A stretch of DNA of 64,000 bases, from positions 1 to 64,000 of the forward strand of contig JAIYDJ010000027.1 of assembly GCA_027487575.1 (NCBI GenBank), written 5' to 3'. The stretch is from Rhodobacter sp. GTDB taxonomy: Bacteria; Pseudomonadota; Alphaproteobacteria; Rhodobacterales; Rhodobacteraceae. Within the stretch, counting starts at the first letter, position 1. Every line of letters starts with the position of its first letter. Below are positions 1 through 64,000 of this stretch, in pieces. Under the pieces are notes generated by a model. That model had not been told where the DNA came from. It worked only from the letters and a program-made list of their open reading frames with translations, and ran no database searches. Position numbers and translations under genes: made by a program.

Positions 1-710
1 GCCTCCGCGGCCGCTACATGCACGCCGACGTCCACACCCTCGAACGCACCGAGATCCTCGCCGACCTCCGCCGCGGCGACTTCGACGTCCTCGTCGGCAT
101 CAACCTCCTCCGCGAAGGCCTCGACCTCCCCGAAGTCTCCCTCGTCGCCATCCTCGATGCCGACAAGGCCGGCTTCCTCCGCAGCGCAACCTCCCTCATC
201 CAAACCATCGGCCGCGCCGCCCGAAACGTGAACTCCAAGGTCATCCTCTACGCCGACTCCATCACCCCCGCGATGAAAGCCGCCATGGACGAGACCGGCC
301 GCCGCCGCGAAAAGCAGATCGCCTACAACACCGCCCACGGCATCACGCCCACCACGATCCGCAAGAACGTCGAAGATGTCCTGCTCGGCATCTATCAGGG
401 CGACACCGATCAGGCCCGCGTGACCGCCAAGATCGACAAACCGATGATCGGGAGCAATCTCGCCGCCCACCTTACGGGGCTGCGCACCGCCATGCGCAAA
501 GCCGCCGAAAATCTCGACTTCGAAGAGGCCGCCCGCCTGCGCGACGAGGTGAAACGGCTGGAGGCGGTGGAACTGGCGATTGCGGACGACCCGCTGGCGA
601 GGCAGTCCGTGGTCGAGGAAGCGGTGGAGGAGGCGGTGTCGCGGTCTGGCCGGTCCACGGGGGGCCGGGCCGGGATGCGGGGGGGGAAGCGGAGCAATCG
701 GGGGAGGTGA
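1..710 (+). CDS. uvrB: UvrABC excinuclease subunit B, C-terminal part (runs off the window start)
   Basis: This is the 3' portion of uvrB; the reading frame is already open at base 3. UvrB is the damage-verifying helicase-like subunit of nucleotide excision repair and acts with UvrA and UvrC in the cytoplasm. Visible are the end of helicase domain 2, with [19 protein letters not shown] and the motif VI segment QTIGRAARN, then the linker. The C-terminal UVR domain ([20 protein letters not shown]), which contacts UvrC, follows. The last 35 residues are a Gly/Arg-rich tail, which is variable in this family. The truncation is only the window edge. Downstream lies an unrelated, lower-GC gene on the other strand. 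Confidence 0.97.
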
Positions 711-767
711 GACGTTAAGCGGTGCGTCTTCGGCCTAAAGAATCTCGCGCGGGGGTTTTTTGCACGA

Positions 768-1361
768 TTATTGCCGCTTGAATTCCAACTTAAGCTGCAA
801 TTGAAATTCCAAACTACGCACTTCTTCCAAAGCCTTTTTGACAAGGCTCACCTCGCAGAATGCCCTGCGAGCTAGATACAGCGCATCGTACCTGTCATCA
901 AGTAGAGCAACTCCACACTGAAAGAATGTACCTGCAAAATTGGCCTCCAATTCCTCGACGGTCGGAGGTGAATTCGATAGTCCTTTTGGCCCGTCAAACA
1001 ATTGAAAGTTGTTGACTATTTTTCCGAATTTGTGATGATTTAGCCCCAAGTGACCGACTTCATGACCAAGCACAGAGTTTGAAAACCAGCAACCAGCCTT
1101 TGCATTTGAAAAGAGCCGTTCATCCACTGTCAATGTAATTGCATGATGAAATACTCTTACACCTGCTTTCAGCCTAAGCTCCTCGCCCTCACGCGCCCTG
1201 TAGGTCTTTATCTTAGTCTCGCCCTCGTCTCCAGCCAACCACTCCCAAAAGTCACTCATTCGAAAGAACTTGCCATCATCACAGTATCCACGCCGCAAGC
1301 TCATCATTTCGTTAAATATTTTTACCATGCGAACAGCGGTGATCTTCGGTTTCTTCTTCAT
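768..1361 (-). CDS. ImmA/IrrE-type zinc metallopeptidase-like protein
   Basis: This 197-residue protein has a clear zincin motif, HEVGH at residues 100-104 (context VLGHEVGHLGLNHH). About 35 residues later comes a Glu-rich helix, EELEANFAG, that could supply the third metal ligand. That arrangement is typical of ImmA/IrrE peptidases, which cleave repressor-type regulators or serve as toxin-antitoxin and mobile-element regulators. No helix-turn-helix domain and no obvious partner gene are adjacent. The gene is visibly more AT-rich than uvrB and has many rare-looking A/T-ending codons, which suggests transfer. The start is uncertain: no good ribosome-binding site precedes either the ATG at 1361 or the in-frame ATG at 1328. 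Confidence 0.7.
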   Translation of the reverse strand: MKKKPKITAVRMVKIFNEMMSLRRGYCDDGKFFRMSDFWEWLAGDEGETKIKTYRAREGEELRLKAGVRVFHHAITLTVDERLFSNAKAGCWFSNSVLGHEVGHLGLNHHKFGKIVNNFQLFDGPKGLSNSPPTVEELEANFAGTFFQCGVALLDDRYDALYLARRAFCEVSLVKKALEEVRSLEFQLQLKLEFKRQ

Positions 1362-1449
1362 TTGGTTCTACGCCCCCCGCTCGACCACTACATCTTGTTA
1401 CAGGCACACCATACCATCCGATGTAGACGGAGCAAACACAAAATCTGCG

Positions 1450-1476
1450 CTCACTACGGACCGTTAGTGAGTTTTT
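1450..1476 (+). terminator. Possible Rho-independent terminator
   Basis: Seven base pairs (CTCACTA with TAGTGAG) enclose an 8-nt loop, followed directly by five T residues. No plus-strand gene lies just upstream, so its role is unclear. It could be a relic of a lost gene. Confidence 0.3.
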
Positions 1477-1576
1477 CACGAACTGTTACAACCCAAAGCA
1501 CCAACGACTCGGACTCGAGCGTTTCCCCAACTCCGCAAATAGGCGTAGGGCAGGGTTCACCCCGCCGCTCCCCCCG

Positions 1577-1610
1577 ACGTCATGCGCAAAGCCATACGTT
1601 CGCCATACGC
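1577..1610 (-). repeat. 34-nt intergenic repeat, copy A
   Basis: Read on the minus strand this is GCGTATGGCGAACGTATGGC followed by TTTGCGCATGACGT. It differs at one position from copy C (3150-3183) and at a few from copy B (3058-3091). Function unknown. Confidence 0.75.
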
Positions 1611-1712
1611 GATGCCGACGCAAATCACCCCCTCCGCAACTGGTCAAACACACCCCCACACTGGCGTTGCGCCGGGCGCTGGGTTAACCTCCACCTATCG
1701 AGGTGTTGCACA

Positions 1713-1892
1713 ATGAAACTTCTGGACCCCGACCACCCTTTTTTCGCACCCGTCTGGCGGCGGTGGGCGTCGATGCTGTTTCCGCTGGCCTGGGCGGGGG
1801 TCGAGCTTTACCTTGGCAATCCCGGCTGGGCGGCGCTGTTCGCCGCTGCGGGGCTTTATGTCGGATACATGCTTCTCTTGCCAAAGCGTTAG
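1713..1892 (+). CDS. Small membrane protein, 59 residues
   Basis: The ATG at 1713 opens a 59-residue protein. An amphipathic, Trp-rich N terminus (FFAPVWRRW) is followed by two hydrophobic segments at about residues 20-34 and 38-55, ending LLLPKR. This is a typical small inner-membrane protein with positive ends; homologues of unknown function seem common in Rhodobacteraceae. The frame is open well upstream, but codon composition becomes high-GC only from this Met. Its 3' end overlaps by 4 bases the 3' end of the convergent lipoprotein gene. No function can be assigned. Confidence 0.75.
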   Translation: MKLLDPDHPFFAPVWRRWASMLFPLAWAGVELYLGNPGWAALFAAAGLYVGYMLLLPKR

Positions 1893-2176
1893 CAGCGGAT
1901 AGACCCGCGCATCTCGCCGGAGTCCCCCTGCAGGGACGTCTCGATCAGCCTGCACCCCGTCACCTCAGGGATCAGCGCGATCATCGTGGCCCGGATCGCC
2001 TGATGATCCCCGCGCCGGGCGTATCCCAGCCTTATGACCTCGACCCGATTTTGCGTATGGAAAACAGTGTATTGGCGGCCGCCCCGACTGACGTCCGCCC
2101 GTGTGGCCGCAAAGAACTCGGGCGCGGGCTGGGCTCCGCAGGCCCCGAGGAACAGCAGGAAAACGATGAACCGCAT
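1889..2176 (-). CDS. Small putative lipoprotein, 95 residues
   Basis: The protein begins with a lipoprotein signal, MRFIVFLLFLGAC, with lipobox L-G-A-C and acylated Cys at residue 13. An 82-residue mature domain follows, with two further Cys near its end (TGCRLIET and terminal RC). The ATG at 2176 was chosen because it starts exactly at the signal peptide; the longer open frame upstream is antisense to other genes. It is probably exported and anchored to a membrane. I do not recognise the mature domain. Confidence 0.7.
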   Translation of the reverse strand: MRFIVFLLFLGACGAQPAPEFFAATRADVSRGGRQYTVFHTQNRVEVIRLGYARRGDHQAIRATMIALIPEVTGCRLIETSLQGDSGEMRGSIRC

Positions 2177-2272
2177 CCCTGCACCATCCTGCAGTCCGGT
2201 TAATGGCGGGTTAACGGGAACGATCGCGGCAACCGGGCGTTGATCATCGGACCCCAACCGAATGAGGACATC

Positions 2273-2416
2273 ATGACCCGTCTCGCCAAACCGTCGCTGC
2301 TGCTGCCCCTGCTTGCCCTGCTGTCCTTCGCCGGGTGTGAAACCTTCGAAGGCTTCGGCCGCGACGTTGAAACGGCGGGCGACGCGATCACCGAGGAAGC
2401 GCAAGAGGCGCAGTGA
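2273..2416 (+). CDS. Entericidin A/B-like small lipoprotein, 47 residues
   Basis: This short gene is translated directly from the sequence at ATG 2273. A hydrophobic signal (LLLPLLALLSFAGC) ends in a lipobox, with Cys at residue 22. The mature part, CETFEGFGRDVETAGDAITE plus a short acidic tail, matches the entericidin pattern of a conserved G-x-D-[IV]-x-x-A-G-x-A-I helix. Entericidins of Escherichia coli are small membrane lipoproteins linked to stationary-phase and osmotic stress, described as a toxin/antidote pair. A second small lipoprotein gene follows 28 bases downstream, so the two probably form one unit ending at the terminator at 2631. Confidence 0.8.
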   Translation: MTRLAKPSLLLPLLALLSFAGCETFEGFGRDVETAGDAITEEAQEAQ

Positions 2417-2444
2417 CCTTCCCTTCCGCACAAGGAATATCGCC

Positions 2445-2585
2445 ATGACGTCAATGCTTTGGAAGATCGCTGCCGCCTTGGTCAGCCTGACCCTGCTGTC
2501 GAACTGCGCCCCTCTGGTGGGTGCCGCCGTCGCAGTGGGGGCAGATGAGGCCGCCGAACAGGACGGCGACGGCGGGCTGTTCTGA
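2445..2585 (+). CDS. Small putative lipoprotein, 46 residues
   Basis: The ATG at 2445 follows an AAGGA ribosome-binding site. Residues 1-20 form a signal peptide ending LLSNC, with the predicted lipidated Cys at 21. A short hydrophobic Ala/Val/Gly stretch and an acidic tail (DEAAEQDGDGGLF) follow. It lies directly behind the entericidin-like gene and shares its terminator. The family is unknown; position suggests a partner of the entericidin-like protein, which is inference only. Confidence 0.65.
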   Translation: MTSMLWKIAAALVSLTLLSNCAPLVGAAVAVGADEAAEQDGDGGLF

Positions 2586-2630
2586 CCCGCGAATCTCGCG
2601 CCGACCGGCAACACATTCCTTCGCCATGAC

Positions 2631-2657
2631 CCAGCCGCCCCAAGGGGCGGCTGGTTT
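2631..2657 (+). terminator. Rho-independent terminator of the two small lipoprotein genes
   Basis: A perfect 11-bp GC-rich stem (CCAGCCGCCCC with GGGGCGGCTGG, loop AA) is followed by TTT. It lies 45 bases after the stop codon at 2585. Confidence 0.7.
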
Positions 2658-2713
2658 ACCTTCCGGCAGTAATTCCTGCCCGTCGCAGGCGGCTGCCGAT
2701 CGGTCAGATACCT

Positions 2714-2968
2714 TCAGACTTCGGGCGCGGCGGGGTTGGGGAGGATGCCGTCGACCCGATCAACCTTCGTCTCGTCCCACCCCACATCCTGCCGCTTGAT
2801 GCGACGCGAGATCAGGTAACTGATTGGCCAGGATAACCAAAAACCCACCCCCGCCGCTCCGGCGATCGCGGGCCACGAATACCAGCCCATCGCCAGAACG
2901 GCGGTGATGAGGGACCCGGTGACCATCGCGCCGACGATGAGGGTCAGAAAGATGCTGAGTCGGTCCAT
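2714..2968 (-). CDS. Small membrane protein, 84 residues
   Basis: Two hydrophobic segments (about residues 5-27 and 32-53) are followed by a basic stretch, ISRRIKRQD. A soluble C-terminal tail rich in Asp, Val and Pro ends NPAAPEV. The ATG at 2968 starts exactly at the first membrane segment. Topology suggests a helical hairpin with a cytoplasmic tail. Similar short proteins ending in NPxAP-like tails occur widely in Rhodobacteraceae (from memory); function unknown. It stands alone and faces the lipoprotein pair. Confidence 0.7.
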   Translation of the reverse strand: MDRLSIFLTLIVGAMVTGSLITAVLAMGWYSWPAIAGAAGVGFWLSWPISYLISRRIKRQDVGWDETKVDRVDGILPNPAAPEV

Positions 2969-3057
2969 AGGTCGTGCCTCCTGTTCGGGGCAGTGTGGCA
3001 GAGTTGCGGACCGGGGGGCTGATGTGGGTCAGGGTGGGGGTGCGCAGCGTAGGATTT

Positions 3058-3091
3058 GCGTCTGGCGGACGTATGTCTTTGCGCATGACGT
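3058..3091 (+). repeat. 34-nt intergenic repeat, copy B
   Basis: Reads GCGTCTGGCGGACGTATGTC then TTTGCGCATGACGT. It differs at two positions from copy C. Confidence 0.75.
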
Positions 3092-3149
3092 TGGGGCGGG
3101 GAGGCGGGCCGGGGGAGGGTTCAAGGGGGGTATGCGGGGCGTATGGTTC

Positions 3150-3183
3150 GCGTATGGCGGACGTATGGCTTTGCGCATGACGT
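3150..3183 (+). repeat. 34-nt intergenic repeat, copy C
   Basis: Reads GCGTATGGCGGACGTATGGC then TTTGCGCATGACGT. This appears closest to a consensus of the three copies. It ends about 120 bases from the end of the lower-GC Panacea module. Confidence 0.75.
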
Positions 3184-3301
3184 TAGGGGGCCGGTCGCCG
3201 CGCCGAGTCGGGCGCTAGGTTGTAACGTTCGCGCCGAGGGGTAGGGTCGATCCGGTAGGAGTGGTGCGCACTGAATGCGCATCCCACAGCTTGCTAATGA
3301 A

Positions 3302-4011
3302 CTATGCAGATAGTCCTGAACTAGAACGCTCACGACGCTCCAATTGGACGTCGAGCCAAATTCTCTGTGTCGTTTCCATTCGTTCTTCGACCTCTGATTT
3401 CGAGAAAACTGGTGGGCCGGTGAAGTCGACCAACTTTGCCCGCCTGTTCAGTTTACTGTCTGTGATTTTCACCAACGCAATTTCAAGATCAACGTAATCA
3501 GCGTTTTCAGCAATCTTCCAGTACATTGCCGAGAAAGCGAACGCGATACCTCCTGAGTCAAGGCAAGTCGATGAGCGGCGAGGATCAAGTAAAATAGCTA
3601 AACCCCTATCGCCAGAGATAAGGATTCCGTCTTCAAAGAACCTATTCGTCGCCAAAGGAGTTCGATATGGCTCAAAATGATGTTCAACGCTCTTTACGTC
3701 ATTCTCGACTGACCAGTCCCAAACGGCGCCAGCAACAGAGACATTAGCACAATATCTTTTTCGCCATATCTACATTCGCGCGCAATTTTCGCTATCAAAG
3801 ACTCTTTGTCGTCGCGGCGCAGATCAAGTTGAAGTGATGGTTCACGCGAAACTAGTTTCGCCCAATTTCTCTTGATAGGCGCGTAAGAAATCCAGTTGCT
3901 CGGCCGTTCCCAATCTCTAAGTGATCTGTAACGCTCTCCGATAGTACGCGCGCAGAGGTTCGCTAGATCAATCGTTGTAAGGGGGTATGTCTCGGTAGAT
4001 GACAACAGCAT
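3302..4011 (-). pseudogene. Frameshifted gene of unknown family, partner of the Panacea gene
   Basis: Two minus-strand frames join into one protein of about 235 residues if a single base is added in the run of five A (plus strand T, 3757-3761). The first frame runs to ...IARECRYGEK. The second continues without a start of its own through SVAGAVWDWSVENDVKSVEH, then ISGDRGLAILLDPRR, and ends RERSSSGLSA. Neither frame makes sense alone: the first stops at 3694, and the second has only a weak TTG at 3655. The ATG at 4011 has AGGA 5 bases upstream and overlaps the end of the Panacea gene by 44 bases. Codon use is AT-richer than the neighbours. Position behind a Panacea antitoxin domain suggests a toxin, but I do not recognise the family. 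The break may be a real mutation or a homopolymer sequencing error. Confidence 0.6.
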
Positions 4012-4507
4012 CTTCTTCCTCATCTGTACGAAGCGCAAAGGGATGTTTAGAGTAGTGTTCTACTATCGTTCTATCAGGAATGATTGAGCCTTTCGAGTCT
4101 TTTTGACGCCAAACGATGTCCCATGGCCCGTTACTCGCGTGGCTAAGGTCTACGAGTTGCCCAGCGGACAGATCGAAGAGCGAAGAAATGACATTTATGA
4201 TTTGTCGTTGCGCCTGCTTGTCCGGCCGCGGGATGACTTGCTCGACACCAGTTACAACGTTCCGAGACGACGCGCGCTTAGTGATCGGTTGATCGCCAAA
4301 TGCTTTGAACGCTCGGTACACAAGCGGATGAACCGGGCCATATTCCCAAGCCTCGAAGGAACCGGACACAAGTGGAACCTTTTTGCCTGTTAGGTAAGAT
4401 GCATGACAAAAGTACAGAAGCTTCTGTAGTTCTAGCGCCGTGGTTCGTCCGCCAAGAAATCGCCTTGCGTCAACGATGAAGTTTGCTACTGAACGCGGGT
4501 CGTGCAT
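3968..4507 (-). CDS. Panacea (DUF4065/SocA-like) domain protein, putative antitoxin
   Basis: This 179-residue protein has the hallmarks of the Panacea/DUF4065 family: LQKLLYFCHASYL at residues 28-39 and FEAWEYGPVHPLVYRAF at about 51-67. A C-terminal helical part contains SNGPWDIVW and TIVEHYSKHPF. In this family (SocA of Caulobacter, PanA proteins) the domain neutralises a toxin encoded next door. The gene is followed by a 44-base-overlapping, frameshifted gene of unknown family. Its ATG overlaps the lepA stop codon by one base (TAATG), so it may be translated by coupling to lepA. Base composition is clearly lower in GC than lepA, which suggests acquisition. Confidence 0.8.
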   Translation of the reverse strand: MHDPRSVANFIVDARRFLGGRTTALELQKLLYFCHASYLTGKKVPLVSGSFEAWEYGPVHPLVYRAFKAFGDQPITKRASSRNVVTGVEQVIPRPDKQAQRQIINVISSLFDLSAGQLVDLSHASNGPWDIVWRQKDSKGSIIPDRTIVEHYSKHPFALRTDEEEDAVVIYRDIPPYND

Positions 4508-6306
4508 TACCCATCCATCTTCAACGCCGCAATAAACGCTTCCTGCGGAATCTCCACCTTGCCGAACTGTCGCATCTTCTTCTTACCAGCTTTCTGCTTC
4601 TCGAGCAGCTTTTTCTTCCGCGACGCGTCGCCGCCATAGCACTTGGCCGTCACGTCCTTGCGCATCGCTGACAGCGTCTCGCGCGCGATCACCCGGCCGC
4701 CGATGGCCGCCTGGATCGGGATCTTGAACATGTGGCGGGGGATCAGGTCTTTCAGCTTTTCCACCATCGCGCGGCCGCGCAGGTCGGCGCGGTCGCGGTG
4801 GACCATCATCGACAGGGCATCGACGGGTTCGTCGTTCACAAGGATCGACATCTTGACCAGATGATCCTCGCGGTATTCCGAGATCACATAGTCGAAACTC
4901 GCGTAGCCTTTGGAAATGCTTTTCAGCCGGTCGTAGAAGTCGAACACCACCTCGGCCAGCGGCAGGTCGTAGACGGCCATCGCGCGGTTGCCGACATAGG
5001 ACAGGTCCTGCTGGATGCCACGCCGTTCCTGGCACAGCTTCAGGACGTCGCCCAGGTATTCATCCGGCACCATGATGGTGGCCTTGATGCGCGGCTCGTC
5101 GATGTGGTCGATGTAGGTGAGGTCGGGCATGTCGGCGGGGTTGTGCAGGTCGCGCACCTCGCCGTCCTTCATGTGCAGGTGGAACACGACCGAGGGCGCG
5201 GTGGTGATCAGGTCGAGGTCGTATTCCCGTTCCAGCCGGTCGCGGATCACCTCGAGATGAAGCAAGCCGAGGAAACCGCAGCGGAAGCCGAAGCCGAGCG
5301 CGGCGGAGGTTTCCATTTCGCTGCTGAAGGACGCGTCGTTCAGCGACAGCTTCTCGATGGCTTCGCGCAGCGGTTCGAAATCGGCGGCATCGACCGGGAA
5401 GAGGCCGCAGAACACCACGGGTTGCGCGGGTTTGAAGCCGGGCAGCGCCTCGGCACAGCCGCGCCGTTCATGGGTGATGGTGTCGCCGACGCGGGTGTCG
5501 CGGACCTGCTTGATCGACCCGGTGAGGATGCCGATCTCGCCCGGGCCAAGCTCGTCGATGTCGACCATCTGGGGTTTCAGGACGGCCAGCTTGTCGATGC
5601 CGTAGACGGCGTTGGTCTGCATCATGCGGACGCGGTCGCCCTTGCGCATGACGCCGTCCATGACGCGGACCATGACGACGACGCCAAGGTAGGCGTCATA
5701 CCACGAATCGACCAGCATCGCCTTGAGCGGCGCGTCACGGTCGCCGGTGGGGGCGGGAAGGCGGGTGACGATTGCTTCGAGAACATCGGGAATGCCCAAG
5801 CCGGATTTGGCGGAGATCAGCACCGCATCCGAGGCGTCCAGCCCGATCACATCCTCGATCTGCTGGCGCACGCGGTCGGGTTCGGCGGCGGGAAGGTCGA
5901 TCTTGTTCAGGACGGGCACGATCTCGTGCCCCGCATCCAGCGCCTGATAGACGTTGGCCAGCGTCTGCGCCTCGACCCCTTGCGAGGCATCGACGACCAG
6001 CAGCGATCCTTCGACGGCGCGCATCGAGCGCGAGACTTCATAGGCGAAGTCAACGTGGCCGGGGGTGTCGATCAGGTTCAGGATGTAGGTATTGCCATCC
6101 TTGGCGGGATATTCGATGCGGACCGTGTTGGCCTTGATCGTGATCCCCCGCTCGCGCTCGATGTCCATCGAATCGAGCATCTGGGCCTTCATGTCGCGCG
6201 CGGCGACCGTGCCCGTCATCTGGATCAGACGATCGGCGAGGGTGGATTTGCCGTGGTCGATATGGGCCACGATCGAAAAATTGCGGATGAGGTCAAGCTG
6301 GGTCAT
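4507..6306 (-). CDS. lepA: Elongation factor 4 (LepA), ribosome back-translocase GTPase
   Basis: This 599-residue protein is the usual LepA length. The P-loop region [10 protein letters not shown] lies at residues 14-23, the switch region [15 protein letters not shown] follows, then DTPGH and the guanine-specificity motif NKIDLP. EF-G-like domains and the lysine-rich LepA-specific C-terminal domain ([20 protein letters not shown]) complete it. EF4 binds ribosomes and affects elongation and initiation under stress. The ATG at 6306 ([10 protein letters not shown]) is the family start; 40 residues of open frame upstream are low-complexity Pro/Ser and were excluded. The stop codon overlaps the start of the Panacea gene. 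Confidence 0.97.
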
Positions 6307-6337
6307 GCGGGGCATATGATCAGGAAACGCTGAAGGG

Positions 6338-6898
6338 TCAAGCGTCTGCCCGGACGGGGTACAAATCGCACAGGTTGAAGTAGAGATCGGCCTCGGACTT
6401 CTGGCCGGAGCGGGTGTGGTCGCCAACCATCGCCAGACACATCAGCCGCACCAGTTGCGGCCGCGCCACGCACCATACGCGGGTTTCGCCCAGCAGCCAG
6501 CGCCGGAAACAGGCCCGCATCCCGGCATAGGTGACGAGTTTGCCGGACTCTCCGTCAAGGTCGATCGGGCCCGGGGCAAGACGGGAGGGCAGATGCGCCT
6601 GTCGCCAATGCGCCGCCATCCTGTCATGCGCAAGCCAGAGAGTGCGGGCGTCGTAGACATCATCGGCGGCAAGGCAGATGGCCACCGGGTCGTCGCGGAT
6701 GTCCAGAAGGCCCGCGGCTGCGAGGTAGGCCCCGGTGGCCACGTCGGACCAGAGCGTCAGGGTCGCCAGCCGGTTGTCCAGCAGGTCGTCGCGGATGTCA
6801 TGCTGCAGGTCGGTGCGGAACGCGGGCTTGCTGCGCGGCGTGTAGGCCATGTTCCGGCAACCATGGGGCTGGGGTAAGGTGAGAACGGGAAGCAGCAT
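6338..6898 (-). CDS. Conserved hypothetical protein, 186 residues
   Basis: The protein is soluble, has no signal peptide, and is rich in Arg, Leu and Asp. It includes the segments [20 protein letters not shown] and [15 protein letters not shown]. The end, [18 protein letters not shown], is also notable. A good AAGGA ribosome-binding site precedes the ATG at 6898; an internal Met at 6850 (MAYTPRSK) is an alternative. It lies 31 bases upstream of lepA on the same strand and may be co-transcribed with it. I do not recognise the family and see no catalytic motif. Confidence 0.6.
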
Positions 6899-7138
6899 TC
6901 AAGGTTCCTTCTTCCGAGGTGAAGATGCGATGGCCAGACAGCCATCCGGCAGGCGGGACCACAACATCCGGGGGGATGACGCGGGCCGGGCGCGACGGGT
7001 GGGGGCGATGGGCCGATTGTCGCGCAACTGTTTCGGTGGATTGAAAAATCCGCGACGAATCGACATACTGATGGCAGGAAATGACCTGTGGATCGCAGGG
7101 TTGCGCAATGCAATTCCGGCCCGGGCAACGAGGCAGAC

Positions 7139-7447
7139 ATGAGCAGACTTCCCTATCTGTTGGCAACCGTCGTTGCCCTTTCCGTTCCCGTGCAGGCATC
7201 TGCCGGTCCGGTTGAAGCGGCCTGCAACCGGTCGGACCGGGTTCAGGCGAGCCGGTCGCTGTGCAACTGCATCGGGCAGGTTGCCGAAATGACGCTGCGC
7301 GGTGGCGACCAAAAGCGGGTTGCAAGCTTCTTCAAGGACCCCGACCGCGCGCAGGACGTCAAGATGTCAAAGCGCGACAGCGATGACCAGTTCTGGGAAC
7401 GCTATCAGGCCTTCACCACACAGGCCGAAGCCTACTGCGCAGGGTGA
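7139..7447 (+). CDS. Small secreted conserved protein with paired cysteines
   Basis: This 102-residue protein starts at ATG 7139 with a classic signal peptide (MSRLPYLLATVVALSVPVQA, probable cleavage after ASA). The mature domain has Cys near ACNRSD, the pair SLCNCIGQVA, and a last one at EAYCAG. It also has the conserved segments ASFFKDPDRAQDVK and DDQFWERYQAF. Proteins of this pattern are frequent in Rhodobacteraceae and are sometimes labelled arginine transporter without clear evidence. It is probably periplasmic with disulfides. Its 3' end overlaps the convergent gene by 16 bases. Confidence 0.75.
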   Translation: MSRLPYLLATVVALSVPVQASAGPVEAACNRSDRVQASRSLCNCIGQVAEMTLRGGDQKRVASFFKDPDRAQDVKMSKRDSDDQFWERYQAFTTQAEAYCAG

Positions 7448-8085
7448 CCGAAGCGGTACGCGGCGGCATGGGGTGGCACGGCAAGGTCCACGCCGGGCGC
7501 AGATATGGGATCGCCCATCGCAAACCTGATCGGCAGGACCCCGGCCCAGACCGGCCATGACAGGTCTTCGGGCGGGTCGGTCGGCATCCCTGCGCCGATC
7601 TTGGCCGAGGCTTCCGTCAGCGGCAGCGACAGGATGCGTGTCGCCTTCAGCTCCTGCGCAGTCATCGGGCGCAGGCTCTCCCAGCGGCCGGGGAACATCC
7701 GGTCCATCATTGCCTTGAGGGCAGCCGTCTTGGCTGCGGCGCCCGTAACCTCGACCGCCGTGCCGAACACCATCACCGAGCGGTAGTTGACCGAGTGTTC
7801 TAGCCCGGACCGCGCCAGAACCATCGCATCGGTCAGCGTGACGGTAACGCAGACCGGCGCGCCGGTGGCGGTCTTCTGCATCCGGCTGGCCGAGGAGCCA
7901 TGCCAGAAAATCCGGTCGCCCGTCCGCCATTGCAGCGTCGGCGTCACCACCGGCGCACCCTCCAGAATGTAGCCCACATGCGCCACCGGCATCGCGTCCA
8001 GGATCGCGTCGATGGTGGCGCGGTCATAGGCCGCCTTGTGATGCAGACGGCGGGCGCGGGTGCGGGGCGAAGGCGCGGCGGTCAT
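7432..8085 (-). CDS. Pyridoxamine 5'-phosphate oxidase-like FMN-binding protein
   Basis: This 217-residue protein belongs to the flavin-nucleotide-binding PNPOx-like group. The N terminus has RATIDAILDAMPVAHVGYIL. A split-barrel segment, PTLQWRTGDRIFWHGSSASR, then CVTVTLTDAMVLARSG and NYRSVMVFGTAVEV, are where FMN and phosphate usually bind. Family members bind FMN, F420 or heme; the substrate cannot be told from sequence. The gene stands alone between a secreted-protein gene (convergent) and argF. Confidence 0.8.
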   Translation of the reverse strand: MTAAPSPRTRARRLHHKAAYDRATIDAILDAMPVAHVGYILEGAPVVTPTLQWRTGDRIFWHGSSASRMQKTATGAPVCVTVTLTDAMVLARSGLEHSVNYRSVMVFGTAVEVTGAAAKTAALKAMMDRMFPGRWESLRPMTAQELKATRILSLPLTEASAKIGAGMPTDPPEDLSWPVWAGVLPIRFAMGDPISAPGVDLAVPPHAAAYRFGHPAQ

Positions 8086-8137
8086 GCGCGGTCTTTCGAC
8101 GCAGAGGCGAAGTCATTGCGAAGATTCAGGGTCCGGG

Positions 8138-9064
8138 TCATAGCCCCAGACACCAGCGCATCACCGCTTTCTGGGCGTGAAGGCGGTTTTCGGCCTCGTC
8201 GAACACCACCGAATGCGGGCCGTCCATCACGGCCGAGGTGACCTCGTCATTGCGGTGCGCGGGCAGGCAATGCATGAACAGGGCATCCGGACCGGCCCGG
8301 GCCATCAATGCCTCGTTGACCTGATAGGCGCGCAACTGGTTGTGCCGGCGCTCCTTCGCGGATTCGGGGTCGTGCATCGAAACCCAGGTGTCCGTCACGA
8401 CCAGATCGGCTCCGGCCACGGCCAGGGCAGGGTCGCGCTCGATGGTGACGCGGCTGCCTTGCGCGCGGGCAAAGCCCAAGGCCGCCGCCTCGGGTTCCAG
8501 CGGTTCGGGACCGGTGAAGGTGAAATCGAACCCGAACTGGCCGGCCGCATGCAGGAACGACGCGCAGACATTGTTGCCGTCACCCGCCCAGACCACCTTC
8601 TTTCCGGCGATCGGGCCACGGTGTTCTTCATAGGTCATCACGTCGGCCATGATCTGGCAGGGATGCGTCCGGTTGGTCAGGCCGTTGATCACCGGTACCG
8701 TCGCATGTTCCGCCATTTCCAGAAGCGTCGCCTCTTCATAGGTGCGGATCATGATCAGATCCACATAGCGTGACAGCACGCGCGCGGTATCGGCAATGGT
8801 TTCGCCATGGCCCAGCTGCATCTCCTTGCCTGACAGCACCATCGTCTCGCCGCCCATCTGCCGCACGCCGACATCGAAGGACACGCGGGTGCGGGTCGAG
8901 GGCTTTTCGAAGATGAGCGCCACCATGCGGCCCCCGAGCGGGCGGTCATCGTCCGCCGTGCCTTTCGGGCGGCCGTTGCGGGCCGATTTCATCGCATGCG
9001 CGGAGTCGATCATCACCCGCAGGTCGGCGGCGGATGTGGTGTGGATGTCGAGAAAATGATTCAT
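8138..9064 (-). CDS. argF: Ornithine carbamoyltransferase
   Basis: At 308 residues this is the normal trimer-subunit length. It catalyses carbamoyl phosphate plus L-ornithine to L-citrulline, the sixth step of arginine synthesis. The carbamoyl-phosphate loop STRTR lies at residues 56-60 and the HPCQ motif near the middle. The ornithine-binding segment [11 protein letters not shown] lies near the C terminus, and DTWVSM contributes to ornithine binding. It lies 94 bases downstream of argD on the same strand, as in many alphaproteobacteria. A GC-rich hairpin sits between the two genes. Confidence 0.97.
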
Positions 9065-9090
9065 GTCAGGCGCTTCTTGATGGGGCGGAA

Positions 9091-9113
9091 CCGGGGGGCT
9101 TTGCGCCCCCCGG
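9091..9113 (-). repeat. GC-rich hairpin element between argD and argF
   Basis: A perfect 9-bp stem (CCGGGGGGC with GCCCCCCGG, loop TTTGC) is followed on the plus strand by ACCCCCCGCAGGATATTTGA. A related element (GGGGGC-4-GCCCCCGGACCCC) occurs at 35371. From memory, such GGACCCC-tailed hairpins are dispersed in Rhodobacteraceae genomes. It could lower argF expression relative to argD. Confidence 0.6.
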
Positions 9114-9158
9114 ACCCCCCGCAGGATATTTGAGAGCAGAAAATGAGGGAGGCGGGGA

Positions 9159-10325
9159 TCATGCGGCGAGCGCGGCCGCGGCGCGGTCGAGACGGGCCAG
9201 CGCCTCGGTGATGTCGGACCCGGGGATGTTGAGCGCGGGCAGCAGGCGCAGCACGTTGTCGGCGGCGGGCACCGTCAGCAGGTGCTGGGCGTAGGCCGCC
9301 TTGACCACTTCGGTCGGCGCAACCTTGCACTTCAGCCCCAGCATCAGGCCCTGACCGCGCACCGATTCGAAGATCGCGGGGTGGCTGGCGATCAGCCCTT
9401 CCAGCCCCTGGCGGAACTGAGCGGCCTTCTGGCTGACCGCTTCGAGAAAGGCGTCGTCGATCAGGTCAAGCACCCTTGCCCCCACCGCACAGCCCAAGGG
9501 GTTGCCGCCATAGGTGGACCCGTGGGTTCCCGCCACCATGCCGGAGGCCGCGTTTTCGGTGGCCAGCACCGCCCCCAGCGGGAAGCCGCCGCCGATGCCC
9601 TTGGCCACCATCATGATGTCGGGCGAGACGCCGGCCCATTCATGGGCAAAAAGCTTGCCGGTGCGCCCCACGCCGCATTGCACCTCGTCGAAGATGATCA
9701 GCGTGCCGGTGGCGTCGCACAGGTCGCGCAGGCCCTTCAGGCAGGCATCCGGCAGGGTGCGGATGCCACCCTCGCCCTGGATCGGCTCGATCATCACCGC
9801 CGCCGCGTCACGGGTGATGGCGGCGCGCAGGGCGTCATGGTCGCCCCAGGGCAGTTGGCGGAAACCCGGCATCAGCGGGCCGAAGCCCTTGACCATCTTT
9901 TCCGATCCGGCCGCGGCGATGGCCCCGGTGGACCGGCCATGGAATGCGCCTTCGAAGGTCAGGATTTCCCTGCGCTGTTCGCCCCTGTCGTACCAGTACT
10001 TTCGGGCCATCTTGATCGCGAGTTCCGCCGCCTCGGTTCCGGAATTGGTGAAGAACACCGTGTCGGCAAATGTCCGGTCCACCAGTGCCTGCGCCAGCCG
10101 TTCCTGTTCGGGAATGCGGTAGAGGTTCGAGACATGCCACAGGTTCTGCGCCTGCGCGGTCAGGGCTTCCACCAGCGCCGGATGCGCGTGGCCCAGGGCA
10201 TTGACCGCAATCCCCGCGCCAAGGTCCAGATACCGCGAGCCGTCCTCGGCGGTCAGCCATGAGCCTGCGCCCGACGTGAAGGCCAGCGGCGCGCGGTTGT
10301 AGGTGGGCAGGACGGGGCTGATCAT
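9159..10325 (-). CDS. argD: Acetylornithine aminotransferase
   Basis: This 388-residue class III PLP-dependent aminotransferase converts N-acetylglutamate semialdehyde plus glutamate to N-acetylornithine, and may also act in lysine synthesis. The N terminus is [16 protein letters not shown], and [18 protein letters not shown] is the PLP phosphate-binding region. [20 protein letters not shown] lies before the catalytic-lysine segment [28 protein letters not shown] follows. It is first in the argD-argF pair, and the region upstream is shared with divergent gcrA. Confidence 0.96.
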
Positions 10326-10646
10326 GCGGGAACCCTTGTGTTTTGCCCCAGCCGTAAAGGGGGGCGGGCGGATGTGTCAATGCAGGAGAGGGCCCGGTAC
10401 GGTGGGCAGGCCGGGATCATCGCCTATCGGCGTCGGGGCAGCAAACGTGGCGGCATCCGGTGGATCATGCTTCTGTTGTACCGCAACGGCCCTGCCGATC
10501 AAGGGAATTTTCCGATGTTCCGGCCGTGCCGGGGCGTCATGCTGCGCCGTGGTCGGCCCTGCGGGGTTGAACTCTGCCGCCGGTCCTTGTATGCCGTATC
10601 GTCCCGTCGTAAGTGCAGCGGGTTCGCCCCTTGCCCGGAGTTGCCG
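10326..10646. promoter_or_regulatory. Divergent argD/gcrA upstream region
   Basis: These 321 bases separate the divergent argD and gcrA genes and must contain promoters for both. I see no credible gene: the long plus-strand frame running into gcrA lacks a ribosome-binding site and recognisable sequence. No clear -35/-10 pair stood out by eye. Confidence 0.5.
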
Positions 10647-11264
10647 ATGTCCTGGACCGACGAGCGCGTCGAGACGCTCAAGAAGATGTGGGCCGAAGGC
10701 CAGTCGGCCAGCCAGATCGCCAAGGAGCTGGGCGGCGTGACGCGCAATGCCGTGATCGGCAAGGTCCACCGGTTGGGCCTGTCGAACCGTGTCGGCCCCG
10801 GCGGGGTGCCCGAGGCGGAGGAGGAAGAGGTGGTGCTGCCCCTGCCCCCGGCCGAACCCGTGATCATCAGACCCGTTCCCGAAGAGCCGCCGCGCCCGGC
10901 CGATCCGCCCCGCGCGGTGATGCCCGACCGCCCGGTGGCGGCCCCTCCGGCAAGCGGCGCGGTGATCGCACCGATTCCGATGCGCAAGGCCATCATCCCG
11001 GCGGGCCAGCCCCTGCCGCCGCAGCCGTCGGCCAACGAGATCAGCCCCGAGGCGCTGGCCTCGGTCCGCGAGGTTGAAAAGCGCGCCAAGCGCCTGAGCC
11101 TGATGGAATTGACCGAACGCACCTGCAAATGGCCGATCGGTGATCCGGCGACCGAGGATTTCTGGTTTTGCGGCCTGCCCAGCCTGCCCGGCAAACCCTA
11201 TTGCGAAGCCCATGTCGGAGTCGCGTTCCAGCCGATGAGCGCGCGGCGCGACCGGCGGCGGTAG
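10647..11264 (+). CDS. gcrA: GcrA family cell-cycle transcription regulator
   Basis: This 205-residue protein starts MSWTDERVETLKKMWAEGQS, followed by the helix-turn-helix ASQIAKELGGVTRNAVIGKV, the signature of GcrA. A Pro/Ala-rich linker (about 60-125) leads to the C-terminal domain RTCKWPIGDPATEDFWFCG...YCEAHVGVAFQP, which binds sigma70 domain 2. In Caulobacter GcrA activates promoters carrying CcrM-methylated GANTC sites. The true start is the ATG at 10647, with GGAG upstream; the longer frame before it is spurious. It supports alphaproteobacterial origin. Confidence 0.95.
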   Translation: MSWTDERVETLKKMWAEGQSASQIAKELGGVTRNAVIGKVHRLGLSNRVGPGGVPEAEEEEVVLPLPPAEPVIIRPVPEEPPRPADPPRAVMPDRPVAAPPASGAVIAPIPMRKAIIPAGQPLPPQPSANEISPEALASVREVEKRAKRLSLMELTERTCKWPIGDPATEDFWFCGLPSLPGKPYCEAHVGVAFQPMSARRDRRR

Positions 11265-11271
11265 GTCGCAG

Positions 11272-12009
11272 TCAGAACAGCAGCAACGGGCACTGGGTGT
11301 CGAACCTGACGTCGTCGAGTCCGATGCCGCGAAGGTCGAGGTTCTGGATGAAGACGCCTGCGATCTGTGGCTCGACGCTGCCGCTTTGCATGAAGCCTAC
11401 CGCGATCCGTCCTTCCGGATCGATTGACCGCATGTAGCTTGCCAGAACGTGCCCGCTGTTGTCGAGAAAGCGGATTTTCATAGAGCCTTCGGGATAGTCT
11501 CGCAGGATCGAGGAACTGGACAGGCCGAACTTGTTTAGCCCGTCAATGGCGGTCCTGAACGCGAAGAAACACACCGGTTCGTCAAACTGGATTGCGAGTG
11601 CGCCCGTACCGTTCTTGTAGTCCGAATTGGGACCAAGAGGAAGAAGACCGTTGGTTCCTGTCGCGTCGGCAACCTGAATCGCCAGATTGTGCCCGACGGG
11701 TCCGGCAACAAGATGCAACGGACTGTCGCTCGTTTCGTCTGCCAGAACCTCATGCAAGATCAGCAGATGGTCGTGTTTCAACCGCAATAACTGCCCGGAG
11801 AAGTGTTCCCCAAACCCGATTCCCGGAAACCGCAGTATTTCGTCAAAGGTCCCGCGGGGCATGTCATCAAAGGTTATGACGTCGTGCGTGAATTCCTCGA
11901 TCTCGGCATAGGTGATTTCCTTTATCCCCAAACGATCAGCCAAGGCGGGACCGAAAGACAGCGCCAAGATGGCGAAGAGATGCGGAACGCGTATGGTTGT
12001 TACTTGCAT
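11272..12009 (-). CDS. Secreted hypothetical protein, 245 residues
   Basis: An N-terminal signal peptide ([14 protein letters not shown]) is followed by a beta-rich mature domain of about 220 residues. Segments such as [16 protein letters not shown] and [18 protein letters not shown], then [12 protein letters not shown] and GIGLDDVRF, resemble jelly-roll domains found in some exported proteins, but I cannot name the family. Only two Cys are present. Composition is a little lower in GC than its neighbours. It is convergent with gcrA (7 bases between stops) and divergent from rimO. Probably periplasmic or extracellular. Confidence 0.65.
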
Positions 12010-12121
12010 TCTTTTCCGTCGCCCACGACCTTTTCAACGCATCTTGCGGGCATCCCGGCCGACGTTGCAAGACGGGCGCTGCCGCTTTCCCTCGCGCGCC
12101 CTTTCCGCTATACGGCGCCCC

Positions 12122-13492
12122 ATGTCGCAGAACCCCCCCAGCCTTCGCCCCGATCTGGCCCGTGCCACTGTCCCCGATGCCCGCCGGGTGGGCCAGCCGA
12201 CCATCGGTATGGTCAGCCTTGGCTGCCCCAAGGCGCTGGTGGACTCCGAGCGCATCCTGACACGGCTCCGGGCTGAAGGCTATGCGATCAGCCCGGATTA
12301 TCAGGGCGCCGATGCGGTGATCGTGAACACCTGCGGGTTTCTCGACAGCGCCAAGGCCGAAAGTCTGGAGGCGATTGGCGAGGCGCTGGCGGCCAACGGG
12401 CGGGTGATCGTGACGGGGTGCCTCGGGGCCGAGCCGGAGTACATCACCGGCGCGCATCCAAAGGTCCTCGCGGTGACCGGGCCGCATCAGTACGAGGCGG
12501 TTCTGGACGCGGTGCATGCCGCCGTGCCGGCCCGGCCCGATCCGTTCATCGACCTTTTGCCCGCAAGCGCGGTCAGCCTGACGCCACGCCACTACAGCTA
12601 TCTGAAGATCTCGGAAGGCTGCAACCACACCTGCAAGTTCTGCATCATCCCCGACATGCGCGGGCGGCTGCAGTCGCGCCCCGCCCATGCGGTGATCCGC
12701 GAGGCGGAGCGGCTGGTGGCGGCGGGGGTGAAGGAGTTGCTGGTGATCAGTCAGGACACCAGTGCCTACGGGCTGGACCTGAAACATGCGACGGACCGGG
12801 GGCATCGCGCGCATATCACCGATCTTGCCCGCGATCTGGGGTCTTTGGGGGCCTGGGTGCGGCTGCATTACGTCTATCCCTATCCGCATGTGCGCGACCT
12901 GATCCCGCTGATGGCCGAGGGGCTGGTGCTGCCCTACCTCGACATCCCGTTCCAGCATGCCGATCCGGGTGTCCTGCGGCGGATGGCACGGCCTGCGGCG
13001 GCGGCGCGCACGCTGGACGAGATCGCGGCATGGCGCAGCGTCTGCCCCGACATCACGTTGCGGTCGACCTTCATCGTGGGCTATCCGGGCGAGACGGAGG
13101 CCGAATTCCAGGTGCTGCTGGACTGGATGGACGCGGCACAGCTGGACCGCGTGGGGTGCTTCCAGTACGAGAACGTCGCAGGCGCGCGGTCGAACGCATT
13201 GCCGGACCATGTGGCCCCCGAGGTCAAGCAAGAACGGTTCGACCGGTTCATGGAACGCGCGCAGGCGATTTCCGAGGCAAAGCTGGCCGCGAAGGTGGGC
13301 CGGGTGATGCAGGTCATAGTGGATGAGGTTGACGCCGAGGGCGCCACCTGCCGCACCAGGGCGGATGCGCCCGAAATCGACGGCAACCTGTTCATCGACG
13401 AAGGGTTCGAAGAGCTGCGGGCGGGCGATCTGGTGACGGTCGCGGTGGAAGAGGCGGGGGAATACGATCTTTGGGGGCGCCTCGTCCGTTAG
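12122..13492 (+). CDS. rimO: Ribosomal protein S12 methylthiotransferase RimO
   Basis: This 456-residue radical SAM enzyme adds a methylthio group to an aspartate of ribosomal protein S12. The N-terminal UPF0004 domain opens with [18 protein letters not shown], in which the Cys are cluster II ligands. The radical SAM motif CNHTCKFC lies at residues 167-174 and is followed by [30 protein letters not shown] and [16 protein letters not shown] distinguish RimO from MiaB. A C-terminal TRAM domain ([20 protein letters not shown]) is present. The ATG at 12122 is preceded by a TATACGG box about 10 bases upstream, so the leader may be very short. Confidence 0.96.
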
Positions 13493-13557
13493 CCGGGGTT
13501 GACCCGTGCCGCGGCCATGGGCAGGCTGCCGGGCAGGCCAGCCAGATGGAGACCCCG

Positions 13558-13800
13558 ATGACCGACATCCCGCACATCGCCCAGAAAACCCCCTGCCCGG
13601 TCGATCTGGAGGCGGGAAAAACCTATTTCTGGTGCGCTTGCGGGCAGTCCAAGGCGCAGCCGTTCTGCGACGGATCGCACAAGGGATCGGCCTTCGTCCC
13701 GACAAGGTTCATCGCCGAGGAAAGCAGGACCGTCTGGCTGTGCGGCTGCAAGCAGTCGGCGAAGCAGCCGTTCTGTGACGGATCGCACAAGGGGCTGTAG
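13558..13800 (+). CDS. Dual CDGSH-type iron-sulfur protein
   Basis: This 80-residue protein carries two CDGSH zinc-finger-like motifs, WCACGQSKAQPFCDGSHKG and LCGCKQSAKQPFCDGSHKG. Each has the C-x-C-x2-S-x3-P-x-C-D-G-S-H pattern that holds a 2Fe-2S cluster with three Cys and one His. MitoNEET-type proteins of this kind act in electron transfer or iron-sulfur trafficking. The ATG at 13558 has GGAG six bases upstream. It lies 65 bases behind rimO, itself an iron-sulfur enzyme, and may be co-transcribed with it. Confidence 0.92.
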   Translation: MTDIPHIAQKTPCPVDLEAGKTYFWCACGQSKAQPFCDGSHKGSAFVPTRFIAEESRTVWLCGCKQSAKQPFCDGSHKGL

Positions 13801-13856
13801 GTGCGGGGCGACGTCCTGCCGCTGGCAGCCGGGCATTCGTGCCCTATGTTCAGGGC

Positions 13857-14222
13857 ATGGATGACACCGAAGTTCTTTACAACGACACCTGCCCGGTCTG
13901 CCGGTTCGAGATCGATTCCTACGCACGGCAGGTTGCGGCGGACGGATTGCCGATCCGGTTCGACCGGCTGGATCGAGCGGCGGACTGGGGCCTGACGCCG
14001 GATCAGGCGGCGCGAGCGCTGCATGTGCGGCAGAACGGTGTGGTGCTGTCGGGTCTGCCGGCCTTCCGCGCGCTTTGGGCAGCGATGCCGCGCTGGCGCT
14101 GGCTGGCGCGGTTGACAGGGTGGCCCGTGGTAAGGCCCATCAGCGCGGCAGTCTACGCGTGGGTTCTGGCCCCGCTTCTGTACCGGATGCACCGTCGCAG
14201 GCAGGGGACTTTACGGACCTGA
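13857..14222 (+). CDS. DCC-family (DUF393) thiol-disulfide-type protein
   Basis: The 121-residue product begins with the DUF393 signature: EVLYNDTCPVCRFEIDSY carries a CxxC motif like that of thioredoxin-fold proteins. RLDRAADWGLTPDQAARAL and ARLTGWPVVRPISAAVYAW follow, then a basic end. Function of the family is unsettled; a redox role is proposed from the DxxCxxC motif. I use the ATG at 13857; a GTG at 13839 would add six residues. It is followed by another short membrane-protein gene on the same strand. Confidence 0.8.
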   Translation: MDDTEVLYNDTCPVCRFEIDSYARQVAADGLPIRFDRLDRAADWGLTPDQAARALHVRQNGVVLSGLPAFRALWAAMPRWRWLARLTGWPVVRPISAAVYAWVLAPLLYRMHRRRQGTLRT

Positions 14223-14279
14223 CCGGGTTGCTATTCTGTCGCCGCAGGCAACGTCCTGCGGATAAAAGGGACAGAAACG

Positions 14280-14657
14280 ATGAACATTTCCAAGGGTTTT
14301 CTTGTAGCGGGTTCTTTGTATTTGCTGGTCGGGATTGGCATGGGCAGCTACATGGGCGGATCGGGCGACCATACGCTGGCGCCGGTTCACGCGCATATCA
14401 ACCTTCTGGGCTTTACGCTGATGTCGGTGTTCGGGCTGGCCTACCGAGTCATTCCGGGTCTTGCCGAAGGCTGGATGCCGGTCGCGCATTTCTGGCTGCA
14501 TCAACTGGGGTCGCTGGCGCTGCTGATCGCGCTGTTCCTGATGATGTCGGGGCGGGTTGCGGAAGCCGCGATCGGACCGGCCTTTCCGGTGATGGAAGGG
14601 GCGATCCTGCTGGGGGCGCTCCTGTGGGCCGTCAACCTGTGGTTCAGATTGCGCTAG
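14280..14657 (+). CDS. Small heme-copper-oxidase-like membrane protein
   Basis: This 125-residue protein has four hydrophobic segments (about residues 8-24, 42-60, 70-90 and 100-122). The segment PVHAHINLLGFTLMSVFGLA resembles a helix of cytochrome oxidase subunit I / NorB proteins, with histidines that can bind heme or copper. From memory, homologues in Rhodobacteraceae are annotated inconsistently. A short inverted repeat (CCGCAGG with CCTGCGG, 14242-14261) lies in its leader. It overlaps the convergent gene by 4 bases. Confidence 0.7.
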   Translation: MNISKGFLVAGSLYLLVGIGMGSYMGGSGDHTLAPVHAHINLLGFTLMSVFGLAYRVIPGLAEGWMPVAHFWLHQLGSLALLIALFLMMSGRVAEAAIGPAFPVMEGAILLGALLWAVNLWFRLR

Positions 14658-15667
14658 TCGAACGTCCCCGTCACCCGGCCGAACAGCATGAAGGCCCGCG
14701 CGGTGCGGGTCTCTGCAAGGTCGGCGAGGTCGGCGTCGCTGGCGTTCTTTTCGAATTCGGCAAAGGTCTTGTCGAAGGTGCGCAGGAAGTGATGGCCCGC
14801 GTCGCGGAACACCGCATCCTCGCGCATCCGGCTGCCGGTCAGCGCCAGTGCCGCGCGGTCGCGGATGCCGCCTAGACCGGCGACGCCGCGCCCGCGCTCG
14901 CCTGCCGCGAACCTGCGCCACAACTCGGGCCGGGCGCGGTCGGGGCGCAGGTCGTCCATGTAGATGCCTTCCTGCGACAGCAGCGTCAGCACGTCCTGCG
15001 CGGCGCGGATCAGCTTGGCGACGGTGCGGTCTTCCAGGGCCAGACGCAGGGCGCGGAAGCCGTCCTTGTCGTCGGGATTTTCGGGGAACTGCAGCGCCCG
15101 GATGAAATCGGCGACCGACAGCGGCGGGCGCAGGTCTTCGGCAGGGGTGCCAAGGGCAAGGCCGGGCTGTTCTGCCATCGGGTCGGGACGCGGGGCGGCC
15201 ATTGCCGCCTTGCGGTCGGCCGAAGGCACCGTCAGCAGCGGGTCACGGCGCGAGGCGAAGGTGGCGATGGTGGTCTCGGTCGACTTGGTTGACACGGCGA
15301 TCTCGTCAATCTTGCGTTCGACCGACGGTTTCATGCTGGCTTGTGTCTGCTGATTGGCAAGATACGCGTTGCGCATCGCATCGACCGTTGCCTGCAGGCG
15401 CGCCGCCTCGGTCCGCAAAGACCGCACCGAGCGCAACGTGGTGACCGCCGCCCAGATCAGCGCGAGCGGCAGGAACACGATGAGAAGCGTCAGCACAAGA
15501 CCCAAAGACCCGCTGTCCTGCGGACCGGTCAGCACATAGGCGACCACCGCGGCAACCCAGATCAGCGACAGCGCCCCCGCCACGATTTCGGTCACGGTCA
15601 GCGCGGGTTCGCCGTCGGTACGGGCGTAAAGCCCCAGATCCATCGGTTTTTCGTCAGGTTCGGGCAT
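14654..15667 (-). CDS. Conserved membrane protein with coiled-coil region, 337 residues
   Basis: Two transmembrane segments near the N terminus (about 28-47 and 55-78) are followed by a coiled-coil-like stretch (RSLRTEAARLQATVDAMRNA). A Pro-rich linker leads to a soluble C-terminal domain of about 160 residues with SVADFIRALQFPENPDDKDG and FRDAGHHFLRTFDKTFAEFE. It looks like a small inner-membrane protein with a cytoplasmic helical domain. I do not recognise a characterised family. It lies just upstream of greA on the same strand (26-base gap). Confidence 0.7.
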   Translation of the reverse strand: MPEPDEKPMDLGLYARTDGEPALTVTEIVAGALSLIWVAAVVAYVLTGPQDSGSLGLVLTLLIVFLPLALIWAAVTTLRSVRSLRTEAARLQATVDAMRNAYLANQQTQASMKPSVERKIDEIAVSTKSTETTIATFASRRDPLLTVPSADRKAAMAAPRPDPMAEQPGLALGTPAEDLRPPLSVADFIRALQFPENPDDKDGFRALRLALEDRTVAKLIRAAQDVLTLLSQEGIYMDDLRPDRARPELWRRFAAGERGRGVAGLGGIRDRAALALTGSRMREDAVFRDAGHHFLRTFDKTFAEFEKNASDADLADLAETRTARAFMLFGRVTGTFD

Positions 15668-15693
15668 GGGCCTTTTCCGCCGGAGTCCCGACT

Positions 15694-16164
15694 TCAGATA
15701 TACTGGATATGAAGGACTTCATAGCTGCGCTGACCGCCCGGGGTCTTCACCTCGACGCTGTCGCCTTCGGACTTGCCGATCAGCGCGCGGGCCAGTGGCG
15801 AGCGGATGTTCAGCTTGCCGGCCTCGATGTCCGCTTCGGGTTCACCGACGATCTGATAGGTCTTGCGTTCATCGGTATCCTCGTCGGCCAATGTCACTGT
15901 CGCGCCGAACTTGACCGACCCCGAGAACTTGGTGGGGTCGATCACCTCGGCCAGCGACAGCGTGGCCTCAAGCTCCTTGATTCGGCCTTCGATGAAGGAC
16001 TGCTTTTCACGGGCGGCGTGGTATTCGGCATTTTCCGACAGGTCGCCATGCTCGCGCGCCTCGGCGATCGCGCGGATCACGGCAGGGCGTTCCTGCGACT
16101 TCAGGATTTTCAGCTCTTCATCCAGCGCGGTGAACCCGCCGCGCGTCATGGGTATCTTTTCCAT
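15694..16164 (-). CDS. greA: Transcription elongation factor GreA
   Basis: This 156-residue protein is standard GreA length. The N-terminal coiled coil contains [20 protein letters not shown], whose acidic tip residues (DLSENAEY) reach into the RNA polymerase secondary channel to stimulate transcript cleavage. The C-terminal FKBP-like domain ends [14 protein letters not shown]. It rescues backtracked polymerase. It is divergent from the ETF-ubiquinone oxidoreductase gene across 245 bases. Confidence 0.96.
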
Positions 16165-16409
16165 CGGTCACTTCATGCAAATGAGAAGGCCACGGCCCTG
16201 TCAGGCCATGACCTTGCGCCACATCTGACCCAACCTGATCCGACGGGGGGGCAGATTGCAAGAGGAGATGGGGCAAATAGGCGGCGGCTTGTCGCAGTCT
16301 GACAAGAAACTTGCGCGACCACCGGATGGACCCCAAATGACGCTGTGTGATGGTTGACCGGGCCGGGGGCATCGGGCAATGACGAGCGGCAACTTGGGAA
16401 GGGGAAACC

Positions 16410-18065
16410 ATGCCACAGGATATCGTGCGCGAGGCGATGGAATATGACGTGGTGATCGTGGGCGCGGGGCCTGCCGGTCTGTCTGCGGCGATCAGGCTGA
16501 AACAGCTGGACCCCAACCTTTCGGTCGTGGTTCTGGAAAAGGGCTCGGAAGTCGGCGCGCATATCCTGTCGGGGGCCGTGCTGGACCCGGTCGGACTGGA
16601 CCGCCTGCTGCCGGACTGGCGCACCATGGGCGCGCCGATCACTGTGCCGGTGACCGAGGACAACTTCTATCTTCTGGGGCCCGCCGGGCAGATCCGCATT
16701 CCCAACTGGCCGATGCCATCGCTGATGGACAACCACGGCAACTACATCGTCAGCATGGCGAATGTGTGCCGCTGGATGGCCGGGGTGGCCGAGGGGCTGG
16801 GTGTCGAGGTGTTTCCCGGATTTGCGGCCTCTGCGCTGGTCTATGGCGACAAGGACGAGGTGCGCGGTGTGGTCGCGGGCGAATTCGGCCTGAACCCCGA
16901 TGGCACACCGGGTCCGTCCTACGAGCCGGGCATGAACCTGATGGGCAAGTATGTCTTCCTGTCCGAAGGCGTGCGCGGGTCGCTAACCAAGGAAGTGATG
17001 GCGAAGTATGCGCTGTCCAGGGGCAAGGACCCGCAGAAGTTCGGCCTGGGCATGAAGGAAATCTGGGAAATCGACCCTGAAAAGCATCATGCGGGCCGGG
17101 TGACGCACACGATGGGCTGGCCTTTGGGCAGCAAGGCCGGCGGCGGGTCGTTCATCTATCATCTTGAGAACAATCAGGTCTACATCGGTCTGGTGGTGCA
17201 CCTGAACTACGAGAACCCATACCTGTACCCCTATATGGAGTTCCAGCAGCTCAAGCATCATCCGATGGTGGCCGACCTTCTGAAGGGCGGCAAGCGCGTG
17301 GCCTATGGCGCGCGGGCGATTTCGGAGGGCGGTTGGCAGTCGATCCCCAAGCTGGTGGCGCCGGGCGTGGCGCTGCTGGGCTGTTCGGCCGGCATGGTCA
17401 ACGTGCCGCGCATCAAGGGCAACCACAACGCCATGCTGTCGGGCATCGAGGCGGCCGAGGCGGCCTTTGTCGCGCTGCACGCGGGGCGTCAGGGCGACGA
17501 GTTGACGGAATACGAAACGCTGGTGCGCGGCGGCGCGATTGCGACCGACCTGAAGAAGGTGCGCAACGTCAAACCGCTGTGGTCGAAGTTCGGGCTGATG
17601 GCCTCGCTGTTCGGCGGTGGGCTGGACATGTGGACCAACAGCCTGTTCGGCCTGTCGGTCTTCGGCACGCTGAAGCACGGCAAGTCGGATGCCGAGGCGA
17701 CCGGCAAGGCGAAAGACCACGCCCCGATCGTTTATCCCAAGCCCGATGGCGTGCTGTCCTTCGACCGGCTGACCAACGTGGCCTTTTCCGCCACCAACCA
17801 TGACGAACACCAGCCTGCCCATCTGAAGCTGCGCGATCCGTCGATCCCGATCCGGGTGAACCTGCCGGAATATGCCGAACCTGCACAGCTTTATTGCCCG
17901 GCGGGGGTCTATGAGGTGGTGTCAGAGGCGGGCAAGGACCCGCGCTTCGTGATCAACTTCCAGAACTGCGTCCACTGCAAGACCTGCGACATCAAGGACC
18001 CGTCGCAGAACATTGTCTGGACCACGCCGCAGGGCGGGGGCGGGCCCAACTACCCGAACATGTGA
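16410..18065 (+). CDS. Electron transfer flavoprotein-ubiquinone oxidoreductase
   Basis: This 551-residue enzyme passes electrons from electron transfer flavoprotein (fatty and amino acid oxidation) to ubiquinone at the membrane. The FAD-binding motif VVIVGAGPAGLSAAIRLKQ lies near residues 14-32. The middle has GAHILSGAVLDPVGLDRLLP and the membrane/quinone-binding region. The C-terminal 4Fe-4S domain has LYCPAGVYEV and NFQNCVHCKTCDIKDPSQN. Length and domain order match the family. Its stop overlaps the next start codon (GTGA), so the two genes are probably co-translated. Confidence 0.96.
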   Translation: MPQDIVREAMEYDVVIVGAGPAGLSAAIRLKQLDPNLSVVVLEKGSEVGAHILSGAVLDPVGLDRLLPDWRTMGAPITVPVTEDNFYLLGPAGQIRIPNWPMPSLMDNHGNYIVSMANVCRWMAGVAEGLGVEVFPGFAASALVYGDKDEVRGVVAGEFGLNPDGTPGPSYEPGMNLMGKYVFLSEGVRGSLTKEVMAKYALSRGKDPQKFGLGMKEIWEIDPEKHHAGRVTHTMGWPLGSKAGGGSFIYHLENNQVYIGLVVHLNYENPYLYPYMEFQQLKHHPMVADLLKGGKRVAYGARAISEGGWQSIPKLVAPGVALLGCSAGMVNVPRIKGNHNAMLSGIEAAEAAFVALHAGRQGDELTEYETLVRGGAIATDLKKVRNVKPLWSKFGLMASLFGGGLDMWTNSLFGLSVFGTLKHGKSDAEATGKAKDHAPIVYPKPDGVLSFDRLTNVAFSATNHDEHQPAHLKLRDPSIPIRVNLPEYAEPAQLYCPAGVYEVVSEAGKDPRFVINFQNCVHCKTCDIKDPSQNIVWTTPQGGGGPNYPNM

Positions 18066-18499
18066 CGCGGATGCAGCCCACGCGTGACGAGGTGCTGGAC
18101 TGGCTGGAAGCCCGGTTTGCCCGCAGGCTGCCCGCGCTGCAACAGGCGGATGTCCTGCGCGCAACAGGCTGCGACGGGTCCGATGCCGACGCCTTGATCC
18201 GCGACTTTGCCGAAAGGTTCGGGGTCGACATGCGGGGGTATCGGCCGATGATGCATCACCACGGCGACGGGCGGCGGCTGCGCCCGTCCTGGCCGGTTGC
18301 AGTGACCCCGGAACATGGGGTGTTGGTGCCGTTGTCGGTCAGCCTGCTGCATGGTGCGGCGGTCCACCGTCGCTGGACGGTCCGCTATCCCGATCTGCCC
18401 GTCGCGCAGGACCTGTCCTGGGTCAATCTGCCGCTGCTGGCGACCGGGCTGGTCGCCGCGACGATGGCCGTTCTGTGGGCCATCCCCCGGTTGTTCTGA
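18062..18499 (+). CDS. DUF1493-like small protein with C-terminal membrane segment
   Basis: The N-terminal half (LRATGCDGSDADALIRDFAE then RFGVDMRGYRP) resembles DUF1493, a carrier-protein-like domain of unknown role. The C-terminal half ends in one hydrophobic segment (LPLLATGLVAATMAVLWAIP). Start options are the GTG at 18062, overlapping the ETF-QO stop by 4 bases, or the ATG at 18071. It is translationally coupled to the ETF-QO gene, but no functional link is evident. Confidence 0.65.
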   Translation: MTRMQPTRDEVLDWLEARFARRLPALQQADVLRATGCDGSDADALIRDFAERFGVDMRGYRPMMHHHGDGRRLRPSWPVAVTPEHGVLVPLSVSLLHGAAVHRRWTVRYPDLPVAQDLSWVNLPLLATGLVAATMAVLWAIPRLF

Positions 18500-18617
18500 T
18501 CCATCACGGGGAGTTGCTTGCAAATCGCCCGCGCCGGGCGCTCTGCCACAAACCCGCGATTGCCCTTGGTCCGGGCGGCGACTAGCGTGGGTCCGAGTTT
18601 TCAAGGAGCTTCCCCGC

Positions 18618-20309
18618 ATGCCCCGTCTGTTTCGCGTTCTTCCGCTGGTTGCCATCCTGATGGGGGGGCCGGTCGCGGCGCAAGACGGTGACGCTGGCGC
18701 ATTCCTGGCGGCGCGTGTCGCGGCATCGACCAGCGATTACCGCGCGGCGGCGGCGTGGTTTACCCGCGCCATGCTGTCGGACACTCGCAACCCCGAACTG
18801 CTGGAAGGCGCGGTGATCGCCAACATCAACCTTGGCGAGATCGGGGTCGCCGCCGAGATCGGGCGGCGACTGCTGGACCTTGGGGGCCGCAACCAGACGG
18901 CGACGCTGGCGCTGATGGGCGCGGCGGGAAAGGCGGGCGATTTCGAGGCCCTGCTGACAGACGCGGCGGCGGGGCAGACCGCGGGGGCATTGCTGGACGG
19001 GCTGGTGCGGGCCTGGGCCGAACTGGGCCGCGGTCGAATGTCCGAAGCGCAGGCCGGGTTTGACAAACTGGTGCAGACCAAGGGGCTGGAGGCGTTCGGC
19101 TTGTATCACAAGGCGCTTGCGCTGGCCTTGGTCGGTGATCTGGAAGGCGCGGATGACATCCTGTCGGGGCGGGCGGCGGGCTCGCTGACCGTGACGCGGC
19201 GCGGGATTCTGACTCATGTGCAGATCCTGAGCCAGCTTGAGAACAACACCGAGGCGCTGGCGGTGCTGGAGCGCAACTTTGCACCCGGACAGGACCCCGA
19301 AATCGAGGCGCTGCGGCGGCGTCTGGCGGCGGGCGAACCCCTGGCGTTCGACATGGTGCGCAATGCGACCGACGGACTGGCCGAGGTGTTTTTCACCATG
19401 GCAACCGCGCTGAACGGCGAGGCCGCCGACGGATACACCCTGATGTACGCCCGCATCGCGACGTATCTGCGCCCCGACCATGTCGATTCCATCCTGCTGA
19501 CAGCCGGCCTTCTGGAACAGCAGCGGCAGTATGATCTGGCGACCGAGGCCTATGCGCTAATCGCGGCCGACAGTCCTGCGTCCTATGTGGCCGAGATCGG
19601 CCGCGCCGATGCGACCTATGCCGCCGGCCGCAAAGAGGCTTCGATCGAAATCCTGCAGGCGCTGGCCCGCATCAAGGCCGATGTTCTTGCCGTGCAGGTC
19701 GCACTTGGCGACGGTCTGCGCCGCGAGGAACGGTTCGAAGAGGCGGCACGCGCCTATGACGCGGCAATCGCGCTTGTGCCGAAACCCGAGGGGCGGCATT
19801 GGGTGCTGTTCTACAGCCGTGGCATCTGCCACGAACGCAGCGGCGATTTTCCCGCAGCCGAGGCCGATTTCCGCCGGGCGCTGGCCCTGAACCCGGACCA
19901 GCCGCAGGTCCTGAACTACCTTGGATATTCGCTGGTCGATCGGGGCGAAAAGCTGCCCGAGGCGCTGGACATGATCGAACGTGCCGTGGCGGCGGCCCCC
20001 GAAGGCTACATCCTCGACAGCCTTGCCTGGGCGCTGTACCGGCTGGGTCGCTATGACGAAGCGCTGGCCCCGATGGAGCAAGCCTCGCTTCTGGAACCGG
20101 TCGATCCGGTGGTGACCGACCATCTGGGCGACATCTACTGGGTCGTTGGCCGCAAGCTGGAGGCGCAGTTCCAGTGGCGTCGGGCGCTGTCGTTCAACCC
20201 CGACGAAAAAGAGGCAGTCCGCATCCGCCGCAAGCTGGAGGTCGGTCTGGACACCGTTCTGGCCGAAGAGGCGGCAGCGGGCAAGCCAGTGGTCGGGGCG
20301 CAGCCCTGA
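18618..20309 (+). CDS. Exported tetratricopeptide-repeat protein
   Basis: This 563-residue protein has a signal peptide (MPRLFRVLPLVAILMGGPVAAQ). Helical TPR-like repeats fill the rest, for example AAAWFTRAMLSDTRNPELLE and ADFRRALALNPDQPQVLNYL. A last set is YDEALAPMEQASLLEPVDPV. The ATG at 18618 has AAGGAG upstream; the longer frame before it is antisense noise. It is likely a periplasmic scaffold in envelope assembly. From memory, homologues sit upstream of ispE in many Rhodobacteraceae. Its stop directly abuts the ispE start. Confidence 0.88.
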   Translation: MPRLFRVLPLVAILMGGPVAAQDGDAGAFLAARVAASTSDYRAAAAWFTRAMLSDTRNPELLEGAVIANINLGEIGVAAEIGRRLLDLGGRNQTATLALMGAAGKAGDFEALLTDAAAGQTAGALLDGLVRAWAELGRGRMSEAQAGFDKLVQTKGLEAFGLYHKALALALVGDLEGADDILSGRAAGSLTVTRRGILTHVQILSQLENNTEALAVLERNFAPGQDPEIEALRRRLAAGEPLAFDMVRNATDGLAEVFFTMATALNGEAADGYTLMYARIATYLRPDHVDSILLTAGLLEQQRQYDLATEAYALIAADSPASYVAEIGRADATYAAGRKEASIEILQALARIKADVLAVQVALGDGLRREERFEEAARAYDAAIALVPKPEGRHWVLFYSRGICHERSGDFPAAEADFRRALALNPDQPQVLNYLGYSLVDRGEKLPEALDMIERAVAAAPEGYILDSLAWALYRLGRYDEALAPMEQASLLEPVDPVVTDHLGDIYWVVGRKLEAQFQWRRALSFNPDEKEAVRIRRKLEVGLDTVLAEEAAAGKPVVGAQP

Positions 20310-21161
20310 ATGGGTCCGCGCAGCGTCACCGAACTGGCACGGGCCAAGATCAACCTGTGCCTGCATGTGACGGGGCGACGCGGTGACGGGTATCACCTGC
20401 TGGACAGTCTGGTGGTTTTTGCCGATGTGGCCGACCGGGTGACGGCGGTGCCCGCCGATGCGCTGACGTTGACCCTGACCGGCGCCGGAGCGGCGCATCT
20501 GCCCGACGGTGCCGACAATCTGGTAATGCGCGCCGCGCGGGCGATGGGCGTTTCGCGCGGTGCCGCGATCACGCTGGAAAAGCGGCTGCCGGTGGCTTCG
20601 GGCATCGGGGGCGGCTCGGCGGATGCGGCGGCGACGTTGCGGGTCTTGTCCCGTTTGTGGGAGGTGGGGCTGCCATCCGCGACCGCTGTGCTGGGGCTTG
20701 GGGCGGATGTACCGGTGTGTGTGGCCGGGGTGCCCGCGAGGATGGAAGGGGTCGGCGAGGTTGTCAGCCCCCTGCCCCATGCCCTGCCCGAGGCGTGGCT
20801 TGTGCTGGCGAACCCCGGGGTCGCCGTCGCCACTCCGGACGTGTTCCGCGCCCTGACGCGGACCGACCATCCGCCCCTGCCCCGCGATCTGCCGCGCCTG
20901 CGCGGTGCGGACGAACTTGCCGCTTTCCTGCAGATGCAACGCAACGATCTTGAACCGGCGGCGATGTCGGTTGCCCCCGTGATCCGCCGCGTGAAGGATG
21001 CGGTCGCCGCGCAACCGGGATGCCTTCTGGCCCGGATGTCGGGGTCCGGTGCGACCTGTTTCGGGCTGTTTGCCGACCCCTTGGGTGCGGCGGCGGCGGC
21101 GGCGGCGTTGCGCAAGGCCGAACCCGGTTGGTGGGTCGAAGCGGGCGCGATCGCCGCCTGA
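20310..21161 (+). CDS. ispE: 4-diphosphocytidyl-2-C-methyl-D-erythritol kinase
   Basis: This 283-residue GHMP kinase carries out the fourth step of the non-mevalonate (MEP) isoprenoid pathway, phosphorylating CDP-methylerythritol. The substrate-binding N terminus is [20 protein letters not shown]. The ATP-binding glycine loop is [18 protein letters not shown], and [12 protein letters not shown] is motif 3. It follows the TPR gene with no spacer and faces, convergently, a polyprenyl diphosphate synthase gene that uses the pathway's products. Confidence 0.95.
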
Positions 21162-21164
21162 CCG

Positions 21165-22166
21165 TCAGTTGATCCGCGACACCACGAAATCCGCCAGATC
21201 CTCCAGCATCGCCCGGAGCGGCGCGTCGGGCAGAACCGACAGTGCCGCCCGCGCCTGCGCGGCATAGGTCATCGCGTCGGCCCGTGCCTGCGCCATCGCA
21301 CCGTGCCGGGCCATGATCGCCATGGCCTGTTCCAGATCGCCCATCTGCTGATCACCCTTTTCGATCACGCGCACCCAGAACGCCCGTTCCTCGGGGCTGG
21401 ACAGCGCCACGGCCTTGATCACCGGCAGCGTCAGCTTGCGTTCGCGAAAATCATCGCCGGTGTTCTTGCCGATCACCTCGGACGATCCGCCGTAATCCAG
21501 CAGGTCATCGACGATCTGGAACGCCACCCCCAGCGCATCGCCGTAAGTGTGCAGGGCGCGGACCTGATCTTCGGGCGCGCCGGCGATGACGCCCCCCACT
21601 TCGGTCGCCGCCGAAAACAGCGCCGCCGTCTTGCCGCGCACCACCTGCAGATAGACGGCCTCGGTCGTGGCCAGGTCTTGCGCGGCGGTCAGTTGCAGCA
21701 CTTCGCCTTCTGCAATCGTGGCCGATGCATTGGCAAGGATGTCCATCACCCGCAGCGACCCGGTTTCGACCATAAGCTGAAAGCTGCGGGAAAACAGGTA
21801 ATCCCCGACCAGCACCGAAGATTTGTTGTCCCACAACAGGTTGGCCGTGGGCCTGCCCCTGCGGCGAGCGGACTCGTCAACCACGTCATCATGCAGCAGC
21901 GTCGCCGTATGGATGAATTCGACCGTCGCGGCCAGATGGATGTGGAACGGCCCCGCATAGCCGCAAAGCCGCGCCGCCGCCAGCGTCAGCATCGGGCGCA
22001 GGCGCTTGCCCCCCGCCTCGATCAGATGCGCCGTCACCTGCGGGATGCGGGGCGCATGTTCGGACGCCATCCGGTCGCGGATCATCGACCCGACCAGCGC
22101 AAGATCCGCCGCCAGCGCCGCCGCCAGACGATCCAGCGGTTTTTGCGACACGATATCCAAACTCAT
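21165..22166 (-). CDS. Polyprenyl (octa/decaprenyl) diphosphate synthase
   Basis: This 333-residue trans-prenyltransferase makes the ubiquinone side chain. The first Asp-rich motif is LLHDDVVDESARRRGRPTAN and the second is FQIVDDLLDYGG. GGKRLRPML binds isopentenyl diphosphate. Length and sequence fit the IspB/DdsA group; the product chain length (probably C50 in Rhodobacteraceae) cannot be read by eye. I chose the ATG at 22166, which has GAGGGG at proper distance; the open frame further upstream is antisense to the methyltransferase gene. Confidence 0.93.
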   Translation of the reverse strand: MSLDIVSQKPLDRLAAALAADLALVGSMIRDRMASEHAPRIPQVTAHLIEAGGKRLRPMLTLAAARLCGYAGPFHIHLAATVEFIHTATLLHDDVVDESARRRGRPTANLLWDNKSSVLVGDYLFSRSFQLMVETGSLRVMDILANASATIAEGEVLQLTAAQDLATTEAVYLQVVRGKTAALFSAATEVGGVIAGAPEDQVRALHTYGDALGVAFQIVDDLLDYGGSSEVIGKNTGDDFRERKLTLPVIKAVALSSPEERAFWVRVIEKGDQQMGDLEQAMAIMARHGAMAQARADAMTYAAQARAALSVLPDAPLRAMLEDLADFVVSRIN

Positions 22167-22211
22167 TCCCATCCCCTCGACAGGCAGCGGCGGGTTGCCT
22201 ACATCTGCCTC

Positions 22212-22427
22212 ATGCAAGAACTGTTGCGCACGACGGACCCGACCGTGATCGCCTATGCGCAAGCCATGCTTGCCGGCGAGGATATAGCGGTGTTCGACAT
22301 GGACGTCCACATGAGCGTCTTCAACGGCAGCTTGGGCATACTGCCGCGCCGCCTGATGGTGCGGGACGAAGATCTGGACGCGGCCCTGCGGATTCTGCGC
22401 GCGCTTGATATTCCGACGGGCCGTTAG
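22212..22427 (+). CDS. DUF2007 family protein
   Basis: This 71-residue protein begins MQELLRTTDPTVIAYAQAML and has GILPRRLMVRDEDLDAALRI, the pattern of DUF2007, proposed (without proof) to be signal-transducing. It is divergent from the polyprenyl synthase gene, and the next gene starts immediately after its stop. Confidence 0.85.
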   Translation: MQELLRTTDPTVIAYAQAMLAGEDIAVFDMDVHMSVFNGSLGILPRRLMVRDEDLDAALRILRALDIPTGR

Positions 22428-23186
22428 GTGTTTGCCGACAGCGAGTTGTCGGATGATGCCTTTCTGTGCGGACGGCTGCGGCTGTGGCAACCCCGGCGCG
22501 GCTACCGCGCGGCCACCGACCCCGTGCTGCTTGCGGCGGCCTGTCCGGCGGGGCCGGGGCAATCGGTTCTGGATCTTGGCTGCGGCGCCGGGGCGGCGGC
22601 GCTGTGCCTTGCGGCTCGGGTGGCCGGCGCCGTGCTGACCGGGTTGGAAGTGCAGCCCGACTATGCGGACCTCGCGCGCCGGAATGCCCTGCGCAACGGG
22701 ATCGCGCTTGAGGTGGTCACCGGCGATCTTACCGACATGCCCCGCGCCCTGCGCCGTGACTTCGACCATGTCATCGCCAACCCTCCCTACTATCCCCGCA
22801 GCGGCACCCCCTCGCCCCAACCAGGACGAGACACTGCCTTGCGCGCCGAAATACCGCTCGCGGCCTGGGTCGAGGCAGCCACGCGGCGGCTGCATCCGGG
22901 TGGCTGGCTGACCCTGATCTGCGGAACCGACGGGGTGCCCGAGGTGCTGGGCGCGCTGGCCCCGCGCATGGGGTCGGTCGCGGTGCTGCCACTGGCCCCG
23001 CGCGCCGGCCGACCGGCCCTGCGGATCATCCTGCGCGCGCGCAAGGGCGGGCGCGGCGCGTTCAGGCTGCTGGCCCCCTTCGTGATCCACCGCGGAGAGG
23101 CGCATGACGGGGACCGCGAAGGCTATTCCGACACCGCCAATGCCGTTTTGCGCGACGGTCTGCCGTTGACGGCGGCATTCGGCTGA
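22428..23186 (+). CDS. TrmN6-like SAM-dependent methyltransferase
   Basis: This 252-residue protein has a Rossmann methyltransferase core. SAM motif I is VLDLGCGAGAAALCLA and the acidic residue follows in LTGLEVQPDY. NPPYY at the N6-adenine/amino methyltransferase site points to modification of adenine in tRNA (tRNA1(Val) A37) or of glutamine. It starts with GTG at 22428, directly after the DUF2007 stop codon, so translation is coupled. Confidence 0.88.
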   Translation: MFADSELSDDAFLCGRLRLWQPRRGYRAATDPVLLAAACPAGPGQSVLDLGCGAGAAALCLAARVAGAVLTGLEVQPDYADLARRNALRNGIALEVVTGDLTDMPRALRRDFDHVIANPPYYPRSGTPSPQPGRDTALRAEIPLAAWVEAATRRLHPGGWLTLICGTDGVPEVLGALAPRMGSVAVLPLAPRAGRPALRIILRARKGGRGAFRLLAPFVIHRGEAHDGDREGYSDTANAVLRDGLPLTAAFG

Positions 23187-23285
23187 ATTCGAAGCAATGA
23201 ACCTGCCGGGTTTATGAAGACTTCGTGACACGACTCACACTTCGTGGTTGCATGGGACATCGGCAACCGGAAGAAGGAGAACGAC

Positions 23286-23453
23286 GTGACCATCGCCTCG
23301 CATCTGACCGAACTTCGCAAGAAGCACGAACATCTGTCCGATGTCGTCGAAAAGGCCCAGCGCAGTCCGGGATCGGACGCCCTGAAGATCGCCGACCTGA
23401 AAAAACAGAAACTGAAGCTCAAGGAAGAGATTTCGCGCCTCTCGCAGGCGTAG
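23286..23453 (+). CDS. YdcH family (DUF465) small protein
   Basis: This 55-residue, highly charged helical protein contains ASHLTELRKKHEHLSDVVEK and LKKQKLKLKEEISRL, the DUF465 coiled-coil pattern. The start is GTG 23286, supported by AAGGAG six bases upstream; the ATG-like frame further up lacks a site. Its last 35 bases overlap the 3' end of the convergent transporter gene. Confidence 0.85.
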   Translation: MTIASHLTELRKKHEHLSDVVEKAQRSPGSDALKIADLKKQKLKLKEEISRLSQA

Positions 23454-24312
23454 CGCGCAGGCTGGCGCGGGCGGCAAGCGCCGCCCCGCCGGTGACAAGA
23501 CCGGCAGACAGGATCAGGGTCGGCGTCGCCTGGGCCAGACCCGCCACGACCAGCGCCAGCGTGGATAAAAGCGGTGCGGCATAGGACGCGACGCCCAGCA
23601 ACTGGATGTCGCCGCGCTTCATTCCGATGTCCCAGGTGAAGAAGGCGAGGCCGACCGGTCCGATGCCAAGCGCGAGGACTGACAGCCAACCGACCGCCCC
23701 TAGCGGCAAGGACGGCTCCTCGACCAGCAGGTGCAGGATCAGCGACAGCGCCGCCGTCGCAAGGCAGTAGACCGTGACAGCTTCGGTCGGTACCGACCCC
23801 AGTCGGCGCGACGCCACGGAATAGGCGGCCCATGTCATCGCGCAAAGGAAGGCCAGACCAAGGCCCGGCAGCGCCTGCGCCGTGACGCTGCCGCGATCGT
23901 CCAGCAGGATCAGCGCAGCCCCGGCAAAGGCAAGCCCCGCGCCGACGATGTGCAGGGCGCGCAGGCGTTCGCCGGGCAATGCCCCCGACAACAGCACGAT
24001 GAACAAAGGCCACAGATAGGCGATCAGCCCGGTTTCGGCCAAGGGCGCAAGGCGCAAAGCGCTGAAATACAGGGCATGATAGCCGAACAGGCCAGCCGTG
24101 CCGAACACATAGACGCCAACTGGCACGGCGCGCAGCACGCGCCACCCCGGCCCCGCAAGCACCCAGATCAGCCCGATCGCCCCCCCGACACCAAAGCACA
24201 GCGTGTTGAGAAGAAAAGGCGGCACAGGGGACGACAGCAGCGTCAGCAGCGAAAGCGAAGACCACATCGCAATGGCGGTCAGCCCGGTCAGGGTCGCACG
24301 GGCACGGGTCAC
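23419..24312 (-). CDS. EamA family (DMT superfamily) transporter, YddG-like
   Basis: This 297-residue protein has about ten hydrophobic segments in two EamA halves. Examples are GLIAYLWPLFIVLLSGAL near the end of the first half and VGLAFFTWDIGMKRGDIQLL in the second. The second motif is typical of YddG-type aromatic amino acid exporters. It sits in the inner membrane; the substrate is inferred. Its start overlaps the ATP-grasp gene by 4 bases (ATGA), so the two are co-translated. Confidence 0.88.
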   Translation of the reverse strand: MTRARATLTGLTAIAMWSSLSLLTLLSSPVPPFLLNTLCFGVGGAIGLIWVLAGPGWRVLRAVPVGVYVFGTAGLFGYHALYFSALRLAPLAETGLIAYLWPLFIVLLSGALPGERLRALHIVGAGLAFAGAALILLDDRGSVTAQALPGLGLAFLCAMTWAAYSVASRRLGSVPTEAVTVYCLATAALSLILHLLVEEPSLPLGAVGWLSVLALGIGPVGLAFFTWDIGMKRGDIQLLGVASYAAPLLSTLALVVAGLAQATPTLILSAGLVTGGAALAARASLRATPARGAKSLP

Positions 24313-25478
24313 CGTGGCCGCTTGCGTTTTGCACCCGAGGCGGCAGAGGGCAATCGCACCGCAATGCGTGCGGTGGTGGCCGCAAGCGCATCGGCCAGAA
24401 GCGGAGCCAGATCGGGGCTCATCACGCCACGGTCTGCCGCGCGCTGATACATCATGTGGGACGGGTTGGTGTTCACTTCGCCGAAGATCGGTCCGTCCTC
24501 GGTCAGCATCACGTCGTACCCCAGCACGCCATGGGTCGGAAACAGACGGTGCGCGGACTCACACATCGCAACCGCCTGCGGAACGTCCGGCAGCGTCACC
24601 CCGATGACCGATGCCCCGGTCGCGGGCGCTTCGGTTGTTGCCACAATGCACATCTGATCCATGTTCTGCGTCCGGATCACGCGGCCCGTCGTCAGATCCA
24701 CATGGCAAATCGCGTGGTCCGACTGCGTATGCGCGTCCATCATGGCCCCCTTCGCCGGCAGTCGCATCACCCCGTAAAGGCCGCGCGGGCCATCGCTGCC
24801 CCAGATCGACACGACACGCAGGGTGCCCACAGCCGGACCCGCCAGCGCCCGGATGGACGTGGGCTGGCGGACCAGTTCCTGAAACAGATAGCCGCGCGGA
24901 AAATGCTGCACGATCTCGGTGGCGATGGTTTCGGGGGCATACTCGCGCCCATCGCCGAACCGGATCGCCCCGCTGTCGCTGCGCGATACGAAACTGGTCG
25001 CCCCGATGCCCAGCGACTCGTCAACCGGTTTGCCGAACACCGGCAGATCGACCGTCCGCAGATAGTCGGCCAGACCCGCCGCATCGGTCAGCCCCCGCAC
25101 CCCCGGCGCGGACCCGGCCGCGCAGTAGTACGCCAGATTGCGCGGCACGCGAAACCCGGCCCCGGTCAGGACATGGCCCGTCAACATCTTGTTGCTCAAA
25201 AGCGCCCGTTGCGCGGTCCGGGCCGGTCCAAGCGCCTCGTTCATCCGCTGGCTGGCCCGGTTGCCCAGGTAATGCTGACCGGCCGTTGCTGCGATGTCGG
25301 CGCGAAACAGCCCCAGCTTGTAGTAATCCTGCGGCTCGATCTTGCTGGGCCCGTACATCAGGCGGGACAGTACGGCGATCTGCCTAGCATAGCTCATGCC
25401 ATGTTTGCGCGCGACCCAGGCCATGGTCTGCGCCAGGTCCAGTTCGCGCTTGATCGTCGCAAGTTTGAACATCGACAC
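24309..25478 (-). CDS. ATP-grasp protein related to sugar-transfer-associated ATP-grasp
   Basis: This protein of about 390 residues has an N-terminal helical part (LAQTMAWVARKHGMSYARQI) and an ATP-grasp core. VFGKPVDESLGIGATSFVSR is a lysine/glycine-loop region and FPRGYLFQELVRQPTSI is the nucleotide-binding strand. FGEVNTNPSHMMYQRA resembles the metal-binding end of sugar-transfer-associated ATP-grasp proteins. Such enzymes ligate a carboxylate to an amine; the substrate is unknown. I prefer GTG 25478 because AAGGA lies 8 bases upstream; the ATG at 25472 is the alternative. Its stop overlaps the start of the exporter gene, which suggests product export. Confidence 0.75.
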   Translation of the reverse strand: MSMFKLATIKRELDLAQTMAWVARKHGMSYARQIAVLSRLMYGPSKIEPQDYYKLGLFRADIAATAGQHYLGNRASQRMNEALGPARTAQRALLSNKMLTGHVLTGAGFRVPRNLAYYCAAGSAPGVRGLTDAAGLADYLRTVDLPVFGKPVDESLGIGATSFVSRSDSGAIRFGDGREYAPETIATEIVQHFPRGYLFQELVRQPTSIRALAGPAVGTLRVVSIWGSDGPRGLYGVMRLPAKGAMMDAHTQSDHAICHVDLTTGRVIRTQNMDQMCIVATTEAPATGASVIGVTLPDVPQAVAMCESAHRLFPTHGVLGYDVMLTEDGPIFGEVNTNPSHMMYQRAADRGVMSPDLAPLLADALAATTARIAVRLPSAASGAKRKRPR

Positions 25479-25550
25479 GCGGTCGGTCCTTCTTCGATTG
25501 CAGGCACATCGGCGATGCGGGCCGGGGGCCAAGCCACCCGGCCCGTGCTG

Positions 25551-26276
25551 TCAGACCACGAACTGTCCGCCGTTGGCACTGATCGTCGACCCGGTGATGA
25601 AACCGGCATCGTCGCTGGCCAGGAACACGGCGATGCGGGCGATTTCGTCGGGTTCACCCAGACGGCCGACCGGAATCTGCGGGATGATGCGTTCGTTCAG
25701 CACCTTTTCGTCGATGGCGCGGACCATTTCGGTTCCGATGTAGCCCGGGCAGATCGCGTTCACCGTAATCCCCGCACGTGCCCCCTCGGCGGCCAGCGCC
25801 TTGGTGAAGCCCAGATCGCCGGACTTGGCGGCGGAATAATTGGCCTGCCCCGCCTGCCCCTTCTGCCCGTTGATCGACGAGATGTTGATCACACGGCCGA
25901 ATTTCGCGTCGCGCATCGACGTCCAGCATGGATGGGTCATGTTGAACAGGCCGGTCAGATTGGTATCGATGACCTCTTTCCACTGACCGGGAGTCATCTT
26001 GTGAAACATGGCGTCGCGGGTGATGCCGGCGTTGTTCACCAGAACGGCAACCGGGCCATGTGCGGCCACGACCTGCGCGATGCCCGCAACGCAAGCGTCA
26101 TAGTCGGCAACCGACCATTTGTACGCGGGAATTCCGGTTTCTGCCGTGAAGGCCGCCGCGGCATCGTCGTTGCCCGCGTAGTTTGCGGCAACCGTGTAAC
26201 CCGCCGCTTTCAGCGCCCCCGAAATGGCCGCCCCGATGCCGCGCGTTCCACCGGTAACCAATGCCACTCTTGCCAT
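25551..26276 (-). CDS. phaB: Acetoacetyl-CoA reductase
   Basis: This 241-residue short-chain dehydrogenase reduces acetoacetyl-CoA to (R)-3-hydroxybutyryl-CoA with NADPH. The cofactor motif is TGGTRGIG (8-15), NNAG lies at 81-84, and the catalytic residues are Ser134, Tyr147 and Lys151 (NYSAAKSG). WSVADYD and the C-terminal ITGSTISANGGQFV fit PhaB. It follows phaA on the same strand but is separated by a strong hairpin. Together they feed polyhydroxybutyrate synthesis and, in Rhodobacter-type organisms, the ethylmalonyl-CoA pathway. Confidence 0.95.
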   Translation of the reverse strand: MARVALVTGGTRGIGAAISGALKAAGYTVAANYAGNDDAAAAFTAETGIPAYKWSVADYDACVAGIAQVVAAHGPVAVLVNNAGITRDAMFHKMTPGQWKEVIDTNLTGLFNMTHPCWTSMRDAKFGRVINISSINGQKGQAGQANYSAAKSGDLGFTKALAAEGARAGITVNAICPGYIGTEMVRAIDEKVLNERIIPQIPVGRLGEPDEIARIAVFLASDDAGFITGSTISANGGQFVV

Positions 26277-26322
26277 GCTGCCCTCCTCCAAAGGTAATTT
26301 GAAAGACAGTTACGTCATGAAA

Positions 26323-26353
26323 ATGCCGCGCGCAATATTATTGCGCGCGGCAT
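26323..26353 (-). terminator. Hairpin between phaA and phaB (terminator or attenuator)
   Basis: A perfect 13-bp stem (ATGCCGCGCGCAA with TTGCGCGCGGCAT, 5-nt loop) is followed on the minus strand by a short T run. It sits 14 bases after the phaA stop codon, so it may end most phaA transcripts or protect the mRNA 3' end. Confidence 0.75.
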
Positions 26354-26367
26354 GTCTCAAATTGCGA

Positions 26368-27543
26368 TCACCCGCGTTCGATGCACATGGCCACGCCCAT
26401 GCCGCCCCCGATGCACAGCGTCGCCAGACCCTTTTTCGCATCACGCCGGGCCATCTCGAAGATCAGCGTGTTCAGGATGCGCGCGCCCGAAGCCCCGATC
26501 GGATGGCCGATGGCAATCGCACCGCCGTTGACGTTGACCGCCTCGGGGTTCCAGCCCATGTCCTTGTTCACCGCGCAGGCCTGCGCGGCGAAAGCCTCGT
26601 TCGCTTCGACCAGATCAAGATCGGCGGCCTTCCATCCGGCCTTTTGCAGCGCCTTGCGGCTGGCATGGATCGGGCCCGCGCCCATGATCGCCGGGTCCAG
26701 TCCCGCAGTCGCATAAGACGCGATCCGCGCCAGAACCTTGAGCCCGCGTTTTTCGGCTTCCTCAGCGGACATAAGCAGAACCGCAGCGGCCCCATCGTTC
26801 AGACCGCTGGCGTTGCCCGCCGTGACCGACCCGTCCTTGGTGAAGGCCGGGCGCAGTTTTGTCATCGCGTCCAGCGTCGCGCCGTGGCGGATGTATTCGT
26901 CCTGGTCGACCGTGATGTCGCCCTTGCGGGTCTTGACCACGAAGGGAATGATTTCGTCGGCAAACTTGCCGGCCTTCTGCGCGGCCTCGGCCTTGTTCTG
27001 CGAGGCCACGGCGAATTCGTCCTGCATCTGGCGGCTGATCTGCCACTGGTTGGCGACATTTTCCGCCGTCTGGCCCATGTGATAGCCGTTGAAGGCATCC
27101 CACAGCCCGTCGCGGATCATCGAGTCGATGAAGTTCAGGTCACCCATCTTCTGCCCGGAGCGCAGGTGGGCGACATGGGGGGACAAGGACATGCTTTCCT
27201 GTCCGCCCGCGACCACGATCTGCGAATCACCCAACTGGATGTGCTGGGCGGCCAGTGCGACGGCCCGCAGACCCGACCCGCAGACCTGATTGATCGACCA
27301 GGCGCTGGATTCCTGCGGCAGCCCGGCGCGGATATGGGCCTGGCGGGCCGGGTTCTGGCCCTGCCCCGCGGTCAGCACCTGCCCCAGAATGGTTTCGGAC
27401 ACCTCGGCCTTGTCGATCCCGGCACGGCCTACGACCGCCTCGATCACGGCCGCACCCAGTTCATGCGCCGGCGTGGCGGCGAAGGCACCGTTGAAACTTC
27501 CGACAGCGGTCCGCGCTGCCGAGACGATCACGACATTGGTCAT
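26368..27543 (-). CDS. phaA: Acetyl-CoA acetyltransferase (beta-ketothiolase)
   Basis: This 391-residue biosynthetic thiolase condenses two acetyl-CoA to acetoacetyl-CoA. The acylated Cys88 is in [19 protein letters not shown]. The His/Asn region is [18 protein letters not shown], and the second catalytic Cys is in [14 protein letters not shown]. Length and motifs match PhaA. The start is ATG 27543 ([15 protein letters not shown]); the preceding 30-residue open frame is not conserved-looking. Confidence 0.96.
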
Positions 27544-27666
27544 GGTGAACTTGCCTTTCCTGATGGCGTCCGGGGCAGGCTCCCCCCGCTCCGTTCTGGT
27601 GATAGCCCTAGGATTGTTCGGCGGGAAAAGCAAGAATGGCCTGATTCGGAGGGGTCGCGGCGGCGG

Positions 27667-28503
27667 TCATGCGGACTTGCGCTGCGGTTCGGCCCAGTCC
27701 GGGCGCATTGTGGCTGCGCCGAACAGATAGCCCTGCAGGCAGTCCACGCCCAGCGCGCGCAGATGTTCCGCCTCTTGCACGGTTTCCACGGCTTCGGCGA
27801 CGGTGAACATCTCGAAATGCTTGCCGATCGACACCAGCGCCGCCGTCAGCGCCGCATTGTCGGGGTCGCGGTGGATGTTGCGGATGAACTGCGCGTCGAT
27901 CTTCAGGATGTCGAAGAAGAAGTCCTTGAAATACCGGATCGCGGTATACCCAGACCCGAAATCGTCCAGCGCGAAGGCAACACCCTGTTTTTGCAGGTCT
28001 TCCATGAAGGCTATGACCAGTTCGGGCACGAGCATGGCAGAGCTTTCGGTGATCTCCAGGATCAACCGCTCTCCGATCGTGGGGCTTGCCCCCAGACCGC
28101 GCTTCAATACCCGGTTCCAGCGGGGATACCCGATGCTGCGGGCCGACATGTTGATCGAAACGCGCAGCCCGGCGTGACGGGCCAGCGCCGCCAGCCCCAT
28201 TTCCAGCGACAGGCAGTCGATTTCGCGGCCGATTTCGTGCCCTTCCACCGCGTCGATGAAATCGCGCGCGGGAATGACCCGGCCGGTCGGGTCCAGCACG
28301 CGAACCAGCCCTTCATGAAAGGCCGTGCGCGCCGGATCGCGCGCCAGCACGACCGGCTGCCAAGCCAGCCGCACGCGCCGCGCATCGATCGCCTCGCGCA
28401 CCATGGCCATCGTGGCGCGGTCGCCTTCGGATATGGCAACGCCCAGCGGGCTTGCCGTGCCCGGCCGCGCGTCCACGTTCCGCTTGTTCTGCAACGGCAT
28501 CAT
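27667..28503 (-). CDS. Stand-alone EAL-domain cyclic-di-GMP phosphodiesterase
   Basis: This 278-residue protein is essentially one EAL domain. The signature is EGLVRVL (Glu64), followed by SINMSARSI and LILEITESSAML. FALDDFGSGYTAIRYFKDFF then FDILKIDAQFI hold the metal-binding Asp pair and the Lys. VAEAVET replaces the usual AEGVET, and CLQGYLFG supplies the Gln. All expected catalytic residues appear present, so it is probably active in degrading c-di-GMP to pGpG. There is no GGDEF partner, sensor domain or membrane segment. It lies upstream of and divergent from tag. Confidence 0.88.
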   Translation of the reverse strand: MMPLQNKRNVDARPGTASPLGVAISEGDRATMAMVREAIDARRVRLAWQPVVLARDPARTAFHEGLVRVLDPTGRVIPARDFIDAVEGHEIGREIDCLSLEMGLAALARHAGLRVSINMSARSIGYPRWNRVLKRGLGASPTIGERLILEITESSAMLVPELVIAFMEDLQKQGVAFALDDFGSGYTAIRYFKDFFFDILKIDAQFIRNIHRDPDNAALTAALVSIGKHFEMFTVAEAVETVQEAEHLRALGVDCLQGYLFGAATMRPDWAEPQRKSA

Positions 28504-28611
28504 CGCATGATCCCCCAAGACCGCCCGCACGACCCGAACCTCGACAGAATGGCGCCAGAAGGCTAAACAACCGGTAAAAATTCGCATTTTGTTCCAAATT
28601 GAAGGAAGACC

Positions 28612-29190
28612 ATGCCGCAACCCGACACCCTGCCAAGATGCCCGTGGTGCGGCACCGATCCGCTTTACGTGGCCTATCATGACACCGACTGGGGCGTGCC
28701 CGAGCATGATCCGCGCGCGCTGTGGGAAAAGCTGGTGCTGGACGGGTTTCAGGCCGGGCTTTCCTGGATCACCATCCTGCGCAAGCGGCCGGCCTTTCGC
28801 CGGGCCTTTGCCGGATTCGATCCGCAGATCGTGGCGCGGTTCACCGATGCGGACGTGGCGCGGTTGCTGGCTGACGCAGAGATCGTGCGCCACCGGGGCA
28901 AGATCGAGGCTGCGATTCGCGGAGCGCAGGCCTGGATCAGGATCGAGGAAACCACCGGGTTCGCGTCTTTTCTGTGGAACTTCGTCGGTGGCGTGCCGCA
29001 AATCAACGCCCGTGCCAGCGTGGCGGAAGTGCCGACCAGCACACCGGACTCGATGGCGATGTCCGTTGCGCTGAAGGCGGCGGGGTTCAAATTCTGCGGT
29101 CCGACGATCACCTATGCCTTCATGCAGGCGACCGGAATGGTGAACGACCATCTGGTGACCTGCCACCGGCACCCGGCCTACGGCGGATAG
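28612..29190 (+). CDS. tag: DNA-3-methyladenine glycosylase I
   Basis: This 192-residue base-excision enzyme removes 3-methyladenine. CPWCGTDPLYVAYHDTDWGV supplies an N-terminal Cys ligand of the structural zinc and the conserved Tyr/Trp pocket. LVLDGFQAGLSWITILRKR holds the base-binding Glu-less pocket typical of TagI. The C terminus, VTCHRHPAY, provides the other zinc ligands. The ATG at 28612 has GGAAG upstream. Its end is 2 bases from the convergent TlpA-like gene. Confidence 0.94.
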   Translation: MPQPDTLPRCPWCGTDPLYVAYHDTDWGVPEHDPRALWEKLVLDGFQAGLSWITILRKRPAFRRAFAGFDPQIVARFTDADVARLLADAEIVRHRGKIEAAIRGAQAWIRIEETTGFASFLWNFVGGVPQINARASVAEVPTSTPDSMAMSVALKAAGFKFCGPTITYAFMQATGMVNDHLVTCHRHPAYGG

Positions 29191-29191
29191 G

Positions 29192-29722
29192 CTACTGCCC
29201 CATCACGCTGCGCAGCGCAGACAGGGCGTGCTCGCTGTCCCACTCGGCATCGCCGATCAACCGGGCCACCTCGCGCCCCTCAGGGTCGACGATGACGGTC
29301 ACCGGCAGGCCCAGCACGCCCATTGACCGGGCCAGTTCCGACTTGGGGTCGCGCAGCATCGGCAGGTTGGTGATGCCGGTTTCGTCGAAGAATTTGCGGA
29401 TGCCGGTCACCGAATTGCGCCCCGTGGCCACGGTCACCACCGCAAGTTCGGGCATGGCCGTCTGCAGACGCGACAGAGACGGCATCTCGGCGCGGCAGGG
29501 CGCGCACCAGGTGGCCCAGAAGTTCAGCACGACCCAGCGCCCGCGATAGTCGTCCAGCGCATGTTCGGCCTCTGCCTCGTCCAGCAGCACGGCCTGCGGG
29601 AGTGCTGCCGGATCGACCAGCGTCAGCTTGCGCATGTCTCCTTCGAAGTCCGGCCCGGCAAGCCCCGGATTTGCACCCGTCAGCAGGGCAGTATAGAGCA
29701 AGGCCAGCACCAATTTCCGCAT
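29192..29722 (-). CDS. TlpA-like thiol-disulfide oxidoreductase
   Basis: A signal peptide ([22 protein letters not shown]) is followed by a thioredoxin fold with active site [17 protein letters not shown]. The cis-Pro segment is [17 protein letters not shown]. TlpA-type proteins reduce periplasmic disulfides, often for cytochrome c or oxidase maturation. Two adjacent ATG codons (29725, 29722) follow GGAGGG; the second has better spacing. It is divergent from argH with a 22-base gap, an arrangement I recall in other Rhodobacteraceae. Confidence 0.9.
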
Positions 29723-29744
29723 CATCCCTCCGAAGGGTTTCCCC

Positions 29745-31190
29745 ATGTCCACGCCCGCCGATCCCCTGGCCACCTCCGCCACAGCGAATGCCATGTGGGG
29801 GGGGCGTTTCGCCTCCGGTCCGGACGCGATCATGACGGCGATCAACGCGTCCATCGGGTTCGACCGGCGACTTTACGCCCAGGATATTGCCGGGTCGCGC
29901 GCCCATGTGGCCATGCTGGCCGGCACCGGCATCGTGAGTCGTAGCGATGCCGAGGCGATCGGGGAAGGCCTGCTCACGGTGTTGTCAGAGATCGAGGCCG
30001 GGCGGTTCGAGTTTCGGACCGATCTGGAAGACATCCACCTGAACGTCGAGAGCCGCCTGAAGGACCTGATCGGGCCTGCGGCGGGGCGACTGCACACGGC
30101 GCGCAGCCGGAACGATCAGGTGGCGGTCGATTTCCGGTTGTGGGTGCGCGACCAGTGCGATGCGGCGATCACCGGGTTGCAGGCGCTGATGCGGGCCTTT
30201 CTGGCACAGGCGGCGGCGGGCGCGGATTGGGTGATGCCGGGGTTCACCCATCTGCAGACCGCGCAGCCGGTGACATGGGGGCATCACATGCTGGCCTATG
30301 TCGAAATGCTGAACCGCGATCTGGGGCGGTTCCGCGATGCCCGCGCCCGGATGAACGAATGCCCCCTTGGGGCAGCCGCGCTGGCGGGAACCTCGTTTCC
30401 CATCGACCGGGCGATGACGGCCGCCGCGTTGGGGTTCGACCGGCCCACGGCGAACAGCCTCGATTCCGTCAGCGACCGCGATTTCGCGCTGGAGTTTCTG
30501 GCAGCGTCCAGCATCTGCGCGATGCACCTCAGCCGCTTTGCGGAAGAGCTGGTGATCTGGTCCTCTGCGCAGTTTCGCTTCGTGCGGCTTTCGGACCGCT
30601 GGACGACCGGGTCCAGCATCATGCCGCAAAAGAAGAACCCCGATGCGGCCGAACTGCTGCGCGCCAAGCTGGGCCGCATTCTGGGGGCGACGGTGGCCCT
30701 GTTCACCGTGATGAAGGGGTTGGCCCTGACCTATTCGAAGGACATGCAGGAAGACAAGGAACAGGTCTTCGACGCGGCAGACACCCTGATGCTGGCCCTG
30801 GCCGCGATGACCGGCATGGTGGGCGACATGACCGCCAACCGCGATGTGCTGGCAGCCTCGGCGGCTTCGGGGTTTTCGACGGCGACCGATCTGGCAGACT
30901 GGCTGGTGCGCGCGCTGAACCTGCCGTTCCGTGAGGCGCATCACGTCACCGGCAGGCTGGTGGCGCTGGCCGAAGCGAAGGGCTGCGATCTGCCGGATCT
31001 GTCGATTGCCGAAATGACGGCCGAGCATCCGGGCATCACGCAAGAGGTGTATTCGGTGCTGGGTGTGCAGAATTCGGTGAACAGCCGCACCTCCTATGGC
31101 GGAACCGCGCCGATCCGGGTTGCCGAACAGGTTGCGCGGTGGCACACCCTGCTGGCTGATGCAGCCTTGCCGCAGGAAAGACAGCCGTGA
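29745..31190 (+). CDS. argH: Argininosuccinate lyase
   Basis: This 481-residue fumarase-superfamily enzyme splits argininosuccinate into arginine and fumarate, the last step of arginine synthesis. The N-terminal [14 protein letters not shown] region, [17 protein letters not shown] and the catalytic-loop signature [20 protein letters not shown] are clear. Length is slightly above the usual 460 because of a short N-terminal extension. A 25-residue lipoprotein gene begins on its stop codon (TGATG), followed by a second lipoprotein gene and lysA. Confidence 0.97.
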
Positions 31191-31267
31191 TGGCCCGCAT
31201 CGTTCTGCTGTGCCTGGTCGTTCTGGCGGGATGTTCGGGGTTCACCTCGCTTCCCGGTCCATTCTGA
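31190..31267 (+). CDS. Very small putative lipoprotein, 25 residues
   Basis: The ATG overlaps the argH stop codon by one base (TGATG). The product is almost only a signal peptide, [15 protein letters not shown], plus a ten-residue lipidated tail, SGFTSLPGPF. The lipobox L-A-G-C is standard. It is too short for most gene callers. Conserved overlap with argH would be the test of reality. Confidence 0.55.
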   Translation: MARIVLLCLVVLAGCSGFTSLPGPF

Positions 31268-31296
31268 AATCGCCGCCTGAACATGAAAGGTTCCCC

Positions 31297-31440
31297 ATGA
31301 TGCGCCCCCTGATCCTTGTCGCCCTGCTGGCCCTGACGGCCTGCGGTGCGGATGGTCCCCCGGTGACCCCGACCCCGGAAACCTCGATCAGCATCACCGG
31401 CGACGTCGCCGTGGGCGTGACGACCCAAATCGGGTCCTGA
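31297..31440 (+). CDS. Small putative lipoprotein, 47 residues
   Basis: Signal MMRPLILVALLALTAC has a lipobox L-T-A-C (Cys16). A mature part of about 30 residues rich in Pro, Thr and Val follows (PPVTPTPETSISITGDVAVG). It lies between argH and lysA on the same strand. From memory, short lipoproteins at this site are common in Rhodobacteraceae; function unknown. Confidence 0.7.
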   Translation: MMRPLILVALLALTACGADGPPVTPTPETSISITGDVAVGVTTQIGS

Positions 31441-31601
31441 AACAGCACGTCGGCACCGGCGTGACCTTGGCTGCGGCCAACCCGCGACGGGTTCCAGCGC
31501 TGTGTTGCCCGTGACCGCGACAGCCCCCGGTCCGTGCGCATGATTGCCAGCCCGCGCGGTTCCCGTTACACCAAGCGGTCAGCCGTTGTCAGGATATAGC
31601 C

Positions 31602-32867
31602 ATGGACCATTTCCTTTACCGTGACGGCGAACTGCACGCCGAAGGTGTGGCCATCGCCGACATTGCCGCAACGGTGGGGACGCCGTTCTACGTCTATTCC
31701 ACCGCGACCCTGACCCGGCATTACCGGCTGTTCACCGAAGCCCTGTCACCACTGCCGCATCTGGTGTGCTTTGCGATCAAGTCGTTGTCCAACGTCGCGG
31801 TTCTGAAAGTGCTGGGCGATCTGGGGGCGGGGATGGATGTCGTGTCGGGTGGCGAATACATGCGCGCCCGCGCCGCCGGCGTGCCGGGGGACCGGATCGT
31901 GTTTTCGGGCGTGGGCAAGACGAAGCCCGAAATGCGGCTGGCGCTGGAAGGCGGCATCCGGCAGTTCAACGTCGAAAGCGAACCCGAATTGCGCGCCCTG
32001 TCCGAGGTGTGCGTGTCGATGGGGGTGCGTGCGCCGATCACCATCCGGGTCAATCCGGACGTTGACGCCAAGACGCATGAGAAGATTGCGACCGGCAAGA
32101 AGGAAAACAAGTTCGGCATCCCGATCGACCGCGCCAGCGCCGTCTATGCCGAGGCGGCCGCCCTGCCCGGCCTGCAGGTCATCGGCATCGATGTGCATAT
32201 CGGCAGCCAATTGACAGACCTCGCCCCGTTCGAGGCGGCCTATCTGAAGGTTGCCGACCTGACGCACCGGCTGCGCGCCGAGGGGCACACGATCACCCGG
32301 CTCGATCTGGGCGGCGGGCTGGGCATTCCCTACGAACGCTCGAACGAGGCGCCGCCCTTGCCGCTGGACTATGGCGCGCTGATCAAGCGGACGGTGGGCG
32401 ATCTTGGCTGCGAGATCGAGATCGAACCGGGGCGGCTGATTTCCGGCAACGCGGGGCTGCTGGTCGCCAGCGTGATCTATGTGAAGAACGGCGAGGACCG
32501 CGATTTCCTGATCCTCGACGCCGCGATGAACGACCTGATCCGCCCCGCGATGTATGGCGCGCATCATGACATCGTTCCGGTCGTCGAACCCGCCGCCGGC
32601 GCTGCGCAGCAGCCGTTCGACGTGGTGGGGCCGGTCTGTGAAACGGGCGATACCTTTGCCAAGGCGCGGCATCTGACGGCACAGCAGCCGGGCGATCTGG
32701 TGGCGTTCCGGTCTGCCGGGGCCTATGGCGCGGTGATGGCGTCGGAATACAACACGCGGCCGCTGATCCCGGAAATTCTGGTGAAAGACGATCACTTCGC
32801 CGTCATACGGGCACGACCGACCTTTGACGAAATCCTTGGCCGCGATACCATCCCCTATTGGCTGTGA
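31602..32867 (+). CDS. lysA: Diaminopimelate decarboxylase
   Basis: This 421-residue fold-III PLP enzyme converts meso-diaminopimelate to L-lysine. The PLP Lys is in VCFAIKSLSNVAVLKVL. GGGLGIPYERS and EPGRLISGNAGLLVASV bind PLP phosphate, and CETGDTFAKAR carries the substrate-binding Cys/Glu of the partner subunit. GAYGAVMASEYNTRP completes the site. The upstream gap of 161 bases after the lipoprotein gene probably holds its own promoter. Confidence 0.96.
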   Translation: MDHFLYRDGELHAEGVAIADIAATVGTPFYVYSTATLTRHYRLFTEALSPLPHLVCFAIKSLSNVAVLKVLGDLGAGMDVVSGGEYMRARAAGVPGDRIVFSGVGKTKPEMRLALEGGIRQFNVESEPELRALSEVCVSMGVRAPITIRVNPDVDAKTHEKIATGKKENKFGIPIDRASAVYAEAAALPGLQVIGIDVHIGSQLTDLAPFEAAYLKVADLTHRLRAEGHTITRLDLGGGLGIPYERSNEAPPLPLDYGALIKRTVGDLGCEIEIEPGRLISGNAGLLVASVIYVKNGEDRDFLILDAAMNDLIRPAMYGAHHDIVPVVEPAAGAAQQPFDVVGPVCETGDTFAKARHLTAQQPGDLVAFRSAGAYGAVMASEYNTRPLIPEILVKDDHFAVIRARPTFDEILGRDTIPYWL

Positions 32868-32889
32868 ACCAGAGGGGCCAGACCTGCGC

Positions 32890-35361
32890 ATGACCGGTAT
32901 CGACCCCACCACCGCCCTTGCACGCCTTGAACGCCCGCTTCGGCTGACGCTGGCCGGGTTGTGGGCAGAGCGGATGGCACAGTCGTTCTGGCCGCTTTGG
33001 TCCATTCTGCTGGCCGCGCTGGCCGTGCTGTCCTTCGGCGTGCAGGATCACGTCGGGGTCGAGGTGTTCTGGACGGCGGTTCTCGGGGTGGCGGGCGGTC
33101 TGGTCTGGGGGGTTTGGTACGGCGTTCAGCGGTTTCGCGTGCCGACGCGGACCGAGGCGCTGGTCAGGCTGGACAGCCGCCTTCCGGGCAATCCGATCGC
33201 GGCGCTGCGCGACACGCAGGCCATCGGAGCGGGCGATCCCGCAAGTCAGGCGGTCTGGGCCGCACATCGCGCCCGGATGGCGGCGCGCGCCGCTGGGGCC
33301 CGTGCGGTGCAGCCGGACCTGAAACTGGCCAGCCGCGACCCCTTTGCCTTTCGCTATGTCGCTTTGATGGTGCTGGTCGCGGCGCTCCTGTTCGGGTCGG
33401 TCTGGCGGGTGGCCTCGGTGGCGGGCATGGGTGCAGGGACCGAAGCGGTGGCCACAGGTCCCGCATGGGAGGGTTGGGCACAGCCGCCGGCCTATACCGG
33501 CAAGCCTACGATATATCTCAACGACGTCACCGCCGAAACGCTGACCCTGCCCGCCGGAACGCGCATCCAGTTGCGGCTGTACGGCGAAGTCGGCGATCTG
33601 GTGCTGGCGGAAACCGTGTCGGGCCGGACCGAGGTGCCCCCCGCGTCGGACCCGGTGCAGGATTTCGTGGTGTCAAAGTCCGGCACGCTGTCGATAGACG
33701 GTGACAACGGACGCACATGGCAGATCGTGGCGATTGCCGACACCGCGCCCACCGTCACGCCTCAAGGCGAGATCGGGCGCGAGGCTGACGGCCGGTTCCG
33801 GCAGGCCTTCGCCGCAACCGATGATTACGGGGTGATCTCGGGGCAGGTCTCGATCACGCTGGATCTGGCGGCACTCGACCGCCGCCATGGACTGTCGGCC
33901 GAACCCGAGGGCGTCGAGGCCGTCGTGCTGGACCTGCCGTCGCCGATTTCCGGCGACCGAGCTGACTACACGGAAACCCTGATCGACGACCTGTCCAAAC
34001 ATGTGTTCGCCAACCTTCCCGTCGTGATGACGTTTTCCGTCACGGATGCCGCAAGCCAGACCGGAACGGCCGAACCGCTGCACCTGACCTTGCCGGGTCG
34101 CCGGTTCTTCGACCCCTTGGCGGCCGCCCTGATCGAAATGCGGCGCGACCTGCTGTGGACCCGCGCCAATGTGGCCCGTGCCGCACAGGTCCTGAAAGCC
34201 GTGACGCACCGCCCTGACGATCTGATCCGCAACGAACGCGCCTATCTGCGGCTGCGGGTTCTGATGCGCCAACTGGACGGCGCACGCGACGGGTTGGAGA
34301 TCGCGGCGCGCGACGAGATGGCGGAAGAGTTGTGGCAGATCGCCCTTCTGGTCGAAGAGGGCGATCTGGAATCGGCGCGTGAACGGCTGCAGCGGGCGCA
34401 GGACCGTCTGGCCGAGGCGATCGAGAACGGAGCCTCGCCGGAGGAGATCGACGAGTTGATGGCCGAGATGCGCGACGCGCTGGCCGACTACATGCAGCAA
34501 CTGGCGGAAGAACAAGAACGCAACCCCGACAGCCAGATGTCGCAGGGCGAACCGGGCATGACGATGAGCCAGGACCAGCTTCAACAGATGCTGGACGAAT
34601 TGCAGCGGCTGATGGAAGAGGGCCGCACGGCCGAGGCGCAGGAATTGATGGAACAACTGCGCCAGTTCATGGAAAACATGCAGATGGCGCAGGGCCAGCC
34701 CGGGCAGGGCCAGGGTCAGGGCGGGCCGGGCCAGCAGGCGATGCGCGACCTGAACGAAACTCTGCGCGATCAGCAGGGGTTATCGGACGATGCGTTCCGC
34801 GACCTGCAGGACGGCACAGAAGGCAACGAGGGGCAGGAACGCGGCGATGGCGTGGACGACCAGAGTCTTGCCGAACGCCAGCAGGAACTGCGCGACCGCC
34901 TGAACCAGATGCGCAACGGTCAATTGCCGGGCGAGGGCACCGAACCCGGCGAAGAAGGCCAGCGCCAACTGGACCGCGCGGGCCGCGCGATGGAAGAGGC
35001 CGAAGAGGCGCTGCGTGACGGCGATCTGTCGGGCGCGCTCGACCGGCAGGCCGAGGCGATGGAGGCGATGCGCGACGGCATCCGGCAGTTCGGCGAGGCT
35101 ATGGCGCAGGAACAGCGCCAGCCCGGCGACAACCAGCAGGGCCGCGCCGATGGGACTGCCGACCCGAACAGCCAGATCGACCCGCTGGGCCGCGAACCGG
35201 GCCAGTCGGCACGCATCGGGTCCGACCGCAACATGCTGCAGGGCGAGGATGTCTATCGCCGCGCACAGGACCTGCTGGAGGAAATCCGCCGCAGGTCGGG
35301 CGAACAGGCCCGCCCCGAGGGCGAGCGGGACTATCTGCGCCGGTTGCTCGACCTGTTCTGA
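32890..35361 (+). CDS. TIGR02302 family (DUF4175) membrane protein
   Basis: This 823-residue protein has three membrane segments near its N terminus (about 34-55, 60-80 and 155-175). A periplasmic-like middle domain (about 200-420) follows. The long C-terminal half is very rich in Gln, Glu and Gly, including QPGQGQGQGGPGQQAM and helical RDALADYMQQLAEEQERNPD. This layout matches alphaproteobacterial TIGR02302, whose function is unknown. The ATG at 32890 lies 22 bases after the lysA stop. The Q/E-rich region is predicted helical and may be partly disordered. Confidence 0.85.
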   Translation: MTGIDPTTALARLERPLRLTLAGLWAERMAQSFWPLWSILLAALAVLSFGVQDHVGVEVFWTAVLGVAGGLVWGVWYGVQRFRVPTRTEALVRLDSRLPGNPIAALRDTQAIGAGDPASQAVWAAHRARMAARAAGARAVQPDLKLASRDPFAFRYVALMVLVAALLFGSVWRVASVAGMGAGTEAVATGPAWEGWAQPPAYTGKPTIYLNDVTAETLTLPAGTRIQLRLYGEVGDLVLAETVSGRTEVPPASDPVQDFVVSKSGTLSIDGDNGRTWQIVAIADTAPTVTPQGEIGREADGRFRQAFAATDDYGVISGQVSITLDLAALDRRHGLSAEPEGVEAVVLDLPSPISGDRADYTETLIDDLSKHVFANLPVVMTFSVTDAASQTGTAEPLHLTLPGRRFFDPLAAALIEMRRDLLWTRANVARAAQVLKAVTHRPDDLIRNERAYLRLRVLMRQLDGARDGLEIAARDEMAEELWQIALLVEEGDLESARERLQRAQDRLAEAIENGASPEEIDELMAEMRDALADYMQQLAEEQERNPDSQMSQGEPGMTMSQDQLQQMLDELQRLMEEGRTAEAQELMEQLRQFMENMQMAQGQPGQGQGQGGPGQQAMRDLNETLRDQQGLSDDAFRDLQDGTEGNEGQERGDGVDDQSLAERQQELRDRLNQMRNGQLPGEGTEPGEEGQRQLDRAGRAMEEAEEALRDGDLSGALDRQAEAMEAMRDGIRQFGEAMAQEQRQPGDNQQGRADGTADPNSQIDPLGREPGQSARIGSDRNMLQGEDVYRRAQDLLEEIRRRSGEQARPEGERDYLRRLLDLF

Positions 35362-35363
35362 TG

Positions 35364-35396
35364 CCGGGCAGGGGGGGCGTCTGCCCCCGGACCCCA
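35364..35396. repeat. GC-rich hairpin element, second copy
   Basis: GGGGGC, a four-base loop and GCCCCC, then GGACCCC. This is the same pattern as the element at 9091. It lies just after the TIGR02302 stop codon and may act as its terminator. Confidence 0.55.
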
Positions 35397-35427
35397 GGTC
35401 GGTTGCATCCGGAAGGTCCGGCCCAGA

Positions 35428-36264
35428 TCAGCGAAGCGGCACGCAGATTTCGGTGATCAGCGCCTCGGGTGCGGTGTCCATCGGGCTGTTCAGATAGATT
35501 TCGAAGGGCGGGCTGTCGGCAGGATCTTCGCCGGACTGCGGCAGCCAGATCGCGTAAAGCTGATCATAGGCGGCAGGCAGGCCGGCATAAGGCCCGGTGT
35601 AAGTCAGCACCGCGTGACGACCGGCAGGCAGGATCACTTCTTCCAGCGGTGCATCTAGAACGACATCCGTCTTAATCTCGAACCCGGCATGGCTGCGCAG
35701 ATCTGCCAAGGCGACCGCCGACGGATCGTCATAATAGGCGGCAACCATCAGCCCCGCCTGTGCAAACAGCCCGCGCGCGGCCATCGTCGCCGACAGCTTT
35801 TCAAAGGCGCGGTTGATCTCATGGTAGGGGCCGGTGTGGGGCATGGCGGCGAGTCTGCGGGCGGGAAAATCGCGAACGTCAATCGGATACATGGGGATGA
35901 CCTCTGGCGGGTGGTTGGGGGAAAACGGGCGCAGGTGGCCCTGATTGCGAAAGACGGTGGGCGACATGGCGAAAGCCTCGGTGAAGGCCCGGTTGAAGCT
36001 TGCCAGATTGGCATAGCCGACCGAACGCGCGACCTTGGCCAGCGGGTCCTTGCCGTGCACCAGCGCCACAGAGGCCCAATGCATCCGCAACCTGCGGACA
36101 GCCTGGGCCGCGGTTTCGCCGGTGATCGCATGAAACACGCGGTGCCAGTGGTAACGGCTCATCGCCGCAACGTCGGCCAGCGCATCCAGCGACAGGTCGC
36201 CCGCCGGATTGTCATGGATGTAGTCCAGCACGCGGTGCATCCGCCGTTCATAGCCCTGGTTCAC
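35428..36264 (-). CDS. AraC family regulator with GyrI-like effector domain
   Basis: This 278-residue protein has two AraC helix-turn-helix units at the N terminus (LDALADVAAMSRYHWHRVF and VARSVGYANLASFNRAFTEA). A C-terminal GyrI-like small-molecule-binding domain follows (residues about 125-278, ending ALITEICVPLR). Rob/SoxS-like proteins of this build activate efflux or stress genes on binding hydrophobic ligands. The start is GTG 36264, with GGAGG 5 bases upstream. It is divergent from accA across 117 bases. Confidence 0.9.
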   Translation of the reverse strand: MNQGYERRMHRVLDYIHDNPAGDLSLDALADVAAMSRYHWHRVFHAITGETAAQAVRRLRMHWASVALVHGKDPLAKVARSVGYANLASFNRAFTEAFAMSPTVFRNQGHLRPFSPNHPPEVIPMYPIDVRDFPARRLAAMPHTGPYHEINRAFEKLSATMAARGLFAQAGLMVAAYYDDPSAVALADLRSHAGFEIKTDVVLDAPLEEVILPAGRHAVLTYTGPYAGLPAAYDQLYAIWLPQSGEDPADSPPFEIYLNSPMDTAPEALITEICVPLR

Positions 36265-36381
36265 GTGATCCTCCGATCTTCCGCCTGCATCCTGCCATCG
36301 CGGCCGCTTACAAATCTTGCCGAGTTGCAATGCACGGTCACCCCGGCCATATAGGCAGCGTATCGGATCGCGGAGTCTTTG

Positions 36382-37341
36382 ATGAACTATCTGGAATTCG
36401 AGAAGCCGCTGGCGGAAATCGAAGGCAAGGCCGAAGAACTGCGCGCGATGGCGCGGGGCAACGCGGCCATGGATGTGACCAAGGAAGCCGAGGCGCTGGA
36501 CCGCAAGGCCGAGACGCTGCTGCGGGATCTTTACAAGGATCTGACGCCGTGGCGCAAATGCCAGATCGCGCGGCATCCCGACCGCCCGCATTGCCGCGAC
36601 TACATCGAGGCGCTGTTTTCCGAGTTTACCCCGCTGGCGGGGGACCGGAACTTTGCCGAGGATCATGCCGTGATGGGCGGCCTCGCGCGGTTCAACGACA
36701 CGCCGGTGATGGTGATCGGGCACGAAAAGGGGCACGACACCAAGACGCGGATCGAGCGGAACTTCGGCATGGCGCGGCCCGAGGGTTACCGAAAGGCGAT
36801 CCGGCTGATGGACATGGCAGACCGGTTCCGCCTGCCGGTGGTCACGCTGGTGGACACGCCCGGTGCCTATCCCGGCAAGGGCGCCGAAGAACGCGGTCAG
36901 GCCGAGGCGATTGCACGGTCGACGCAGAAGTGCCTTGAAATCGGGGTGCCGCTGATCTCGATCATCATCGGTGAAGGCGGGTCTGGTGGGGCGGTGGCCT
37001 TTGCAACGGCGAACCGGATCGCCATGCTGGAACACTCGGTCTATTCGGTGATCAGCCCCGAAGGATGTGCGTCGATCCTGTGGAAGGACGCCGAAAAAAT
37101 GCGAGAGGCCGCCGAGGCGCTGCGGCTGACCGCGCAGGACCTGCAGAAGCTGGGCGTGATCGACCGGATCATCAAGGAACCGCTGGGCGGCGCGCAGCGG
37201 GGCCGCAAGGAGACGATCGAGGCGGTGGGCAAGGCTTTGGAAGTCATGCTGAAGGACCTTTCCAGTCGCAAGCCCGAGACGCTGGTGAAGGATCGGCGGC
37301 AGAAATTCCTCGACATGGGGTCCAAGGGTCTGGCGGCCTGA
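36382..37341 (+). CDS. accA: Acetyl-CoA carboxylase carboxyltransferase, alpha subunit
   Basis: This 319-residue subunit of the enzyme makes malonyl-CoA for fatty acid synthesis. The N-terminal coiled coil is followed by [55 protein letters not shown] and the oxyanion-loop region [20 protein letters not shown] are diagnostic. The ATG at 36382 has GGAG upstream. It stands alone, as is usual for accA in alphaproteobacteria. Confidence 0.97.
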
Positions 37342-37457
37342 GCGATTGTGGCGGATCGGGGCGGGCCATCGTGCGCGACAGAAACAGGACAGATTGCGGT
37401 CCTATTGTCTTCATGACTGCATGACAGGGTTTCGGCAGGCAACCTGCTGGAACCTTC

Positions 37458-38075
37458 ATGACACAGTCAGACATCCTCGACACCGCACCGCGTGACCCGG
37501 GCCGGTCAACGCGCACCCGGTTGGGCGTGCCGCCCGAACGCGTTCGGTCACCGTTTCGGATGACCGAAGCCGGGCCGGTTGCCGCACTGGGCCTTGCCAT
37601 GCTGATCCCCTTCTGTCTGCCCGCCAAAGCGGACGACACACTGGAAGGGTACCTCGTCACGCTGAACGTCCTGACCTATGACGTCCTGGCAACGCCGATC
37701 CTGCACAGCCGCGGGCAGACGGTGAAGGTGAGTAAAGGCGTCACGTTCGGCATGGGGCCCGAGTTTCTGCGGCCTGGCATGGACGTGGTTCCCGTGCAAG
37801 TCGCACTCGGACCGTCGCGGATCGCGTTTTCCTATGGCCGCGAGGAGGGTGAGTTTCTGGATGCCGAATTCAACGGATTCGTCCTGCAGTTCGAAGCGGA
37901 CTGCGCCCTGATCCATTCGGTGCGGATCGACGAGGCGGCAACTACCCTGCCGGTCACACTGGCGGACATCCGCACCGAAATGGGGACACTGTTCATCGAC
38001 ATGGCGGGCCAGGCCTACGGGCCGGACGCTACGCTCGCGCTGGATTTCGTGGTCGAAGAATGTCTGCTGGGCTAG
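37458..38075 (+). CDS. Hypothetical protein, probably exported
   Basis: As opened at ATG 37458 the 205-residue protein has a 34-residue basic N-terminal stretch before a hydrophobic segment (GPVAALGLAMLIPFCLPAKA). Starting at ATG 37560 would turn that segment into a normal signal peptide. The mature part is beta-rich with two Cys (EADCALIH, VEECLLG). I do not recognise the family. Confidence 0.5.
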   Translation: MTQSDILDTAPRDPGRSTRTRLGVPPERVRSPFRMTEAGPVAALGLAMLIPFCLPAKADDTLEGYLVTLNVLTYDVLATPILHSRGQTVKVSKGVTFGMGPEFLRPGMDVVPVQVALGPSRIAFSYGREEGEFLDAEFNGFVLQFEADCALIHSVRIDEAATTLPVTLADIRTEMGTLFIDMAGQAYGPDATLALDFVVEECLLG

Positions 38076-38094
38076 GCCCCCCCGGCGCAGCCCT

Positions 38095-38703
38095 TCACCA
38101 CATCGAGCCTTTTGCCCGTTCCGCCCAACCGGCATCATAGGATGCACCGTCGAACGCGCCTTCGGTCGCCTCGCGCAGCATGTCGCCCACTGTGGGCAGG
38201 CCTTCGGTCTGCGCGCCTGCGGTCCACAGGGCGGACCTGATCAGGGCGCGGGCGCATTGCGAATAGACCTCGGCAATCTGGATCACGATCACGGTACGCG
38301 GCAACAGATCACCCCGGGCGAATCGCTGGCGCAAGACTTCGTCCGCCGTCAGCCGGGCCGTACCGTTCACCCTCATGGCCGTGTTGGAACCGGCCACGAG
38401 GAACAGCAGGCTGACCCGCCCGTCCGCCACGATGTTGCGCAGGCTGTCGATCCGCTCGTTTCCCTTCCAGTCGGGAAGGGCGAGCGTTCTGGCATCCAGA
38501 ACTGCAACCACCGGGCCTTCGTCGCCGCGCGGGCTGCCATCGGTGCCCCCAGGCCCTACGGTGGTCAGCACGCAGAACCGGCTGCGATCGATATGGGCGC
38601 GGTAGCTGGGCGTCAGATGGGGCGTCACTTTCAACCGGGCGGCGTCAGACGGGACCCCATAAAGTTGCAGCAAGTCCGCTTCGGTTGCGATCCAGTCCAT
38701 CAT
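38095..38703 (-). CDS. PNPOx-like FMN-dependent flavoprotein (MSMEG_1061-like)
   Basis: This 202-residue protein contains FCVLTTVGPGGTDGSPRGDE and RTLALPDWKGNERIDSLRNI, then VSLLFLVAGSNTAMRVNGTA. These match the pyridoxamine-phosphate-oxidase-related group called MSMEG_1061 family. It is likely FMN-binding; the substrate is unknown. Its ATG overlaps the plsC stop by 4 bases, making it last in the ftsE-ftsX-plsC chain. Confidence 0.85.
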   Translation of the reverse strand: MMDWIATEADLLQLYGVPSDAARLKVTPHLTPSYRAHIDRSRFCVLTTVGPGGTDGSPRGDEGPVVAVLDARTLALPDWKGNERIDSLRNIVADGRVSLLFLVAGSNTAMRVNGTARLTADEVLRQRFARGDLLPRTVIVIQIAEVYSQCARALIRSALWTAGAQTEGLPTVGDMLREATEGAFDGASYDAGWAERAKGSMW

Positions 38704-39422
38704 GCCCCCCGGAAACCAGCCTCTGCCATCAGGGCCAGGCTGCTCGCCTCGATCCGCGCTTCCAGTTCGGCCATGAAGGCGGGCGTGTTGAGCCCGGGCG
38801 CAATCGGGGGCAGGAATTCGACCACGGCCAGACCGGGCTTGCGCAGGATGCCACGGCGCGGCCAGAACAGCCCGACGTTGGTACCGACGGGAATGCAGAC
38901 CTGACCGAGTTGCGCGTAAAGTGCTGCCGTCCCGACCTTGTAGGGGGCCGCGACGCCCGGCGCGATGCGGGTGCCCTGGGGATAGATGATCAGTTGGCCG
39001 GGCCGCTGCGCACCCGAGGCAACCGCCTCGACCATCCTTTTGATCGCCGCGCCGCGCTTGCCCCTGTCAACCGGAATGCAGCCGATGCGCAGGGCGTGCC
39101 ATCCGGCAAGCGGCACATAGGCCAGTTGTTTCTTCATGATGAACCGGGGCGCATCCAGCACGGAAAACAGGATGATGCTGTCAAAGAAGGACTGGTGTTT
39201 CGAGGCGATCAGAACCGCGCCGGCGGGGATGGTCCCGCGCACCTCGCTGCGCAGGCCGATCAGGATGCGTGCAGAGATCCTTGTCCAGCGGCAGAAGGCC
39301 TGCATCCAGTAGAAGGATGCGCCACGCCACACCAGCGCCACCGGGGTGAACACCAGCATCAGGGCGATCAGCACCAGATACATCTGAGCCACGAAGATCA
39401 GGGACAGCACCCAGCGCAGCAT
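38700..39422 (-). CDS. plsC: 1-acyl-sn-glycerol-3-phosphate acyltransferase (PlsC-like)
   Basis: This 240-residue membrane enzyme makes phosphatidic acid. An N-terminal hydrophobic anchor (about 4-32) precedes the catalytic HxxxxD motif KHQSFFDSII. The substrate motif appears as YPQGTRIAPG rather than the common FPEGTR (Glu to Gln), which still fits several alphaproteobacterial members. IPVDRGKRGAAIKRM follows. The start overlaps the ftsX stop (TGATG) and its stop overlaps the flavoprotein start. Confidence 0.9.
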   Translation of the reverse strand: MLRWVLSLIFVAQMYLVLIALMLVFTPVALVWRGASFYWMQAFCRWTRISARILIGLRSEVRGTIPAGAVLIASKHQSFFDSIILFSVLDAPRFIMKKQLAYVPLAGWHALRIGCIPVDRGKRGAAIKRMVEAVASGAQRPGQLIIYPQGTRIAPGVAAPYKVGTAALYAQLGQVCIPVGTNVGLFWPRRGILRKPGLAVVEFLPPIAPGLNTPAFMAELEARIEASSLALMAEAGFRGA

Positions 39423-40312
39423 CACGTCAACTCCCGCAGTTTGGCCAGCGCGGCCGTCCGGGTGGCGGCAAAGGCCACCGCGCCCGCCAGAAACGGCAGC
39501 AGCAACGGCAAAAGCCACGCCGCACCCTGAAACCCCAGTCCGGTCAGAAACCCGCCCGCCGCATCGGCGCGCGGCAGCAGCGCAACACCGATCATTCCCG
39601 CCAGACTGCCCGCCGCGGCCCCCCAGAACGCGCGAAGGGTGAACCGCCGCACGAAGGCACGGGCGATATAGGCGTCGCGCGCGCCGACCAGCCGCAGCAC
39701 CCGGATCACCTGCGCATTCGCCGCCAGCGCCGCATTGGCGGCAAGGGTGATCATCGCCGCCACCACCGCACCGATCAACCCGAGCGACACCCAGCCCAGC
39801 AGGCGAAGCCGCCCCGCCGCCTGCACCAGTGGCGCGCGCCAGCGTGTGTGATCGTCCAGCACCGCGCCCGGCGCCTCGGCGGCGAGGCGCTGACGAAGCC
39901 CTTCGCCATCGTAACCGTCGCCCGTCTCGACCACTTCGATCAGTTGCGGCAGCGGCAGCGCATCGACCGGCAGATCGGGGCCGAACCACGGGGCCAGCAG
40001 CGCGCGCTGTTCGTCAAGGCTCAGCGCGCGGGCCGATGCGACGCCCGGCGTGACGGTCAACACCGCCAGCACCGCCGCCGTCTGCAGGTCGATCTGGTCT
40101 TCGGGGGCAGAGATGCGGACCGTGGCGGTGCGGGCCAGCGCCTCGCCCCAGCGGTCGGCCAGCCGCCCCGCGGCAAGCGACAGGGCCAATGCAAAGACCG
40201 CCAGAAAGGCCATGCCGCCAGCAACCAACCCGGTCAGCCGTGCAGCGGCCCCCGACGGGGGCACGACCCGGTCGGCCTGCGGGTCGGCGGCGATGATCGA
40301 GGGAAGCTTCAC
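39422..40312 (-). CDS. ftsX: FtsX-type cell division permease
   Basis: This 296-residue protein has four membrane segments: one at about 27-48, then a periplasmic domain of about 120 residues, and three in the last 130. It partners FtsE to control peptidoglycan hydrolases at the septum. The order FtsE-FtsX with a 4-base overlap and the topology support the call, though FtsX sequences are divergent. It is translationally coupled to plsC. Confidence 0.88.
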   Translation of the reverse strand: MKLPSIIAADPQADRVVPPSGAAARLTGLVAGGMAFLAVFALALSLAAGRLADRWGEALARTATVRISAPEDQIDLQTAAVLAVLTVTPGVASARALSLDEQRALLAPWFGPDLPVDALPLPQLIEVVETGDGYDGEGLRQRLAAEAPGAVLDDHTRWRAPLVQAAGRLRLLGWVSLGLIGAVVAAMITLAANAALAANAQVIRVLRLVGARDAYIARAFVRRFTLRAFWGAAAGSLAGMIGVALLPRADAAGGFLTGLGFQGAAWLLPLLLPFLAGAVAFAATRTAALAKLRELT

Positions 40313-40980
40313 AGATCGGCACCTGCAAGCTGGATCCGGCGTTTGGAAATCCGCAGGACGCGCGCCGCCACCTGCGCCTTGGCCTGACGGATCAGGTTCA
40401 GGTCATGGGTGGCGACAAGGATGGTCTTGCCCATCTTGTTCAACTCCACCAGCAGGGTCAGCAGACGCAGGCTCATGTCCCAATCCACGTTTCCGGTCGG
40501 CTCGTCGGCCAGGATGACATCAGGACCCATGATCACGGCGCGGGCCAGTGCGGCGCGCTGACGTTCCCCCCCAGACAGCGACGGCGGCAAAGCCCCGGCC
40601 AGAGGCCCCAGCCCGACCCAGCCCAGCAAATCTGTCAAATCCTGCACAGGCCCTGTGCGCCCGGCCACAGTCAGCGGAAGCGTGACGTTGGCGGCAACGG
40701 GCAGGTGATCCAGAAACTGGCAATCCTGATGCACTACCCCGATCCGGCGGCGGGTCAGCGCGACATCATCGCGGCTCAGACTGCGCACCTCGCGGTCGAA
40801 CAGCGTCACGCGTCCGCCGGTGGGCAGCAATTCCGCATAGCAAAGCTTGAGAAATGTTGACTTTCCAGACCCGGACGGCCCGGTCAGAAAATGGAACGAC
40901 CCCGGAGCCAGCCGCAACGATACATCCGACAGCAGCTCGCCGCCGCCATAGTTGTAGGCTGCTCCGTCGAACGCGATCAC
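40309..40980 (-). CDS. ftsE: Cell division ATP-binding protein FtsE
   Basis: This 223-residue ABC ATPase has Walker A GPSGSGKSTF, the Q loop VVHQDCQFLDHL, and signature SLSGGERQRAALARAV. Walker B is DVILADEPTGNVD and the H loop is VATHDLNLI. The coupling with ftsX identifies it as FtsE, which energises septal cell-wall hydrolysis. It is the first gene of the ftsE-ftsX-plsC-flavoprotein unit and divergent from the zinc-ribbon gene. Confidence 0.94.
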   Translation of the reverse strand: MIAFDGAAYNYGGGELLSDVSLRLAPGSFHFLTGPSGSGKSTFLKLCYAELLPTGGRVTLFDREVRSLSRDDVALTRRRIGVVHQDCQFLDHLPVAANVTLPLTVAGRTGPVQDLTDLLGWVGLGPLAGALPPSLSGGERQRAALARAVIMGPDVILADEPTGNVDWDMSLRLLTLLVELNKMGKTILVATHDLNLIRQAKAQVAARVLRISKRRIQLAGADL

Positions 40981-41136
40981 GCAGACTGTCCCCTGGTCAG
41001 TAAGCTCTTACCTTGGCCGATGCGGCGCGGGGTTTCAATCGCCGCTGTTGATCCATTAACGACAAAGACTTGGATAGCAGCCGCATAGTTGCTACAACGT
41101 TGATGCGGCCGTCGTGAAACGGGTAGGATAGTGCGA

Positions 41137-41907
41137 ATGCGGCTGGTGTGCCCCAACTGCGATGCAGAGTATGAAGTTGACGCAGCGGTGATCCCTAGTG
41201 CCGGCCGCGACGTCCAGTGTTCGAACTGCGGCAACGCCTGGTTTCAGCCGTCCCCCACCGTCGAGGCTGCGCGCGCCGAAGAGGCGGCATTGTTCGATGC
41301 GCCCGTCGAGGAAGCCGCGCCTGCCGCAGCGCCCGAGGTGACGGCGCGGCAACGCGGGCTGGATGAAACCGTGGTCGCCGTGTTGCGCGAAGAGGCCGAA
41401 CGCGAGGCTGCGGCCCGCCGTGCCGAAGCGGGCCAGCCCATCGAGACCCAGACCGAATTGAGCCTGACACCAGCCCCGGTGGTGCCCTTCGTCAATCCGG
41501 CCACGCAGCGGATTGCGCGCCTGAAGGGGATCGAGGCGGAACCGCGACCGGCCCCGCGTCCGCAGACCCGGCGCGAGATGTTGCCGGCCATCGAAGAGAT
41601 CAATTCGACCCTGCGCGCCACATCCGAACGGCGCACCGGAGAATCGGGAACCGTGACCGACAGCCTGCCCGTCCGGTCCTCCGGGGCGGGCGGGTTTCGC
41701 AGCGGGTTTGTCCTGATGCTGGTTCTTGCTGCCGTGGCACTGGCGGTTTACGCGATGGCCCCGGCCATTGCAGAGCAAAGCCCGAGGCTGGCCCCCGGTC
41801 TTGCCGGATATGTCGACGCAGTGGATGCGGCGCGGCTTTGGCTGGACGGCGTAATGCTGCAAGCGATTTCCGCGCTGCGCGGCCTTGCGGGCGATCCGTC
41901 GTCCTGA
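41137..41907 (+). CDS. Zinc-ribbon (MJ0042-type) membrane protein
   Basis: The protein begins MRLVCPNCDAEYEVD and has a second CxxC, QCSNCGNAWF, giving a four-Cys zinc ribbon (C5, C8, C28, C31). A long acidic/Ala-rich linker and one membrane segment (FVLMLVLAAVALAVYAMAPA) follow. From memory, this build is found beside ftsEX in Rhodobacteraceae. I prefer ATG 41137, with AGGA 8 bases upstream, to GTG 41131. Function unknown; it may sense or assemble in the envelope. Confidence 0.82.
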   Translation: MRLVCPNCDAEYEVDAAVIPSAGRDVQCSNCGNAWFQPSPTVEAARAEEAALFDAPVEEAAPAAAPEVTARQRGLDETVVAVLREEAEREAAARRAEAGQPIETQTELSLTPAPVVPFVNPATQRIARLKGIEAEPRPAPRPQTRREMLPAIEEINSTLRATSERRTGESGTVTDSLPVRSSGAGGFRSGFVLMLVLAAVALAVYAMAPAIAEQSPRLAPGLAGYVDAVDAARLWLDGVMLQAISALRGLAGDPSS

Positions 41908-41930
41908 TCTTGCGGTTTGCCCAAACAGCG

Positions 41931-41956
41931 ACGCCCCGAACCAAGGTTCGGGGCGT
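41931..41956 (+). terminator. Rho-independent terminator of the zinc-ribbon gene
   Basis: A perfect 12-bp stem (ACGCCCCGAACC with GGTTCGGGGCGT, loop AA) lies 23 bases after the stop, followed by GCATCCCCCCTTTT. Confidence 0.75.
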
Positions 41957-42093
41957 GCATCCCCCCTTTTGCTGCGCGGGACCTCCTCTTCCCTGATGCG
42001 CAGCGCGGGTATTCGTTTGCAGGGCGCCCTGATTCTGTTCGCCGTGTGGTGGAATGTGACCTTTTTGTAATCGGTCTGTCAATTGACCTTGGG

Positions 42094-43053
42094 TCAGTCC
42101 GTCCCGATCAATTCCCACTGGCGAACCACGACCTCGGCCTGCTTGATCGAGGCGATGTCGACCAGCCGCCCCTTGTAGACCGTAGCCCCTTCGCCACGTG
42201 CCTTTGCCTCGGCCATCGCGGCCAGTATTTCCCGCGCTTCGGCGACCGCCTCGGCCGACGGGGTGAAGATTTCGTTGGCCAGTGCCACCTGTCTGGGGTG
42301 GATCGCCCACTTGCCGACCATGCCCAGCGTCGCCGACCGGCGGGCCTGCGCGCGAAAGCCTTCGTCGTCGCTGAAGTCGCCGAAGGGCCCGTCCACCGGC
42401 AGGATGCCGTGGGTCCGGCAGGCGGCCACGATCGCGGTTTGCGCCCAGTGCCACGGGTCGGACCAGTGCCGCGCCCCTGCCTGCAGCATGTAGTAATTCT
42501 CCTGCGTGCCGCCGATGCCTGTGGTCTGCATCCCCATGCTGGCGGCAAAATCGGCCGCACCAAGGCTCATCGCCTGCAGGCGCGGACTTGAAGCTGCGAT
42601 TTCGGCGACATGGGTGATCCCGGCGGCGGATTCGATGATCACCTCGAACCCGATGGGTTTCGTGCGCCCCTTGGCCCGTTCCACCGCGGTCACCAGCGCG
42701 TCGACCGCATAGACATCGGCGGCGCAGCCCACCTTCGGGATCATGATCGCGTCCAGCCGGTCACTCGCCTGTTCCAGCAGGTCCACGACATCGCGGTACC
42801 ACCATCCGGTGTCCAGCCCGTTGATCCGGACCGAAAGCTGCTTGCGACCCCAATCCACCTCATGCGTTGCGGCGATCACGTTGGCGCGGGCGATGTCCTT
42901 GTCGGACGGGGCCACCGAATCTTCGAGGTCGATGTTCACCACATCCGCCGCCGAGGCCGCCATCTTCGCGAACACCGCCGGGCGCGATCCGGGGGCGAAC
43001 AACTGGCACCGGTTGGGGCGGGCGGGCGGGGCGGGTTGAAGGCGGAAGGACAT
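42094..43053 (-). CDS. mcl1: L-malyl-CoA/beta-methylmalyl-CoA lyase
   Basis: This 319-residue HpcH/HpaI-type enzyme cleaves L-malyl-CoA and beta-methylmalyl-CoA, both reactions of the ethylmalonyl-CoA pathway of acetate assimilation. The sequence closely resembles Rhodobacter sphaeroides Mcl1 from memory. It has MSFRLQPAPPARPNRCQLF, then NIDLEDSVAP with the metal-binding Asp/Glu. FEVIIESAAGITHVAEIAAS and GAADFAASMGMQTTGIGGTQ follow, and the C-terminal RLVDIASIKQAEVV completes it. The ATG at 43053 follows a GAGG site. It is divergent from the D-amino-acid transaminase gene. Confidence 0.94.
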   Translation of the reverse strand: MSFRLQPAPPARPNRCQLFAPGSRPAVFAKMAASAADVVNIDLEDSVAPSDKDIARANVIAATHEVDWGRKQLSVRINGLDTGWWYRDVVDLLEQASDRLDAIMIPKVGCAADVYAVDALVTAVERAKGRTKPIGFEVIIESAAGITHVAEIAASSPRLQAMSLGAADFAASMGMQTTGIGGTQENYYMLQAGARHWSDPWHWAQTAIVAACRTHGILPVDGPFGDFSDDEGFRAQARRSATLGMVGKWAIHPRQVALANEIFTPSAEAVAEAREILAAMAEAKARGEGATVYKGRLVDIASIKQAEVVVRQWELIGTD

Positions 43054-43265
43054 GCGGCCTCGCAAGGAAATGTCATCTTGGTTCGCCCGTTTGGTATAAT
43101 CTTGCGCCGGGAATGGCAACCGGCATTTTGCAGCTGCAGCATTCGCAGGTCGGTATGCGTCGGGAAGGGATCAGCGACCTTGACGCACCGCCGGTTCTGT
43201 CCCAAGACCGCAGGCACTGAAAGCATGCCGGTGCACCGATGCGCCGCGAACCCGTGGGGATGACC

Positions 43266-44126
43266 ATGACCCGGACCGTCTATGTGAACGGCACCTACCT
43301 GCCCGAAACCGAAGCGAAGATCTCGATCTTCGACCGGGGGTTTCTGATGGCGGACGGGGTTTACGAGGTGACGTCCGTGCTGGACGGCAAGCTGATCGAC
43401 TTCGACGGGCATTGCGCAAGGCTGGGGCGCAGTCTGGCCGAACTGGAGATGGCGGCGCCGTGCAGCGATGCGGAATTGCTGACGATCTTCCGCGATCTGG
43501 TCAGGATCAACGACATCGTGGATGGCATGGTCTATCTGCAGGTGACGCGGGGCAATCCGGGCGACCGCGACTTTGCCTATCCGCCCGCCGACACGCCGCC
43601 GACGCTGGTCGCGTTCACGCAGAACAAGCCGGGTCTGGCGGACAGCCCCGCGGCCAAGGTCGGCTGGAAGGTGATCTCGGTCCCCGACATGCGCTGGGGG
43701 CGGCGCGACATCAAGACGACGCAGCTTCTGTACCCGTCGATGGCCAAGATGATGGCCAAGGCGGCGGCGGTCGATGACAGCTGGTTCGTGCAGGATGGCA
43801 GCGTGACGGAAGGAACCTCGAACAATGCCTATATCGTGAAGGGCAACCGGATCGTCACGCGACAATTGTCGCACGACCTGCTGCACGGCATCACCCGGGC
43901 TGCGGTGCTGCGGCTGGCTGCAGAGGCGCAGATGGAGGTCGAGGAGCGCCCCTTCACCATCGCCGAGGCGCAAGACGCGGACGAGGCGTTCGTGACGTCG
44001 GCATCCGCCTTCGTCATGCCGGTGGTGCAGATCGACGGGGTCGATCTGGCGGCTGGCAAGCCTGGCCCGGTGGCCGCACGGCTGCGGGAAATCTACATCG
44101 ACGAGATGCGCAAGACGGCGATCTAG
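43266..44126 (+). CDS. dat: D-amino-acid transaminase
   Basis: This 286-residue class IV PLP aminotransferase interconverts D-alanine and D-glutamate for cell-wall synthesis. The N terminus YVNGTYLPETEAKISIFDRG and the PLP-Lys region DIKTTQLLYPSMAKMMAKAA are visible. VQDGSVTEGTSNNAYIVKGN is the pyruvate/PLP-binding segment, and SASAFVMPVVQIDG is also typical. A D-amino acid or branched-chain specificity is possible; the Dat pattern is the better fit. I use ATG 43266, with an alternative 6 bases upstream. A perfect TATAAT hexamer at 43095-43100 may belong to its promoter or that of mcl1. Confidence 0.88.
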   Translation: MTRTVYVNGTYLPETEAKISIFDRGFLMADGVYEVTSVLDGKLIDFDGHCARLGRSLAELEMAAPCSDAELLTIFRDLVRINDIVDGMVYLQVTRGNPGDRDFAYPPADTPPTLVAFTQNKPGLADSPAAKVGWKVISVPDMRWGRRDIKTTQLLYPSMAKMMAKAAAVDDSWFVQDGSVTEGTSNNAYIVKGNRIVTRQLSHDLLHGITRAAVLRLAAEAQMEVEERPFTIAEAQDADEAFVTSASAFVMPVVQIDGVDLAAGKPGPVAARLREIYIDEMRKTAI

Positions 44127-44137
44127 CCGGCCTGCCG

Positions 44138-45532
44138 CTAGCGCAGCAGAGCCGGGATCAGCACGTTGCCCGCCAGTGAGGCGGAAATCCGGTCGGCGGG
44201 AATACCGGCGGCCTCTACACCCGTCAGCAGCGCATAAACTTCGTCGTCGACCACGACTTCGGTATCCGTTCCGGCGGAGCCGGCAAGGATGTCATCGCCG
44301 CCATCGCCATTGACCGTATCTCTGCCTTCGTTCCCGGTGAGGGAATCTGCACCGCGGCCGCCAAAGATCAGGTCATCGCCCTGTGCCCCGCTGATGGAGT
44401 CGTCGGCGTCGGTTCCGGTCAGGGTGTCGTCCCCCGCCGTGCCCATCTGGTCGACGTCGCTTTCACCTTCAGGCAACAGCGGTATCGGCCTGTCGCCTTC
44501 GATCTGGATGAAAAGCCGGTTCGCAGGCAGGGTCGCCGCGTCGATGTCGCGCAGCACCGCAACCACATCGCCGTTCAGCATGACTTCCGTATCCACCCCC
44601 GCCGCCCGGTAGAAGGCGACCGGGTCCGCGTCGGAGGTCAGGGCATCGATTGTCAGCCGGTCGAACTCTGCCGCGCTGAAATCGTCGATCACGACAGGGG
44701 CGACCGGGCTGTCGACCCGCAGGAAGACGACAAATTCGTCCTGCGCGGCACCGCCGGTCAGAACGTCGCCATCGTCGCCGATCAGGCTGTCCTCCCCAGC
44801 CCCGCCGTCCAGCGTCGCGGGTCCGGTGGACACCAGATCGCCCCCGGCCGCGCCCGATAGCGTGTCCTCGCCCTCGCCGCCGAGCAGCCGGTCCGCGCCG
44901 AGCGCATCGACGATCAGATCGTCGCCCGCCCCACCGTCCACCGTGTCGGCCCCGTCGTTCAGACCGATCTGGTCCCAGAAGGTCGTGCCCGCGCCATAGG
45001 TGTCATCGCCCCCGCCCAGATCGACCGTGTCCGCCCCGCCGCCGCCCTGCACCAGATCGCGCCCGAAGTCGCCGTCGATCAGGTCGGCACCGCCACCGCC
45101 GAACATCAGGTCGCGCTGGATGCCGCCATACAGCGTGTCGGCCCCCGAAGCGCCGTCGAAATACCCCGAAGCGCCGTCGAAATACCCCGCGTCCAGACCG
45201 TCCGCGATATAGTCGTCACCGCCCTCGCCGAAATAGTAATCCGAGCCCGGGGACGACACGAAGGTGTCATTTCCGGCGTTACCATTCAGGGTGTCGCTTC
45301 CCTGATTGCCGGTCATGGTGTCATCACCTTCACCGCCAAAGATCAGGTCGTCACCCTGCGCTCCGCTGATCGCATCGGCGGCATCGCTTCCGGTGAGGGT
45401 ATCCTCGCCCGCCGTGCCCCGAATGGCGCGATCGTCCGGATTGTCGGTGTCGTCGTCGTCATCACTGCTGAAGGAATCGAGCAGAACGCCGCCCAGCAAA
45501 AGCAATGGCAACCAAAGGAACCCGCCCAACAC
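44138..45532 (-). CDS. RTX-type calcium-binding protein with N-terminal hydrophobic anchor
   Basis: The 464-residue protein opens with a hydrophobic segment (MLGGFLWLPLLLLGGVLLDS) and an Asp-rich stretch. Many GGxGxDxLxG nonapeptide repeats follow (DDLIFGGEGDDTMTG, GGGGADTVDLGGGDD). The C-terminal part carries TLPANRLFI-like strands. The N-terminal RTX segment is repeated in shortened form at residues 363-464, including GDDLIFGG. RTX proteins bind calcium and usually leave by type I secretion; the hydrophobic start suggests membrane anchoring instead. A TTTGACAAAT motif lies 45 bases upstream. Paralogue at 46036. Confidence 0.85.
   Translation of the reverse strand: MLGGFLWLPLLLLGGVLLDSFSSDDDDDTDNPDDRAIRGTAGEDTLTGSDAADAISGAQGDDLIFGGEGDDTMTGNQGSDTLNGNAGNDTFVSSPGSDYYFGEGGDDYIADGLDAGYFDGASGYFDGASGADTLYGGIQRDLMFGGGGADLIDGDFGRDLVQGGGGADTVDLGGGDDTYGAGTTFWDQIGLNDGADTVDGGAGDDLIVDALGADRLLGGEGEDTLSGAAGGDLVSTGPATLDGGAGEDSLIGDDGDVLTGGAAQDEFVVFLRVDSPVAPVVIDDFSAAEFDRLTIDALTSDADPVAFYRAAGVDTEVMLNGDVVAVLRDIDAATLPANRLFIQIEGDRPIPLLPEGESDVDQMGTAGDDTLTGTDADDSISGAQGDDLIFGGRGADSLTGNEGRDTVNGDGGDDILAGSAGTDTEVVVDDEVYALLTGVEAAGIPADRISASLAGNVLIPALLR
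45143..45184 (-). repeat. Tandem 21-bp in-frame duplication inside the RTX gene
   Basis: Two adjacent identical 21-bp units (45143-45163 and 45164-45184) encode YFDGASG twice in a row. Confidence 0.95.
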
Positions 45533-45650
45533 TTACCCCCAAAAACGAACATGCCCAAGTGAGGCAGGCAGATCGCATTTGTCAAAGATTCTCATGGATT
45601 TGACTGGAGTTACCGGTAATTCACGGCCTTGGTCGCGGATTGTCCTCTGG

Positions 45651-45965
45651 TCAGGGATTATGCGCCTTGATCGCCTCGCTGAAGGCCGCCTGCTTGGCCG
45701 CATCCGCCGCCGTCTGGTTCTGCGCGACCCAATCGGCATAGGGCTTGCCATAGACGATCTCGCGTGCCTGATCCTTGGTCATCTCGATCCCCTGTGCCGC
45801 TGCCGCCTCCTGATACCAGCGGCTCAGGCAGTTGCGGCAGAAGCCGGCGAGGTTCATCAGGTCGATGTTCTGCACATCGGGTCTGGCTACCAGCAGGTGC
45901 TGCATCAGGGCGCGAAAGGCGGCGGCTTCCAGCGCCTGCTGGGTGGCGGGGTCGATTTCGGTCAT
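45651..45965 (-). CDS. DUF1244 family protein
   Basis: This 104-residue helical protein has AFRALMQHLLVARPDVQNID and MNLAGFCRNCLSRWYQEAA, with a Cys-x2-Cys, then REIVYGKPYADW. This is the DUF1244 pattern (SMc04008-like fold), widespread in alphaproteobacteria with no known function. It sits between two RTX genes on the same strand, which may be chance. Confidence 0.9.
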   Translation of the reverse strand: MTEIDPATQQALEAAAFRALMQHLLVARPDVQNIDLMNLAGFCRNCLSRWYQEAAAAQGIEMTKDQAREIVYGKPYADWVAQNQTAADAAKQAAFSEAIKAHNP

Positions 45966-46035
45966 GGTGGTCCTCCGGGGTCGTTGCAGGGAATGTGGGG
46001 GCTGCGACCCCGCCTGTCACGCCCCAATCGCACAA

Positions 46036-46971
46036 TCAGGCCGCCAGCGATTCCAGCGTGACGGACCCTGCGACCAGATCGGACACCGCAACCCGTTCCA
46101 GAAACGCCACGAAGTCCCCATCCAGCAGCACTGCGACGCCGTCCGTATTGCCTGAAAAGCTGATCGTGCCAGTCGCCGGTCCGTCGACCAGAAGAACCAG
46201 ACTTTCGCGCGCCGCCTCGAAGTCGGCGATCGATACATAGGTGTCACCGGATTCAGCGAAAACGGCATACTCGTCGTCACCGCTGCCACCCAGAAGCATA
46301 TCGCCGTTGTCGCCCATCAGGGTATCGGCCCCGTCGCCCCCGTCCAGCACATCCGGTTGCAGATTTGCGGCGTCAAGATTGAATACCCCGGTCAGAACGC
46401 GGGTTTCGTCGCTGTCGGTCAGACGGTCACCGTAGGTGTCCCGCAGCGCGTCGGTCAGGCCCGATGTGTCAAGCTCCAGCAGGTCTTCGGGGGTCAGGCC
46501 CTGGCGCACTTCCAGCCCGATCAGCAGGTCGTCGCCGCCGTTCCCGTCAAGGCTGTCGGCCCCGCCTGACCCGAACAGCAGGTCGTCCCCCGCTCCGCCC
46601 GACAGGGAATCGTCGTTGGTCCCGCCGATCACCACATCATTGCCGTTGCCACCAAAAAGCAAATCCGCCCCCCATCCCCCCAGCACCAGATCCGAACCCT
46701 CACCGCCGCTCAGCGTGTCCTGACCCGTTTCGCCGACCAGAATGTCCGTCCCCTCGGCGCCGGACAGATCGTCCCGCCCGCCAGCACCCAGCATGAGGTC
46801 GTTGCCTTCGCCGCCGTCCTGCAGGCCTTGATCGTCGCCATCGCGAATGAGCTGGTTGGCTTGCGGATCGCCGCCACCGGTATCATCGTCATCGGACCCG
46901 CTGTCATTGTCGTCCGACCCGAACAATCCGAATGCCAGGATCGGCAACAAACCCAAAAGCAGCAGTTCCAT
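46036..46971 (-). CDS. RTX-type calcium-binding protein, second paralogue
   Basis: The 311-residue protein starts MELLLLGLLPILAFGLFG, a hydrophobic segment like that of the first RTX protein, followed by an Asp/Gly-rich linker. About eight RTX nonapeptides (GGEGSDLVLGG, GGNGNDVVIGG, GGAGDDLLFGSG) precede a C-terminal domain with SIADFEAARESLVLL and VAVLLDGDFVAFLERV. The start is ATG 46971. A TTTGACGAAT motif lies 65 bases upstream, close to that of the paralogue. Likely a calcium-dependent surface or periplasmic protein. Confidence 0.85.
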   Translation of the reverse strand: MELLLLGLLPILAFGLFGSDDNDSGSDDDDTGGGDPQANQLIRDGDDQGLQDGGEGNDLMLGAGGRDDLSGAEGTDILVGETGQDTLSGGEGSDLVLGGWGADLLFGGNGNDVVIGGTNDDSLSGGAGDDLLFGSGGADSLDGNGGDDLLIGLEVRQGLTPEDLLELDTSGLTDALRDTYGDRLTDSDETRVLTGVFNLDAANLQPDVLDGGDGADTLMGDNGDMLLGGSGDDEYAVFAESGDTYVSIADFEAARESLVLLVDGPATGTISFSGNTDGVAVLLDGDFVAFLERVAVSDLVAGSVTLESLAA

Positions 46972-47102
46972 CACGCACCTCGACCATGAAGGCACCCCGG
47001 TGACGCCTTTCAATTCAACTTGTCGAAAAAATATGATTCGTCAAAGGATTGCGCCGATTGTTCCGGGAATGGCACCTGTCCTGCGCAAAAGGCGGGGATC
47101 GT

Positions 47103-47870
47103 CTACCCGTCCACCGCAGCCAGCGCCCGCCGCAACAGCGGGGCCAGCCGCGCGCCCCAGTGGGCCTGCCCCACAGGGTCGGCGATCAGATCGTTCCGCA
47201 CTTCGATCAGCGTGTTCAGCCGCCCCGGTTGCAGCGCGTGCGTGTCGATGGCATCGCCCGGCAGGTGCCCGGCGTAGGGTTCGTTATCGCCGACGCACAA
47301 GTCGCCCTCCGCCTCCAGCGCCGCGATCAGGGGACGCGACAGCCGGTCGTCCAGATGCGAATACAGAACACCGACCTGCCAGGGCCGGGGCGGACGCCCG
47401 TTGAGGCTGGGCGTGAAGGAATGCACCGCGACGATCACTGTATCGGTGCGGCGCGCGGCCAGCCGGGCCAGCGCGTCGTGATAGGGGCGGTACAGCCGGT
47501 CCAACCGCCGGGCCACCTCGGCGGGACCGACATGGCGATTGGCCGGGATGATCGTCCCGTCGTAAAGTTTCATCACCAGTGTCGGGTCTTCCTCGCCCCG
47601 GTTGGGATCGATCACCAGCCGGCTGAAGTCTGAACAGATCACCGGACTGTCCAGTGCCAGACCCAGCGCCCGCGCCACACCCGCCGCCCCCACGTCCCAG
47701 GCGATGTGGCGTGCCATGTCGGCCGCGCACACACCCAGTTCACCGCCCGCCACCCAATCGGGAACCCGGTTGCTGGCGTGGTCACAGGTCACCAGCCAGC
47801 GGCCCGGGCGGTTCTCACCGCTGATCTTGTAGGCGTCCGACACGGCATCCCCGTCGCGCAATTGTTCCAT
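47103..47870 (-). CDS. N-formylglutamate amidohydrolase family protein
   Basis: This 255-residue protein has the family signatures VTCDHASNRVPDWV near the N terminus and DFSRLVIDPNRGEEDPTLVM. VAVHSFTPSLNGRPRPW-like residues are also present (IVAVHSFTPSLNGRPPRPW). The family hydrolyses N-formyl-L-glutamate in histidine degradation, but homologues outside hut operons have unclear substrates; no hut genes lie nearby. The start is ATG 47870; the longer open frame upstream is antisense. Confidence 0.88.
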   Translation of the reverse strand: MEQLRDGDAVSDAYKISGENRPGRWLVTCDHASNRVPDWVAGGELGVCAADMARHIAWDVGAAGVARALGLALDSPVICSDFSRLVIDPNRGEEDPTLVMKLYDGTIIPANRHVGPAEVARRLDRLYRPYHDALARLAARRTDTVIVAVHSFTPSLNGRPPRPWQVGVLYSHLDDRLSRPLIAALEAEGDLCVGDNEPYAGHLPGDAIDTHALQPGRLNTLIEVRNDLIADPVGQAHWGARLAPLLRRALAAVDG

Positions 47871-47992
47871 TCCGGGTTTATCCCGACGCAGGGGAAACCG
47901 CCAGTTGCCCCGATCACCAGTTTGGGCGATAACACGCCCGACCCGCGAAGCCGCCCCATGCGATGCCCGCGCCCCGACGAAAGGATTAAGGC

Positions 47993-49441
47993 ATGAGACG
48001 CCTGCGGAACGTGAAGATCGTGGCCACCCTTGGCCCTGCATCCAGTGACTACCCGACCATCCGCGCCCTGTTCGAGGCCGGAGCCGACGTGTTCCGCCTG
48101 AACATGAGCCACGGAACGCACGATGACATCCGCGCGCGGCACGTCATCATCCGGCAGGTCGAGGCCGATCTGGGTCGCCCGATCTGCATCCTGGCCGACC
48201 TTCAGGGTCCGAAACTGCGGGTCGGCACCTTTGCGAACCCGACCGGCGAGGAACTGATCGAAGGGGCGCCGTTCCGGATGGACCTCTCGACCGCGCCCGG
48301 CGACGTGAACCGCGTGAACCTGCCCCACCCCGAGATTTTCGCGGCCTTGGAGCCCGGATCGTCGCTGCTGGTCAATGACGGCAAGATCCGGCTGACCGTC
48401 GACACCTGCGGCAAGGATTTCGCCAACTGCACCGTCACCGTGGGCGGTACGATTTCCAACCGCAAGGGCGTGAACGTGCCCGACGTGGTGCTGCCGCTGG
48501 CCGCCCTGTCGGAAAAGGACCGCGACGATCTGGAATTCGTCTGCGAACTGGGCGTGGACTGGCTGGCCCTGTCGTTCGTGCAGCGCCCCGAGGACGTAAT
48601 CGAAGCACGCACGCTGGCCCGGGGCCGGGCTGCGATCCTTTCCAAGATCGAGAAGCCCGCTGCGGTCAAGGCCTATGATGCGATCCTGCAGGTGTCGGAC
48701 GGCATCATGGTCGCGCGCGGCGATCTGGGTGTGGAACTGCCGGTGACGTCGGTCCCGCCAATCCAGAAGCGTCTGGTGCGGGGCGCGCGGGCGGCGGCCA
48801 AGCCGGTGATCGTGGCGACGCAGATGCTGGAATCGATGATCGAATCGCCGGTGCCGACACGGGCCGAAGTTTCGGACGTGGCGACGGCGATCTATGAGGG
48901 TGCCGATGCCATCATGCTGTCGGCGGAATCGGCGGCGGGGAAATACCCGATCGAGGCGGTCACCACGATGAACAACGTGGCGCTGTCGGTCGAGAAGGAC
49001 CCGACCTATGTGCAGATCATCGAGGCCAGCCGCGTGGTGCGCCGTGAAACCATCGCCGACGGGATCGTTTCCGCCGCGCGCGAGATTGCCGAGGCGACCA
49101 ACATCAAGGCGATCGCCTGCTTCAGCCAGACCGGCACCACGGCCAGCCTCGTGGCTCGCGAACGGCCCCGCGTGCCGATTCTGGCGCTGACCCCGCTGAT
49201 GTCGACGGCGCGGCGGATGGCGCTGACCTGGGGCCTGCACTGCGCGATCACCGAACCGCAGGACCGGTTCAAGGGCGCGGTTCTGGCCGCCGTCAAGGTC
49301 GCGCGCGACGACGGGTTTGCCCGGACCGAAGACCTGATCGTGGTGACGGCGGGTGTGCCGTTCAACGTCAAGGGCACGACCAACATCCTGCGCGTGGCAC
49401 CCTGCGATGAACGCTTGATCCACAGCGTCGATCCCGGCTAA
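47993..49441 (+). CDS. pyk: Pyruvate kinase
   Basis: This 482-residue enzyme makes pyruvate and ATP from phosphoenolpyruvate. VKIVATLGPASSDYPTIRAL opens the barrel, and ICILADLQGPKLRVGTF, SKIEKPAAV, DGIMVARGDLGVELP and VATQMLESMIESPVPTRAE bind substrate and metals. The C-terminal regulatory domain has CFSQTGTTASLVARERPRVP and TAGVPFNVKGTTNIL. Length is normal. It is divergent from the amidohydrolase gene across 122 bases. Confidence 0.97.
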   Translation: MRRLRNVKIVATLGPASSDYPTIRALFEAGADVFRLNMSHGTHDDIRARHVIIRQVEADLGRPICILADLQGPKLRVGTFANPTGEELIEGAPFRMDLSTAPGDVNRVNLPHPEIFAALEPGSSLLVNDGKIRLTVDTCGKDFANCTVTVGGTISNRKGVNVPDVVLPLAALSEKDRDDLEFVCELGVDWLALSFVQRPEDVIEARTLARGRAAILSKIEKPAAVKAYDAILQVSDGIMVARGDLGVELPVTSVPPIQKRLVRGARAAAKPVIVATQMLESMIESPVPTRAEVSDVATAIYEGADAIMLSAESAAGKYPIEAVTTMNNVALSVEKDPTYVQIIEASRVVRRETIADGIVSAAREIAEATNIKAIACFSQTGTTASLVARERPRVPILALTPLMSTARRMALTWGLHCAITEPQDRFKGAVLAAVKVARDDGFARTEDLIVVTAGVPFNVKGTTNILRVAPCDERLIHSVDPG

Positions 49442-49471
49442 CTTGTCCGAAGGTCAAGCAGGAGGTTCGCC

Positions 49472-49696
49472 TTGGATACCGACCTCATTCTGGTCATAGG
49501 CGTTCTTCTTGCCGCGCTGGCCATTCCGTCGCTGCTGTCGGCCTTTTCGGAAAGCCGCGCGCCCCGGGCCGGGGCGATCATGATCCTGATCGGCGGGGTC
49601 CTGATCGCCGTGGCACTTAGCCAGACGACCCGCGACTACACGTTTGCCGAAATGCCGGACCTGTTCCTGCGGGTCATCGGGCGTTTCGTGAACTGA
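49472..49696 (+). CDS. Small membrane protein, 74 residues
   Basis: This protein has two membrane segments (about 5-26 and 34-50) and a soluble end (LFLRVIGRFVN). The start is TTG 49472, well supported by GGAGG six bases upstream. It follows pyk at 30 bases and may be co-transcribed. No function known. Confidence 0.75.
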   Translation: MDTDLILVIGVLLAALAIPSLLSAFSESRAPRAGAIMILIGGVLIAVALSQTTRDYTFAEMPDLFLRVIGRFVN

Positions 49697-49819
49697 CACG
49701 GCGCTGTCACATCGCCCCTTGCACTGATCCGGCCCGACGCTTATAGCACGCGGCTTGAATACCCCGCGCGGCTGGCCAAAGTGGCATGCCAAGCCGCGCC
49801 TGACACGATGGAGATCGAA

Positions 49820-50020
49820 ATGCCCAAGATGAAGACCAAGTCGGCGGCCAAGAAGCGTTTCAGCTTCACGGCCTCCGGTCGGGTGAAGGCCGGTGTTGCC
49901 GGCAAGCGCCACGGCATGATCAAACGCTCGACGAAATTCATTCGTGACGCGTCCGGGACAATGCTCCTGAACCCGTCCGATGCGAAGATCGTCAAGAAAT
50001 ACATGCCCTACGACCGGTAA
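49820..50020 (+). CDS. rpmI: 50S ribosomal protein L35
   Basis: At 66 residues this is the standard length. It begins [20 protein letters not shown], then [16 protein letters not shown], and ends [11 protein letters not shown]. The ATG at 49820 was chosen; upstream residues are not part of L35. It precedes rplT by 12 bases, but infC, often first in this operon, is not here. Confidence 0.97.
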
Positions 50021-50032
50021 GGAGAGCACCCC

Positions 50033-50404
50033 ATGTCCCGCGTCAAATCCGGTAAAGTCACCCACGCCCGCCACCGCAAGGTGATCAAGGCTGCGGCTGG
50101 CTATTACGCCGCCCGCTCCACCAACTTCAAGACGGCCACGCAGGCAGTCGACAAGGCCCAGCAGTATGCCACCCGCGACCGCAAGACCCGCAAGCGCAAC
50201 TTCCGCGCCCTGTGGATTCAGCGAATCAATGCGGCGGTGCGGCTGTTCGACCCGGCCTTCACCTATTCGCGCCTGATTGACGGTCTGGCCAAGGCCGGGA
50301 TCGAAGTGGACCGCAAGGTTCTGGCCGATCTGGCCGTGCATGAACCCGAGGCGTTCAACGTCATCGCGGCGCAAGCCCGTGACGCAGCGGCAGCAGCCGC
50401 CTGA
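50033..50404 (+). CDS. rplT: 50S ribosomal protein L20
   Basis: This 123-residue protein begins [20 protein letters not shown] and has [16 protein letters not shown] and [20 protein letters not shown], the L20 signature. It binds 23S rRNA early in assembly and often autoregulates its own operon. It ends 26 bases before a strong terminator. Confidence 0.97.
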
Positions 50405-50430
50405 CAATCGCCCGTCCTGCCTACAGAACA

Positions 50431-50461
50431 CCCCGCGCCCGAAAAGGCAGCGGGGTTTTTT
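50431..50461 (+). terminator. Rho-independent terminator after rplT
   Basis: A stem CCCCGCGCC / GGC-A-GCGGGG (one bulged A) is followed by six T. It ends the rpmI-rplT unit. Confidence 0.85.
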
Positions 50462-50658
50462 GTTGGGCAAGCGGCGTTTGACCTTGTTGCATCCGGATGC
50501 GGCCATGCCGGATGCTGCTTTTGAAAGGGGGTTGAAGAACGCGAAGGCGACTTTGGCACGATCGGCACACACAGTGTCTTCGTCCCAGTCCTTCAGCAGC
50601 GGGTGGATTTGCCGGGCCGGATCGGCTTAACTGCGGCCAGACCGAACCCAAGGCCGCC

Positions 50659-51927
50659 ATGCCCCTGCTTCTGACCGATGATGACCTCGAAACTGCCGCG
50701 CCGGACAGCACCGCCGTCGCGCAGGCAACCGCTTTGCTTGATCAGGGTCAGGCGCAGGACGCCGTCGCGCTGTGCCTGGCCACGCTGAACGCCGATCGCC
50801 TGCCGGTGATCACCGCCGCAAATCTGGTGCTGATCCTGCGCCGTGCGGGCGCGCCCGAAGCTGACGGCATCGAAGCCGACTTTCTGGCCCACCTGCGCGC
50901 CCGTTCGGCGCAAAGCCCCGACGACCCCCGCCCGCAGATCAACCTTGGCCGGTTGCTGTACGGGCTCGACCGGTTCGACGAGGCGGGCGAAGTTCTGGCC
51001 GCCGCCCTGCCCCGCGACCCGCTGAACCTGCGCGCGGTGATGACGCTGACAGCGATCCTGTTGAAGCAGGACAGGCCGGATGCGGCCGTGGCGCTGTGGC
51101 AGCCCGCCTTTGCGGCCGACCCGACCAATGGCAAGCTACCGCTGGACCTAGCCCGCATCCTTGCCTACGGCGGCCATGGTGACCATGCGCGCCGGATGAT
51201 CGACCGGGCGGAACCCCTGTGCCGCGACAACCGCCACGAATTCGAGTTCGTCGCCGACGCGATCCGGGGCACCACGGCCGCCACATCACAGGCCGCGATG
51301 ACGGTCGAATTGTTCGACCGGTTCGCGCGCAGCTATGACAAGAACCTTGCGGCGCTTGGCAACCGGGGTCCGCAGATGGTGGGGCTGGTGCTGGACGCGC
51401 TGGCACTGCCCCGAGCGCGCAAGCTGGCGATCCTTGATGCCGGGTGCGGGACGGGTCTGTGTGCCCCGCTGCTGCGCCCCTATGCGCGCACGCTGCATGG
51501 CGTGGACCTGTCACCCGGGATGCTGGCCGAGTCGAAAAAGAAGAAGGCCTACAACCACCTGACGCGGTCCGATCTGGCCAGCATCGGCACGCTGCCCGCC
51601 GGGCCGTTCGACATGATCGTGTCCTCCGACGTTCTGGTGTACTTCGGCGATCTCGCCCCGGTTCTGACCAACTTTGCGTCGATCATCCGGCCCGGCGGCT
51701 GGTTGATCCTGACGCTGGAATTGACGGAACATCCGCGCGGCTGGACGCTTCATCCGTCGGGCCGGCACAAGCATGACCCGGCCTATCTGAAGTCCGCGCT
51801 GCAGGCGGCGGGGTTCACCGCGCCGAAAACCCGCATCGACGGCGACCTGCGGCACGAGTTCGGCGCGCCGGTGCGCGGCTTCGCTGTGGCGGCACAGCGG
51901 CTGGCGCTGGCGTTCGGCCCCCGGTGA
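50659..51927 (+). CDS. TPR-containing SAM-dependent methyltransferase
   Basis: The 422-residue protein has an N-terminal half of helical TPR-like repeats (INLGRLLYGLDRFDEAGEVL, ILLKQDRPDAAVALWQPAF). A class I methyltransferase domain from about residue 205 starts SYDKNLAALG. SAM motif I is AILDAGCGTGLCAPLLRPYA, and VDLSPGMLAESKKKKAYNHL and FDMIVSSDVLVYFGDLAPVL follow. Proteins of this build methylate small molecules or proteins; the substrate is unknown. It precedes another methyltransferase and pheS. Confidence 0.85.
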   Translation: MPLLLTDDDLETAAPDSTAVAQATALLDQGQAQDAVALCLATLNADRLPVITAANLVLILRRAGAPEADGIEADFLAHLRARSAQSPDDPRPQINLGRLLYGLDRFDEAGEVLAAALPRDPLNLRAVMTLTAILLKQDRPDAAVALWQPAFAADPTNGKLPLDLARILAYGGHGDHARRMIDRAEPLCRDNRHEFEFVADAIRGTTAATSQAAMTVELFDRFARSYDKNLAALGNRGPQMVGLVLDALALPRARKLAILDAGCGTGLCAPLLRPYARTLHGVDLSPGMLAESKKKKAYNHLTRSDLASIGTLPAGPFDMIVSSDVLVYFGDLAPVLTNFASIIRPGGWLILTLELTEHPRGWTLHPSGRHKHDPAYLKSALQAAGFTAPKTRIDGDLRHEFGAPVRGFAVAAQRLALAFGPR

Positions 51928-51987
51928 CACATGTCCACCCGAACAGGAATTCCTTTCGACCCTCAATAAATTTAAATCGGAACCCAC

Positions 51988-52713
51988 ATGAACCGCGCCG
52001 ATGAAAGCACTTATTTCCGCGACTATCTGACCCGGACCGGCGACATGATGGTCATCAAGATGGACCATTATCTGGATGTCTACCCCCGCATCCTGCGCGG
52101 GTGGAGCGGGCGGAACCTGACCTTTCTTGAAATCGGGGTCTACAAGGGCGGCTCTCTTGACCTGTGGAAAGGCTTCTTCGGCGGTCAGGCAAGGCTGACC
52201 TTCATCGACATCGACCCGGCCTGCAAGGCGCTGGAAATTCCCGGCACCCATATCGAGATCGGAGATCAGTCCGACGCCGCCTTCCTGATCGACCTCGCCG
52301 CGCGGCGCGGGCCGTTCGACCTGATCATCGACGACGGCGGCCACAAGATGAACCAGCAGTTGACCAGCTTTCGCGCACTGTGGCCGCAACTGTCGGACGG
52401 CGGTCTGTATGTGGTCGAGGACACGCATACCAGCTATTGGCCCGGCTTTGGCGGCGGTTTCCGCGCGCCGGCCAGCTTCATCGAGTTTGCCAAGGACCTC
52501 GTGGACAGGATGCACTCCTGGTACACCGATCAGGACGCCGAATTTCCGCTGCACCCGCTGGCACGCGAAATCGGATCGGTCCAGTTCTACGATTCCATGG
52601 TGGTGATCGAAAAGCACCTCAAGCCGGCCCCGGTTTCGGTGGCGTCGCGCAACGGCCAGATCATCCGGTCGTCCAAACTGCTGGAAGTGCGCGGCCGCAA
52701 GTCGATCTTCTGA
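51988..52713 (+). CDS. Class I SAM-dependent methyltransferase
   Basis: This 241-residue protein has FLEIGVYKGGSLDLWKGFFG as its SAM motif I, FIDIDPACKALEIPGTH after it, and FDLIIDDGGHKMNQQLTSF. GLYVVEDTHTSYWPGFGGGF follows. This pattern occurs in sugar O-methyltransferases such as MycE and in related surface-polysaccharide enzymes; the specific substrate is not known. It lies between the TPR methyltransferase and pheS. Confidence 0.8.
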   Translation: MNRADESTYFRDYLTRTGDMMVIKMDHYLDVYPRILRGWSGRNLTFLEIGVYKGGSLDLWKGFFGGQARLTFIDIDPACKALEIPGTHIEIGDQSDAAFLIDLAARRGPFDLIIDDGGHKMNQQLTSFRALWPQLSDGGLYVVEDTHTSYWPGFGGGFRAPASFIEFAKDLVDRMHSWYTDQDAEFPLHPLAREIGSVQFYDSMVVIEKHLKPAPVSVASRNGQIIRSSKLLEVRGRKSIF

Positions 52714-52776
52714 CCGCTCCCCTTGCGTAGGAAGGCGTGCCCCGCTAGCACCAACGCGCACAGCAAGGGGGCGACC

Positions 52777-53850
52777 ATGGATACGCTGAAGGCCAAATAC
52801 CTGACCGGCATCGCCAACGCCGCCGATGAATCCGCCTTGGAGGACATCCGGCTGGCGGCCCTTGGCAAGAAGGGCGAGATCAGCGCCCTGATGGCGACAC
52901 TGGGCAAGATGGACCCGGATCAGCGCAAGGTGAGGGGGGCCGCGCTGAACGTCCTGAAGGACGAGATCGACGCAGCCCTGCGCGCCAAGAAGGCCGCACT
53001 GGCCGATGCCGCGCTGGACGCCCGGCTGCGCGCCGAATGGCTGGACGTGACGCTGCCCGCACGCCCGCGCCGCGTGGGGACCATCCACCCGGTCAGTCAG
53101 GTGATGGAAGAACTGACCGCAATCTTCGCCGACATGGGGTTCGCCGTGGCCGAAGGGCCGCAGGTGGAATCCGACTGGTACAACTTCGACGCGCTGAACA
53201 TTCCGCCCGAACACCCCGCCCGGCAAGAGCATGACACCTTCTTCATGCACCGTGCGCCCGGCGACAACCGCCCGCCGCATGTGCTGCGCACCCACACGAG
53301 CCCCGTGCAGATCCGCGCGCTGCAAACTCTGGGCACGCCGCTGCGGGTCATTGCCCCCGGCCGGGTCTACCGCATGGACATGGACCAGACGCATACCCCG
53401 ATGTTCCATCAGGTCGAAGGCATCGCCATCGACCGCGACATCAGCATGGCCAACCTGAAATGGGTGCTGGAAGAGTTCTGCCGGGCGTTCTTCGAGGTGG
53501 ACTCGGTGGAACTGCGATTCCGCGCCTCGCATTTCCCGTTCACCGAACCGTCGGCGGAAGTGGACATCCGCTGTTCATGGGAAGGCGGGCAGTTGAAGAT
53601 CGGACAGGGCGACAAGTGGATGGAAATCCTCGGGTCCGGCATGATGCACCCCAAGGTGCTGGCCGCGGCCGGGGTTGACCCGTCGCAATGGCAGGGCTTT
53701 GCCTTTGGCATGGGGATAGACCGGATCGCGATGCTGAAATACGGCATCCCCGACCTGCGCGCGTTCTTCGAATCCGACCTGCGCTGGCTCAGGCACTACG
53801 GCTTTGCCGCGCTGGACATGCCGGACTTGGCGGGCGGACTTTCGGCCTAA
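52777..53850 (+). CDS. pheS: Phenylalanine-tRNA ligase alpha subunit
   Basis: This 357-residue class II synthetase subunit has an N-terminal coiled coil ([19 protein letters not shown]). The catalytic domain has motif 1 in [17 protein letters not shown], motif 2 at [11 protein letters not shown] and [20 protein letters not shown], and motif 3 [18 protein letters not shown]. It pairs with PheT, whose gene is not directly downstream. The ATG at 52777 was chosen. Its 3' end overlaps the convergent rarA gene by 4 bases. Confidence 0.97.
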
Positions 53851-55169
53851 CCCTCGCCCTGCCGCTTGGCCCGCAGCTTGGCGAAATAGTCGATCCGCTT
53901 TTTCAGCTCCCTCTCGAACCCGCGTTCGGGGGGGACGTAGTAGACCGGGTGTTTCATGCCGTCGGGGAAGTAGGTCTGACCCGAAAAACCGTCTTCGGCG
54001 TCGTGATCATAGGCGTAGTCGGCCCCGTACCCGAGGTTCTTCATCAGCTTGGTCGGCGCGTTGCGGATGTGCAGGGGCGGCGGGTGGCTGCCCGTCTCGC
54101 GGGCTTGTGCGCGGGCGGCCTTGTAGGCCACGTAGACCGCATTCGATTTCGGCGCGAGCGCGAGGTAGACGACCGCCTGCGCCAGCGCAAGCTCGCCTTC
54201 AGGGCTGCCCAGACGTTCATAGGTCTGCCACGCGTCCAGACAGATGGCCTGCGCCTGCGGATCGGCCAGCCCGATATCCTCGACCGACATCCGGGTGATC
54301 CGGCGGGCGAGGAAGCGGGGGTCCTCTCCCCCCTCCAGCATCCGGGCGAACCAGTAAAGTGCTGCATCCGGATCGGACCCGCGCACCGATTTGTGCAGGG
54401 CCGAGATCAGGTTGTAGTGCTCCTCACCCGCCTTGTCGTACTTCGCGGCGCGGCGCATCAACCGGGTCGACAGCGCGTCGCGGTCCAGCGGCTCGGCAGT
54501 CTTCCAAGCCATGACCTGCTCGATCAGGTTCAAAAGCGCCCGGCCATCGCCATCCGCCATCTCGATCAGGGCCTCGCGCGCGTCACCGGTCAGGGGCAGC
54601 GCGCGCTGCAGGTCCTGTTCGGCGCGTTGGGCAAGCAGTTCCATGTCGGTCAGCGTCAAGCGTTCCAGAACGATCACCTGCGCCCGCGACAACAGGGCCG
54701 AGTTCAACTCGAAAGACGGGTTCTCGGTGGTCGCCCCGACCAGCAGGATCGTGCCATCTTCCATCACCGGCAGAAAGCCGTCCTGCTGCGCCTTGTTGAA
54801 CCGGTGGATTTCATCGACGAACAAGAGCGTGCCTTGCCCGTTCTGCCGCCGGAACCGGGCCGCATCGAACACCTTGCGCAGGTCCGGCACGCCGGTGAAG
54901 ATCGCGGATATCTGCACGAAGGCCAGATCGGTTTCCTCGGCCAAAAGACGCGCGATCGTCGTCTTGCCCACACCGGGCGGCCCCCACAGGATCAGGGATG
55001 ACAGGCTGCGCGCGGCCAGCATCGACCCGAGCGGGCCATCGGGGGCCAGTACGGCGGTCTGACCGATGACTTCGGACAGGGAGCGCGGGCGCAGCCGGTC
55101 CGCCAGCGGCTGACGGGCCGCGCTGGACGGGGCAGACGGCGCGGGGGATGTGTCGAAGAGATCGGCCAT
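53847..55169 (-). CDS. rarA: Replication-associated recombination protein RarA
   Basis: This 440-residue AAA+ ATPase acts at stalled replication forks. The N terminus is [11 protein letters not shown] then [20 protein letters not shown]. Walker A is [19 protein letters not shown], and Walker B is [18 protein letters not shown]. Sensor [11 protein letters not shown], and the C-terminal segments [20 protein letters not shown] and [15 protein letters not shown], are also present. The start is ATG 55169. It is convergent with pheS. Confidence 0.95.
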
Positions 55170-55254
55170 GCAGAAGCTTACCCCCGCAGAAGCGCGGGGG
55201 AAAGATGCACCGCACGGGGGCCGGTCGGACAGACGCCATCCGGCCCACCGCCCT

Positions 55255-55842
55255 TCAATGCAGGATGGGGGCGCAATCCATCGCGACGCACTGATTGGCC
55301 ACGCCGCCGATATCAAGCACCGGCCCGGCGGCCGATGTCTTAAGCCCGATGCGCTGCATCCACCGGCTCCAGACATAGGGGCACAGACCGATCAGACGGG
55401 TCGCGCCCTGCTGTTGTGCCGCACTGACCATTTCGCCCATCAGGTCACGCTGCACCCGGCTGCGCAGGTGGCTGGGCACATCGCGCGCGATGAACACCCG
55501 GCTGGTTTCCCAGACCTGCGGGCTGACCGGCGCGGGTTCGTACAGCAAATCCTGCGGGATGGTGTCCAGCAGTCCCAGTTGCGCATCGCGGATCATGTAG
55601 GAGTAAAGCCCGCAGCGCGCCGTCGTCGGTGTAAGACGGATGCCCGCCAGCACCACGCCATTGTCATGCACCGCGATCCACCGGCTTTGCGGTGTGTCGT
55701 ACTGGTCGAACTCCATTCCGTCGACCTCGGGCAGATCCCATTTGCGCTGCACGATGAAGGACTCGCGGCGGGCGCGAAGAACGTTTGTGAACAGGGCGCC
55801 GTGGGCGTGCATGTTCATGAAGGAAAGGGTAGTGCACTGCAT
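55255..55842 (-). CDS. Acyl-homoserine-lactone synthase (LuxI family)
   Basis: This 195-residue autoinducer synthase makes an N-acyl-homoserine lactone from S-adenosylmethionine and acyl-ACP. The conserved LuxI residues are visible: Arg25, Phe29 and Trp35 (RARRESFIVQRKWDLPEV), Asp46/Asp49 in EFDQYD, and Arg69 in AGIRLTPT. The Glu/Arg pair is in WETSRVFIARD. Acyl chain length cannot be inferred. It lies 48 bases downstream of the luxR-type gene on the same strand; GGAG precedes its ATG. Confidence 0.92.
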   Translation of the reverse strand: MQCTTLSFMNMHAHGALFTNVLRARRESFIVQRKWDLPEVDGMEFDQYDTPQSRWIAVHDNGVVLAGIRLTPTTARCGLYSYMIRDAQLGLLDTIPQDLLYEPAPVSPQVWETSRVFIARDVPSHLRSRVQRDLMGEMVSAAQQQGATRLIGLCPYVWSRWMQRIGLKTSAAGPVLDIGGVANQCVAMDCAPILH

Positions 55843-55890
55843 GGTATTCTCCAGCTGGGTTAAGAAACCTTCAACAGCCGGGATGACCTT

Positions 55891-56502
55891 TCAGAGGAGC
55901 TTGTACTCCTGTGCTCTTTGGATCGCCTCGGCTGTTGTTCGGCAAAGGAGCTTGTCGCGCGCCGTCTTCAGACGGGCCTTCAGCGCACTTTCCGAAATTC
56001 CCAGTTGTGCAGCGGCCTCCGCATGGCGGAAGCCCTTGGCGATCAGCCGCAAGGCAGCCGCTTGCGGGCCGGAAAGACGCTCCTGTGGGGTTGTTTCACG
56101 GTGCAGCACGCGGACAAGATCCGAGATGGAGGCGATTTCCGCGTCGGAGAATTCGCGATCGTCGCGGGCAAAGCCGCCGATGCTGCGCGAGGATGTCGGA
56201 CCTTCGGAAACCGCGATGCCGTATTTCAATCCGAACGCGGCCGCCTGACCCATCACGTTGTGCGGATCGGGGAAGGTCAGCGCGCTCCACCGGATGGTGC
56301 CCTCGGTGCTGAAACCCCAGGATACCAGCGGGTCGCACAGCATGTAGCCGCGGCTGGTGTAGATCTCGATCCATGCCGGATCATAGGTCTGGACCATCAC
56401 ATGTGCCGATGCAAACCGGATGTGCAGACCCAAAGCGTACCCTTTCGGAGACAGCTGCGTCAGCCGCTCCAACCCCAATTCCAAACCGACTGCTCTTGCC
56501 AT
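55891..56502 (-). CDS. LuxR family autoinducer-binding transcription regulator
   Basis: This 203-residue protein has an N-terminal autoinducer-binding domain (LHIRFASAHVMVQTYDPAWI, then SRGYMLCDPLVSWGF). A C-terminal helix-turn-helix follows (IAKGFRHAEAAAQLGISESA then LKARLKTARDKL). It probably senses the product of the adjacent LuxI-type synthase and regulates it. The usual LTxRE entry of the DNA-binding domain reads LSGPQAAAL here, so the first helix is divergent. No clear lux box was found by eye upstream. Confidence 0.88.
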   Translation of the reverse strand: MARAVGLELGLERLTQLSPKGYALGLHIRFASAHVMVQTYDPAWIEIYTSRGYMLCDPLVSWGFSTEGTIRWSALTFPDPHNVMGQAAAFGLKYGIAVSEGPTSSRSIGGFARDDREFSDAEIASISDLVRVLHRETTPQERLSGPQAAALRLIAKGFRHAEAAAQLGISESALKARLKTARDKLLCRTTAEAIQRAQEYKLL

Positions 56503-56642
56503 CCAAACTCAACCATACACCACAATGTCCGTCACTGCTTCATCGAGGGGTTGCAGATCAGGGGGGGGCGAGTCAACGGCCAAGCAACGGATTCCACCCG
56601 GCACATGCAGATTCTGTGGCAATCGCCGGATTGCGAATCGAA

Positions 56643-56669
56643 AAAAGCCCGCCGGGCAGGCGAGCTTTT
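56643..56669 (-). terminator. Rho-independent terminator of the rpoA-rplQ operon
   Basis: On the minus strand, AAAAGCTCGCC pairs with GGCGGGCTTTT (one mismatch) around a 5-nt loop, followed by more T. It lies 38 bases after the rplQ stop codon. Confidence 0.8.
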
Positions 56670-56706
56670 CACATTCCTTAACAGAATGTTAACAGGGGAA
56701 GGTCGA

Positions 56707-57126
56707 CTACTCGTCAGCCGCTTCGTATGCTGCCACGCGGGCCTTGTCACCAGCGCCCTTGGCCGAAGTGTCGCGGTCGACGAATTCGATGATCGCCATC
56801 GGGGCCATGTCGCCATAGCGGAAGCCCGCCTTCAGCACGCGCACGTAGCCGCCCTGACGGGTGGCGTAGCGCGGCCCCAGAATGGCGAACAGGCGCTCGG
56901 TGTGGATGTCCTGCTTCAGCTGGGCATGGGCCTGACGGCGCGCGTGCAGGTCGCCGCGCTTTGCGAGCGTGATCAGCTTTTCGATGATCGGACGCAATTC
57001 CTTGGCCTTGGGCAGGGTCGTCTTGATCTGTTCGTGTTCGATCAGCGAACCCGCCATGTTGGCGAACAGCGCCTTGCGGTGTTCGTGGGTCCGGTTCAGT
57101 TTGCGGTAACCGCTGGAGTGACGCAT
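56707..57126 (-). CDS. rplQ: 50S ribosomal protein L17
   Basis: This 139-residue protein begins [20 protein letters not shown] and has [20 protein letters not shown] then [20 protein letters not shown], the L17 signature. It sits at the peptide-exit rim. It is the last gene of the alpha operon, 135 bases after rpoA. Confidence 0.97.
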
Positions 57127-57261
57127 GGGATTTCCTAACGTGTGTTTTGCTTTGTCCGGCGGGGCCTACGTGTGGCCCCGCTCACCTTGGGCTTGCGCCA
57201 GTCATTCCCCGGCATCCCGGGCATTTTCGCGTAGGATGGGCAATACTGCCCATCCTGCTTT

Positions 57262-58278
57262 TCAGAACTGATCTTCGAACCGCTTGGCCAGATCCTCGAT
57301 GTTTTCCGGCGGCCAGTCTTCGACTTCCATGCCCAGATGCAGACCCATGCCCGACAGCACTTCCTTGATCTCGTTCAAGGACTTGCGGCCGAAGTTGGGG
57401 GTGCGCAGCATTTCGGCTTCGGTTTTCTGGATCAGATCGCCGATGTACACGATGTTGTCGTTCTTCAGACAGTTGGCCGAACGGACCGACAGTTCCAGCT
57501 CGTCAACCTTCTTCAGAAGCAGCGGGTTGAACTCCAGCCCGGCGTCGATTTCGCCCAGCTTGGCCGATTCCGGCTCGTCGAAGTTCACGAAGATCGACAG
57601 CTGGTCCTGCAGGATGCGCGCGGCATAGGCCACGGCATCGTCGGGCGTCAGACTGCCGTCGGTTTCGATCCGCATCGTCAGGCGGTCATAGTCCAGCACC
57701 TGGCCCTCGCGGGTCGGGGTGACTTCGTAGCTGACCTTCTTGACGGGCGAATAGATCGCGTCGATCGGAATCAGGCCGATGGGCGCATCCTCGGGGCGGT
57801 TCTTGTCGGCGGCGACATAGCCCTTGCCGGTATTCACGGTCAGTTCCATGAACACATCGGCGCCGTCGTCCAGATGGCAGATCACATGGTCCTTGTTCAG
57901 AACCTCGATCCCGTTCGTTTCGGAAATGTCGCCCGCCGTCACGACGCCGGGACCCTTGGCAGAGATCGACAGGCGCTTCGGCCCTTCGACATCCATCTTG
58001 AGGCTGACGCCCTTGAGGTTCAGAACGATGTCGGTCACGTCTTCACGCACGCCGGCCACGCTGGAAAACTCGTGCAGGACGTTGTCGATCTGCACGCTGG
58101 TGATGGCCCCGCCCTGCAGCGACGACATCAGCACGCGGCGCAGGGCGTTGCCAAGCGTCAGACCGAACCCGCGTTCCAGCGGCTCGGCGATGACGGTGGC
58201 GGTGCGCTGTGCGTCCGGCCCCGACTTCACCACCAACTGCGTCGGTTTGATCAGTTCTTGCCAATTCTTATGGATCAT
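57262..58278 (-). CDS. rpoA: DNA-directed RNA polymerase subunit alpha
   Basis: At 338 residues this is the standard length. The N-terminal dimerisation domain has [20 protein letters not shown] and [20 protein letters not shown]. The C-terminal domain, which contacts activators and DNA, has [20 protein letters not shown] and [19 protein letters not shown]. The ATG at 58278 has GGAGG seven bases upstream; the longer frame starting MNGGDS is not used. Confidence 0.98.
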
Positions 58279-58398
58279 GCTGTCGCCTCCATTCATGTCC
58301 GCTGCCCATGTCCCGTAAGCGGCAGACGCCCGAGGTTCCGGAAAAATGCGAATACCGGTCCGCGCGAGAACCGCGCGGACCGGTTGATACCTTGTAAG

Positions 58399-58794
58399 TT
58401 AGACCCGGCGGCGCTTTGGCGGACGGCAGCCATTGTGGGCCAGCGGCGTGACGTCACGGATCGAAGTGATGTTGAAACCGACGGCGGCCAAAGCCCGCAG
58501 CGCCGATTCACGGCCCGAACCCGGACCCTGCACTTCGACTTCCAGCGTCTTCACGCCGTGCTCTTGCGCCTTCTTGCCCGCATCTTCTGCGGCCATCTGC
58601 GCGGCATAGGGCGTCGACTTGCGCGAGCCCTTGAACCCCATCGTGCCCGAGGACGACCAGGAAATCGCGTTGCCCTGCACGTCAGAGATCAGTATCTTGG
58701 TATTGTTGAACGAAGAGTTCACATGCGCCACACCAGCGGCAATGTTCTTGCGCTCTTTTTTCTTGGTGCGGGCGGCTTTGGTATCGCGTGCCAT
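58399..58794 (-). CDS. rpsK: 30S ribosomal protein S11
   Basis: This 131-residue protein has [20 protein letters not shown] and [20 protein letters not shown]. The C terminus [17 protein letters not shown] is the S11 signature. It lies between rpsM and rpoA. Confidence 0.98.
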
Positions 58795-58806
58795 GGGTGC
58801 CCCTCC

Positions 58807-59175
58807 TTATTTCTTCTTGCCAGCGATGGCTTTGGCGGGGCCCTTGCGGGTGCGGGCGTTCGTATGGGTGCGCTGACCGCGAACCGGAAGGCCCTTGCGG
58901 TGGCGCAGGCCGCGGTAGCAGCCCAGATCCATCAGCCGCTTGATGTTCATCGAAGTTTCGCGACGCAGGTCACCTTCGACCGTGTAGTTCGCGTCGATGT
59001 GTTCGCGGATCGCCAGAACTTCGGCGTCGGTCAACTGGTTGACGCGGCGCGCCTGGTCGATGCCGACAGCCGTGCAGATCAGGTCCGCGATATGCGGGCC
59101 GATTCCGGTGATGTAGGTCAGTGCGATGGGAACCCGCTTTGCAGTGGGTATGTTGACGCCAGCAATACGTGCCAA
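58807..59175 (-). CDS. rpsM: 30S ribosomal protein S13
   Basis: This 122-residue protein begins [20 protein letters not shown] and has [10 protein letters not shown] and [20 protein letters not shown]. It contacts tRNA and L5 at the subunit interface. A candidate promoter lies upstream at 59317-59345, so the rpsM-rpsK-rpoA-rplQ part may be transcribed on its own. Confidence 0.98.
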
Positions 59176-59316
59176 ACGTGTCTTCCTTTTCGTTGCGGTT
59201 CCGTAATCCCAGAACCTTTTTTCACAACTGCACCCTGAACCGGTTGTCCGGAGTGCGCTTAACTCTCGATGCAGGGAGTGCCCGAATCCGAGGACGATTC
59301 CCTTGCGGGACGCTGT

Positions 59317-59345
59317 GCTTTATGGTCTTTCGCCGCAATCGTCAA
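59317..59345 (-). promoter_or_regulatory. Candidate sigma70 promoter for the rpsM-rplQ genes
   Basis: TTGACG (-35, 59345-59340) and TAAAGC (-10, 59322-59317) are separated by 17 bases on the minus strand, about 140 bases upstream of rpsM. The -10 match is weak. Confidence 0.35.
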
Positions 59346-59359
59346 GGGCGACTCAACCT

Positions 59360-60013
59360 TTAATCACGCCTGTCAAGAACTTTCGCAACCGCCGCCGCAA
59401 CCTGGTCGATTTCGTCCAGCGCATCCACCGCGTGCAGCTGGCCCTTGCAGTAGTAGTACCCAAGCAATGGCGATGTTTTCTTGTAGTATTCCATCAGACG
59501 GGTTTTCAGAGCGTCTTCGGTGTCATCCGCGCGACGCTTTAGGTTGGTCGAACCGCAGGCATCGCAGACGCCGACGCGGGCCGTTGGCCGCGTGGTGTCG
59601 TGATACACTTCGCCACAGGTGCCACAGGTGTAGCGACCGGTAATCCGCGCCACCAGCACCGCGTCATCGACCTGAAGCTCGATTGCCGCGCTCAATGTCT
59701 GTCCGGTCCTGGCCAGCAGGTCCCCCAGGGCATCCGCCTGCTTCAGCGTGCGGGGAAAACCGTCAAAGATGAACCCGCCCTGCACCGGGCCGGTCAGCTT
59801 TTCCTCGATCAGCCCGATGACGATCTCGTCGGTGACAAGCCCGCCACGGTCCATCACATCGGCCACGACCCGCCCCATTTCGGTGCCGGAAGAGCGTGCC
59901 TCGCGCAGCATGTCACCGGTGGACAACTGCACCATCTGGCGTTCGTCGACCAGCCGTTTCGCCTGCGTGCCCTTGCCTGCACCGGGCGGCCCCAGAAGAA
60001 TGATGTTTGGCAT
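59360..60013 (-). CDS. adk: Adenylate kinase
   Basis: This 217-residue enzyme interconverts AMP, ADP and ATP. The P-loop is [16 protein letters not shown], and the AMP-binding segment [11 protein letters not shown] and [14 protein letters not shown] are clear. The lid carries four Cys ([10 protein letters not shown] and CDACGS) that bind zinc, as in many Gram-positive and alphaproteobacterial enzymes. It lies between secY and rpsM, the usual place in these operons. Confidence 0.97.
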
Positions 60014-60022
60014 GGATCGACC

Positions 60023-61384
60023 CTATCGCCGGGCCGGGGGCGGCTTCGGCCCCGTGCGTTTCTTGCCCCGCAGTTGCGACTTCTCGATCAGCCCTTCGTA
60101 CTGATGCGCCAGAAGGTGCGACTGGACCTGATTGATGGTGTCCATCGTCACCGACACCACGATCAGCACCGATGTACCCCCGAAGTAGAACGGAACCGCA
60201 AACTCGCTGCGCAGGATTTCCGGCAGCATGCAGACAGCGGCAAGGTAGGCAGACCCCAGAACCAGAATGCGGTTGACCACATATTCAAGGTACTCTTCCG
60301 TCTTCTTGCCGGGCCGTATTCCTGGAATGAACCCGCTCTGGTTCTTCAGGTTGTCGGCCACCTCTTCCACCTTGAAGGCCACGTTGTAAGTGTAGAAATA
60401 GGCGAAAAAGACGATCATCCCCGTGAAGAACAGCAGGTTCAACGGCTGACCCGGTCCGAAATAGGCAAGGATGGTCGACAGGATGCCGCCGCCCGACTGC
60501 CCCGAGAAGGTGGCAAACGAGGTCGGAAGAAGCAGAAGGGACGAGGCGAAGATCGCGGGGATGACACCGGCCGGGTTGACCTTGATCGGCAGATGCGACG
60601 ATCCGCCGTCATAGACCTTCATGCCGACCTGGCGGCGCGGGTACTGGATGTTGATCTTGCGCAGGGCGCGCTCCATGAACACGACAAACGCAATGGTCGC
60701 GACCACCAGCACCAGCACACCCAGAATGACCGGGGTCGAAATCGCGCCCGACCGGCCCTGGCTGAAGAACTGCGCAAGGGCGGCAGGAATCTCGGCGATG
60801 ATGCCGACAAAGATGATCAGCGAAATCCCGTTGCCGATGCCGCGCGCGGTGATCTGTTCGCCCAGCCACATCAGGAACATCGTCCCGCCCACCAGCGTGA
60901 TCACGCAGGCCAGCTTGAAGAACAGCCCCGGATCATGTGCAAGACCACCAGCCTCCAGCGAGGCCGCAATCGCCCAACCCTGAAAAACCGCCAGAAACAC
61001 CGTGCCATAGCGGGTGTACTGGTTCATCTTCTTGCGGCCCGCGTCGCCCTCTTTCTTCAACTGCTCCAGCGCCGGGACCATCGACCCCAGAAGCTGCACG
61101 ATGATCGAGGCCGAGATGTAGGGCATGATGCCAAGGGCGAAGATCCCCATGCGGCTGATCGCGCCGCCGGTGAACATGTTCAGGATGCCGCCGATGCCGG
61201 CCCCGGCGCTTTCCATGAACTCGCGCAGGGCAAGCCCGTCGATGCCGGGAACCGGGATGTAGGTACCAAGGCGGTAGACCATCAGCAACAGGATGGTGAA
61301 GAAAATTCGGGCCCGAAGGTCGGTCGCCTTGCCGAGTGCACCCCAGCTCAGGTTCGCCGCCATTTGCTCTGCAGCAGATGCCAT
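60023..61384 (-). CDS. secY: Protein translocase subunit SecY
   Basis: This 453-residue channel subunit of the SecYEG translocon has about ten membrane segments. ARIFFTILLLMVYRLGTYIP starts helix 1. The plug region GGILNMFTGGAISRMGIFAL is followed by YISASIIVQLLGSMVPALEQ and LLFFTGMIVFFAYFYTYNVA. It ends in a basic, Pro-rich tail. It is 9 bases from adk and downstream of rplO. Confidence 0.98.
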   Translation of the reverse strand: MASAAEQMAANLSWGALGKATDLRARIFFTILLLMVYRLGTYIPVPGIDGLALREFMESAGAGIGGILNMFTGGAISRMGIFALGIMPYISASIIVQLLGSMVPALEQLKKEGDAGRKKMNQYTRYGTVFLAVFQGWAIAASLEAGGLAHDPGLFFKLACVITLVGGTMFLMWLGEQITARGIGNGISLIIFVGIIAEIPAALAQFFSQGRSGAISTPVILGVLVLVVATIAFVVFMERALRKINIQYPRRQVGMKVYDGGSSHLPIKVNPAGVIPAIFASSLLLLPTSFATFSGQSGGGILSTILAYFGPGQPLNLLFFTGMIVFFAYFYTYNVAFKVEEVADNLKNQSGFIPGIRPGKKTEEYLEYVVNRILVLGSAYLAAVCMLPEILRSEFAVPFYFGGTSVLIVVSVTMDTINQVQSHLLAHQYEGLIEKSQLRGKKRTGPKPPPARR

Positions 61385-61486
61385 ATCCGGTCTCTTTCAA
61401 GAACAGCGCCGCCAGACCAGTTTCCGGTCGGCGGCGCGGGAAAACTAGGAAATGATGTAAGCGGTCGGAAGGCCGCTCACAACCTC

Positions 61487-61984
61487 TTAATCCTTCTTGC
61501 GCACCGACTTGCCATGCGGTTCCAGAACCGGCGCGGTGGTCAGAGTGCCGCCCGCGGCCGCAACGGCCTCGATCGCAGCCGCCGAAGCGCCCGTCACGTG
61601 CAGCTTGACCGCTGCGGTGATCTCACCCTTGTTCAACACGCGGATGCCGTCCCGCTTGTGGCCGGTGATGCCGGCCGCGATCAGAACGTCCTCGGTGATG
61701 TCGGCGCTGATGTCGAGCTTGCCCGCATCGACGAACTTCTGGATCAGGCCAAGGTTGATGATGGCAAAGCGCAACTGGTTCGGCTTGTTGAAGCCGCGCT
61801 TGGGCAGGCGGCGATACAGCGGCATCTGGCCGCCTTCGTATCCGCCGATGGCCACGCCCGAACGGGACTTCTGACCCTTGATCCCGCGCCCTGCGGTCTT
61901 GCCCTTGCCCGAACCCGGACCACGCGCCACGCGCTTTTGCTTTTTGGCGGCACCGGGGTTGTCGTGCAGTTCATTCAGTTTCAT
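61487..61984 (-). CDS. rplO: 50S ribosomal protein L15
   Basis: This 165-residue protein begins [20 protein letters not shown] and has [20 protein letters not shown] and [20 protein letters not shown]. The length is a little over the common 145-160 because of the C-terminal end GKSVRKKD. It is separated from rpmD by about 540 bases holding an oppositely oriented small gene, so it probably has its own promoter. Confidence 0.97.
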
Positions 61985-62237
61985 GTCGCATTCTCCTTTG
62001 CCGGAACTGTCCCTGCTGCGACGGCGGGGGCAAACACGGCGTTTCTTGTTGATTCTGTGACACGGGGTGCCACCGGAGGCGTATAGTGCAGCGTCCGTCA
62101 CCCGGCAAGCGCCGTTGCGCCCAGGATCACCGTCCCCGCCGCCAGATTGATGCAATCACGCGAACAAACTTTGCCGCCGGGAGTTTTACATCCGGAAGCA
62201 TCACATGAACCCATCGCTTCCCCAGGAGGAGAGTATC

Positions 62238-62390
62238 ATGGCCAACAACCAGAAACAGTCCGGTCAGGGCAAGGTCAAGGACCCGCAGAACGATCAGCGC
62301 CTGAAGGACAACGAAGGCGGCACGCAGGGTCAGGGACAGGTCAAGGACCCGAAGAACGATGGTCGGCTGAAGGAAAACCGCGACAAGTAA
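62238..62390 (+). CDS. Small hydrophilic protein with an internal KDPxNDxRLK repeat
   Basis: This 50-residue, highly charged protein starts at ATG 62238 behind a strong AGGAGGA site. It contains the repeated unit VKDPQNDQRLKDN and VKDPKNDGRLKEN linked by GGTQGQGQ. No hydrophobic segment and no Cys are present, so it is likely intrinsically disordered. It lies on the plus strand, opposite to the surrounding ribosomal genes, and has its own terminator. I do not recognise a named family; the build recalls small stress-induced hydrophilic proteins. Confidence 0.7.
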   Translation: MANNQKQSGQGKVKDPQNDQRLKDNEGGTQGQGQVKDPKNDGRLKENRDK

Positions 62391-62423
62391 GCGGTTCCGA
62401 CCATCAGGTCAGACATGCGACGC

Positions 62424-62456
62424 GGCCGCCCCCGTTCCGGTGGGGCGGCCTTTTTT
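62424..62456 (+). terminator. Rho-independent terminator of the small KDPxND gene
   Basis: A 9-bp GC stem (GGCCGCCCC with GGGGCGGCC) is followed by six T, 34 bases after its stop codon. Confidence 0.85.
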
Positions 62457-62472
62457 GTGAGGACCCCGATGC

Positions 62473-62501
62473 AAAAAGCCCCGGGTCATCCCCGGGGCTT
62501 T
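62473..62501 (-). terminator. Rho-independent terminator facing rpmD
   Basis: An 11-bp stem (AAAGCCCCGGG with CCCGGGGCTTT, loop of 5) is followed on the minus strand by T residues, 25 bases after the rpmD stop. It would end transcripts coming from rplF-rplR-rpsE-rpmD. Confidence 0.8.
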
Positions 62502-62525
62502 GCATCTGATCGCTGCGGATGTAGG

Positions 62526-62726
62526 TCAGCCGCGCTCTTCGACGATCGTCACGAGGTGACGGATCGAGTGGACCATGCCGCGCACCGAAGGCGTGTCTTC
62601 CAGCTCGCGGGTGCGGTTCATCTTGTTCAGGCCAAGACCGATCAGGGTCGCGGTCTGTTTCGCTGGGCGGCGGGCGGCGGATTTCACCTGCTTGACCACG
62701 ATGGTCTTTTTCGCTGCGTCGGTCAT
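62526..62726 (-). CDS. rpmD: 50S ribosomal protein L30
   Basis: This 66-residue protein has [20 protein letters not shown] and [20 protein letters not shown], the L30 signature. I use ATG 62726, seven bases after GGAGG; ATG 62732 overlaps the rpsE stop and has too short a spacer. Confidence 0.96.
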
Positions 62727-62728
62727 GT

Positions 62729-63334
62729 TCATGCCTCCACAACTTCGGCAACGGCGTCAACCGGAGCCGCGTCATGCTCGGGGCGACGCAGGATTTCAGC
62801 AACCTTCTTGCCGCGACGCTGCGCGACCTGACGGGGGCTGGTTTCCTTCTTCAACCCGTCCATCGTGGCGCGGATCATGTTGTAGGGGTTCGACGACCCG
62901 ATGGCCTTCGCCACCACGTCCTGCAACCCCAGCATTTCGAACACGGCGCGCATCGGACCGCCGGCGATGATGCCGGTCCCGGCCACGGCCGTCCGCATCA
63001 CGACGCGTCCGGCGCCGTGGCGGCCTTCCATGTCGTGGTGCAGGGTGCGGCTGTCTTTCAACGCCACACGGATCATCTGACGCTTGGCCTGCTCGGTCGC
63101 CTTGCGGATCGCCTCGGGCACTTCTTTCGCCTTGCCCTTGCCGAAGCCGACACGACCGCGCTGGTCGCCGACGACCACGAGTGCCGCAAAGCCAAACCGC
63201 TTGCCGCCCTTCACGGTTTTCGACACGCGGTTGATCGCGACCAGACGGTCGGCGAATTCCGGCGTTTCCTCGGGGCGGTTGTCGCGACGGTCATTTCCAC
63301 CACGGTTGTCCCGGCGCTGTTCACGTTCTGCCAT
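62729..63334 (-). CDS. rpsE: 30S ribosomal protein S5
   Basis: This 201-residue protein has a charged N terminus ([20 protein letters not shown]) followed by [20 protein letters not shown] and [40 protein letters not shown] follows. The family length is usually about 165-190, with the extra residues at the two ends. It lies between rplR and rpmD. Confidence 0.98.
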
Positions 63335-63346
63335 ATCTCATACTCC

Positions 63347-63706
63347 TCAGAACTTCAGGCCGCCTTCACGGGCAGCCTCGGCCAAAGCCTTGATCTTGCC
63401 GTGAAAGAGGAACCCACCCCGGTCGAAATAGCACTCTTCGACGCCTGCCGCCTTTGCCCGTTCGGCAATCGCGGCCCCGATCTTCGCCGCCGCTTCGACG
63501 TTGTTCTTGCCGACCACGCCCAGATCCTTCTCGAGAGAAGACGCCGAAGCCACGGTCATGCCTTTCACATCGTCGATCAACTGCACGCTGATGTTCTTCG
63601 ACGACCGGTGCACCGACAGCCGAAGCCGCCCGTGGGAAGTCGCCTTGATCTTGTTCCGGACGCGCAGGCGGCGCTTGAGGAACAGCTCTCTCTTGTTGTT
63701 CGCCAT
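63347..63706 (-). CDS. rplR: 50S ribosomal protein L18
   Basis: This 119-residue protein has [20 protein letters not shown] and [20 protein letters not shown], and ends [20 protein letters not shown], the L18 signature. It binds 5S rRNA. It starts 9 bases downstream of rplF. Confidence 0.98.
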
Positions 63707-63715
63707 GATGCGCCC

Positions 63716-64000
63716 CTACTTCTTCTTGCCTTCTTTGCGGAAGACGAACTCGCCCTTGTAGCGGATGCCCTTGCCCTTGTACGGCTCGGGTTTCTTCCAC
63801 TCGCGGATGTTCGCGGCGACCTGACCAACAAGCTGCTGGTCGATGCCTTCCACAATGATTTCGGTGTTCTTCGGCGAGGTGATGGTGACGCCCGCCGGGA
63901 TGTCGAAGTTCACGTCGTGGCTGTAGCCCAGCGACAGCTTGAGCACGTTGCCCGCCATTGCCGCGCGGTAACCCACGCCCTGAATTTCCATTTCCTTGCG
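63716..64000 (-). CDS. rplF: 50S ribosomal protein L6, C-terminal part (runs off the window end)
   Basis: The visible 94 codons contain [35 protein letters not shown] and [20 protein letters not shown], the second L6 domain. The start lies beyond base 64000. Confidence 0.97.

Follow-up and report, generated by a model that had tools for sequence, protein, structure and literature searches.

The spc operon is a textbook example of conserved gene order. In the stretch of Rhodobacter sp. DNA analysed here (64,000 nucleotides, hereafter the window, from a draft genome of 122 contigs that is 89% complete), a small plus-strand gene is found between rpmD and rplO, both of which are on the minus strand. 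The initial annotation took rpmD and rplO to be normally adjacent, regarded an insertion at this place as unusual, and concluded that the small gene must split transcription of the operon. The question raised by the locus is therefore whether the gene interrupts an intact operon or lies where the operon is already divided, and how rplO and the genes following it would then be expressed. From comparison of sequences it is likely that spc consists of two units in Rhodobacteraceae, that the rplO unit is under a leader with a loop-linker pseudoknot, and that the gap is a cargo site which in the window holds a self-contained, probable stress gene. The features on which this reading draws are listed in Table 1.

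Table 1. Features in and around the rpmD-rplO gap of the window, in the direction of transcription of the spc genes.
Feature	Position	Strand	Evidence
rpmD (L30), final gene in the first spc unit	62526..62732	-	ORF; tblastn across family and class
Intrinsic terminator after rpmD, AAAGCCCCGGGGATGACCCGGGGCTTTTT	62467..62501	-	Hairpin plus T-run
Intrinsic terminator of the small gene, GGCCGCCCC..GGGGCGGCC-TTTTTT	62425..62456	+	Sequence; consensus scan
Small gene, 50 aa, two repeats GQGxVKDPxNDxRLKxN (start codon at 62238, stop codon ending at 62390)	62238..62390	+	ORF; tblastn relatives
Ribosome-binding site of the small gene, AGGAGGAG	62224..62231	+	Sequence; 6 nt upstream of ATG
Candidate sigma-EcfG-type promoter, CGAAC-N17-GTT, 77 nt before the small-gene ATG	62161..62185	+	Spacing shared with homologs
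Putative rplO promoter, -35 element CTTGCC	62104..62109	-	Conserved 17 nt before CTATACGC
Putative rplO promoter, -10 element CTATACGC	62079..62086	-	Comparison among leaders
Small 5' leader hairpin, GUGGCA..UGUCAC	62057..62073	-	Single-sequence folds of 41 leaders; similar in most
Conserved rplO leader hairpin: GCCG..CGGC outer stem, covarying inner stem, apical loop GUCGCA	62000..62040	-	Covariation; covariance model
Apical-loop half of the predicted pseudoknot, GUCGCA	62017..62022	-	Complementarity; compensatory changes
Shine-Dalgarno sequence of rplO, AGGAG	61993..61997	-	Sequence
Linker half of the predicted pseudoknot, UGCGAC, between the rplO Shine-Dalgarno sequence and AUG	61985..61990	-	Complementarity; compensatory changes
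rplO (L15), first gene of rplO-secY-adk-rpsM-rpsK-rpoA-rplQ, unit down to 56707	61487..61984	-	ORF; comparison

The rpmD-rplO gap was measured in 91 Rhodobacteraceae genomes. The two genes are on one strand of one contig in 75 of these, on opposite strands of one contig in five, and on different contigs in 11, which may be assembly breaks. Among the 75, the gap is never shorter than 99 bp; it exceeds 500 bp in 59 genomes and amounts to 10.5 kb and 520 kb in two. In 51 other alphaproteobacterial families, represented by one genome each, the gap is 10-133 bp with a median of 39, so the separation of rpmD from rplO belongs to Rhodobacteraceae, and comparison supports the split gene order as family-wide. 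The adjacency assumed in the initial annotation thus fails in this family, where in each of the 91 genomes the two genes either lie 99 bp or more apart or are separated outright, and insertions in the gap are common rather than unusual. Contig ends near the gap place rpmD and rplO on separate contigs in G227:C3, G132, and G228 (L113-L118); contig G227:C3 ends about 280 bp past rplO, and the gap may hold repeated sequence.

Three features of the region had not been remarked on before: a terminator after rpmD, and a promoter and conserved structured leader before rplO. The terminator, which is also supported by comparison, was detected in 39 of 41 Rhodobacteraceae gaps. The putative rplO promoter is visible only by comparison, a consensus sigma-70 scan having found no promoter: CTTGA-N17-CTATACGC is conserved before rplO, with 41 of 52 leaders scoring at least 10 of 13 and 11 scoring below that. 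Four genomes with gaps of 99-131 bp have little room for such a promoter. In the close relative G344 (L076), whose gap measures 99 bp, a terminator-like hairpin and the leader are retained, but no promoter can be recognised between them. The first spc unit would end after rpmD at the intrinsic terminator, and the second, rplO-secY-adk-rpsM-rpsK-rpoA-rplQ, would start about 100 nt before rplO, at a promoter of its own.

The last 59 nt of the rplO leader, including the start codon (62040-61982, minus strand), are conserved in structure. A covariance model built from 36 leaders was given 55 sources and matched all of them, once each, with 55 of 55 matches in rplO loci. The model also matches 285 of 292 Rhodobacteraceae genomes, and among the matches listed the places compared adjoin rplO; a match is absent in the other seven, one of which is G287. 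In 48 distinct leaders, 95.0% of hairpin cells form standard pairs, a figure inflated by the fitting of the alignment to the model, compared to 82.9% after shuffling, and 48 double-change cells were observed with 12.6 expected; none of 500 shuffles reached either value. Slid controls are at most 48% paired, and because this margin is large, model-fitting alone is unlikely to explain the pairing. In a scan of 58 genomes of the class, matches outside Rhodobacteraceae are weak, with frames unlike rplO in the listed loci that were examined, and were attributed to chance. No curated model in Rfam 15 matches the leader above its gathering score; isrD and FourU scored far below theirs and were rejected. 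In single-sequence folds, a second small 5' hairpin of the leader recurs as GUGGCC..GGCCAC or GUCGG..CCGAC types.

The apical loop of the hairpin is complementary to the linker between the Shine-Dalgarno sequence and the start codon of rplO. In the window, 62022-62017 (GUCGCA) can pair with 61990-61985 (UGCGAC), both within the segment that the initial annotation had described. All 52 leaders of a first set have at least six contiguous Watson-Crick loop-linker pairs. A second set of 40 leaders was retrieved afterwards, of which 39 were parsed; 38 of these have at least six pairs, where 1.6 would be expected with shuffled loops, and the exception (G260) pairs over eight positions with one G-U. 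Once G-U is allowed, complementarity equivalent to six or more pairs is present in 92 of 92 leaders. The variant GUCGCA/UGCGAC is found in the window and four other genomes, and compensatory loop/linker variants include GUCGCU/AGCGAC, UCGCUC/GAGCGA, UCGCUG/CAGCGA, GUCCUG/CAGGAC, and UCCGCUUC/GAAGUGGA. For example, G287 (L166), which the covariance model missed, keeps the pairing as GUCCUG/CAGGAC, with loop and linker both changed. In an anchored, gap-free frame, with anchors hand-set for two divergent leaders, there are 28 double-change cells at seven of eight positions, a count that none of 1000 shuffles reached. The core UCGC/GCGA is nearly invariant and the compensatory changes are few, some of them common to relatives, so the argument for a pseudoknot rests on universal complementarity together with a modest number of compensatory changes; within those terms, comparison supports the compensated complementarity.

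The mechanism suggested by this arrangement is translational. The apical loop would pair with the bases between the rplO Shine-Dalgarno sequence and AUG, the resulting pseudoknot would keep the 30S subunit off the rplO start, and its opening would permit translation of rplO. As modelled, the pseudoknot most likely sets translation of the rplO unit. Feedback by a ribosomal protein probably acts on the leader, a proposal made by analogy, since leaders in front of ribosomal genes usually work through feedback from a product of the unit they precede; we infer that L15 is the nearest candidate ligand. The more specific proposal, that the pseudoknot is stabilised by one of the unit's own ribosomal proteins (L15, judging by position, or another product) in a family-specific feedback acquired when spc was split, is tentative and stands at somewhat less than an even chance.

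Two other accounts of the leader have to be weighed. The leader may sense a cue other than a ribosomal protein, such as temperature, growth rate, or 30S availability; the pseudoknot would then be a passive brake on translation, and a loop-linker pairing of about six pairs could respond to temperature or to 30S subunits. This is rather unlikely, however: the leader stands almost universally in front of a ribosomal protein operon, as fits autoregulation, which is usual for such leaders (PMC7247131). Alternatively, the hairpin may be real and the loop-linker complementarity simply conserved sequence shared among leaders, in which case there would be no pseudoknot and the element would be a simple stem or an mRNA stability element. 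The nearly invariant letters of the core pairing are consistent with this, as is the good match that remains when loops are exchanged between genomes (5.84 against 6.36), although swapping is a weak control when the core is invariant. Compensatory changes in G000, G105, G307, G212, G121, G116, G120, G287, and G260 argue against it, and none of 1000 column shuffles reached the observed percentage paired or the observed double changes, making the absence of a pseudoknot improbable.

Judged by its contents, the gap serves repeatedly as a site for cargo genes, of which the small gene is one optional example among many. The contents vary across Rhodobacteraceae (loci L073-L112) and some gaps hold nothing. 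DUF1127 proteins are encoded in the gap of several genomes, a metallo-beta-lactamase-fold protein in that of G066 and G068, an ectoine-synthase-like cupin in that of G105 with a related ORF in G121, and an RraB-like protein in that of G016 and G083.

Much of what the initial annotation said of the small gene itself holds: ORF calls and coordinates confirm a plus-strand gene of 50 residues between rpmD and rplO, the two KDPxNDxRLK repeats are real, and the ribosome-binding site, described as very strong, is AGGAGGAG. With this site, a terminator of its own, and the upstream CGAAC-N17-GTT at -77, the gene looks self-contained. The protein has no match in Pfam, NCBIfam, or PDB, but tblastn found 19 related loci in named genomes, mostly of Belnapia, Rhodopila, Craurococcus, Roseicella, other Acetobacteraceae, or alphaproteobacterial bins. 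In these relatives the repeat unit, close to GxVKDPExDGRLKENR, occurs one to about five times, and by this resemblance the small gene is a member of an unnamed family, mainly from Acetobacteraceae, of disordered proteins with GxVKDPxxDGRLKENR repeats; the family, too, is supported by comparison. A longer branch of the family (L033-L037) has one repeat followed by a conserved C-terminal tail, LKSREYKDAxGNVHHHTRTYxEQHGK. Weak tblastn matches with E above 0.1 were rejected, as was a match in G320 (E 0.009), which the profile failed to recover.

A profile search, proposed with the initial annotation as a check on the repeat protein, does yield homologs, and within Rhodobacteraceae it recovers the gene in only two of 292 genomes, that of the window and G231. 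G231 is of another genus and its copy also lies between rpmD and rplO, oriented as in the window; other genomes of that genus do not have the gene. The two copies differ at 32 nucleotides in aligned codons, with 7, 3, and 22 differences at codon positions 1, 2, and 3. The 19 related loci and the same-gap homolog indicate that the small gene is more than a chance reading frame. Its distribution may reflect ancestry with losses or sideways transfer. Searches of phage and plasmid collections gave no match, and thus no sign there of the gene riding mobile elements.

The upstream sequence suggests how the gene may be regulated. The published EcfG motif is GGAAC-N17-20-GTT (PMC6599016). A perfect GGAAC-N17-GTT precedes seven of 23 members of the repeat family, with a shuffled mean of 0.07, and nGAAC-N17-GTT is found in 14 of 23; of spacings from 12 to 22, enrichment is at 17 only. 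The homolog in G231 has a perfect site at -78, while that of the window at -77 has one mismatch to GGAAC-N17-GTT. Many homologs, including the Rhodopila group, do not have an EcfG-like site. The genome of the window encodes NepR (over the cut-off, G000:C81), and by inspection the ORF next to nepR reads as an ECF sigma factor and GGAAC-N17-GTT precedes nepR. The NepR anti-sigma factor is patchy in Rhodobacteraceae, being found in 10 of 15 genomes tested. The likeness to the sigma-EcfG general stress regulon of Alphaproteobacteria lies in the perfect sites before seven of the 23 homologs and in the presence of NepR and the motif in the genome of the window; the difference is that the window's own site is mismatched (CGAAC), and the small gene is a candidate member of the regulon.

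Hydrophilins are disordered stress proteins, and the small protein resembles them in being very hydrophilic (GRAVY -2.19) and glycine-rich (seven of 50 residues), with few hydrophobic residues. It differs in having no curated family or solved structure to which it can be matched, and the likeness is one of composition. Because of the extreme hydrophilicity, the best guess is that the gene product is short and disordered, built of repeats, and probably a hydrophilin-like protein of the general stress response. A role in ribosome assembly or in regulation of the neighbouring genes instead of stress would be surprising: occupation of the same gap in the same orientation in two genera is in its favour, but most homologs belong to other families and the recurring nGAAC-N17-GTT points to a general stress sigma factor. 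That the gene was recently inserted into an intact operon and thereby split its transcription, as first proposed, can hardly be right despite its rarity in Rhodobacteraceae and the adjacency of rpmD and rplO in other families, since the gap, terminator, promoter, and structured leader are all present in relatives without the gene. A split in transcription is still very probable, as the initial annotation held; the small gene is not its cause.

In Table 1 of a survey of r-leaders (PMC7247131), the alphaproteobacterial entries are L2 and L17, L15 is represented only by archaeal eL15, and no bacterial rplO leader is included. The main texts of two surveys of structured RNAs make no mention of rplO or Rhodobacter, and a literature search for an rplO leader or split spc operon, partial in coverage, gave nothing relevant, which is weak evidence of absence. 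By location and covariation the rplO leader is a candidate r-leader. Like r-leaders (PMC7247131), it combines structure with covariation, lies immediately upstream of ribosomal protein genes, and is predicted to act on their expression; it differs in being absent from Table 1 of that survey and from Rfam 15, with a function predicted from sequence. If confirmed, it would be the leader RNA of a gene for which that table (PMC7247131) lists none in bacteria, and the proposed mechanism predicts exact compensatory mutations.

The comparison suggests more broadly that a whole bacterial family has cut spc at one place and has a new structured control element before rplO, secY, adk, and rpoA. With the small gene comes an unnamed family of disordered proteins built on repeats, which probably belongs to the general stress response. 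The E. coli alpha operon has an S4 pseudoknot leader. The rplO leader resembles it in having a predicted pseudoknot at a translation start, before a unit containing rpsM, rpsK, rpoA, and rplQ. However, the Rhodobacteraceae unit begins at rplO and the ORFs of the window show no rpsD in it, and the topology predicted for the rplO leader is different, with a hairpin loop paired to the linker between the Shine-Dalgarno sequence and AUG.
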